From NCBI GenBank assembly GCA_022424905.1, contig JAKMGP010000285.1, positions 1 through 37,066 on the forward strand: 37,066 nt of DNA, read 5' to 3'. Below, one piece after another: positions 1 to 37,066 of the stretch. How positions within the stretch are numbered: position 1 is the first letter of the stretch; the number at the start of each line of letters is the position of its first letter. Both the position numbers and the translations under genes were made by a program. The notes under the pieces were generated by a model that saw only the letters and a program-made list of their open reading frames with translations, made no database searches and was not told the origin of the DNA. The DNA is from Akkermansiaceae bacterium (GTDB lineage: Bacteria > Verrucomicrobiota > Verrucomicrobiia > Verrucomicrobiales > Akkermansiaceae).

Positions 1-1073
1 CGCGGCTCAGCTGAGTAGCGTTTCACGATAAGATCCCATCCAAATTCGCCGGTCACAATAAATCGATCGTGCAGTGAAACTAATGCGGTATCCAAACCTG
101 TGATGCCATTAGGAGCATCTACAAAAGCTTGCGATTTCTCAAAATCGGTGTGGGGGGCGTGATCTGTCGCAATAATTCTAAAGACGCCATCTTTGAGGCC
201 CTGCAGCAAAGCGGCATTATCTTCTCGCGTCCGAAGTGGAGGATTCATTTTGTAATGGGTGTCGTAATCCCCAATGTCCTCGTCAGCGAACATCAAGTGA
301 TGCGGCGAAACCTCTCCCGAAACCTTTGCACCCCGTTCATCACGCCACCAACGGATCGTTTCCATTCCGATCGCAGAACTGACATGCTGAATATGCAACG
401 TGGCACCAGTCGCGTGAGCCAAGCGGATATCTCGATCCATGCAGATTTCCTCAGCTAGCGCCGGTGTGCCTTGAATTCCAAGACGATAACTGACCGGACC
501 CTCGTTCAGAGCACGAGGTCCACAGAGCTGCGCGTCTTCACAATGACTAGCAAAAAACATATCAAACTCCTTGCCATACTCCATCGCTCGCTTGAGCAAG
601 GCGGCATTCGGAACAGCGTCACCGTCGTCAGTTAGCATGAGGATTCCAGCTTGTTTCAACCCGGCGATGGGGGCCATTTCATGACCGGCCCGATCAACTG
701 TGATACACGCCGAAGTTAAGACCGGAATACGGCACTTTTCACCTTGCTCGAGCACCCGCTTAACCACCGTAGGAGAATCGACAGACGGCGAAGTATTCGG
801 CATCATAACCACCCCAGTAATCCCCCCATTTATCGCCGCCTCGGTGCCATCTAAAATTGTTTCTTTTTTCTCCTGACCCGGTTCACGAAAATGCACGTGA
901 GCATCGAACATTCCCGGCATGATAATCTTGCCAGCGCAATCGATCACACGCGCACCCTCAGGAACATCAATGACTCCAACATTCTTGATGACGCCATTAA
1001 GAATCCAAACGTCAGCACGTTGCGGGGCATCGTTTTCGGTCGCGACTTCGCCGCCTTGTAAAAAAAGATTCAT
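1..1073 (-). CDS. pyrC: Dihydroorotase, class I, 3' end cut by the window edge
   Basis: Catalyses reversible cyclisation of N-carbamoyl-aspartate to dihydroorotate, the third step of pyrimidine synthesis, in the cytoplasm. The first 357 codons are visible; the family usually has about 425-450 residues. The metal ligands and signatures expected of an active amidohydrolase are present: DAHVHFREPG (His59, His61), MPNT at 91-94, the TDDG aspartate near 150, His177 in FASHCED, His230 in IQHVS and Asp304 in ATDHAPH. This looks catalytic, unlike the inactive dihydroorotase-like partners found in some ATCase complexes. The ATG overlaps the pyrB stop in an ATGA, so the two genes are translationally coupled. 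No Shine-Dalgarno sequence is obvious. Confidence 0.95.
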   Translation of the reverse strand, partial: MNLFLQGGEVATENDAPQRADVWILNGVIKNVGVIDVPEGARVIDCAGKIIMPGMFDAHVHFREPGQEKKETILDGTEAAINGGITGVVMMPNTSPSVDSPTVVKRVLEQGEKCRIPVLTSACITVDRAGHEMAPIAGLKQAGILMLTDDGDAVPNAALLKRAMEYGKEFDMFFASHCEDAQLCGPRALNEGPVSYRLGIQGTPALAEEICMDRDIRLAHATGATLHIQHVSSAIGMETIRWWRDERGAKVSGEVSPHHLMFADEDIGDYDTHYKMNPPLRTREDNAALLQGLKDGVFRIIATDHAPHTDFEKSQAFVDAPNGITGLDTALVSLHDRFIVTGEFGWDLIVKRYSAEP

Positions 1074-1993
1074 GAAGGTTCGTTTTTTAAATCTGGTTTT
1101 AGGCCGAAGAGCACCGCCATTCGAGTCGCGATCCCATTTTCTACCTGCTGGGGAATGAGACAGCGATCATAGTCGAGCACGGCGTCACAAAGTTCAACCC
1201 CCCGGTTAATTGGCCCGGGATGCATAACGTAAATCCCTTTATCGCTAATCTCTTTCAAGCGTTCCTCGGTGATCCCATAAACCGCATGATACTCACGATC
1301 ACTCGGGTAAAATGGCGCATCCTGTCGCTCTTTCTGCACTCGAAGTTGATAAACTGCATCCGGCCCCCAATTCATCGCTTCTTCGTAATTGGTAAACCGC
1401 TTAAAACGGGTCTTCGGGACTAAACTTCCTGGCCCACAAAAAGCAACCTCAACCCCGAGCTTGTCCAGAATCGTACTGGTAGAGCGCGCTACCCGGCTGT
1501 GGAGAATATCGCCCATAATTACTACCTTACGGCCTGGCAATTCAGGATAAACTTCTCGAAGAGTAAATGCATCCAGCAAAGCCTGAGTTGGATGAGCATG
1601 CGCTCCATCACCCGCATTGATGACTGAAGCATTTGTTTGCCGGGCAATTGCAGCCGGCTGCCCAGAGAGACGATGGCGCACCACAATATAGTCCGCCCGC
1701 ATCGCCTGGAGAGTATCAATAGTGTCCCGAACTGATTCCCCTTTTGTAACCGAAGAATGAGGGACATCGAAGATGGTGACATCGGCCGAGAGACGTTTCG
1801 CCGCAACTTCAAATGACGACAAGGTCCGCGTACTTGGCTCGTAAAACAACATCAAGACCGTCTTCCCCTTCAAGGCCGGGACCTTTTTAACCGAGCGAGT
1901 AAAAAGGTCTTTGAAGGGCTCAGCTTGATCGAGCAGATGAATGATTTCCGCGCGGTCAAGTGAGACAATATCCAGGAAATCTTTTCGGGCCAT
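1070..1993 (-). CDS. pyrB: Aspartate carbamoyltransferase catalytic chain
   Basis: Condenses carbamoyl phosphate with aspartate, the committed step of pyrimidine synthesis. The 307-residue length is normal for a catalytic chain. The carbamoyl-phosphate loop FYEPSTRT lies at 50-57, the mobile loop SSVTKGES at 80-87, VVRH at 104-107, HPTQ at 134-137 and HPGPINRG at 258-265. All support a functional enzyme. No regulatory chain (pyrI) is seen nearby. The gene sits 11 bases after pyrR and overlaps pyrC by 4 bases, giving an operon pyrR-pyrB-pyrC. Confidence 0.97.
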   Translation of the reverse strand: MARKDFLDIVSLDRAEIIHLLDQAEPFKDLFTRSVKKVPALKGKTVLMLFYEPSTRTLSSFEVAAKRLSADVTIFDVPHSSVTKGESVRDTIDTLQAMRADYIVVRHRLSGQPAAIARQTNASVINAGDGAHAHPTQALLDAFTLREVYPELPGRKVVIMGDILHSRVARSTSTILDKLGVEVAFCGPGSLVPKTRFKRFTNYEEAMNWGPDAVYQLRVQKERQDAPFYPSDREYHAVYGITEERLKEISDKGIYVMHPGPINRGVELCDAVLDYDRCLIPQQVENGIATRMAVLFGLKPDLKNEPS

Positions 1994-2004
1994 AAACTGC
2001 TATT

Positions 2005-2526
2005 CTATTGAGTAATAATTTCGACAGCATCTCTGCCATCAATCTTTTCTAAACTGACATCAACACGATCCATTCGGTCCGTTTCAAGATGTTCACCAAC
2101 AAATCGAGGTTCTACCGGGATTTCCCGATGTCCCCGGTCGATCAAAACTGCGAGATCCACCTTCGATGGACGACCGTAATCGAAGAGAGCATCCAAAGCT
2201 GCCCGGATCGTGCGACCAGTAAAGATCACATCATCAACTAAGACAATGTGCGCGCCATCGACCGGGAAATCGATCGAACTACTTTGAAGGGTCGGATTAC
2301 TGCTAAGATGTTCGTAATCGTCACGATAAAGCGAAATATCCAAAACCCCGAGACGAGCTTGCGCTCCGCGCTCGACAAGCCTTGCAAAGACCCTTTCAGC
2401 CACCTCATCACCACGACTCCGAATCCCCACAAGATCGATCGCTTGGCCACCGGCGGCTGAAAGAATTTGATCCGCCAGGCGGTCAATAGCCGCCGACATG
2501 GCTGCAGGATCGAGGGCAGTGCTCAT
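2005..2526 (-). CDS. pyrR: PyrR-type bifunctional pyrimidine regulator / uracil phosphoribosyltransferase
   Basis: In other bacteria PyrR binds pyr mRNA in response to UMP/UTP and can also convert uracil and PRPP to UMP. The 173 residues contain the PRPP-binding motif VLVDDVIFTGRT at 95-106 and the PyrR-typical segment with RGHREIP and FVGEHLET at about 131-149. It is the first pyr gene after purD, with 28 bases between them, and is followed by pyrB. I see no attenuator hairpin or PyrR-binding leader in that short gap, so either control acts further upstream or this protein works mainly as a phosphoribosyltransferase. A second in-frame ATG at codon 10 is possible; I kept the longer start. Confidence 0.93.
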   Translation of the reverse strand: MSTALDPAAMSAAIDRLADQILSAAGGQAIDLVGIRSRGDEVAERVFARLVERGAQARLGVLDISLYRDDYEHLSSNPTLQSSSIDFPVDGAHIVLVDDVIFTGRTIRAALDALFDYGRPSKVDLAVLIDRGHREIPVEPRFVGEHLETDRMDRVDVSLEKIDGRDAVEIITQ

Positions 2527-2554
2527 TCGGTTGAGACTATGCTAGGAAGTAGAG

Positions 2555-3808
2555 TTAGAAATGCAAGCGACCAATATCAGCACGTCGCTGACTTCCATCA
2601 AAATTCACCTTAGCTGCCTCAGCGTGAGCGAGCTCAACTGCGGCCTGACGAGTCTCTCCTCCGGCTACGATTGCCAAGACCCGACCCCCATTCGTAGCCC
2701 AATCATTTCCGATTTTTTTCGTCCCAGCATGATAAACTCGGGCATTTGAAATTTGATCCAAACCACCAATAATATCATTCGAGCGAGATGACTCAGGATA
2801 ACCTGCGGAAGCCAAAATACAGCACACTGACCAATCCTCACTAAATGACAGCAACTCAGGTTTAAGATTCCCCTTTGCTCCTTCGAGACAAAATTCCGCA
2901 AGATCCCCCGAAACCAAGGGCATGACCGCCTGACACTCGGGGTCACCAAATCGGCAATTATACTCGATGATCTTCGGCCCGTCCTCAGTAAGCATCAGCC
3001 CGAAGTAAAGGAAGCCTTTGTAATTCAAAGCATCCTTCTCCAGACCTGCTACCGTCGGGGCCACAATCTCCTCCTCGATTCGCTTCATCAATTCAGGATC
3101 GGCTAACTGACGACTCGCGACGGCCCCCATTCCCCCAGTATTCGGCCCCTCATCTCCTTCGCCGATACGTTTGTAATCGCGAGCCGGAGTAAGAATAAGA
3201 TAATCCGGCCCACTCACTGCCGCAAAAATTGAGATTTCAGGGCCCACGAGGCACTCCTCGACTAAAAGTCGGCCTGGACCGAACCTCCGCTCCACCATCA
3301 CCTCCTGCAAAAACTCTTCGGCTGAATCCTCATCAGGACATACCGCCACGCCCTTTCCAGCGGCCAAACCATCAAATTTGAGCACGGTCGGATACTTGCC
3401 ACCAATCGCAGCCCTAGCTTCCTCGACGTCCGCACAACCCGAAGCCGCACCAGTCGGAATTTCGTGCCGCTGCATGAATTCTTTCGCGAACTCTTTCGAC
3501 GCTTCCATCTGCGCCGCTGCAAACGGGGGGCCCCAGCAAGGAATCCCCGCTTCTTCGCATCGATTTGCGAGACCTTCACCGGTCACAAGGTAACTTTCCT
3601 CCCCCGCTATGCATAAATCGATCGAAGTCATCATCATCCAAGAAATTAAAGAATCCAGATCGTGGGCTTCCACTATTCCGGCGCCCTCTATTTCATGGAT
3701 CGCCTCACTCCCGGGAAAACAAAACACTTCGGGCTGACTCACCGACTCACGGAGGGCCCGAATCAGGGCATGCTCACGTCCACCTTTTCCGACAACGCAG
3801 ATTTTCAC
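2555..3808 (-). CDS. purD: Phosphoribosylamine-glycine ligase (GTG start)
   Basis: Joins 5-phosphoribosylamine and glycine with ATP, the second step of purine synthesis. The N-terminal VKICVVGKGGREHALI is the hallmark of GAR synthetase. The ATP-grasp core shows KFDGLAAGKG, GPNTGGMGA and NCRFGDPECQ. I chose the GTG at 3806-3808, giving 417 residues, the usual size. The open frame extends upstream to an ATG at 3922, but those extra 38 residues are unlike the family and would overlap the divergent gene at 3904. It lies upstream of pyrR on the same strand, so a purine gene may lead the pyrimidine operon. Confidence 0.93.
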   Translation of the reverse strand: MKICVVGKGGREHALIRALRESVSQPEVFCFPGSEAIHEIEGAGIVEAHDLDSLISWMMMTSIDLCIAGEESYLVTGEGLANRCEEAGIPCWGPPFAAAQMEASKEFAKEFMQRHEIPTGAASGCADVEEARAAIGGKYPTVLKFDGLAAGKGVAVCPDEDSAEEFLQEVMVERRFGPGRLLVEECLVGPEISIFAAVSGPDYLILTPARDYKRIGEGDEGPNTGGMGAVASRQLADPELMKRIEEEIVAPTVAGLEKDALNYKGFLYFGLMLTEDGPKIIEYNCRFGDPECQAVMPLVSGDLAEFCLEGAKGNLKPELLSFSEDWSVCCILASAGYPESSRSNDIIGGLDQISNARVYHAGTKKIGNDWATNGGRVLAIVAGGETRQAAVELAHAEAAKVNFDGSQRRADIGRLHF

Positions 3809-3903
3809 GCCCCCGAAATAGCGCACCACCGGCACTTTGACCAAGGAAACAATGGAGATTCTCCCTTGCCAATTACTCTTCACCCCTTCCAAATCAGCCC
3901 GAC

Positions 3904-4818
3904 ATGGTAAATTCCCCCGCACTCGTCGTTCTCGCAGCTGGCATGGGCAGCCGTTATGGTGGCCTCAAGCAAATGGACCCTATGGGGCCCAATGGTGAAA
4001 CCGTCCTTGACTACTCGGTCTTCGATGCAATCCAAGCCGGATTCTCAAAAGTGATTTTTGTGATTCGCGAGGACTTTGCCGAGGCCTTCCAAACCACCGT
4101 GGGAGCTAAGTTTGCCAACCACATCGAAGTCGCTTACGCCTTCCAAAAGCTAGACGACTTACCAGAAGCTTACACTGTCCCCAAGGGACGTGAGAAACCT
4201 TGGGGAACGTCCCACGCCATTCTGGCCGCACGCGATGAAATAGATCGCCCATTCGCCGTCATCAATGCGGACGATTTTTACGGGACCGATGCCTACCAAC
4301 AGGCCGCCAATTTCCTGACTCGTGAACATTCGAGCAGTTTGAAAGCTCGCTATGCCCTTGTCGGTTACCATATCGTCAACACTCTCTCCGATCATGGCGC
4401 GGTCAATCGCGGCATTTGCCAAATCGATAACGGCCTTCTCAAAGGCGTCGAGGAAGTCATCGAAATCTCCCGCAAAGACGACAACCAAATCGAAGGACGC
4501 GGAATCGCTGGCAACGCTTGCCTCGTTGAGGAAAATGTCGTGGTCTCAATGAACCTTTGGGCTTTCCCTGTTTCTTTCCTCACTGAACTCATGGATCACT
4601 TCACCAAATTCCTCGCCGAATACGGTAAAGAACCAAAAAGTGAATGCTATATTCCAACCGTCGTCGATGACCTCGTAAATCGTGGCATCGCCGACTGTCA
4701 TGTCCTCGAAACCTCCTCATCTTGGTTCGGCGTCACTTACCCTCAAGACAAGCCCCATGTCGTCGAGAGCATTGCGGCACTCATCAAAAACGGCGACTAT
4801 CCAACTCCTCTCGCTTAA
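3904..4818 (+). CDS. NDP-sugar pyrophosphorylase-like nucleotidyltransferase
   Basis: This is a nucleotidyltransferase of the GlmU/RmlA/GalU fold that would transfer a nucleotide to a sugar phosphate or similar substrate. The N-terminus carries the nucleotide-binding signature LAAGMGSRYGGLKQ (10-23), with the metal and substrate motif NADDFYG at 121-127. KPWGTSHAIL at 98-107 is also typical of the fold. The 304 residues contain no left-handed beta-helix acyltransferase part. The substrate cannot be read from the sequence, and no partner sugar gene lies beside it. It is divergent from purD across a gap of about 95 bases and is followed 41 bases later by fdhD, which looks unrelated. Confidence 0.85.
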   Translation: MVNSPALVVLAAGMGSRYGGLKQMDPMGPNGETVLDYSVFDAIQAGFSKVIFVIREDFAEAFQTTVGAKFANHIEVAYAFQKLDDLPEAYTVPKGREKPWGTSHAILAARDEIDRPFAVINADDFYGTDAYQQAANFLTREHSSSLKARYALVGYHIVNTLSDHGAVNRGICQIDNGLLKGVEEVIEISRKDDNQIEGRGIAGNACLVEENVVVSMNLWAFPVSFLTELMDHFTKFLAEYGKEPKSECYIPTVVDDLVNRGIADCHVLETSSSWFGVTYPQDKPHVVESIAALIKNGDYPTPLA

Positions 4819-4859
4819 CTCGAGCGTGAATTCTTCCCAAAGTTTGATAGAGTCGGGCT

Positions 4860-5630
4860 ATGCCCAAGTCGTCCCTCACCTGTCAGATCACCCGATGGTC
4901 TGAAAGAAAAGAAACACCGCTCGACGATATTGTTGCGGTCGAAGAGCCTCTACAAGTCGTGGTCGATGGCCGGCCACTCGCCGTTCTTATGCGAACCCCA
5001 GGCGACGATGAACTTCTCGTAACGGGGTTTTTACTCACCGAGGGAATTATCGAGAGGATGACACAAGTCCGCCGCATCGACATCGAGGCCCGAGACAACC
5101 ACGCTATGGTTTTCCTTATCGATGACCATGAATGCGACTGGGAACGCCTCACCCGCCACCTTTTTTCCGCCTCTTCCTGTGGTCTCTGCGGCAAAGCCAC
5201 AGTCGACGCCATCTTACAAAACCATCCTCCTATCGGGCAAAAACCAGAATTTGATCCTCTCGTCATTCAAACGGCACCCGATGCCATGCGAGCCGCCCAG
5301 GCTAACTTTGATTCAACCGGGGGCATCCACGCCTCAGGAATTTTTTCACAGGAAGGAAAGCTTCTTATCCTTCGCGAAGATATCGGAAGACACAATGCCC
5401 TTGATAAGGCGATTGGCGAAGGTCTCATCAAAGAAATCGATTTCACGCAGTGTTTCCTTCTCCTCTCGGGCCGCATCTCATTTGAGCTCATGCAAAAAGC
5501 CGTTGCCGCACGCTTGCCGCTCGTCGCAGGGATTTCCGCACCATCATCGCTAGCCGTTAACTTCGCCAAAACTTCGAATCAAACCCTTATCGGTTTTCTT
5601 CGTCCACCCCACATGAATTACTACGCCTAA
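4860..5630 (+). CDS. fdhD: FdhD-family sulfurtransferase for molybdenum/tungsten formate dehydrogenases
   Basis: FdhD passes sulfur from a cysteine desulfurase to the bis-MGD cofactor of formate dehydrogenases and is needed for their activity. The 256-residue protein shows the SSCGLCGK cysteine pair (Cys107, Cys110), the motif GGIHASG at 154-160 and the highly conserved EDIGRHNALDK at 173-183. The C-terminal SGRISFELMQKA and GISAPSSLAV segments also fit. No formate dehydrogenase or molybdopterin gene lies in the window, so its client enzyme must be elsewhere. The start is the ATG at 4860, with no strong ribosome-binding site. Confidence 0.93.
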   Translation: MPKSSLTCQITRWSERKETPLDDIVAVEEPLQVVVDGRPLAVLMRTPGDDELLVTGFLLTEGIIERMTQVRRIDIEARDNHAMVFLIDDHECDWERLTRHLFSASSCGLCGKATVDAILQNHPPIGQKPEFDPLVIQTAPDAMRAAQANFDSTGGIHASGIFSQEGKLLILREDIGRHNALDKAIGEGLIKEIDFTQCFLLLSGRISFELMQKAVAARLPLVAGISAPSSLAVNFAKTSNQTLIGFLRPPHMNYYA

Positions 5631-5702
5631 GCTGACAAGTTCTCCAAAATTTCACATTGGGATCATGAAGCATTCATAAAAGCGAACCAAGTTAACGACG
5701 GA

Positions 5703-7619
5703 ATGAAACGAGGCATACTTCTTTTTATCTTCCTGATCTCCATTGCGGTTGGATCGGAAAATTCGCCTTATTTTGAAATTGCAGGACATCATGAGATCGA
5801 TTGTTTCCCTCTTAAGTCATCGCATTCCGAAGTGACTATCACTGGTTCAATCGCAAAGATCACACTGACTCAAATTTACACAAACGAGGGAAACAAGACC
5901 ATCGATGCTACCTATCTTTTTCCCGCCTCTTCGGGCGCCGCAGTTCACGGCATGTTGATGAAAATAGGAAATCGAACCATTAGAGCGGAAATCCAAGAGA
6001 AAACAAAAGCGCGCCAAACCTTTGAAGAGGCTAAGAAACAAAAAAAGTCAGCCAGCCTTCTCACACAAAAACGCCCCAACCTGTTTTCCATGGAAATGGC
6101 TACTATTCTTCCGGGCGACCAACTCACTCTCACTCTCGAATACAGCGAGATTTTAAAGCCTAATTCTGGCGACTATGAGTTCGTCATCCCAACTGCGATC
6201 GGACCCCGCTATCGCGAAAGAGACACTCCCTCAGATAGCATCGAAAATCACTTCCTTAACGAAGGAAAACAAACGCCCACTCGTTTTTCCGTCAACGTAA
6301 ACCTCAGCAGTCCACTCCCCATTCAAAGATTGGCCTGCCCAAGCCACGAGCAATCCACTATCACCTTCACAAGTAAAACTATGGCTTCAGTCAATCTTAA
6401 CGAAGCTGAGCCTGATCGCGATTTCATGATCCGCTATCAATTATCTGGGCCAAGAATCCTAAGCGGTCTTCTTTCCCACAAAGGAAGCGAAGAAAACACC
6501 TTTCTTATCCAACTTGAGCCTCCTCGGGAGATTAAGCCCCAGGACATTCCAGAGCGCGACTTCATCTTCGTCATCGACGTGTCGGGTTCCATGAAAGGTT
6601 TCCCTCTCAATCTCGCCAAAGATCTTTTCAGAGAGCTCGCCGAAGAACTCCGCCCTGAAGACCGATTCAATATGCTTCTCTTTGCCGGAGCCAACAAAGT
6701 TCTCTCCGGCAAATCACTGCAAGCCACCAAAGCTAATATCGAGCGCGCCATCGACTTCCTCAATAGCTCTGATGGCACGGGAGGGACTCGCCTTTTAAAT
6801 GCTCTAGAAGAAGCTCTTGAACTTCCTCACAACCAAGACCATTCGCGCTCCTTGATTCTCATTTCCGACGGCTACATCAAAGCCGAAACTAAAGTCTTTG
6901 ACCTCATCAAGAATAAAGGGAGTGGAACCAATATTTTCCCACTCGGCGTTGGATCAAGTGTCAACCGACATCTCCTCGAAGGCCTCAGCCACTTCACCGG
7001 TCGTGACCACTTTATCGTGACGCACTCCTCCGAATCAGACACCGCCGTCACGCGTTTCAAAAACATCATATCCACTCCAGTTCTGACTAATATTCAAATC
7101 ACCTCGGAGACTGTCACCTTGAGCGATCTTCTCCCAGCTCGCCAACCCGACCTCTTTTACGGTCAAACTCTCTCACTCGTTGGAAAATGGCAGGGGTCAG
7201 GAACCATCTACATGACTGGAACCACCGGAAACGGAGAAAAACTCACGCAAAGCTTTGAGATTCAAAAATCATCTACCCATCCCTCTCTTCCGACCCTTTG
7301 GGCAAGGACAAAAGTTAAGGAGCTCTCTGACTTTGCTCAACTCACTGACCGTGGCACCGAGAAGAAGCAAGTCACCGAACTAGGGCTCAAACACCACCTC
7401 CTCACTCCCTTTACTTCCTTCGTCGCAGTCACGGAAGAGATTCGCGAAACCGAAGGCAAGAGCATCTTGGTCAAACAGGCCAAGCCTCTCCCTCTGGGAG
7501 TTTCAAATTCCGCTAAAGTCGAAGGAAGTGGGTCGTCCAACAATATTCCAGAACCATCATCAGGACTACTTATCTTATTGGTGGGGGCCCTAACCCTATC
7601 TCTTCGGATTCGCAGCTAA
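5703..7619 (+). CDS. Secreted VIT and VWA domain protein with a PEP-CTERM tail
   Basis: An exported protein of 638 residues. Residues 1-18 form a signal peptide. A VIT (inter-alpha-trypsin type) domain occupies about 25-150, including YTNEGNKTIDATYLFP. A von Willebrand A domain runs from about 285 to 455 with a complete metal-ion adhesion site: DVSGS (Asp292, Ser294, Ser296), a threonine in GTGGT near 358-362 and ISDG with Asp389. TPFTSFVAVTE at 568-578 is typical of VIT/VWA proteins. The C-terminus is IPEPSS (615-620), a hydrophobic helix and RIRS, which is the tripartite PEP-CTERM signal cleaved by exosortases. The likely role is surface adhesion or protein-protein contact. No exosortase gene is in the window. 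It follows fdhD by 72 bases with no evident functional link. Confidence 0.92.
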   Translation: MKRGILLFIFLISIAVGSENSPYFEIAGHHEIDCFPLKSSHSEVTITGSIAKITLTQIYTNEGNKTIDATYLFPASSGAAVHGMLMKIGNRTIRAEIQEKTKARQTFEEAKKQKKSASLLTQKRPNLFSMEMATILPGDQLTLTLEYSEILKPNSGDYEFVIPTAIGPRYRERDTPSDSIENHFLNEGKQTPTRFSVNVNLSSPLPIQRLACPSHEQSTITFTSKTMASVNLNEAEPDRDFMIRYQLSGPRILSGLLSHKGSEENTFLIQLEPPREIKPQDIPERDFIFVIDVSGSMKGFPLNLAKDLFRELAEELRPEDRFNMLLFAGANKVLSGKSLQATKANIERAIDFLNSSDGTGGTRLLNALEEALELPHNQDHSRSLILISDGYIKAETKVFDLIKNKGSGTNIFPLGVGSSVNRHLLEGLSHFTGRDHFIVTHSSESDTAVTRFKNIISTPVLTNIQITSETVTLSDLLPARQPDLFYGQTLSLVGKWQGSGTIYMTGTTGNGEKLTQSFEIQKSSTHPSLPTLWARTKVKELSDFAQLTDRGTEKKQVTELGLKHHLLTPFTSFVAVTEEIRETEGKSILVKQAKPLPLGVSNSAKVEGSGSSNNIPEPSSGLLILLVGALTLSLRIRS

Positions 7620-7862
7620 CCTTTACCTCTTCAACTTCCATTATAGTTTTATAACATCATGAGAACTAGAAACATTTCGGTCGTCTACTTGGTGCCAACG
7701 AATTTGCACCGTTGTTCTTCTTTTCTTTCGATCACCTGAGAAACAGGTGCAGCGGACACGTCCACTTTATATTAGCTCATCTTTTAAAAGTCCTAATCAC
7801 GAATCGTTGACCCCTAAAATCATCACCTATCCCCATTCAAACAGAAGCCTCAGAAAATAATC
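7620..7862. other. Intergenic region with small hairpins
   Basis: No gene is seen in these 243 bases. They hold two small inverted repeats. GGTGC and GCACC (7691-7695 and 7706-7710) are followed by a T-rich stretch. CACCTG, AGAAA, CAGGTG (7733-7749) is a perfect six-base stem with a five-base loop. Promoter elements for the next gene are not clear. Confidence 0.5.
7691..7728 (+). terminator. Possible weak terminator after the VIT/VWA gene
   Basis: A five-base stem (GGTGC/GCACC, ten-base loop) is followed directly by a T-rich run, GTTGTTCTTCTTTTCTTT. It lies 71 bases after the VIT/VWA stop codon. The stem is short and the T tract is interrupted by C and G, so this is only a candidate. Confidence 0.3.
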
Positions 7863-8660
7863 ATGAACGAACCGCCACCAATCCCTAAACAGGAACCCAT
7901 AATACCCCAAGTAGACACCTCTCTAGCCTCGGTATTTGAGGGCCTTCTCAAATCACCAAAAAATCTTATTGCTGGGATTAACGAAAGTAAGACATCAGGT
8001 TCCTTCACTTCAAAGCTCCTGATTCTCGCTCTTGTTGGCTTTGTCATTTTCGGGGTCACGATGGGAAGTTTTTCATTCCACGAACAACTCTGGGCAGCTC
8101 CGTTAAAAACACTCCTTGGCCTTACCTTCAGTTCTATTATTTGTCTGCCCAGCCTCTACGTCTTCTCCGCCTTGACCGGAACCTCGCTCGGGATCAAAGA
8201 GATCATTCAAGGAATGGCAGGAGCGCTAGCGCTCATCGCAGCTCTTCTCCTCGGCTTTACGCCTGTCCTTTGGGTCTTCTCGCAATCAACGACATCCGAG
8301 GTATTTTTTGGATTACTTGTTCTTACAACTTGGTTAATCGCTCTCTTTTTTGGCACTGGCTTTCTCCTCAAAATGCTTGAGCAATCCGGCACCGAAAACA
8401 GAGGACCATTACGGGTATGGATCGGAATCTTCCTCCTTGTAACACTTCAGATGTCGACCACTCTCCGCCCCCTGATCGGTCGATCAGAGTCGCTATTCAC
8501 GACTGAGAAGCGTTTCTTTCTGGAGCACTGGGCCACCACCATGAATGCACCTTCACGCAGTCCCCAACAAGACAATGACAAGCCGGCTAAAACCACCCAA
8601 AATAGTAGGGCCAATCAAAAAAGCGGGACTTCAAAAAAGAATCCTTTTCTCGGAGACTAG
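7863..8660 (+). CDS. Five-helix inner membrane protein of unknown function
   Basis: A 265-residue protein with a proline-rich cytoplasmic N-terminus (NEPPPIPKQEP) and five predicted membrane helices at about 51-69, 80-102, 115-139, 147-170 and 183-199. These are followed by a hydrophilic tail rich in Ser, Lys and Asn. The motif QMSTTLRPLIG just after the last helix resembles a Q...LRP-G signature that I associate, from memory, with Yip1-like membrane proteins of Planctomycetes and Verrucomicrobia; the family name is a guess. The stop overlaps the stop of the convergent Nudix gene by 4 bases. Its function is unknown. Confidence 0.8.
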   Translation: MNEPPPIPKQEPIIPQVDTSLASVFEGLLKSPKNLIAGINESKTSGSFTSKLLILALVGFVIFGVTMGSFSFHEQLWAAPLKTLLGLTFSSIICLPSLYVFSALTGTSLGIKEIIQGMAGALALIAALLLGFTPVLWVFSQSTTSEVFFGLLVLTTWLIALFFGTGFLLKMLEQSGTENRGPLRVWIGIFLLVTLQMSTTLRPLIGRSESLFTTEKRFFLEHWATTMNAPSRSPQQDNDKPAKTTQNSRANQKSGTSKKNPFLGD

Positions 8661-9190
8661 AGTTCAGAGTAGCCCCGCCAGCGTGAAGTTGAATCTTTAC
8701 CGAAGGCAACATCATGCGCGATGATCTTCTCCTCCGTGAAAAGAAACTTTCCATCAAAACTCTCCCCATTGAGCACCTGCCTTAGCCAGTAAGAATCGTC
8801 CTCCCACATTTTTTCGAAAGGAATCTCGTCAATCTGGCACCAATAAGGATTAGCCTCGATCGTTGCGGTCGGTGTCCCAGTAAATTTGGTCGCAGTGTAA
8901 ACGTGACAGTGGATATCAGGCAGGTCTGACATTGCGAACCATAGCTCACCACGCTTAGTTGGATCCGAACAAGTAATATGAAGCTCCTCTTGACACTCCC
9001 GAATCACGCATTGCTCGGGAGTCTCGCCGGGATCAATCTTTCCACCCGGTCCATTAATCTTACCTTGGCCTATTCCGGTTAGCTTCTCAATCAAGAGGAC
9101 CCGATTTCCTTGATGAACGAACATGAGGGTCGCATGGATGTCCGGCTTCCAAGTTGACCAGTCGGGAATTTCGATTTCATGATTGGGCAT
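8657..9190 (-). CDS. MTH1/MutT-like Nudix hydrolase
   Basis: A Nudix hydrolase of 177 residues. The Nudix box runs from Gly50 as G-x5-E-x7-RE-x2-EE: Glu56, Arg64, Glu65, Glu68 and Glu69 are all present, so catalysis should be intact. His71 replaces the usual glycine after the EE pair. The preceding KINGPGGKIDPGE resembles the MTH1 subgroup, which hydrolyses oxidised purine nucleoside triphosphates such as 8-oxo-dGTP. The substrate is inferred from that resemblance. It is 87 bases downstream of the GcvH-like gene on the same strand. Confidence 0.88.
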   Translation of the reverse strand: MPNHEIEIPDWSTWKPDIHATLMFVHQGNRVLLIEKLTGIGQGKINGPGGKIDPGETPEQCVIRECQEELHITCSDPTKRGELWFAMSDLPDIHCHVYTATKFTGTPTATIEANPYWCQIDEIPFEKMWEDDSYWLRQVLNGESFDGKFLFTEEKIIAHDVAFGKDSTSRWRGYSEL

Positions 9191-9277
9191 AAGCTACGCT
9201 TGGGAGGTTGCGATCTCTGTGAACATTGTCAATCCTCCCAAAAGCACGAGGACTTGTGACTGTCTGTTGTAGAAAAC

Positions 9278-9652
9278 TCAGGAAACCAAACCGCTGTAAG
9301 AAGCAGCATCCATGAGGTCGTTAACCTGATCGGGGTGATTTACACGAATTTTAAAGATCCAACCAGTGTCATAGGGGTCGACGTTTATCTTAGCAGGATC
9401 GACAACAAGGTCGGTATTAATCTCGATTATTTCACCGGCGATCGGTGCATAAATATCGCTATTTGCCCTACCACTTTCAACAACCCCAATCGGAGAGCCT
9501 TTATCGATATCGCCCAAATCCGGTAATTCAACGAAAACTACATCACCCAAATCTTCTTGGGCATGATCAGTAATCCCAATCGTAGCGATATCGCCTTGAA
9601 GTCTTACCCACATATGATCGCGGGAGTAATGAAGATCAGCTGGAGAAATCAT
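9278..9652 (-). CDS. Glycine cleavage H-like protein lacking the lipoyl lysine
   Basis: The 124 residues match the glycine cleavage H-protein along their whole length: HYSRDHMWV, IGITDHAQEDLGDVVFVELP, SDIYAPIAGEI and DPYDTGWIFKI. H-protein normally carries lipoate on the lysine of an ES-V-K-A motif and shuttles the aminomethyl group between the P, T and L proteins. Here that segment reads ESGRANSD: Arg62, codon AGG, stands where the lipoyl lysine should be, and glycine replaces the preceding valine. The protein could therefore not be lipoylated at the usual site. No gcvT or gcvP is nearby. The start was set at the ATG at 9650-9652 because 25 upstream residues in the open frame are unlike the family. 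It is either a divergent non-lipoylated paralogue or an H-protein with a disabling change. Confidence 0.88.
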   Translation of the reverse strand: MISPADLHYSRDHMWVRLQGDIATIGITDHAQEDLGDVVFVELPDLGDIDKGSPIGVVESGRANSDIYAPIAGEIIEINTDLVVDPAKINVDPYDTGWIFKIRVNHPDQVNDLMDAASYSGLVS

Positions 9653-9727
9653 AATGGAAGAAAGTATCGTAGAGTTTTTAATTATTCTCAGTAAAAGAGC
9701 CTTTGGATTACTCGCACGGAGATCCAA

Positions 9728-10103
9728 CCGGCCCGCGTTTTGACAAAGAATCCGTAGGGCTTCCTACCAATCCCAATTGGTTAAGTAAGCTAGACTAATC
9801 CTCCCGTCAAGTGTCGGAGGCATCTCCCCCTTTTTTGCGCAGTAGTAAGTGACATCCTCGACTAGGAACCATCCTGTGTAGGAGAGATCAAGCATCCAAC
9901 GGATACGCTAAATTATTGGCCGGCTCAGATAATCAATGAATCTGTTACTGAGATTCCCCTTCCTCAAAAAAAGAATACAGAGGCCAAAGCTCCCAGTGTT
10001 CTCGATCGAAGGGAAGCGGCCTCAAAAACCTATTTACACCGAAATATTTTGAGTCGTGATGGAGCTTGTCAACTTGGTGATCTGCGGGTTTCTTTAACCA
10101 CCG
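9728..10103. other. 376-base gap between the GcvH-like and rhomboid-like genes
   Basis: This stretch must hold the divergent promoters of the GcvH-like gene (minus) and the rhomboid-like/hisI pair (plus). Apart from the open HNH-like frame in its right half, I see no RNA gene, long repeat or convincing promoter pair. Confidence 0.4.
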
Positions 10104-10126
10104 ATGGGATTGAACGTAAATCTTGA
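9866..10126 (+). pseudogene. Possible remnant of an HNH nuclease gene
   Basis: After a TAG at 9863-9865 a frame stays open for 86 codons to a TGA at 10124-10126, with no usable ATG. Its end reads LHRNILSRDGACQ, which resembles the segment preceding the first HNH cysteine pair in bacterial HNH endonucleases (RN-I-x2-RD-x3-CQ). The expected CxxC pair and DH-V-P-R core do not follow. The frame overlaps the start of the next gene by 23 bases. I read this as a decayed or truncated HNH gene, or chance similarity. Confidence 0.3.
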
Positions 10127-10931
10127 AAAAAACTTCTCATGGCTGGCATTCCCTGGCCTCATTCGAGCTATCGTCATGCTTCAAAGCATGGTCTTTTTTG
10201 TCATCCTTATTAAGCCAGAGACGGCCAGCTACTTCATGGTCACACCTGAAGGCATCGCAAACGGTCAATATTGGCGATTAATTTCTTGGATCTTCTATCC
10301 CTTTGTCGATCCAAACAGCTATAGCCCTCTTTTTAGTGCCTTCTTTATGTTCATCATCTTGAGGATTTCCTTTCTCTTTAGTGATTCACTGGAGAATGCG
10401 TGGGGCGAATTTCAGGCCTCTCTCTATGTTTACACTACGATTATTTGCCAGACCTTGGCTCTCTACCTTTCGGCTACGGGATTTCTTCCACCTGCTGCCC
10501 TCACTAATCAGATGTTCTATATCGCGCTATTTTTTGCGTTTGCGACTCTTTTTCCCAATGTAGAATTCCTTCTTTTCTTTGTTCTTCCAGTAAAAGTCTG
10601 GATCTTTGCAATGATCTCACTAGCGACGATTCTTTTTTCATGCCTTAGCTTCCCGCCCCTCTTTCTGACCTACGGCCTCGCGTTTTCCCCCTACCTTGTC
10701 TGGGCGATCCCCCGCCTTTATCACTGGCGTAAATACAGGAACCAGGTAAATGCTCGGCGAGTTAAATTCCAGTCAAAGAGCAACGACAGCCAGGGTCAAA
10801 CACTTCATCGATGTGTTATTTGTAACGAGACCGAGCTGAGTAATCCCCAACTTGATTTCAGGGTCGCTGAAAATGGAGATGAGTATTGTCTGGACCATCT
10901 TGGAGATGATGGCAAACCTACAGCCTCATGA
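10104..10931 (+). CDS. Rhomboid-like membrane protein, apparently inactive, with a C-terminal zinc finger
   Basis: A 275-residue protein with about six membrane helices between residues 15 and 200. GQYWRLISW at 54-62 and LENAWG at 96-101 match the conserved L1-loop region of the rhomboid superfamily. The catalytic GxSG serine and the partner histidine are absent: the equivalent helix reads FYIALFFAFATLF. It is therefore more like a derlin or iRhom pseudoprotease than a protease. After a basic linker, the cytoplasmic tail carries a CVIC (237-240) and CLDH (262-265) cluster suited to bind one zinc ion. It overlaps hisI by 4 bases (ATGA), so the two are co-expressed; no functional link is evident. 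Confidence 0.75.
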   Translation: MGLNVNLEKNFSWLAFPGLIRAIVMLQSMVFFVILIKPETASYFMVTPEGIANGQYWRLISWIFYPFVDPNSYSPLFSAFFMFIILRISFLFSDSLENAWGEFQASLYVYTTIICQTLALYLSATGFLPPAALTNQMFYIALFFAFATLFPNVEFLLFFVLPVKVWIFAMISLATILFSCLSFPPLFLTYGLAFSPYLVWAIPRLYHWRKYRNQVNARRVKFQSKSNDSQGQTLHRCVICNETELSNPQLDFRVAENGDEYCLDHLGDDGKPTAS

Positions 10932-11380
10932 GCGAACTGCAGTTCTCCCCCCGTCCAAATAAGAAGGAACTCGACGAAACGAAAGCTTTCGCACCTAAGT
11001 TTGATGACAAGGGTCTTATCGCAGCGATGGCGATAGACCATGAAACACGCGAGCCCCTTATGTTGGCGTATATGAATGAGGAATCGCTTAAGATGACAAT
11101 CGAAAAGGGTGAAGCCGTTTACTACTCTCGCTCACGCCAAGAGATTTGGCATAAGGGAGCGACCTCTGGACACACCCAAAAACTTCATGAGATTCGCACT
11201 GATTGCGATCAGGATGCTCTCGTTCTTTACGTCACCCAACAAGGAGCCGGAGCCTGCCACACTGGCCGCCGGTCCTGCTTTTACCGAGCGGTCAGCTTCC
11301 CGCAGAACAACCCAGTCGACCTCGATTTCGTGGACGACGAAAAAACTTTTGATCCAGATTCTGTTTACGGCCAAAAGTAG
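10928..11380 (+). CDS. hisI: Phosphoribosyl-AMP cyclohydrolase
   Basis: Opens the purine ring of phosphoribosyl-AMP in histidine synthesis. The 150 residues contain YMNEESL, VYYSRSRQEIWHKGATSGH, the metal-binding TDCDQDAL (Asp92, Cys93, Asp94, Asp96) and GACHTGRRSCFYR with zinc cysteines at 110 and 117. There is no HisE domain at the C-terminus, so the pyrophosphohydrolase must be encoded elsewhere. Translationally coupled to the rhomboid-like gene through an ATGA overlap. It ends 45 bases before the convergent giant gene. Confidence 0.97.
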   Translation: MSELQFSPRPNKKELDETKAFAPKFDDKGLIAAMAIDHETREPLMLAYMNEESLKMTIEKGEAVYYSRSRQEIWHKGATSGHTQKLHEIRTDCDQDALVLYVTQQGAGACHTGRRSCFYRAVSFPQNNPVDLDFVDDEKTFDPDSVYGQK

Positions 11381-11425
11381 GCGACAGAACGGCATTGATG
11401 ACTGAGGGTGCCACGCCCAAAATGT

Positions 11426-14400
11426 CTACTGCTGGGGAACCGAAGCCTCCAGGACTGTCGCTCCTTGCTCTTCGCTCATCACGAGGACACTGAACTTGCG
11501 AACCTCACCGATTCCGGTAGTGCTCACGCTAGCATAGTCAAACTTTCCTCGTAGATCGGTGTAACCATCTTTGAAGAACTTTACCCCTTGAGCGGTATCC
11601 GCGTAAACTTTCACGTAAACCTTAGGCAAAGGCTTGCCGGTCTTTTTATGATGTACGGTGAGCAAACCCATCGAATCGCTGAGAGTCGTCTTCAACTCAT
11701 TCGCATAGACTGCAGCGGAAGCTTTCTTACCACCCCCAATCACCTCAACGATAACATTACTTGCCTGATATTCAGCAGGAAGTTGGAATACCTTCGCTCC
11801 CCTCTTACCTTGTAGCTTCATCGATATTGCCTTGTTTGGCTGAATGATCGCAAAACGCGATGTTCCACTCGAAACAAATGGATTAGTGCTAAACAAAAAC
11901 TCCAAATCCATCTCGTAATAATTAATAGTCACTTCGGATACATTTTGGAAATCCAGAGTCGCTTGAACCCCCTCTACTCCAATACTCAAAGAAGGCTCGA
12001 GAGCCGCCGCCAATTGTTGTTCCTGCTCGCGATCTCCTTCTTTAATTACTTCCGGCTGCGCTCCCTGGACCTCGTTAATTTGAGCCGTTAAATCAGCAAA
12101 ACGATCGCGCCAAAGATCAACCGGATATTCCTTATATTTGGTAGCGACACGACGAGCCTTAGGAAGGTCAGCTTCGTAGAAAGCTCCATAAGCTTGAAAA
12201 TAATCATATTGCATTCTGGTTTTCAGATTCGCGGGTTTGACCCGTTTTAAATGAGCCAAAGCTTCGGCAATCCGATCCTGAAGAAAGAGATAATAAGTGG
12301 TGGCCAAATGATCGAGATCATCGAGATCTTTCTGCTGGCTGAGCATCCTAAGAAATTGCGAATACTGGCCACGAACGATGGGATTAAGGATTCGGTTTTC
12401 ACCTCCTAAAGTGTGAGCGCGATTGTTAATCAATGGCCTGTATTCAAGATGCTCGTAGCGACGCCGATTGACCGGATCAACCGTGATCAGATCACATGAA
12501 AGGGCGACCCCGCATTGATCAAGAAAACGCTCCTGCATCAAGAGTAGCTGAGCAACCCCCTCTTTGTGATTGTGCGCCACTGAATACCCCTGGATCACAG
12601 GATGATAGAAACCACGAACCTTTAAGATCTGTAGCACTTCCCCGAAGAACTTTTTACCTTCCCGGCAGCGCCATGCTATTTTTGTAAGATCAATCGCATG
12701 TAGGTTTTGTTTCTCTAGGTATTTGAGAACGTCAGCCTCTTCACCCCACTGACTCATCCAAGCCCACGATGTCTGATCGATACTCGTTGGCTTATCAACC
12801 ACCTTGAAAGTAAGTCCATCAGCATGAGCAATCACTGAACCAGACTTTGACAGATGAGCCGGATAGATCATGAATTCGCCAGAAGCAGGGAAATAGAAGG
12901 CAATCTCAAGGCGATGAGTTGAATATGGTTCAAGCTGAACCCGCTGGGTTGCGGTGGTTCTAAGCCCCCGAACTGGGATTGCACCTTTTGGAATCTGCGA
13001 AAGAATATCAAGCCGCTGACGCGCACTGGTTGGGTTGGTCACAACCACTTGCGCCCCATACACAACCCCTCGAACAAATTCCTGAGTGATAAATTTGTCG
13101 ATTTTTTGCCCATCTTCCATTCGGAAGCGATCATTGAGCTGAAAATAACTCTGACTCACCAGAAGAGGTGGACGATTATCGGCAATCCCAGCTTCCTTCA
13201 CCTCACGATGGAAAAACAACACGTTCCCACCAGCCGTGAACTCGAAAGCTCCCTCTTCAATCTGATCTTCATGCTTTGGTGCCTTGAATGGCAGGTCAAG
13301 GAATGACAATGCGAACATCATTTCCGTGAAGCTGCCTGAGACTTCTCCTAGATACTGCGAACCAAAGCCTGAGCCCATTCCATGCCTCGCAAGATCCAGC
13401 CAGAAACGGTTCTCAGTGACAAGTTCATAGGTCTGCTGACTTTGAGGTAGATGGTAATAGTTGTTTTCAGCCCATTCCTTGGTCTGCTCTAGAGCACGGT
13501 AGGCTTGCTGTACTTTTTTGAACCCCTGCTCCAAATCCGCGGCAAATGGATCAACCGCACTTCGCTTCCTTTGGGCGGAAAATCGGCTCTCTACCTCTTT
13601 AGAAGCATCCTTCTGTTTTTCAAGCTGCATCCCCGCTTCTTCGGCCAAACCATCACTAGCCTCGGCAAGACTTCTACCTAATGACCGATTCACTGAGTTA
13701 GCCGTGGCTCTTCCATCAATCATGCCCAGCTTCTCTCCTGCATAAGTATCACCAAAGGCACCCCCCCCCACACCAGCTCCAAACCAAAGCTTCGACGAGT
13801 CAAGATTTGGGGGACGCAAAGCCAATCTATTTTCGAGATCTAAACCGAGAGCTGCCAACCTCTCACGATCAGATTGCGCGAGTAAAATGCGCTCTACAAC
13901 ATTAAGTCGTGCATATTCAAACGGCTGATAATATTTAGGTAATGGATTCCCCAAAAGGTAATCATCCATAAAAGTGAGGTCTTTTTTGTTAGCAAGATGA
14001 GGAAGCACAACCTCTTTGAAAAAGACAGGATCTTTACGTGAGATGAAAAAGCTCAACTCATGGCAAGCGTATTTAGAATACTTTGACTGCTTCTCCTCGA
14101 CCGCCAAGCTATCCCACTCGGCAATAAAGGAAAACTCCCTCAACGTTGGATCATTTTTGAGAGTTAAAAAGTAACGATGAACCGATCCCAAATGATCATA
14201 AACTTCGAATGCTGAATTAAGGAGATCAGGGATCTTCAGCGTGCTTCCCTTCTTCAAGAGAGTAACCTCCTCCTGCTCAGTAAAGTGACGCTTGGGGTCC
14301 AACGCATTCGTCAGAAGACGCAAGTCACGAATCTTGGTCTTTGCGTCCGGTAAAGAGACGCTGCGATAAGTTGAACCCTCTGGATCAATCAAGAGAACGT

Positions 14401-17400
14401 GAACATGCTGACGATCACCAAAGGTATCAATCTTCATGCTGATACGACCATTTTTGTTCGGGACTAAATTTGGGATCACAACAGGATCTCTTCCTAAAAA
14501 CTCATAGGACGAAGAGCCAACCGCCCTAGCTTGAGCTTTTATATTTTGGCGCGCCAATTTGTTGCGTCCCGCTGGGGAAGCAGCCGGAACTGGCTTGCGA
14601 TTAAATTTATCGCCAGCTCTTAACAATTCCCCACCCGACTCAGTATCCCGAATAGCCCATGGATTCAGGAGGATCTCGGGACGACTCAGCATATTACCAG
14701 CAAACTTTTGAGCATCCCGTCGCTCCAAAATATAACGTAGTTCGTCACCTAAATTACGCCCACTAATGTAAAGGCTAGGAAGAAATCGTGCCATTCCAGT
14801 TCGAAGTCCTACCCTTTGAGAGCCACCGATGGCGGCAAAAGGATCATTCTCTGGAATAAATCTTGTCGCAATGACATGCACACGAGTCAACGGATCCAAA
14901 CCACTCACATCAATCTCTAAATTCTTATCATTGGCTTTAACAGATTTTATATGTGAGGCCTGTCTTGCCGGCAGCTCAAGCATGCGAGCTGAGTTAAACA
15001 GGTAACCCTCCGAAACCATACCCGATCCAACAAGCACTTTTATACTCTGGTTCGAGGGCTTCAGAATCAGGCGATAATCACCCGGCGAAAGAGTCGCGAC
15101 CAAATAACCATCGATAAATTTGAGCCGGGAGAATTCATCCGCAACAAACCCCCCGGACCGCAGGGAGTATAAAGCCACCTCACGTCGATTCAAAGAACCT
15201 ACGAACGGAACTTTAAGTTGCTGATTTTCGGAAAGTGTAAAGCTTCCAATTTGATCCCTCCGATCATTTCTAAGAATCCATGTTCTCGATTTCCCACTGG
15301 GCGCTTGCACCGTGAGGCTTGATATCCCAACTAGAGCACCAAGATCTAGGCTGCCTCTTTGGGTGGTCTTTAGAGTGGTTTTCCGCTGATTCTTAAAAGA
15401 TTCGTGATTGAATGTCACATTAAGATTCTGCCCGGCAATTGGTTCAGCATTCCGGCCAAAACTTTCGATGCGATATTTCCCATCAATCTTACTCAAGTAG
15501 AGGTCTCCGACAACGTCACTTTTGAGCACCTCGTTCACCTTAAAGGACCTAGAATCATTCAGTTCAACAATCTCACCACCTCTACTTGCGACCTTCATTT
15601 TCACCCGAAGGGTGATCACCAAATTTGCGAGACGATCTGGCACTCTAAATTCATGGACGAATTCGCGATCACCCATCAACTTGAGATCTTCAACGGTCAT
15701 CCTCGCAGGCAATCCTTCTAGATCGGTCGACTTCAATTCCAAAGCAGCACTTTCAATCTCACTGAGTGAAATCGTTTGACCCGCAACTTCCAAAGTTGGG
15801 CGGAGAATTAAACGCCCCTTACCACCGCTCCGAAGTGACTCTTGATCAAGGTGCATTCCTGCCGTTATCCGATATTCTTCCCGCGGCAGAGCCAGCTTAG
15901 CCATCGTGGCATATCCGTTAGAGTCCTGAATCACGACAGAACGAATTCCTGGACTATTGGAAAAAGGGATCACCAGACGACCACTTTTATTGCTTTCATA
16001 TCGGTTTCTCCCGATCCAAAGGGCCGCCCCTTTTAAGGGCTGATTAGCCTCATCAAGAATCGTAACCAACTCTCCCAGCGGAACTGTGCGATTGATTAAT
16101 CCAAGTGCCCCTTTCCGAATGATCGCCCTACTACTTTTGCCACCACCAATAAATTCAATGACCCACAAGCCTCTACGATTTGGGATTCCCGCAATCTTAA
16201 AATCCTTTTCCGTCTTTATCTGAGGCGCTGCATCAAATTCATGAAATTCGCGAAAATTCGCAACTAAACCATCAAGGTCAATATCAGTGCTGACCTCGTT
16301 TCCAAGACTGCGATAATAGTTTAAAGTATTAATCTCAAAAACTTTCACAATCAGCTTGGGCACGTTTTTAAGATGCACTTTTAAGATTACATCATCCTCA
16401 ATTGCGTAGCTTTCCTGATTCGTCGTATCAAATTTGATCTCCACCCGATCTTTCAGAGCTTGGAATTCCGATGGACTTAGTAAGGCAGCCCAATCTGATG
16501 GCTTGCCAATTCCGTTGGTAATCTTGCTTTCAGCAAAAACACGCCGAAGCCAACTTTCACGTAAATAAGGCGCAAACTTGGTCGTGTCCTGATCCTCTTT
16601 CAGGAACTTTAAAAGATAAGATTTCACCAAAGGCTCATCACCCCCTTGCGCAGAAGGAAGAGTTGTCACCTTACGGTAATCCCGCCCCAAATCGGCAGGA
16701 TGACGCCATAACACCGGTTCTTTTTCGCGCCACTTGGGATTCAAGTAACTGACATTTCGAGGCAGAGCTAGGTAATCCAAAAACCGCTTCTCATTCTCTT
16801 TCCCTTGCACCCGATCATGAATGAGGCGTTGATAAAGAATGTGGACTTTCAGTGAATTAAACGAAGATGGCAAGGTGGCGACGAATTTTTCAGCGCGAGT
16901 TAGATAAGCCTCACGAACAGCCGGCGATGCGGCCATAGATTCATCGGCATTAGGAAGAAGCCGAGTCATATAGGTTTCCACAAACGCAGCTGAATTGATC
17001 ACGTCAGCTTTTAATGCTAATAACTCTTCAAGCTGAGCTTTCGTCAGCAAACGATGAATTCGAAATTCACCAAAGCCCTTACTTTCTTTACTCTTAAGAT
17101 CAGTATGAATTAGCGAAATCAACCTGGGCAGATCCGGAGTCATGGAACGGGAAAGGAGGTCTCGCAGCTCAGAAGTCGACAACTTAGGATCCCCTTCTAA
17201 AAATCGGTAAAACCCCGAGGTTTGAAGATTTTGGAGCGAACTTGAACGCCCCAAGGCATCATCAAGAAACGCTTTCCAAGAGACGAATTTTGGATTCAGA
17301 GCCGAAGGGTGTTTTACTTCTCTCGATTTACCTTGCTGCTGATGATTAAGAGTCAACCCCATTTCGCGCCGCAGATAGGCCAAAGTTGCCTCGGGGTCAT

Positions 17401-17725
17401 CAGAATATCGAAACAAGGCTTCACGGTTCTCAATCTGCTTCCTTTTGCCAGAATTACGAAAACGGTTTTTCCACTCCCCCAGAATACGATTTAATTCCTT
17501 GAACTTCCTTTCATTTTGAAAATGGAGAGCGTGGTAGTAATAATAGTCTTCGGTTCCGGGAATTAAAAGCTGTAGTGCTTTCTCCCGATCTGAAGCCAAG
17601 GCAAAATCTTCAATGAATCCTACATCCTGCTGCGCTCTAAGGCTGGAGCTCTGACTCACAACGATGAGAGCACAAAGCGCAATAATCCAGCGCCGGCATA
17701 TCCATGGTAATTCAATTTTTTTCAT
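11426..17725 (-). CDS. Giant exported protein of 2099 residues, function unknown
   Basis: The N-terminus (WIIALCALIVVSQSSSLRAQQ) is a signal peptide with probable cleavage after RA near residue 31, so the protein acts outside the cytoplasm. The next few hundred residues are helical. From about 430 to 900 come several beta-rich segments (for example DDVILKVHLKNVPKLIVKV and GELVTILDEANQPLKGAALW) that recall the macroglobulin domains of bacterial alpha-2-macroglobulins, but I find no thioester motif (CGEQ). A glycine-rich stretch (GAGVGGGAFG) lies near 1320. A helical TPR-like part (YYLFLQDRIAEALAHLKRV) lies near 1810. A final beta-sandwich-like part with KPLPKVYVKVYA and FKDGYTDLRGKFDYASV runs from about 2020. 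From memory, similar long proteins occur in Planctomycetes and Verrucomicrobia. It is transcribed alone behind a palindrome-rich region. Confidence 0.85.
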   Translation of the reverse strand: MKKIELPWICRRWIIALCALIVVSQSSSLRAQQDVGFIEDFALASDREKALQLLIPGTEDYYYYHALHFQNERKFKELNRILGEWKNRFRNSGKRKQIENREALFRYSDDPEATLAYLRREMGLTLNHQQQGKSREVKHPSALNPKFVSWKAFLDDALGRSSSLQNLQTSGFYRFLEGDPKLSTSELRDLLSRSMTPDLPRLISLIHTDLKSKESKGFGEFRIHRLLTKAQLEELLALKADVINSAAFVETYMTRLLPNADESMAASPAVREAYLTRAEKFVATLPSSFNSLKVHILYQRLIHDRVQGKENEKRFLDYLALPRNVSYLNPKWREKEPVLWRHPADLGRDYRKVTTLPSAQGGDEPLVKSYLLKFLKEDQDTTKFAPYLRESWLRRVFAESKITNGIGKPSDWAALLSPSEFQALKDRVEIKFDTTNQESYAIEDDVILKVHLKNVPKLIVKVFEINTLNYYRSLGNEVSTDIDLDGLVANFREFHEFDAAPQIKTEKDFKIAGIPNRRGLWVIEFIGGGKSSRAIIRKGALGLINRTVPLGELVTILDEANQPLKGAALWIGRNRYESNKSGRLVIPFSNSPGIRSVVIQDSNGYATMAKLALPREEYRITAGMHLDQESLRSGGKGRLILRPTLEVAGQTISLSEIESAALELKSTDLEGLPARMTVEDLKLMGDREFVHEFRVPDRLANLVITLRVKMKVASRGGEIVELNDSRSFKVNEVLKSDVVGDLYLSKIDGKYRIESFGRNAEPIAGQNLNVTFNHESFKNQRKTTLKTTQRGSLDLGALVGISSLTVQAPSGKSRTWILRNDRRDQIGSFTLSENQQLKVPFVGSLNRREVALYSLRSGGFVADEFSRLKFIDGYLVATLSPGDYRLILKPSNQSIKVLVGSGMVSEGYLFNSARMLELPARQASHIKSVKANDKNLEIDVSGLDPLTRVHVIATRFIPENDPFAAIGGSQRVGLRTGMARFLPSLYISGRNLGDELRYILERRDAQKFAGNMLSRPEILLNPWAIRDTESGGELLRAGDKFNRKPVPAASPAGRNKLARQNIKAQARAVGSSSYEFLGRDPVVIPNLVPNKNGRISMKIDTFGDRQHVHVLLIDPEGSTYRSVSLPDAKTKIRDLRLLTNALDPKRHFTEQEEVTLLKKGSTLKIPDLLNSAFEVYDHLGSVHRYFLTLKNDPTLREFSFIAEWDSLAVEEKQSKYSKYACHELSFFISRKDPVFFKEVVLPHLANKKDLTFMDDYLLGNPLPKYYQPFEYARLNVVERILLAQSDRERLAALGLDLENRLALRPPNLDSSKLWFGAGVGGGAFGDTYAGEKLGMIDGRATANSVNRSLGRSLAEASDGLAEEAGMQLEKQKDASKEVESRFSAQRKRSAVDPFAADLEQGFKKVQQAYRALEQTKEWAENNYYHLPQSQQTYELVTENRFWLDLARHGMGSGFGSQYLGEVSGSFTEMMFALSFLDLPFKAPKHEDQIEEGAFEFTAGGNVLFFHREVKEAGIADNRPPLLVSQSYFQLNDRFRMEDGQKIDKFITQEFVRGVVYGAQVVVTNPTSARQRLDILSQIPKGAIPVRGLRTTATQRVQLEPYSTHRLEIAFYFPASGEFMIYPAHLSKSGSVIAHADGLTFKVVDKPTSIDQTSWAWMSQWGEEADVLKYLEKQNLHAIDLTKIAWRCREGKKFFGEVLQILKVRGFYHPVIQGYSVAHNHKEGVAQLLLMQERFLDQCGVALSCDLITVDPVNRRRYEHLEYRPLINNRAHTLGGENRILNPIVRGQYSQFLRMLSQQKDLDDLDHLATTYYLFLQDRIAEALAHLKRVKPANLKTRMQYDYFQAYGAFYEADLPKARRVATKYKEYPVDLWRDRFADLTAQINEVQGAQPEVIKEGDREQEQQLAAALEPSLSIGVEGVQATLDFQNVSEVTINYYEMDLEFLFSTNPFVSSGTSRFAIIQPNKAISMKLQGKRGAKVFQLPAEYQASNVIVEVIGGGKKASAAVYANELKTTLSDSMGLLTVHHKKTGKPLPKVYVKVYADTAQGVKFFKDGYTDLRGKFDYASVSTTGIGEVRKFSVLVMSEEQGATVLEASVPQQ

Positions 17726-18004
17726 AAGTCCTATTGTTGGCCAAGCCCATCAGATCAACGCCGCAATTTTCGGGTCAATATCAAGGGGGGGATTCTACCA
17801 GTAAGGACTCGCCAGCTGAAGACTTCTTAGAAAAAAATCCATTTTTTCACATTTCTTGAAAATGAGTGGTAGATGTGAGTTCTTGGGGCCCCAAGAAGGG
17901 AGATTTATCAATTCCCTGAAATTGAGTGCATCAAAAACTTTAGTGAACATCTTGGTGATTCTAGTCTGTAAAACAGAAATGGCGGAAGGAGGGATTGTCT
18001 ACCC
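17726..18004. other. Upstream region of the giant gene, rich in inverted repeats
   Basis: No gene is seen in these 279 bases. They contain a perfect 18-base palindrome (17880-17897), the stem TTTTCA/TGAAAA (17844-17849 and 17857-17862), the stem TCAATT/AATTGA (17908-17913 and 17920-17925) and a run of seven G (17785-17791). The region should carry the promoter of the giant gene; no clean -35/-10 pair stands out. Confidence 0.5.
17880..17897. repeat. Perfect 18-base palindrome upstream of the giant gene
   Basis: TTCTTGGGGCCCCAAGAA reads the same on both strands and has no loop. It begins 155 bases upstream of the giant gene's start codon. A loopless dyad suits a homodimeric DNA-binding protein better than an RNA hairpin. 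It could equally be part of a transcription end for the gene at 18005-18754, which runs towards it, but no T tract follows. Confidence 0.6.
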
Positions 18005-18754
18005 TTAAGGCACGACACAGGCTAAAGCCTCCAAGAATAGCTTCGTAGGCTTAGCGAGGTCTCGACCATCAATTGAGGTGACAGCTCTCAAGCGCCGCAG
18101 TGCATTACTAAGCCAAATCTCATCACAACTCTTCAGGTCAGCCATTGCCCACTCCACTTCCCGAACCTCGATATGCCGCATGACCTCTTGCCGCATCACT
18201 CCCGGAAGGCAGCCAGTTTGAAGAGAAGGAGTGTAAATCATCTCGCTCTTCACGAAGAAGAGGTTGGAAATACAACCTTCGCAAATTTCCCCCCGTGTAT
18301 TTGGTCGAATCACTTCGTCAACACCAGACTGGCGAAGAATAAACATATTTTCAGCATACGAAGTACACTTAATTTGCGCCAGAGGGCTTTGTTCATTTAT
18401 CGGACAATCGGAAGTCACAACATGGATCTCAGCCTGCTCTTCCGGCAACGATTCAGCCGAGATTAAACACCCCTCACCTAGGGTCACCCTAAGTCTTGCC
18501 GACAATAACTGATTGGCCACAATAACCCTGCGTATCCAATCGAGAAGAACTAACTGGTCAGGAATTATTAAGCCCAATTTTTTAGCAGAATAAGCCAGTC
18601 TCTCAAAATGCTGATTCCAAAGACACGGCTCCCCCTTGTCTGTACGAATAGTTTCGAAGACACCTTCGCCACGCAAGAACACCCCATCCGAAACCCGAAG
18701 GGTGAATTCCCCTCCTTCGAGCAAGTGGCCATTCCAAGATACGATCATGGACAC
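18005..18754 (-). CDS. Class IV aminotransferase, probable aminodeoxychorismate lyase
   Basis: A fold-type IV PLP enzyme of 249 residues. GEGVFETIRT (29-38) and GCLPGVMR (181-188) are class signatures. Lys129 in IKCTSYAENM is the likely Schiff-base lysine, and CEGCISNLFFV (Glu159, Asn164) contacts the cofactor. The short length and the GVFETIR motif favour 4-amino-4-deoxychorismate lyase (pabC, folate synthesis) over branched-chain or D-amino acid transaminase, but these cannot be separated with certainty from sequence alone. No pabA or pabB is beside it. It is divergent from the ACP phosphodiesterase gene, with 33 bases between the start codons. Confidence 0.85.
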   Translation of the reverse strand: MSMIVSWNGHLLEGGEFTLRVSDGVFLRGEGVFETIRTDKGEPCLWNQHFERLAYSAKKLGLIIPDQLVLLDWIRRVIVANQLLSARLRVTLGEGCLISAESLPEEQAEIHVVTSDCPINEQSPLAQIKCTSYAENMFILRQSGVDEVIRPNTRGEICEGCISNLFFVKSEMIYTPSLQTGCLPGVMRQEVMRHIEVREVEWAMADLKSCDEIWLSNALRRLRAVTSIDGRDLAKPTKLFLEALACVVP

Positions 18755-18787
18755 ACCTTTAGCTTCACTTTAAGAACTCAACAAGCC

Positions 18788-19396
18788 TTGAACTTCCTTG
18801 CCCACTTCCATCTCGCACAACCTACTGACGGATCACGAATTGGAGCTTTACTTGGCGACTTTATTCGCGGCACCCCAGAGAGCCTGCTAACTCAATTGCC
18901 ACTCAAGGTGATTGATGGCATCATTCTCCACCGTGCTATCGATCGCTTAACCGACAGTCACGAGATCTTTTTACAATCCAAAAAACTCCTCAGCCGACCA
19001 AGACGACGTTTTTCAGGAATTATCATCGACATCTACTTTGATCACTTTCTAGCGGACTTATGGTCAGAATTCTCCGAGGTATCACTCCCAAATTTCACAG
19101 CCGAGATATACGCAACACTTAGACGCCGAGCTGACTGGATCGGCCCCGAGGTGAGCGAGATCGCTAGGCGAATGCAGGCAGAGAACTGGCTGGCCGCATC
19201 TGCCACCATTCCTGGCCTCGCCCTGACTTTCCGTAAAGTCAGTCATCGCCGCACCTTCCTAACACCACTTATCGGGGCCGAAGAAGATCTTGCGAATCAC
19301 TATCAGATTTTCAAGACAGCATTCCGCAACTTTTATCCCGAAGTGATGTCGTTCGCTTCTGAGAGAAATCCGGGTGGTCCGTTGAGCTCACCATAA
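18788..19396 (+). CDS. Acyl-carrier-protein phosphodiesterase-like protein (TTG start)
   Basis: AcpH removes the 4'-phosphopantetheine arm from holo-ACP. The family signature runs from the very start: MNFLAHFHLA, then IGALLGDFIRG, GIILHRAIDRLTDSH and a GIIIDIYFDHFLADLW segment, with the conserved Asp and His residues of an HD-like metal site. The open frame extends to an ATG at 18608, but the added 60 residues overlap the divergent aminotransferase gene and are unlike the family. The TTG at 18788 gives 202 residues, close to the E. coli enzyme. The last 64 bases overlap the convergent cysteine-cluster gene. Confidence 0.87.
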   Translation: MNFLAHFHLAQPTDGSRIGALLGDFIRGTPESLLTQLPLKVIDGIILHRAIDRLTDSHEIFLQSKKLLSRPRRRFSGIIIDIYFDHFLADLWSEFSEVSLPNFTAEIYATLRRRADWIGPEVSEIARRMQAENWLAASATIPGLALTFRKVSHRRTFLTPLIGAEEDLANHYQIFKTAFRNFYPEVMSFASERNPGGPLSSP

Positions 19397-19989
19397 AAAT
19401 TCCTGCCCGAGATCAGACCGATCATCTCGAGTTCCATCTTCAAAGATTCACGGGCAGGTGGAGCACCCACCATCGACCTTCCGCACTGAGTAAAAGTGGC
19501 GAAACCAGCTTCATCTTCACTCCGTGAGAGTAAAGTAAGTAGCGGACGACCAGCTTCAGTCTTTAAAATTAAAGGGTGCATCCAGCAAGACGTGGGTTTG
19601 TAAAACCACGGATGTTTACCCTCTTTAATCCCTCGAAGCTGCCAAAGACAGCGATGCTTCTCATCAAGAAAGACACAGCGCGTTTTGGGGAAATGAGCCG
19701 GGAAATCATCTGCCAAACGATCTGATGGTGCCGCTATGGTCTCAGTCCTTAAGCGCCCATCATCAAGCTCAATAATGCCCTTACAATCCCGGCTCAAAAC
19801 CCGAGCCTCCTCGGCTGACAAAATAACCCCATCGTGGCAGCAGGTTGCGCGACACTTCGCAAGCTCGCAGACCGGCAACGGCTTTTCAAAAGCATCATGA
19901 TCAACCGCAGCTTCGGCAAGCGCTGAAGCTAGCCCTTTAACGGTCTCGCGAAATATCGTAACCGGTTCTGAAGACAAAATCTGGAACAA
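19333..19989 (-). CDS. Cysteine-cluster protein, YkgJ/DUF3109-like, TTG start directly after a stop codon
   Basis: A 218-residue protein with nine cysteines in a pattern typical of the YkgJ/UPF0153 and DUF3109 iron-sulfur or zinc-binding group: CELAKCRATCC (41-51), RCVFLD (105), RCLWQ (114), PTSCWMHPL (135) and TQCGR (168). Function is not known; members are thought to bind a metal cluster. It is the last gene of the MoxR operon. The frame is continuous with the upstream lipoprotein gene except for one TAA at 19990-19992, and the first possible start is the TTG at 19987-19989, immediately after it. No in-frame ATG is available until late in the protein. Its last 64 bases overlap the convergent ACP phosphodiesterase gene. 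Confidence 0.82.
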   Translation of the reverse strand: MFQILSSEPVTIFRETVKGLASALAEAAVDHDAFEKPLPVCELAKCRATCCHDGVILSAEEARVLSRDCKGIIELDDGRLRTETIAAPSDRLADDFPAHFPKTRCVFLDEKHRCLWQLRGIKEGKHPWFYKPTSCWMHPLILKTEAGRPLLTLLSRSEDEAGFATFTQCGRSMVGAPPARESLKMELEMIGLISGRNFYGELNGPPGFLSEANDITSG

Positions 19990-20196
19990 TTACTCGTCAG
20001 AATCTGCAGAAACCTCGTCGTCCTCAGACCTGGTGTGCTCATCCTCTTTTTTGTCCTCTGAATGCTTGTCAGCCTCACCGTGCTTAAAGAGATTGATGGT
20101 ATCACTAGACTTAGGGGTCTCAGATTCCCACTCATGACGTTCACAAGAACATAACCCAAGAGCAATCATCACCGTAAGAACCGAAAAGACTTTCAT
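19990..20196 (-). CDS. Small charged lipoprotein
   Basis: A 68-residue protein starting at the ATG at 20194-20196. KVFSVLTVMIALGLCSC is a lipoprotein signal with Cys at the end of LCSC as the likely lipidated residue. The mature part begins ERHEWE and continues into a low-complexity tail of Asp, Glu, Lys, His and Ser (GEADKHSEDKKEDEHTRS and an acidic end). The histidine and acidic residues could bind divalent metal, which is a guess. An upstream in-frame ATG at 20247 would add 17 residues before the signal and seems unlikely. It lies 58 bases after the DUF58 gene and directly abuts, in frame, the cysteine-cluster gene. Confidence 0.75.
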   Translation of the reverse strand: MKVFSVLTVMIALGLCSCERHEWESETPKSSDTINLFKHGEADKHSEDKKEDEHTRSEDDEVSADSDE

Positions 20197-20254
20197 CACA
20201 CAGGTTCGATAGTCGAGGCTGACCGAAATGGCAACCCTGCTTTTCACCTGAAAA

Positions 20255-21559
20255 CTAGATAATTTGGCGAGTATCGAGGTAAGTGTTAGCTAGCATGATC
20301 GGAAATTGTTGGGCCGTTTCATCGAGAGTAACGATACCATCAGCTTTAAGGGTTGTAAGCACATCCTGCCGCTCAGCCGCATAATCATGGGCCGCGAAAT
20401 ATCCAAGCGCATCATCAAAATCCATCAAACCTTTGTCCATCATCGCATCAATTCCCGATTCCCTAAGGCTAGCGAGTACCACTACATGCTTTTGACGAAG
20501 CTTTTTTAAGGGCTCTCGAAGCTCGTCCGAATCTTCCCCTCGCAAGTTAGTCATTACGACTACCATAGAGCGTCGCTGTTGATATTTGAGTAACCGCTCA
20601 GCTGCCTCGGAAAAATCACTCGGAAAAGGAGACGTTTCGTAATCGTATAAATGATTAAGGACTGTCGTCATAGAGCTGGTCCCCTTAACCGGCGGAAGCC
20701 AACGATCGGTTCCGCCAAAACTAAGAATACCAACTTGGTCTCCCTGGCGTAAAGCCACGTAGGAAATCAGGAGCATCGCATTCAAACAATGATCAAACTG
20801 ACTAATTTCCCCATCGATTGTTCTCATTCGGCGACCACAATCGAGCATCAAAATCACTGACTGATCTAACTGCTCCTGGAAATCCCGACTGATCAAACTT
20901 TGCCGTTTGGAACTTGCCTTCCAATCGATCTGAGAAAGTGAATCACCCATCTGATAATCACGAAGCTGGTGAAAATCACGACTCAGCCCAGCACGGTTTT
21001 TTCGAATGATTCCGGTATGTTCCTGCCGATGGGCCATTGCCATCAAGGCATAACTTAAAACCGGCTGATAGTTGGGATAAACTTTGACTTTTCCCTTATC
21101 CCCAATTTTCACACACCTCGACCAAAAACCTAACAATGACGTCATCATGATGTGGGTCTTTCCGAAATCGATCTCTCCCCGTTGTAAGAGAGTAATCGGA
21201 TAATTCAAGTCAAGGTAGCCATTACCTTTAATCCAACCACGCCACGGAAAGACGTCACATTCACAGCGACTAGGAATACCATCAAACACACCAACATAAA
21301 GAGGGCGATTGCTTAAATTTATGATCCTCAATTTCACTTCCTCCTCTACTCCAACTGCCATCCGCCCAGGAAGGGTTCTTTTTGCCAAAGGTAATTTAAA
21401 AACCACAACCACAAGCACGTCGAACAATCCGAGAAGCCCCAAGGCGCCACCTAGGACCCCCCACCATCCTGACACTTGAGGATACAAGGAACCAGCCAAA
21501 CCCATCAAGGTCCAGAGACTCAAAAGGGCAATGAGCGCGCGCGTGGGACGAAGAGGCAT
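20255..21559 (-). CDS. DUF58 domain protein of the MoxR operon
   Basis: A 434-residue protein with two N-terminal membrane helices (about 8-25 and 33-54) and a cytoplasmic or periplasmic body. The DUF58 signature lies at 199-227 and includes LRDYQMGDSLSQIDWKAS. A von Willebrand A-like fold follows, but its metal site is degenerate: LMLDCGRRM at 238-246 keeps the aspartate and lacks both serines of DxSxS. DUF58 proteins accompany MoxR ATPases and are thought to be their partners or substrates. The start codon is 9 bases after the MoxR stop. Confidence 0.93.
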   Translation of the reverse strand: MPLRPTRALIALLSLWTLMGLAGSLYPQVSGWWGVLGGALGLLGLFDVLVVVVFKLPLAKRTLPGRMAVGVEEEVKLRIINLSNRPLYVGVFDGIPSRCECDVFPWRGWIKGNGYLDLNYPITLLQRGEIDFGKTHIMMTSLLGFWSRCVKIGDKGKVKVYPNYQPVLSYALMAMAHRQEHTGIIRKNRAGLSRDFHQLRDYQMGDSLSQIDWKASSKRQSLISRDFQEQLDQSVILMLDCGRRMRTIDGEISQFDHCLNAMLLISYVALRQGDQVGILSFGGTDRWLPPVKGTSSMTTVLNHLYDYETSPFPSDFSEAAERLLKYQQRRSMVVVMTNLRGEDSDELREPLKKLRQKHVVVLASLRESGIDAMMDKGLMDFDDALGYFAAHDYAAERQDVLTTLKADGIVTLDETAQQFPIMLANTYLDTRQII

Positions 21560-21568
21560 TACAGGGAA

Positions 21569-22570
21569 TTAGAGCCGTGGAGCTACCACGGTCTCAAGAG
21601 AGGAATTTAAAAGATCATCAATATTCTGGCCGCTAATTGCGACTTCCGGTGCAACCTGTATTCGATGCCGAAGCACCGGCAGCGAAGCCTGCTTAACATC
21701 ATCAGGGATTACGTAATCACGCCCTCCCATGATGGCGTAAGCCTTCGCGACCTGCACAAGGCTGATTGCACCTCGCGTTCCTGCACCTAAACTCATTCCG
21801 TGGAATTCTCGGGTTAGTCGAGTCAGCCGCAAAGCGTAATCAATTACTTCAGGAACAACCTTGACCAGGGAGGTTAAGCGTTGCGCCTCAATGATCGTAG
21901 CTGAATCACAAATCTGCTCGACACCACGTGGATCTAACCCTTTAGCGCCTGGAGCGGAAGTCACGGCAGAAACAACCTGAAGCTCTTCCGCCATAGTTGG
22001 ATAGTCGATGATGACCTTCATCAAAAAGCGATCTAATTGGGCCTCGGGAAGCGGGTAAGTTCCCTCTTGTTCGATTGGATTCTGCGTTGCAAAGCACATA
22101 AAAGGAGGCGCAACCGGCAGTGATTCACCATCAATCGTCACTTGTTGTTCCTGCATTACTTCAAGAAGAGCCGCCTGAGTTTTTGCAGGTGCACGGTTGA
22201 TCTCATCCGCCAAAAGAAGGTTGGTAAAAATAGGACCACGTCGGGTTTGGAAAGACTGACTCTTCATATCGAAGAGAGTAAATCCAGTGATATCAGACGG
22301 CATCATGTCTGGCGTGAATTGAAGCCGACCAAACTCACCCCCAAAAGTGCTCGCGAGCGCTAGCACCATGTGGGTCTTGCCAAGACCAGGTTTACCTTCC
22401 AAAAGAACATGACCTCCGGCAAGAAGAGCCGCGATAATCTGATTCACGGTATCACTCTGACCGTAGACGACTTTCTGAATCTCGAAACGGAGACTATCAG
22501 TGAGTTGACCAACTTTGCTTAGGTCAGGAATTTCAGGCGTGGCTTGGGGGTAGGGATTATTTTCTGTCAT
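21569..22570 (-). CDS. MoxR-family AAA+ ATPase
   Basis: A 333-residue AAA+ protein of the MoxR branch, which acts as a chaperone-like ATPase activating or assembling protein complexes, often with VWA-domain partners. Walker A is GKPGLGKT at 59-66, Walker B is LLLADEIN at 118-125, sensor 1 is ATQNP at 161-165, and the QLDRF motif gives an arginine at 181. LQFTPDMMPSDITG and EGTYPLPEAQ are MoxR hallmarks. Its ATG overlaps the DUF4350 stop by 4 bases. The substrate is unknown; the genes around it suggest an envelope-located complex. Confidence 0.97.
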   Translation of the reverse strand: MTENNPYPQATPEIPDLSKVGQLTDSLRFEIQKVVYGQSDTVNQIIAALLAGGHVLLEGKPGLGKTHMVLALASTFGGEFGRLQFTPDMMPSDITGFTLFDMKSQSFQTRRGPIFTNLLLADEINRAPAKTQAALLEVMQEQQVTIDGESLPVAPPFMCFATQNPIEQEGTYPLPEAQLDRFLMKVIIDYPTMAEELQVVSAVTSAPGAKGLDPRGVEQICDSATIIEAQRLTSLVKVVPEVIDYALRLTRLTREFHGMSLGAGTRGAISLVQVAKAYAIMGGRDYVIPDDVKQASLPVLRHRIQVAPEVAISGQNIDDLLNSSLETVVAPRL

Positions 22571-23718
22571 CGTTTAAAAAGAATTTGGAGTTTTTGCGCC
22601 ACCTTTAAGATATGGCCAGGATCTTTAGGAGGATCGGTAGTAAAAGCTTCAACGACTTCATCACGGGACAAACCGGACTCCTCAGCCAATCGATCATAGA
22701 AACTTGCAGGATCTCCCTGATGTTCGCTTTCAAGCTGAGCTCTAAGGGGGCGCACGAGGTGCTCTAGTTCCCCTGTCCGCCAAAGAAAGCGGGCCGATGT
22801 GATGAGCGACTCACCATAGGGTTGGCGCTTGACTAAGTTATCCCGAAGAATTGGACCAAAGCGTGGAATGCGCATCCAGAGCCACACAACTAGTAAGATA
22901 AGTCCCGCAATCACAACCATCCACCCCTTCTTCCAGACCAGCCCAAAAAAGGAGTTTGAGGAACCGTAAAGAAAAACGATTTTGCCGCCGTCACCATACC
23001 TCCCCGACAAATGATCCAAAAACTCGGCATGATCTGCCCGCGCAAGGTAAGGGTTTCGGAATGGCCTTGCATGGGCAAGCACAAGCACTTCCCCAGCTCC
23101 ATAATTCAATCCAACCATTCGAGATTTCCCATCTTCGTTTTGAATCCAATTTCGACCCTCTTCAATATTTAGACCAACCTCACCTTCGAACTCTAAGCTG
23201 TGACCACCCCATTCTTCCTCAGTTTTCACCAACTCCCAAGGACGTGAAAGATGGCCTCGATTTTTTGAATCATCCTCCGCTGCTTGGTAAGAATACTGGC
23301 TCGAAGAAATCTTAAATTGCTCCAGAGCATGATCTAAACCGGCGTAATCGCCCGGTTCGAAAACCCCCATACCTGAACCTGATTCAGTAAAATCATTCCT
23401 ATCAGGTTCCCCTCCTTCGATTGTAATCACGAGATTACCCCCTTGATTCACCCAATCCAACACCCGCATCGCGATCCCCTTCGTCTGAAGAAAGGAACCC
23501 GGCAAAATAATCATCTGCGTCTCATCATCGTAGTTCGACCAGGTTCGGGAACTCTCAACATCCCAGCCCTGCTGATTAAGATACTTCTCAGCAGCCAAAT
23601 ACGGGTTAAGACGAGCCTTCCCGGTGTAGCCCATTGGAATTTCATCAACCTTTTGGCGTTCTTCATTTTGACCACAACCCAAAAGAAAGAGTAGAGCCAC
23701 GAAAACAAAATATCTCAT
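22567..23718 (-). CDS. DUF4350 domain lipoprotein with a membrane helix
   Basis: A 383-residue protein. The start, RYFVFVALLFLLGC, is a lipoprotein signal with Cys15 in LLGC. The DUF4350 region covers about 30-235 and contains AEKYLNQQGWDVE and RVLDWVNQGGNLVI; this fold resembles a class I glutamine-amidotransferase-like or flavodoxin-like domain without evident catalytic residues. A membrane helix (GWMVVIAGLILLVVWLWM) near 270 is followed by a cytoplasmic helical tail. DUF4350 proteins are standard members of MoxR clusters. It overlaps both neighbours by 4 bases. Confidence 0.88.
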   Translation of the reverse strand: MRYFVFVALLFLLGCGQNEERQKVDEIPMGYTGKARLNPYLAAEKYLNQQGWDVESSRTWSNYDDETQMIILPGSFLQTKGIAMRVLDWVNQGGNLVITIEGGEPDRNDFTESGSGMGVFEPGDYAGLDHALEQFKISSSQYSYQAAEDDSKNRGHLSRPWELVKTEEEWGGHSLEFEGEVGLNIEEGRNWIQNEDGKSRMVGLNYGAGEVLVLAHARPFRNPYLARADHAEFLDHLSGRYGDGGKIVFLYGSSNSFFGLVWKKGWMVVIAGLILLVVWLWMRIPRFGPILRDNLVKRQPYGESLITSARFLWRTGELEHLVRPLRAQLESEHQGDPASFYDRLAEESGLSRDEVVEAFTTDPPKDPGHILKVAQKLQILFKR

Positions 23719-25238
23719 TTATGGCCTCCCTCCTGAAATGGCCACTCGTTCCAAAGCTTATTAACGACTTTTTCATTAGGGCAGCGACGCGCGTAGGCCT
23801 GGGAAATCCAAGCATTGGTCAACAAGGCAAAGTAAGAAGCACTCGCAATCTCTCCCCTAGAAACGACTCTGCGCAGACAATCCATTTCAGTATCGCTCTC
23901 CTCGATCTCAACCAACTGCCGAGTCACGAGCGATGAAATAGCTCCCCGGTAGAGAAGCCCAAGAGCTTCTTTATACTGTCCACTTTCCCACATCTTACGT
24001 GCCTTAACGAGAAGATCAGATGGCAGACTTTCAGGCTCCACATTCAGACCCGCCACAGTAGTCACCTTCTTAAGTTCCCCGGCGGAATTTTTCGGACTAC
24101 CACGGAACATATGTAGATTATGAATGACGATCCAGATCAAGCCAATGATTGCAGTAATCACAATAATCCAAAAAAGAAATTGTCCGATCCCGGCAAACAC
24201 CCCATCTCCCGCCTTGGAACTTGAATCACTAGATTCTTCTCTTTCTTCATCCTCATAAACCGCGCGAGTATCTATTTTGAATTCCTCCTGATTAAGAACC
24301 CTTTGCGCATCTTGATTGGCTTCCACCCGCGCTGATGAACCCAACATCACTAACCCCAACAAAATGAGACCAAGTCTCTGCCCAAGTCCTTTAAACTTCA
24401 ACTCAATATCCCAACCTTCGGCCCAAGTCCGCGTATTCACATAAAGCCCAAATCCTCCTCCCGTGTAAAACCAAGCGACGACAGAAACCGCGTTGAGATA
24501 GCACACGCCTAAAACTACCCAACCCCAATTGGGTAAGAATTTGGATTCTCCTTCCAAAAAAGCATCCCAAGTCAGAAATTCGCTCATTTCCACACCGTCC
24601 GGTAACATTAAAAAAGCGAAGTAAACCTGGCTTCCACAGAGTAGAAGCTCCATCAAGAGACAGATACAAGTTAGCCCGATTGCTGAACTCGCACTGCGAT
24701 ATGAAAGCGTTTGATAACGTGCCTTATGACGAGCACCCTCCAAGCCCTCAAGATAGCGGATTGGTAGCACTAATGAACGACTCAATGGCGAACGATAAAA
24801 TAAAAGTCCGAACACCACACACCAGAAGAGAAATACGAACCCAGCCTTTGAATTTCCTTCATCACCATTATCCGAATGGAGAAACCATCCAAGGGCAGTC
24901 AAAATCACACCCATGAGAAGCAGCCCCTTATTTTTAAAAACTTCGTCGGTTAACACCTTGATGCTCTCTCGCCAAGTCGAATGCTCGCCAAACAAACTCC
25001 GACTCAAGGGATGAAGCGCGACACATTCCCAAATCGGCTTTAACCACCAAATCAAAAAAATCCCCCATCCTACCGATTGATGGCAAATGCCCAAAATCAG
25101 AAGTCCAAACGGATAAACTGAGGTCATCCACCCCTTGAGGAGCGCAATAGAATGTTCGCCAGTCAAGCGGAGCCCCAAATCAATGGCCTCCCACTGCGTG
25201 CGGGGTCGAATCTCCGCCGTCACTTTTTCAAGTTCCAC
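23715..25238 (-). CDS. Multi-pass membrane protein with a C-terminal DUF4129 domain (GTG start)
   Basis: A 507-residue protein. The N-terminal half has about six or seven membrane helices between residues 30 and 303. A helix near 354-376 precedes a C-terminal DUF4129 region at about 400-495, with ARKMWESGQYKEALGLLYRG and LVTRQLVEIEESDTE. The segment LILLGLVMLGSSARVEANQ near 290-308 looks like a signal peptide in the middle of the protein, as if a stand-alone secreted DUF4129 protein had been fused behind a membrane module. DUF4129 occurs in MoxR clusters and in transglutaminase proteins. The start is a GTG at 25236-25238, overlapping the SpoIIM gene by 19 bases. Confidence 0.85.
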   Translation of the reverse strand: MELEKVTAEIRPRTQWEAIDLGLRLTGEHSIALLKGWMTSVYPFGLLILGICHQSVGWGIFLIWWLKPIWECVALHPLSRSLFGEHSTWRESIKVLTDEVFKNKGLLLMGVILTALGWFLHSDNGDEGNSKAGFVFLFWCVVFGLLFYRSPLSRSLVLPIRYLEGLEGARHKARYQTLSYRSASSAIGLTCICLLMELLLCGSQVYFAFLMLPDGVEMSEFLTWDAFLEGESKFLPNWGWVVLGVCYLNAVSVVAWFYTGGGFGLYVNTRTWAEGWDIELKFKGLGQRLGLILLGLVMLGSSARVEANQDAQRVLNQEEFKIDTRAVYEDEEREESSDSSSKAGDGVFAGIGQFLFWIIVITAIIGLIWIVIHNLHMFRGSPKNSAGELKKVTTVAGLNVEPESLPSDLLVKARKMWESGQYKEALGLLYRGAISSLVTRQLVEIEESDTEMDCLRRVVSRGEIASASYFALLTNAWISQAYARRCPNEKVVNKLWNEWPFQEGGHK

Positions 25239-26197
25239 GCGCGCCCCCTTCCTACAAAACCAAAATAAAGAAGATGTAGAACCCAGAAAGCAATACCCAC
25301 CATATATTTAAGATTCGTATCAATCGGTTGGGCCGACCAAAATCCTTCGACCACTGCAGCCAGAGCCGTCATACAGGCACCCCCTATTAGCAAAGGAAGC
25401 CCACCACGACCGGCGCGTGTCAACGCCTCGCCTCGCGCGAATTGCCCCGGGGCAAGCAAGGCAAACCCGATCTTCAAACCGGCCATTCCAACCACCAGCA
25501 TCCCAAGAAGCTCGAAAGAAGAATGTCCTGCGACAAATTTCCAGAGCAACTCTGGATCACCGGCATATTCTACATAACCAACTACTGCCCCTAGATACAG
25601 GCCATTGTAAATCAGGAAGAACAAAGTCCCAACCCCGAAAAAAATCCCTCCCGCAAAAATCCGAAAGTCGATGCCCACATTATTATTAATATAGTGGGCG
25701 AACATCATAAAGTTTGATCCATGTTCTTGTCGTAAATACTCCACGCTATCTGCTTCCTTTCCATACATTCCCTCAATATCTGCCATCGCCTCGGCGCCCA
25801 ACAGAGCCTGAACCCACTCGATCTCTTTTCCCGCTGACCACCACATCGCAAAAAAGGGTCCCAGAAACACGAAAGAAACAACTGCAAAAAGTTTCCATTC
25901 TTGGCGAAAAGCAGCAGGAAAAGTGCGGAGAAAAAAACGGAGGAACCCCTCCCCAAACGCACTTCTTTTAAGATGAATCTGACGATACCCCACAATCGCC
26001 AAACCGTTCAAGCGATCGCAGATTTGTTGGCCGAACATTCGATACTGTGCCAGCGAAAGATCATAACAAATCTTACGAAATCGCGACGGTAGCTTGTGAC
26101 TATCCAAAGTAGATTTCTTATCTTTTGAGCTTTCCAACTGTAATTCAAAAGCTTTCCAATCGGAGCCGTTTTTATTTTCAAATTCGTACCGATTCAT
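25220..26197 (-). CDS. SpoIIM / DUF95-type membrane protein
   Basis: A 325-residue protein with a cytoplasmic N-terminal helical part and five or so membrane helices. LAIVGYRQIHL and a FLRFFLRTFPAAFR segment, followed by a first helix at about 113-133, are typical of bacterial stage II sporulation M-like proteins, which in non-sporulating bacteria occur next to MoxR and RDD genes. FVAGHSSFELLGMLVVGMAGLKIG is split across the later helices and matches the conserved HG/S-FE motif region of the family. A role in sporulation is not implied. It overlaps the RDD gene by 4 bases upstream. Confidence 0.88.
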   Translation of the reverse strand: MNRYEFENKNGSDWKAFELQLESSKDKKSTLDSHKLPSRFRKICYDLSLAQYRMFGQQICDRLNGLAIVGYRQIHLKRSAFGEGFLRFFLRTFPAAFRQEWKLFAVVSFVFLGPFFAMWWSAGKEIEWVQALLGAEAMADIEGMYGKEADSVEYLRQEHGSNFMMFAHYINNNVGIDFRIFAGGIFFGVGTLFFLIYNGLYLGAVVGYVEYAGDPELLWKFVAGHSSFELLGMLVVGMAGLKIGFALLAPGQFARGEALTRAGRGGLPLLIGGACMTALAAVVEGFWSAQPIDTNLKYMVGIAFWVLHLLYFGFVGRGRAWNLKK

Positions 26198-26904
26198 CGT
26201 TGTTCCTCCAGCCAGTGTGCCATCCCCATCAACTTCGAAACTCCCTTAAGTCCGAGTTCTCCTGTCATTTTTTCGAGATGATTAGATAACTCCACGCGGC
26301 GAGCTTCAGACCACCCACCACTTCGATAACGAAACGCTAGAATCGCCGCTTCCTCCTCCCGATTTAGTGAGAAATTAACAGGAACTTTTTCCAACGGTGG
26401 AGGTCCGGGAATGACCGGGTCGATTCGGGGCTTCGAATAAACCACGAGAGTCCCAGCAGCCAGATCACCTAGACGTTGAAACCTCGGATGAAAAAAGACG
26501 ATAAGAGGCAAAAACGGAAGCATCACTTCAACCCCTCTAATAAAGTTGCGAATCATTGACGCCCCTATCGTGATCCCTGCTCCGGCTTCATTCACGACCC
26601 GCAACCCAAGAGCCCGTTTCCCGAGGGTAGCGCCCCAAGGGCCAATTTCAAAAAACACAGGGTAGAACCACCAGATCAGAAAGAAGGCCAAAAGGTAAAC
26701 CCCCTCCGAAACGGCCTCCCCCAGGACTGGAGAGATCAAATTGATAATCAAATACAAAAAGATCAAAGCGACCCCTTTGATGATCAAATCGAGAAGCCAC
26801 GCGATTAGGCGCAAAAATGGTCCAGCCGTCCGGAGATGGATTTCCATCCCCTCGGCGAGTTCCACCAACTGGAGAGTATCAATACGCCGCTTTGGATCTA
26901 ACAT
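26194..26904 (-). CDS. RDD family membrane protein
   Basis: A 236-residue membrane protein. The RDD domain is visible as LRLIAWLLDLIIKG (first helix, Arg-x3-Trp-x2-Asp), a second and third helix, GATLGKRALGLRVVNEAG and RLGDLAAGTLVV. A soluble C-terminal tail of about 60 residues follows. RDD proteins are small transport or scaffold-like membrane proteins of unclear role that commonly lead MoxR operons. It is the first gene of the tight cluster; a promoter probably lies in the 50 bases after purU or further upstream. Confidence 0.92.
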   Translation of the reverse strand: MLDPKRRIDTLQLVELAEGMEIHLRTAGPFLRLIAWLLDLIIKGVALIFLYLIINLISPVLGEAVSEGVYLLAFFLIWWFYPVFFEIGPWGATLGKRALGLRVVNEAGAGITIGASMIRNFIRGVEVMLPFLPLIVFFHPRFQRLGDLAAGTLVVYSKPRIDPVIPGPPPLEKVPVNFSLNREEEAAILAFRYRSGGWSEARRVELSNHLEKMTGELGLKGVSKLMGMAHWLEEQR

Positions 26905-26954
26905 CGAACTAGCGTTAGACGCTATCGGGCATCACCCTGACGTAAAGCTCCCAT

Positions 26955-27809
26955 TTAATCAGGGAAAACAATAGCTCTCCTTCCATCGATAATTGTGCGG
27001 TCGTGAACATGATAACGAATCCCTCGTGCTAAGGCAGACCTCTCGCAATCGCGACCCAAGCGGACTAAATCGAGCACACTATGATGGTGCTGAACCCGCT
27101 CGACTTCCTGCTCAATAATAGGCCCGGCATCGAGTTCTCCAGTCACATAGTGACAGGTTGCACCAATAAATTTAACACCCCGTTCATAGGCCTGCCGGTA
27201 AGGATTAGCGCCGATAAATGCCGGAAGAAAGCTGTGATGAATATTAATCATTCGCCCACGGTATTTCTCACACATCCAAGACGGCATAATTTGCATGAAG
27301 CGAGCTAGGACGACCAGCTCAACTTGCTGTTCCTCAAGCAATGATTCTATCTCACGAAAACCGACTTCCTTATCTTCGCCCATCTCAACTAAGTGAAATG
27401 GAAGCCCCGCGTTCTCCGCAATCTCCTTACAATCTGAACGATTCCCGATGACCGAAGTAATCTCAATCGGCATTTCGCCCAACTTGGTTCGCCAGAGAAT
27501 TTCGTTGAGACAATGGTCGGTTTTTGTGACCAAAACTGCAGTTCTCATTTTGTATGGCAAGCGGCGAAAGTGCCAGTCAGCTTTAATAGCCCGACCCAAG
27601 ACTTCAAAACTTGCGATGAAATCTTCAATCGAAACCTCGAGGCTTTCGGTATCAATCTCAAGCCGCGAATAAAAGATCCCACGCTTTTGCTCAGTAAATT
27701 GATTGAACTCGACCAAGTTCGCACTGAATTCGGAAGCATGATTAGCAATCTGAGCTACCAAGCCATGTTTGTCAGGACAACTAAGTTTTAAAATAAGACC
27801 CTCACTCAT
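26955..27809 (-). CDS. purU: Formyltetrahydrofolate deformylase
   Basis: Hydrolyses 10-formyl-THF to formate and THF, supplying formate and balancing one-carbon pools. The 284 residues begin with an ACT domain (about 1-80, LSCPDKHGLVAQIANH), which in E. coli mediates control by methionine and glycine. A formyltransferase fold follows, with INIHHSFLPAF, IGATCHYVTGELDAGPI and the catalytic Asn, His and Asp in place. It lies 50 bases upstream of the RDD gene on the same strand and may share its transcript. Confidence 0.95.
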   Translation of the reverse strand: MSEGLILKLSCPDKHGLVAQIANHASEFSANLVEFNQFTEQKRGIFYSRLEIDTESLEVSIEDFIASFEVLGRAIKADWHFRRLPYKMRTAVLVTKTDHCLNEILWRTKLGEMPIEITSVIGNRSDCKEIAENAGLPFHLVEMGEDKEVGFREIESLLEEQQVELVVLARFMQIMPSWMCEKYRGRMINIHHSFLPAFIGANPYRQAYERGVKFIGATCHYVTGELDAGPIIEQEVERVQHHHSVLDLVRLGRDCERSALARGIRYHVHDRTIIDGRRAIVFPD

Positions 27810-27938
27810 CTGGTCTCTTTGGGCTAATAGATCAAAAAGCTCAAGCCCCGACCCTCACAAATCCACTTCGACACCAAAGATAAAAGCGCCCATCATCAGA
27901 AATCTATTGATCAGCCGACCTGAAACTCAACTTTGATC

Positions 27939-28835
27939 TTATTTAGAAAATCTCGTCACATGCGCTTTTGCAATCGCGAGAAAGTCCTCCACGACACCCT
28001 TAGCTTTTCCTTGATACATCGCCCCGATAACCAGTGGAGGGAAATTTGGCAAAACAAGAGGCTTCACACCTTTAGGATTAGGGAGATCCGGAATAAAAAT
28101 CCCAATCCCGACACCAAACCCGCGCACTACAAAATCACGCACCACATCAGTAGAGTTTACCTCTACCGAAACTGGCCAATTAACCTCGTGCCTATCAAAT
28201 TCCTTTTGAAAAAGTTGCTGTAAAATTTCGTTTGGAGGTAAACCAATTAAGGGTTCTTTACCGATCAGTCCCATTTTTGAATAGGGATCTTTCTCAAGAA
28301 ATTCTTTCCAGGACTTGGCTCGCGAGTCAGCAGGCACCCAGAGAACTGTCGGTATTTTCAGCAACGGTTCGCTTTTTAAACCCTCCGACATTTTCCCGCC
28401 AATCACGCCAATCGCGACGTCTACTTGCTGGGAAGTGACGAGCCCGTGAACATCTGACGGTGCCACCTCACGCAGTGATAATTTAAGTTTCGGTTCTTTT
28501 TTCTTCAACTTCTCCAAACAATCTGGGAGATGGTTCCTTAGTGCGGATGCAGTCGCTGCGAGCCGCAAATGCCGACCTTCTTCCCCTCGCAGCTTTTCTT
28601 CAAGATCTCCAAGCCCTGAAAAAAAAGGGTAAATATAATCATAAAGTTCCTCCCCTGCCGGTGTCAGGGCAAAAGGCCGCCGATTGAATAATTTAATTCC
28701 AAGCTTCTCTTCCAATTGCAAGATTTGACCACTCACCGCTGGCTGTTGAATTCCATAAGGCATCTTTCTCACCGCCGAGGTAATCCCTTCAAACTTTGCC
28801 ACAAAGTAGAACAATTCAAGATGATGGATATTCAT
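27939..28835 (-). CDS. LysR-type transcriptional regulator
   Basis: A 298-residue regulator with an N-terminal winged helix-turn-helix at about 1-60 (NIHHLELFYFVAKFEGI, PAVSGQILQLEEKLGIKLF, RRPFALTPAG) and a periplasmic-binding-protein-like effector domain from about 90 to 290. The MPYGIQQPAVSGQ recognition-helix region is, in my recollection, a Verrucomicrobial variant. The target genes and inducer are unknown. A seven-base dyad 69-84 bases upstream of the start could be its own binding site. Confidence 0.93.
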   Translation of the reverse strand: MNIHHLELFYFVAKFEGITSAVRKMPYGIQQPAVSGQILQLEEKLGIKLFNRRPFALTPAGEELYDYIYPFFSGLGDLEEKLRGEEGRHLRLAATASALRNHLPDCLEKLKKKEPKLKLSLREVAPSDVHGLVTSQQVDVAIGVIGGKMSEGLKSEPLLKIPTVLWVPADSRAKSWKEFLEKDPYSKMGLIGKEPLIGLPPNEILQQLFQKEFDRHEVNWPVSVEVNSTDVVRDFVVRGFGVGIGIFIPDLPNPKGVKPLVLPNFPPLVIGAMYQGKAKGVVEDFLAIAKAHVTRFSK

Positions 28836-28903
28836 GTTTCGGGAGCCTACCCGAGGAGCTCCATCTATTCAATCAATGTTTACTGGAGAGATATCAGTTC
28901 GAA

Positions 28904-28919
28904 AGGGATCACGATCCCT
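28904..28919. promoter_or_regulatory. Dyad, possible LysR operator
   Basis: AGGGATC, AC, GATCCCT: two perfect seven-base arms with a two-base centre, 69-84 bases upstream of the LysR start. The position and symmetry suit an autoregulatory protein-binding site. It does not show the classic T-N11-A LysR box exactly. Confidence 0.4.
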
Positions 28920-29102
28920 GCTTGCGACTTTGAGCACAAATGATCACCAACAAAGAGTTTTCCCCATCCTCCGTGATCTTGTTTGGTCATTAAGCTCTTC
29001 CTCAAGAAACGATACTCTCGATTCATTGCTTTAATCTATCCCGTCTCCAGTATCCAACAGCTTAGGTTAATAAAAATTGTCAACCTTGCCCTTTGTCCAG
29101 AG

Positions 29103-29131
29103 CCCTCAGCTTTATGACTCTTAGCTCAGGG
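29103..29131 (+). other. Hairpin with T-rich flank in the dtd leader
   Basis: CCCTCAGCT and AGCTCAGGG pair at eight of nine positions around an eleven-base loop. They are followed by TTTCTTTGG and, further on, TTTTTT. It lies about 76 bases before dtd on the plus strand. With no upstream plus-strand gene to terminate, it could be a leader structure for dtd, or incidental. Confidence 0.3.
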
Positions 29132-29207
29132 TTTCTTTGGCTTCAGATTTTTTACATTCGTTGGCAAGTTCGCTTGAAACAAATTTCCAAGTGTCAAAGA
29201 TCTCCCC

Positions 29208-29660
29208 GTGCGAATTGTGTTACAGAGAGTGAGTAAGGCCTCTGTCTCGATTGAGGGAAATAAGATCTCCGAAATCGGGCCAGGCTTACTTATTTTACTG
29301 GGAATCGAATCTTCTGACGATCAAAGCGACATCGATTGGTTAATACGAAAGATCATCAACATGAGAATCTTTGACGATAAAAACGGAAAAATGAACCTCT
29401 CTCTTCAGGATAAACATGGCGAAGCCTTAGTCGTCAGCCAATTCACTCTCCACGCTTCAACTAAAAAAGGAAATCGACCCAGTTTCATCAAGGCGGCACC
29501 TCCTGAAATATCCAAGCCCCTCTACCAATCGTTTTGCGAAACATTTTCGCGGGAAATTGATCACCCGCTTGAACGAGGCCTCTTTGGAGCAATGATGGAA
29601 GTTTCCCTAGTCAACGATGGACCAGTCACCATCATAATGGACTCCCAAGATCGCTATTAA
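29208..29660 (+). CDS. dtd: D-aminoacyl-tRNA deacylase (GTG start)
   Basis: Removes D-amino acids and mischarged glycine from tRNA, a translation quality-control step. The 150 residues match the family throughout: MRIVLQRVSKASV, the active-site SQFTL at 77-81 and GLFGAMMEVSLVNDGPVT with the Gly-Pro motif at 138-139. The start is a GTG at 29208, which gives the exact family N-terminus. The stop lies one base from the stop of the convergent gene. Confidence 0.96.
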   Translation: MRIVLQRVSKASVSIEGNKISEIGPGLLILLGIESSDDQSDIDWLIRKIINMRIFDDKNGKMNLSLQDKHGEALVVSQFTLHASTKKGNRPSFIKAAPPEISKPLYQSFCETFSREIDHPLERGLFGAMMEVSLVNDGPVTIIMDSQDRY

Positions 29661-29661
29661 A

Positions 29662-30705
29662 TCACTCTTTTAAGCGGATCGACGTACCGCAATACATACA
29701 GCGGAACCATTGAAAAATTAACAACTGAAAGCTGGTCGGTAAAATATATCCCAAAAAGGGAATATGGTGGCCTTGGGGGTTGCGACGACACGATTTCGCC
29801 TGAAATAAAGGTTGTCCACAAACACGGCATTTTACTGGACGCGCAAACATCAAATACATTAAGGCTAAAATCACCAAGAGAGCGGGAATTGCTGCAGACC
29901 AAATCACAAGTTCATGATGATCCTTAAAAAACAAAAGAGCCCCACCTGCCATGAGTGAAAGCGGAATAAGGACTATCGTTAATACGCTCAAAAAAGCACC
30001 AAGCTTTACTCTAAACGGTTGAGGGTGGAGCACACCACGAATGTAAGCTCGCGAATGCATGGTCCGACCCGCATTAAGTTCCGGGGTTGCCATTTTACGA
30101 AGATCGAACTCCTTGTTACGCTCCAAAGGCTCAACCTCTGACTTTTCAGATCCAGCAATAGACTCCCTGATATCTTCTTTTGAGCTAATTTTTTTTGTAG
30201 GCTCTTTAGAAGAGATCTCACGAACCGTTGCCTTGATCTCAGAAGATTCTGAATCAATCTTCCTCACCTCTTCCACGTAGAGATCTCTTCCCTCAAGGAA
30301 TTCATCCATCACCGGCACATCTCCAACCTCGATTTTATTTTTTAGAATACTTTCTTTACTGACCGGATAAGCTTTCGCCACTGAGATGGGAATTAATTCA
30401 ACAACCTCATCGAGACGAGTCACCGGCGTCGACTCAGCCTCATCCAACCGATTACGGGCTTCGTCGATCCACGTCACCAGTTGGCCAAGATTCGGTAGTT
30501 GTTCTACTAATCCAAGATGGGTATTCGCATTCTCAATTTCTTCGAGCAAACTTCCAGGGTCACTTTGAGAAAGCGCCGCTAGTGTTTCAACGCCAACCGC
30601 ACCAAGAAGCTGCGCGTTATCCCCGCTGATAACTTGACTATCTAATAAATCGGCCACCTCCATCTTTCTTTGCTGAAATAAACACGATTCGAGCGATGGC
30701 TCCAA
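29662..30705 (-). CDS. DUF4332-like membrane protein with a C-terminal zinc ribbon
   Basis: A 347-residue protein of unknown function. Residues about 15-85 are helical and resemble the helix-hairpin-helix type DUF4332 (LLDSQVISGDNAQLLGAVG, PNLGQLVTWIDEAR). A charged low-complexity linker at 140-205 follows. RAYIRGVLHPQPFRVK precedes two membrane helices (about 235-260 and 266-287). The tail has CRVC (293-296) and CMYC (336-339), a likely zinc ribbon. A second possible start is Met15. It lies 12 bases after valS and is probably co-transcribed with it. The hairpin-type N-terminus suggests binding to nucleic acid or protein, but that is an inference. Confidence 0.78.
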   Translation of the reverse strand: MEPSLESCLFQQRKMEVADLLDSQVISGDNAQLLGAVGVETLAALSQSDPGSLLEEIENANTHLGLVEQLPNLGQLVTWIDEARNRLDEAESTPVTRLDEVVELIPISVAKAYPVSKESILKNKIEVGDVPVMDEFLEGRDLYVEEVRKIDSESSEIKATVREISSKEPTKKISSKEDIRESIAGSEKSEVEPLERNKEFDLRKMATPELNAGRTMHSRAYIRGVLHPQPFRVKLGAFLSVLTIVLIPLSLMAGGALLFFKDHHELVIWSAAIPALLVILALMYLMFARPVKCRVCGQPLFQAKSCRRNPQGHHIPFLGYILPTSFQLLIFQWFRCMYCGTSIRLKE

Positions 30706-30717
30706 CCTAAGTTTTAC

Positions 30718-33414
30718 TTATGTTAAATTTGAGCGCATTTCTTGCAATTGCGATAGCTTGCCTTCCCACTCCGCAAGACGCTCTCGCTCAACCATCACAA
30801 CCTCAGGATTAGCATTCGCGACAAACTTCTCATTTCCCAGCTTGCCTTTCGATTTGCCAACTTCCTTCTGAATTTTCTCGATCTCCTTCTCGAGGCGAGC
30901 TTTTTCAGCCTCCACATCAATCAATCCTTCAAGAGGCATAAACAACTCTCCAGAGGCAGTGACCGCTCCCGGCGTTCCCTGTTCAGGAACGTAATTCTCG
31001 TCCCGAGTAAGTCCCTCTGACCCCACAAGGAGCGCTAAGGTCTCAGCCTCTGCCTCCAACCACGAAGGGCCGGTCTTAGCGACAAACCTTACATCCTTTC
31101 GAGCCGCGAGCCGGTATTCAGCCTTTAAATTACGTAACTGAGCGGCTGTTTTATAAACAGCTGCTGCTTTCTCGCAAGCTTCCGAAATCACCCCGACATC
31201 CACTCCATCAAGCAAACCAGAAATGGGAAGCTCCTTCTCCATCACAAAGTGGCCCTCTTCGATATAACCCATCCGCAAGCTCAACTCTTCAGTCAAATGC
31301 GGCATATAAGGGTGCAGCAACTGAAGATAACGAACCATCACTGAGTCAAAAACACCAAGCGTAGTCTCGCGCTGAGACTCGCTTGCATCATCACGCAGGT
31401 CGCCCTTCACGGCTTCCAAGAATTTGTCGCAAAACTCACTCCACAGGAAATCGTAGAGCTGCTGGCCAATCTCATTGAACCGATAATTATTATAGGCAGA
31501 CTCTTGATTTTTTGCCAATTGATCGCACTTCGCCAAAATATCTACATGATACGGTCGAAGTGTTTCACACGCCGACGGGTTGAAATCCGCCTTAGAATCA
31601 CTCCCAGCCATACGTCGAAATCTACAGGCATTATAAATTTTATTGGCAAAGTTTCGACCCTCCTCAACCTGAGCCTCATCGAAACGAAGGTCAGCACCAA
31701 TTGGCGCGGTTCTCATCAGACCAAAACGTAAACCGTCCGCGCCATATTTTTCCATGAGATCAATCGGATCGGGCGAATTTCCAAGCGATTTACTCATCTT
31801 CCGACCTTGGATATCCCGAATAATCGAGGTAAAGAACACGTTTTTAAAAGGCAGTTCATCTTTAAAGCGGTATCCTGCCATAATCATACGCGCGACCCAA
31901 AAGAAGATGATGTCTGGCCCCGTCACTAAATCTGCCGTCGGGTAAAACTTTTTCACCAAGCTAGATTCCTTATCGAGATTTTGCATCGTCGCAAACGGCC
32001 AAAGCCATGAGCTAAACCAAGTATCTAACACATCATCGTCCTGTATCCAATTTTCTGGATCAATCGGAGGCTCAGCGCTCACGTGTAGATCTCCCGCCTC
32101 CAGATTTTCGAGCGTCAAAGATTCTGATTCCTGTAACACTTCGACCTTCTCTTTTCGATACCACACAGGAATCCGGTGTCCCCACCAAAGCTGCCTCGAA
32201 ACACACCAATCTTGAATTCCGTCCATCCAATTCGCATGTGTCTTAGCCCACCGTGCCGGACGGTAATTTATCTCTCCATCTGCAACCGCTCTCGCAGTCT
32301 CTTCGGTAGCTGGATATCTTAAAAACCACTGCATCGATATCCGCGGCTCAATTGGGACATCCGCCCGCTCGGAAAAGCCCACATTATTTTCGTGCTCCTC
32401 CACTTTAATCAACAAGCCCATTTCCTCTAGCATCGCGGCTGCTTTCTTCCGTGCCAAAAACCGGTCTAGCCCATCCAAATCAGGAACCTCCGGGCAATTG
32501 ACCGTCGCATCCGCGTGAAACACATCGATAATCTCAAGATCATTCCGCACACCGATTTCAAAGTCCGCCTTATCGTGGGCCGGCGTAATTTTTAGCGCAC
32601 CCGTTCCAAACTCCGGATCTACATGATCATCCGCCACCACGGGAATTTCAGCCGCTGGGAAGGGCCGCCTGACCAGCTTCCCCACATACTTTCCATAGCG
32701 CTCATCCTTAGGATTTACGGCCACTGCAACATCACCCATCAAGGTTTCAGGCCGCGTCGTCGCTACTTCCAAAAACATTCCCGGCTCTTCAACCAACTCA
32801 TATTTCATGTAGTAGAGTTTTGAATTCTGTTTCTTCGGAATCACCTCTTCATCCGACAAAGCGGTCCGCGAAACCGGACACCAGTTTACCATCCGTTTCC
32901 CACGATAAATGAGCCCATCGTTGAAGAGATCCGCAAAAACTTTCGAGACCCACTTCGAATAGTCGGCATCCATTGTGAAGCGCTCACGACTCCAGTCGCA
33001 CGAGCAGCCCAATCGTTTCAACTGCTTAATTATAATACCACCATGCTTGTCCTTCCAATCCCACACTCTTTCCAAGAAAGCCTCGCGCCCGATATCTCGG
33101 CGCGTCTTCCCCTCCTCCTCCCGAAGCTGACGCTCAACCTTAGTCTGGGTCGCAATTCCTGCGTGATCGGTCCCCGGAAGCCAAAGCACTTCGCAACCCT
33201 TCTGTCGGGCCCGACGTGCCAAAATATCCTGAATCGTGTTATTTAAAACATGCCCAAGGTGTAAAATCCCCGTCACATTCGGTGGTGGAATCACAATTGA
33301 ATACGGTGGCTTCTCGGAGGAAGGATCCGCTTCAAAACACTTGGCATCAAGCCAAGCCTGATACCAGGACTTCTCGACTTCAGTGGGCTCATAGGCTTTC
33401 GGCAGTTCAGACAT
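30718..33414 (-). CDS. valS: Valyl-tRNA synthetase
   Basis: Charges tRNA-Val. The 898-residue class I synthetase has the HIGH motif as ILHLGH at 50-55 within a PPPNVTG context, the editing domain (TTRPETLMGD near 219-228, GTGALKITPAHD near 271-281), KMSKS at 539-543 and a C-terminal coiled coil (EAEKARLEKEIEKIQKEV) that contacts tRNA. I chose the Met at 33412-33414; the 14 upstream residues in the open frame are unlike ValRS N-termini. It is divergent from pyruvate carboxylase and followed closely by the DUF4332-like gene. Confidence 0.98.
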   Translation of the reverse strand: MSELPKAYEPTEVEKSWYQAWLDAKCFEADPSSEKPPYSIVIPPPNVTGILHLGHVLNNTIQDILARRARQKGCEVLWLPGTDHAGIATQTKVERQLREEEGKTRRDIGREAFLERVWDWKDKHGGIIIKQLKRLGCSCDWSRERFTMDADYSKWVSKVFADLFNDGLIYRGKRMVNWCPVSRTALSDEEVIPKKQNSKLYYMKYELVEEPGMFLEVATTRPETLMGDVAVAVNPKDERYGKYVGKLVRRPFPAAEIPVVADDHVDPEFGTGALKITPAHDKADFEIGVRNDLEIIDVFHADATVNCPEVPDLDGLDRFLARKKAAAMLEEMGLLIKVEEHENNVGFSERADVPIEPRISMQWFLRYPATEETARAVADGEINYRPARWAKTHANWMDGIQDWCVSRQLWWGHRIPVWYRKEKVEVLQESESLTLENLEAGDLHVSAEPPIDPENWIQDDDVLDTWFSSWLWPFATMQNLDKESSLVKKFYPTADLVTGPDIIFFWVARMIMAGYRFKDELPFKNVFFTSIIRDIQGRKMSKSLGNSPDPIDLMEKYGADGLRFGLMRTAPIGADLRFDEAQVEEGRNFANKIYNACRFRRMAGSDSKADFNPSACETLRPYHVDILAKCDQLAKNQESAYNNYRFNEIGQQLYDFLWSEFCDKFLEAVKGDLRDDASESQRETTLGVFDSVMVRYLQLLHPYMPHLTEELSLRMGYIEEGHFVMEKELPISGLLDGVDVGVISEACEKAAAVYKTAAQLRNLKAEYRLAARKDVRFVAKTGPSWLEAEAETLALLVGSEGLTRDENYVPEQGTPGAVTASGELFMPLEGLIDVEAEKARLEKEIEKIQKEVGKSKGKLGNEKFVANANPEVVMVERERLAEWEGKLSQLQEMRSNLT

Positions 33415-33713
33415 CGTGTCGGATGAGTAGCTGACTCCCTGCCCCCAAGCAAGCACTACGGAGTTTGGAGTTGGGTCCGTTACCCCTCAACTCTGGAATC
33501 TTTGATCAAACGTCGCCAAATCACCCTTCTCATTTCCTCAGCTTCAAAAAAGATGTCTCAAGACCCCAAAAAGCGCCTTATTCATCTCCTGCCTCACTTC
33601 TCCAGGTGAGAGCCTTCAGCCAGACCGGCTATATTCTCAAAAAATCAATTTTCGCAAATTCCGTAGTTGGCTCCCCCGCCTCCAGACTTCTAAGCTGTTC
33701 CACACAACTCAAC
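33415..33713. other. Divergent promoter region of valS and pyruvate carboxylase, with a hairpin
   Basis: No gene is seen in these 299 bases. An imperfect hairpin at 33468-33493 (GAGTTG paired with CAACTC, extended by GGG/CCC with a bulge) lies 54-79 bases upstream of the valS start and could be part of its leader. There is no T tract and no T-box signature. TATATT at 33630-33635 is a possible -10 element for pyruvate carboxylase, without a good -35. Confidence 0.35.
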
Positions 33714-36700
33714 ATGGCTATCCAACAAAAACTCCTTGTCGCCAACCGTGGCGAAATCGCCATTCGCGTCTTTCGCGCTGCCACTGAACTCGGGCTCCGC
33801 ACCGTCGCAATATACGCCGAGGAAGATCGCTTTTCCCGCCATCGCTTTAAAGCTGACGAGGCTTACCAGCTAGACGCAACTAAAGGTCCTGTCGGCGCCT
33901 ATCTCGACCACGAAGGTATCGTAGCCCTCGCAAAATCAAAAGGCGTCACTCTCATTCATCCCGGATATGGATTCCTGTCCGAAAATGCCGACTTCGCCCG
34001 CGCCTGCGAACGCGAAGGTATTACTTTCATCGGTCCATCCGCCGACCTTCTAGGCTCAATGGGCGACAAAACCGCTGCTCGCGCACAAGCAATCGCGGCC
34101 AAAGTTCCAGTTCTTCCGGGCACCGACGACGCCATTTCCGATCCCGATCAAGCCCTTACCGTAGCCCATGAGGTCGGCTTCCCTCTCATCATCAAGGCCG
34201 CATTTGGCGGTGGTGGTCGTGGTATGCGGATCGTTGAAAAACCCTCCGAACTTCAGGCCCGCCTCGCCGAAGCCCAAGAGGAAGCCCAAAACGCCTTCGG
34301 AAACCCTGCCGTTTTTCTGGAACGCTACATTAAACGAGCGAAACACATCGAAGTTCAAATCCTCGGAGACCAACACGGTAATGTTGTCCACCTCCACGAA
34401 CGCGATTGCTCTGTGCAACGGCGCTACCAAAAAGTGGTTGAGATTGCACCCTCCATCGACCTCGAGGGTACCCTTCGCCAAGATCTTTGCCAATCAGCTG
34501 CCAACCTTGCCCAATCTATCGGTTACAACAACGCCGGCACTGTCGAATTCCTTTACGACATGGACTCAAAAGAATGGTTCTTCATCGAAATGAATCCGCG
34601 CATTCAAGTCGAACACACCGTCACCGAATGCGTTACCGGCATCGATCTTGTCCGTTCTCAAATACTCGTGGCACAAGGCAAGAAACTTCACGAACCCGAA
34701 ATTGGAATCCCCACCCAGAGCGAAATCCCTTGCAACGGCTTCGCCATCCAATGTCGAATCACGACTGAAGACCCTGAAAAGGGGTTTGCCCCCGACTACG
34801 GCCGCATCACTAACTATCGTTCCGCTGCCGGATTTGGCATACGACTTGACTCCGGAAACGGAGACGCCGGAGCTGTCATTACTCCATACTACGACTCGAT
34901 GCTCGTTAAACTCACCGCCACCGGTCGTGACTTCGAAACCGCCTGCCAACGAATGGACCGCGCCCTCCGTGAATTCCGTATTCGAGGCGTCAAAACCAAC
35001 ATTCCTTTCCTCGAAAACGTCATTGAAGATTCCACTTTCCGATCTGGTGACGCGCACACTAAACTCATCGACTCCCAGCCGAGTCTCTTCAGCTTTATAC
35101 CGAAACGCGACCGAGCAACCAAGCTCCTCAACTACCTCTCCGACCTGACCGTAAATGGCAATCCAGGAGCTAAAGACTGGCGCCCCGCTAAACCCTTCGC
35201 ACAACCCCGTATTCCAAGTAGCACGGGTGTCTCGGTTGCATCCCCCTCCTCCAGAGAAATCCTCCTTAGTCAAGGTCCCGAAGCCTTTTCAAAATGGATT
35301 GGTGAACAAAAACGTCTACTCTGCACTGACACCACAATGCGCGACGCCCACCAGTCGCTTATCGCCACTCGCATGCGCACTTTCGACATGCTTAATATCG
35401 CAGAAGCTTACGCGAAGAGAACTCCTGATCTTTTCTCGATGGAAATGTGGGGAGGCGCCACCTTCGACACCTCGATGCGCTTTCTTAAGGAAGACCCATG
35501 GGACCGTCTTCGCGAGCTCCGCGAACGCATCCCAAACATTTGCTTCCAGATGCTCTTCCGTGGATCGAACGCTGTTGGCTACTCAAACTATCCTGACAAT
35601 GTTGTCGCCGGATTCGTTAAACACGCAGCCGATTCCGGAATGGACATATTTCGTATTTTCGACTCCCTCAACTATTTGCCGAACATGAGGGTTGCCATGG
35701 AAGCCGTTCGCGAACATGGCAAATCTGTCTGTGAAGCTGCTGTCTGCTACACCGGTGACATCACCGACCCAAACCGAGCCAAATATTCACTCAAGTATTA
35801 CATCGATAAGGCCAAAGAGTTGGAAAAGATGGGCGCACATATTCTTTGTATTAAAGACATGGCTGGCCTCTGTCATCCTGCCGCCATCACAAAGCTTGTT
35901 TCCACGCTCAAACAAGAAATTGGCATCCCCATTCACTTCCACACTCACGACACATCCGGGCTCAACGCTGCCTCGATTATGGCTGCCGCTGAGGCTGGAG
36001 TCGACATCGCAGATATGGCTCTTGCCTCTATGTCTGGATCAACAAGCCAACCAAATCTCAACTCTGTCTGCGCCGCGATGGGTGGCCACGAGCGAGACCC
36101 CGGTCTCGACATCGAAACTCTCAATGAGTTTTCCGATTACTGGGAAGAAATCCTGACACACTACGAACCTTTCTATTCCGCTCCCCGAAGCGGCACTGCT
36201 GAGGTTTACCTACACGAAATGCCCGGCGGGCAATACACCAACCTCAAGGAACAAGCCAACGGCATGGGACTCGGCCACCGTTGGCAGGAAATCGCCCATA
36301 CCTACGCTGACGTAAACCAACTCTTTGGCGATATCGTCAAGGTCACTCCCTCTTCCAAGGTAGTTGGAGACATGACCATGCTCCTCGTTACGCAGGATCT
36401 AAAAGCCAAAGACCTTCTTAACGGCAACGCGCCCAACCTCGACTTCCCCGAAAGTGTCATCGATATGCTGGGAGGTGGCCTCGGTCAACCCGACGGTGGA
36501 TGGCCCAAGGAAATTCAAAAACTCGTTCTAGGAGATAAGATTCCGGTTACAGTCCGCCCCGGTGAACTCGCGCCTCCATGCGACCTAGACCAAACCAAGG
36601 CTGAACTCAGCGAGGCACTCGATCGAGAAGCAAACAACGACGACCTCTACAGCCATCTCATGTATCCTCAGGTCTTCTCAGATTATTTGGATTCGCTGAA

Positions 36701-37066
36701 GAACTTCGACCGCCTCACGGTCCTACCCACTCCGGCTTTCTTTTATGGCCTTCAAATTGGGGAAGAAGTCCATGTTGATATTGGCCCAGGAAAGACCCTC
36801 TTCATCAAGCTCATCTCAATTGGCGAACCTGACGACGAAGGTCGGCGTACTCTTTTCTATGAACTGAATGGTATGCCTCGTGAGTGCGTCGTAATCGACA
36901 AAGCTCTTGGCAAAGAGTCCGTAGCCAACCTCAAAGGAGAGCCCGGCAACGATCAACATATTATCGCACCCCTCCCCGGAATGATCAGCGAAGTTGCGAT
37001 AAAATCAGGCGACGAGGTCAAGGAAGGTGAAAAATTAGTCGTTCTAGAGGCCATGAAAATGCTCAC
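33714..37066 (+). CDS. pyc: Pyruvate carboxylase, 3' end cut by the window edge
   Basis: Carboxylates pyruvate to oxaloacetate using bicarbonate, ATP and biotin, an anaplerotic step. The first 1117 codons are visible. The biotin carboxylase domain (about 1-450) shows LLVANRGEIAIRVFRA, HPGYGFLSEN, the FGGGGRGMR ATP loop and FIEMNPRIQVEHTVTE. The carboxyltransferase domain starts near 530 with TTMRDAHQSLIATRMRT and contains KDMAGLCHP and HFHTHDTSG. A biotin carrier domain ends the protein, with the biotinyl Lys1115 in LEAMKM. Having all three domains in this order on one chain identifies pyruvate carboxylase rather than oxaloacetate decarboxylase. Only about 25-35 residues are missing. The start ATG gives the usual N-terminus. 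Confidence 0.98.
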   Translation, partial: MAIQQKLLVANRGEIAIRVFRAATELGLRTVAIYAEEDRFSRHRFKADEAYQLDATKGPVGAYLDHEGIVALAKSKGVTLIHPGYGFLSENADFARACEREGITFIGPSADLLGSMGDKTAARAQAIAAKVPVLPGTDDAISDPDQALTVAHEVGFPLIIKAAFGGGGRGMRIVEKPSELQARLAEAQEEAQNAFGNPAVFLERYIKRAKHIEVQILGDQHGNVVHLHERDCSVQRRYQKVVEIAPSIDLEGTLRQDLCQSAANLAQSIGYNNAGTVEFLYDMDSKEWFFIEMNPRIQVEHTVTECVTGIDLVRSQILVAQGKKLHEPEIGIPTQSEIPCNGFAIQCRITTEDPEKGFAPDYGRITNYRSAAGFGIRLDSGNGDAGAVITPYYDSMLVKLTATGRDFETACQRMDRALREFRIRGVKTNIPFLENVIEDSTFRSGDAHTKLIDSQPSLFSFIPKRDRATKLLNYLSDLTVNGNPGAKDWRPAKPFAQPRIPSSTGVSVASPSSREILLSQGPEAFSKWIGEQKRLLCTDTTMRDAHQSLIATRMRTFDMLNIAEAYAKRTPDLFSMEMWGGATFDTSMRFLKEDPWDRLRELRERIPNICFQMLFRGSNAVGYSNYPDNVVAGFVKHAADSGMDIFRIFDSLNYLPNMRVAMEAVREHGKSVCEAAVCYTGDITDPNRAKYSLKYYIDKAKELEKMGAHILCIKDMAGLCHPAAITKLVSTLKQEIGIPIHFHTHDTSGLNAASIMAAAEAGVDIADMALASMSGSTSQPNLNSVCAAMGGHERDPGLDIETLNEFSDYWEEILTHYEPFYSAPRSGTAEVYLHEMPGGQYTNLKEQANGMGLGHRWQEIAHTYADVNQLFGDIVKVTPSSKVVGDMTMLLVTQDLKAKDLLNGNAPNLDFPESVIDMLGGGLGQPDGGWPKEIQKLVLGDKIPVTVRPGELAPPCDLDQTKAELSEALDREANNDDLYSHLMYPQVFSDYLDSLKNFDRLTVLPTPAFFYGLQIGEEVHVDIGPGKTLFIKLISIGEPDDEGRRTLFYELNGMPRECVVIDKALGKESVANLKGEPGNDQHIIAPLPGMISEVAIKSGDEVKEGEKLVVLEAMKML

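Follow-up and report, generated by a model that had tools for sequence, protein, structure and literature searches.

The gcvH gene and its ancestral operon

The window, a stretch of 37,066 nucleotides from an Akkermansiaceae bacterium (genome G000), encodes a complete GcvH protein of 124 residues (P0001) at 9278..9652. The sequence-only reading had given these positions correctly in plus-strand numbering, while the gene itself lies on the minus strand; the plus-strand reading holds a stop. P0001 scored 129.9 bits against PF01597 (cut-off 22.2) and 136.9 bits against TIGR00527 (cut-off 115.85). Its AlphaFold2 model (pLDDT 96.6) showed the H-protein fold, and the best structural matches among solved structures were H-proteins, including those of E. 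coli and pea, with TM scores of about 0.92-0.96. Together with the synteny described below, these results place P0001 in the GcvH family by descent.

Codon 62 (9467..9469, minus strand), which aligns with the lipoyl lysine Lys-64 of the E. coli protein, is AGG and encodes arginine. The replacement noticed in the sequence-only reading was thereby confirmed, as was the change of the preceding residue, which is glycine in P0001 and valine in relatives bearing a glycine cleavage system (GCS). The motif around residue 62 reads ESGRANSDIYAP and belongs to the lipoyl hairpin (codons 61-67; 9452..9472, minus strand), which is relaxed where the GCS was lost. Codon 14 (9611..9613, minus strand), aligned with E. 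coli Glu-14, encodes methionine here and glutamate in GCS-bearing relatives. Lipoate cannot be attached to arginine, and the earlier conclusion that Arg62 excludes the classical lipoyl carrier role holds. The only lysines left in P0001 are residues 51, 88 and 101; use of an alternative lipoyl lysine was ruled out, as no new lysine occurs in the clade of five Arg62 species described below. With neither the lipoyl-accepting hairpin lysine nor GcvP and GcvT in its genome, P0001 does not qualify as a functional GCS H-protein.

The genes on both sides of gcvH mark its ancestral position. A Nudix hydrolase gene (8657..9190, minus strand) is the syntenic 3′ neighbour of gcvP in the ancestral order, and a gene for a putative membrane protein without Pfam match (10104..10931, plus strand) is the syntenic 5′ neighbour of gcvT, followed by the syntenic marker hisI (phosphoribosyl-AMP cyclohydrolase; 10928..11380, plus strand). 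In the Lys62-bearing sister species G021 the genes run hisI, membrane protein, gcvT, gcvH, gcvP and Nudix; gcvT-gcvH-gcvP also stand side by side in Lys62 congeners. When the G021 proteins served as queries in translated searches, the last 25 of the 926 codons of gcvP were recovered in the window (9180..9239, minus strand; 60% identity), continuous with the beginning of the Nudix gene. This match is weak on its own (E=0.019) and lies at the same place as a longer remnant in the congener G014 (E=6e-11). The former gcvT position corresponds to 9653..10103 (minus strand); gcvT was undetectable there or elsewhere in the window's genome. G014 retains residues 1-64 of gcvT and, of gcvP, the final 43. 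In G003, stops interrupt gcvT, and a large internal deletion has left of gcvP only 52 residues at the start and 42 at the end. What remains in G008 is residues 1-84 and 302-360 of gcvT together with the final 34 residues of gcvP. In all four genomes (G000, G014, G003 and G008) gcvH is intact between the remnants. Hence, of the ancestral gcvT-gcvH-gcvP operon, gcvH has stayed intact while gcvT and gcvP on either side of it were eroded.

A search of the whole 4.05-Mb genome identified the window gene as the sole gcvH; neither a second, lysine-bearing copy nor gcvT or gcvP was found. The suggestion of a paralogue, made from the sequence alone, therefore failed: no second gcvH exists in the genome, gcvP and gcvT are absent from it, and the gene occupies the ancestral operon position. 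The window gcvH is an orthologue, the gene that remained of the original operon. No Rfam match, such as a glycine riboswitch, was obtained for 8500-11000, which speaks against a known structured RNA as the reason for retention of the locus.

Several other features were recorded. In G017 (contig C207; L059 10375-13787) about 3.4 kb, including a second hisI-like frame, separate gcvH from the Nudix gene, an arrangement differing from the other Arg62 sister species. Elsewhere in the window, 5703-7619 (plus strand) encodes a VIT/VWA-domain protein with a PEP-CTERM-like C-terminal tail (PEPSSGLLILLVGALTL) that adjoins fdhD. A 2099-residue protein without Pfam match (11426-17725, minus strand) shows synteny and conservation within the genus, occurring also in G025, G015, G017, G021 and G003. 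A pyruvate carboxylase-like open frame (33465-37064, plus strand) ends at the contig end inside the biotinyl motif (EAMKM), and the short ORFs on both strands of this region are overlapping frames.

Loss of the glycine cleavage system and of lysine 62 in the genus

Close relatives are Akkermansiaceae/Verrucomicrobiales MAGs; all genomes compared are metagenome-assembled and their taxon number is modest. Arg62 and Gly61 are common to five congeneric species (G000, G025, G014, G015 and G017), referred to as the Arg clade. The GcvH proteins of the other four are 92-97% identical to the window protein and each has AGG at codon 62, so that Arg62 proved to be conserved among close relatives. Arg62 (AGG) was independently gained in G003, where the motif is otherwise normal (ESVRAASD). 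G013 has Ile62 in a rewritten hairpin (VIMNREF), and G008 has kept Lys62 with changed neighbours (VKGRSD). The remaining congeners examined show ESVKAASD. The idea of a lone exception, with lysine in all relatives, thus does not apply to a residue present in five species and in G003.

In a tree calculated from lipA and one E2 gene, the five Arg species were monophyletic with a support of 100 and sister to the pair of G021 (lysine, intact GCS) and G003 (arginine). G013 grouped with G019 and G010, and G008 with G006. The placement of the Arg clade, G003 and G013 indicates three or more losses of Lys62, and the same tree requires at least four losses of the GCS. Row G035 of the first trees, which was out of register in the gcvH alignment, did not enter the codon models. 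A pattern search for the Arg motif across the phylum hit one of 387 genomes, the window's own. The matching Lys pattern was found in 49 of 145 genomes, which puts the sensitivity at about one third, so phylum-wide rarity of the Arg motif is likely, short of proven.

No gcvP match (PF02347) was obtained in the five Arg-clade genomes, G013 or G008, and a single 45-residue piece in G003. An intact gcvT above the TIGR00528 cut-off was absent from the Arg clade, G003, G013 and G008; the sole gcvT-family match in the Arg clade is a weak one to an 848-aa multidomain frame in G014. With nothing over the cut-off and only remnants present, hidden gcvT or gcvP genes in the Arg-clade genomes were ruled out. 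G008 has thus lost gcvT and gcvP and retained Lys62. In G007, gcvH, gcvT and gcvP are all missing; this genome was not counted as a GCS loss because the flanking membrane-protein gene was not found there either.

The Arg-clade MAGs are incomplete (completeness 81-97%, also given as 81-93%), which might suggest that a working GCS was missed by the assemblies or that Arg62 is an assembly error. Such an artefact is close to inconceivable. Both gcvT and gcvP are missing in five of five Arg-clade genomes, their remnants lie in a contiguous syntenic locus, a further gene was lost or broken along with them (see below), and arginine is unable to carry lipoate in any case. The recurrence of AGG in separate public assemblies further rules out a read error.

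A transferase-like gene was lost or broken in parallel. Its product, about 220 residues long and with an LplA/LipB catalytic domain (PF21948), is intact in nearly all GCS-bearing congeners (e.g. G021:C48:1000-1653; P0002, L129). The gene contains stops in G003 (G003:C88:1873-2454) and G008 (G008:C95:471-1097), and a short remnant is left in G014. The protein was not found in G000, G025, G015, G017 and G013, nor in the less complete G012, G024 and G023. In contrast, lipA, lipB and the E2 genes are retained in all Arg-clade genomes, which rules out a wholesale loss of the lipoylation machinery. Because the PF21948 gene disappeared in step with gcvT and gcvP while lipA, lipB and the E2s were kept, its product is a candidate GcvH-dedicated lipoyl/octanoyl transferase or ligase of the Akkermansiaceae. 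The role proposed for it would be comparable to that of LipM, which is said to act on GcvH alone (PMC10332631).

Selection on gcvH with and without the glycine cleavage system

Pairwise dN/dS of gcvH within the Arg clade ranged from 0.046 to 0.057 at dS values of 0.26-0.84. Within this clade the flanking Nudix, membrane-protein and fdhD genes, as functional neighbours, gave higher values of 0.068-0.19. In a home-made maximum likelihood codon model with one omega per branch class and partition, gcvH omega was 0.0725 in the Arg-clade crown and 0.046 in the background, and fixing the crown value at 1 resulted in 2dlnL=148. An omega of 1 was also rejected for G008 (2dlnL 17.7) and for G013 (2dlnL 52), although the G013 branch is saturated in dS. 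For G003 alone neutrality was unrejected (p=0.055), as expected from a very recent loss. These data demonstrate strong purifying selection on gcvH in the Arg clade. They agree with the view, taken from the sequence alone, that Arg62 is no sign of decay, as the residue is conserved across the clade in a gene under purifying selection.

In the E. coli H-protein, Glu-12, Glu-14, Leu-35, Ala-66, Ser-67, Asp-68/69 and Tyr-70 hold the aminomethyl-lipoate arm, and Glu-14 binds this arm in simulations (PMC7733448). The alignment assigns these residues to positions 12, 14, 35, 64, 65, 66 and 68 of the proteins studied here, and the lysine to position 62. An arm set comprising positions 12, 14, 35 and 61-68 was fixed partly from this literature (PMC7733448) and partly from the hairpin. 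Its omega rose from 0.015 in GCS-bearing to 0.18 in GCS-lacking branches (p=4e-8; partition test). In contrast, omega of the other 113 codons was unchanged (0.049 vs 0.043; p=0.52; partition test). Of the sites without variation in 15 GCS-bearing congeners, 8 of 10 in the arm set were changed in GCS-lacking copies, compared with 10 of 58 elsewhere (p=2e-4). Counted as independent events, 16 changes fell on the 10 arm sites and 10 on the 58 others (p=6e-8). Glu14 was replaced three times, by Met, Gly and Val. Private changes at arm sites are absent from all 15 GCS-bearing species. Relaxation after GCS loss is confined to the arm-holding residues, and the remainder of the protein is as constrained as in GCS-bearing relatives.

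The plain decay of gcvT and gcvP and the relaxed active-arm residues would also be expected if gcvH were a lingering relic, the last undeleted gene of the operon and drifting, and the loss in G003 is too recent for judgement. However, an omega of about 0.05-0.07 was maintained over dS values of up to 0.84 in five species, with 1 strongly rejected. Moreover, none of the eight gcvH copies from GCS-lacking genomes carries a stop or frameshift, and the non-arm sites are constrained as in GCS-bearing relatives. For the Arg clade a relic is strongly disfavoured, and we regard this explanation as highly improbable.

Possible functions of an H-protein without lipoate

Selection on the arm ended with the death of the pathway while the other sites stayed constrained, which argues for a function that makes no use of the arm. 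We consider it highly probable that GcvH has such a lysine- and GCS-independent function. The explanation as a whole, only slightly less firmly held, is that the H-protein orthologue of a dead GCS was retained for a second function without need of lysine, lipoate, P-protein or T-protein. As the comparisons show, gcvT and gcvP eroded while gcvH between them stayed whole. The parts serving the aminomethyl-lipoate arm (the lysine, the hairpin and Glu14) then relaxed repeatedly, and purifying selection on the rest of the protein was unchanged. gcvH would have been kept because this function dispenses with the lipoyl lysine and with both partner proteins.

At least three independent lysine losses with the gene kept could also reflect neofunctionalisation, in which each lineage gained a new role separately after GCS loss. 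This course of events seems improbable, as the same outcome several times over is less likely than a pre-existing function and the constraint on non-arm sites did not shift after the loss (p=0.52). From this unshifted constraint, and because gcvH was retained in four or more lineages without a GCS, we infer that the second function predates GCS loss.

The second job probably consists of a contact with another protein, mediated by the unmodified beta-barrel together with its invariant surfaces (TDHAQ..L, DVVFVELP and DP..N..PY..GWI). A regulatory or scaffold role, as proposed in the sequence-only reading, is possible. GcvH would then act as an assembly or regulatory partner, and no carrier, of the lipoyl/2-oxoacid-dehydrogenase machinery. 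LipA, LipB, E2 and E3 are the first place to look for partners, since the PDB contains structures of H-protein bound to human LIAS and to E. coli LplA, and the genes stayed. On the strength of this retention of LipA, LipB and E2 and the known contacts, they might tentatively be named as the most likely partners. The same retained genes and complexes would fit a lipoylation decoy or brake, an unmodifiable GcvH that docks on LipB or LipA and tunes E2 lipoylation. This variant is unlikely, since the hairpin, the part of the substrate seen by LipA and LipB, is the very part that relaxes, and in G013 it is wholly rewritten.

The usual view of H-protein is that of a passive carrier of lipoate; the second job known for it, lipoyl relay, depends on the lysine as well. 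Comparison with canonical GcvH (PF01597, TIGR00527) revealed the same fold, hallmark motifs and, in relatives, operon position; P0001 differs in lacking the lipoyl lysine and Glu14, in its altered hairpin and in a genome devoid of P- and T-protein. The chlamydial GcvH-like protein described by TIGR03077 ('not_gcvH'), P- and T-less, is likewise a GcvH homologue without GCS partners. However, P0001 reached 65.4 bits against this model, below the cut-off of 144.05, and is a recent orthologue rather than a deep split. Lipoyl relay by H-proteins is known from B. subtilis GcvH with LipM/LipL, yeast Gcv3 and human GCSH (PMC7868403, PMC7831266, PMC9990993, PMC10332631). These proteins likewise have a second job separable from glycine cleavage, but the relay needs a lysine that accepts and passes on octanoyl or lipoyl groups. 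P0001 has no such lysine, and LipB is present in its genome, where the searches for lipoylation enzymes covered LipA, LipB and LplA/LipB-fold proteins.

Other GcvH-fold proteins act outside the GCS. LbpA of sulfur oxidation (PMC6067878), which is also marked by an hdr-like gene neighbourhood, depends on the lysine for its role and has kept it, mostly with two cysteines, whereas P0001 has neither Lys62 nor any cysteine. GcvH-L of SirTM/macrodomain operons (PMC4518038) matched P0001 in Foldseek with a TM of 0.81 (5a35) at 21% identity; a Pfam scan of the genes flanking P0001 recognised neither a macrodomain nor a sirtuin gene, and P0001 does not have the lysine. Mycoplasma GcvH acts inside the host cell in a role outside the GCS (PMC11156438), a host-directed pathogen effect to which nothing comparable is indicated for P0001. 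No report of a GcvH kept without lysine, P-protein and T-protein was found in the open-access literature.

Repeated loss of the GCS in one genus splits, residue by residue, the constraint imposed by the carrier function (the arm cavity) from the constraint on the rest of the protein, so that a role of GcvH independent of lipoate can be tested directly. In addition, it has named a candidate GcvH-dedicated lipoyl/octanoyl transferase, the PF21948 protein. It is conceivable, though doubtful, that an old general lipoate-independent function, rather than glycine cleavage, is behind much of the extreme conservation of H-proteins outside the lipoyl hairpin. Such a function would be seen bare here, because P-protein, T-protein, the candidate lipoyl transferase and the lysine are all gone. 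In mice, H-protein loss is embryo-lethal for a cause other than the lost glycine cleavage activity (PMC7868403), and a lipoate-independent role of GcvH may bear on this lethality.
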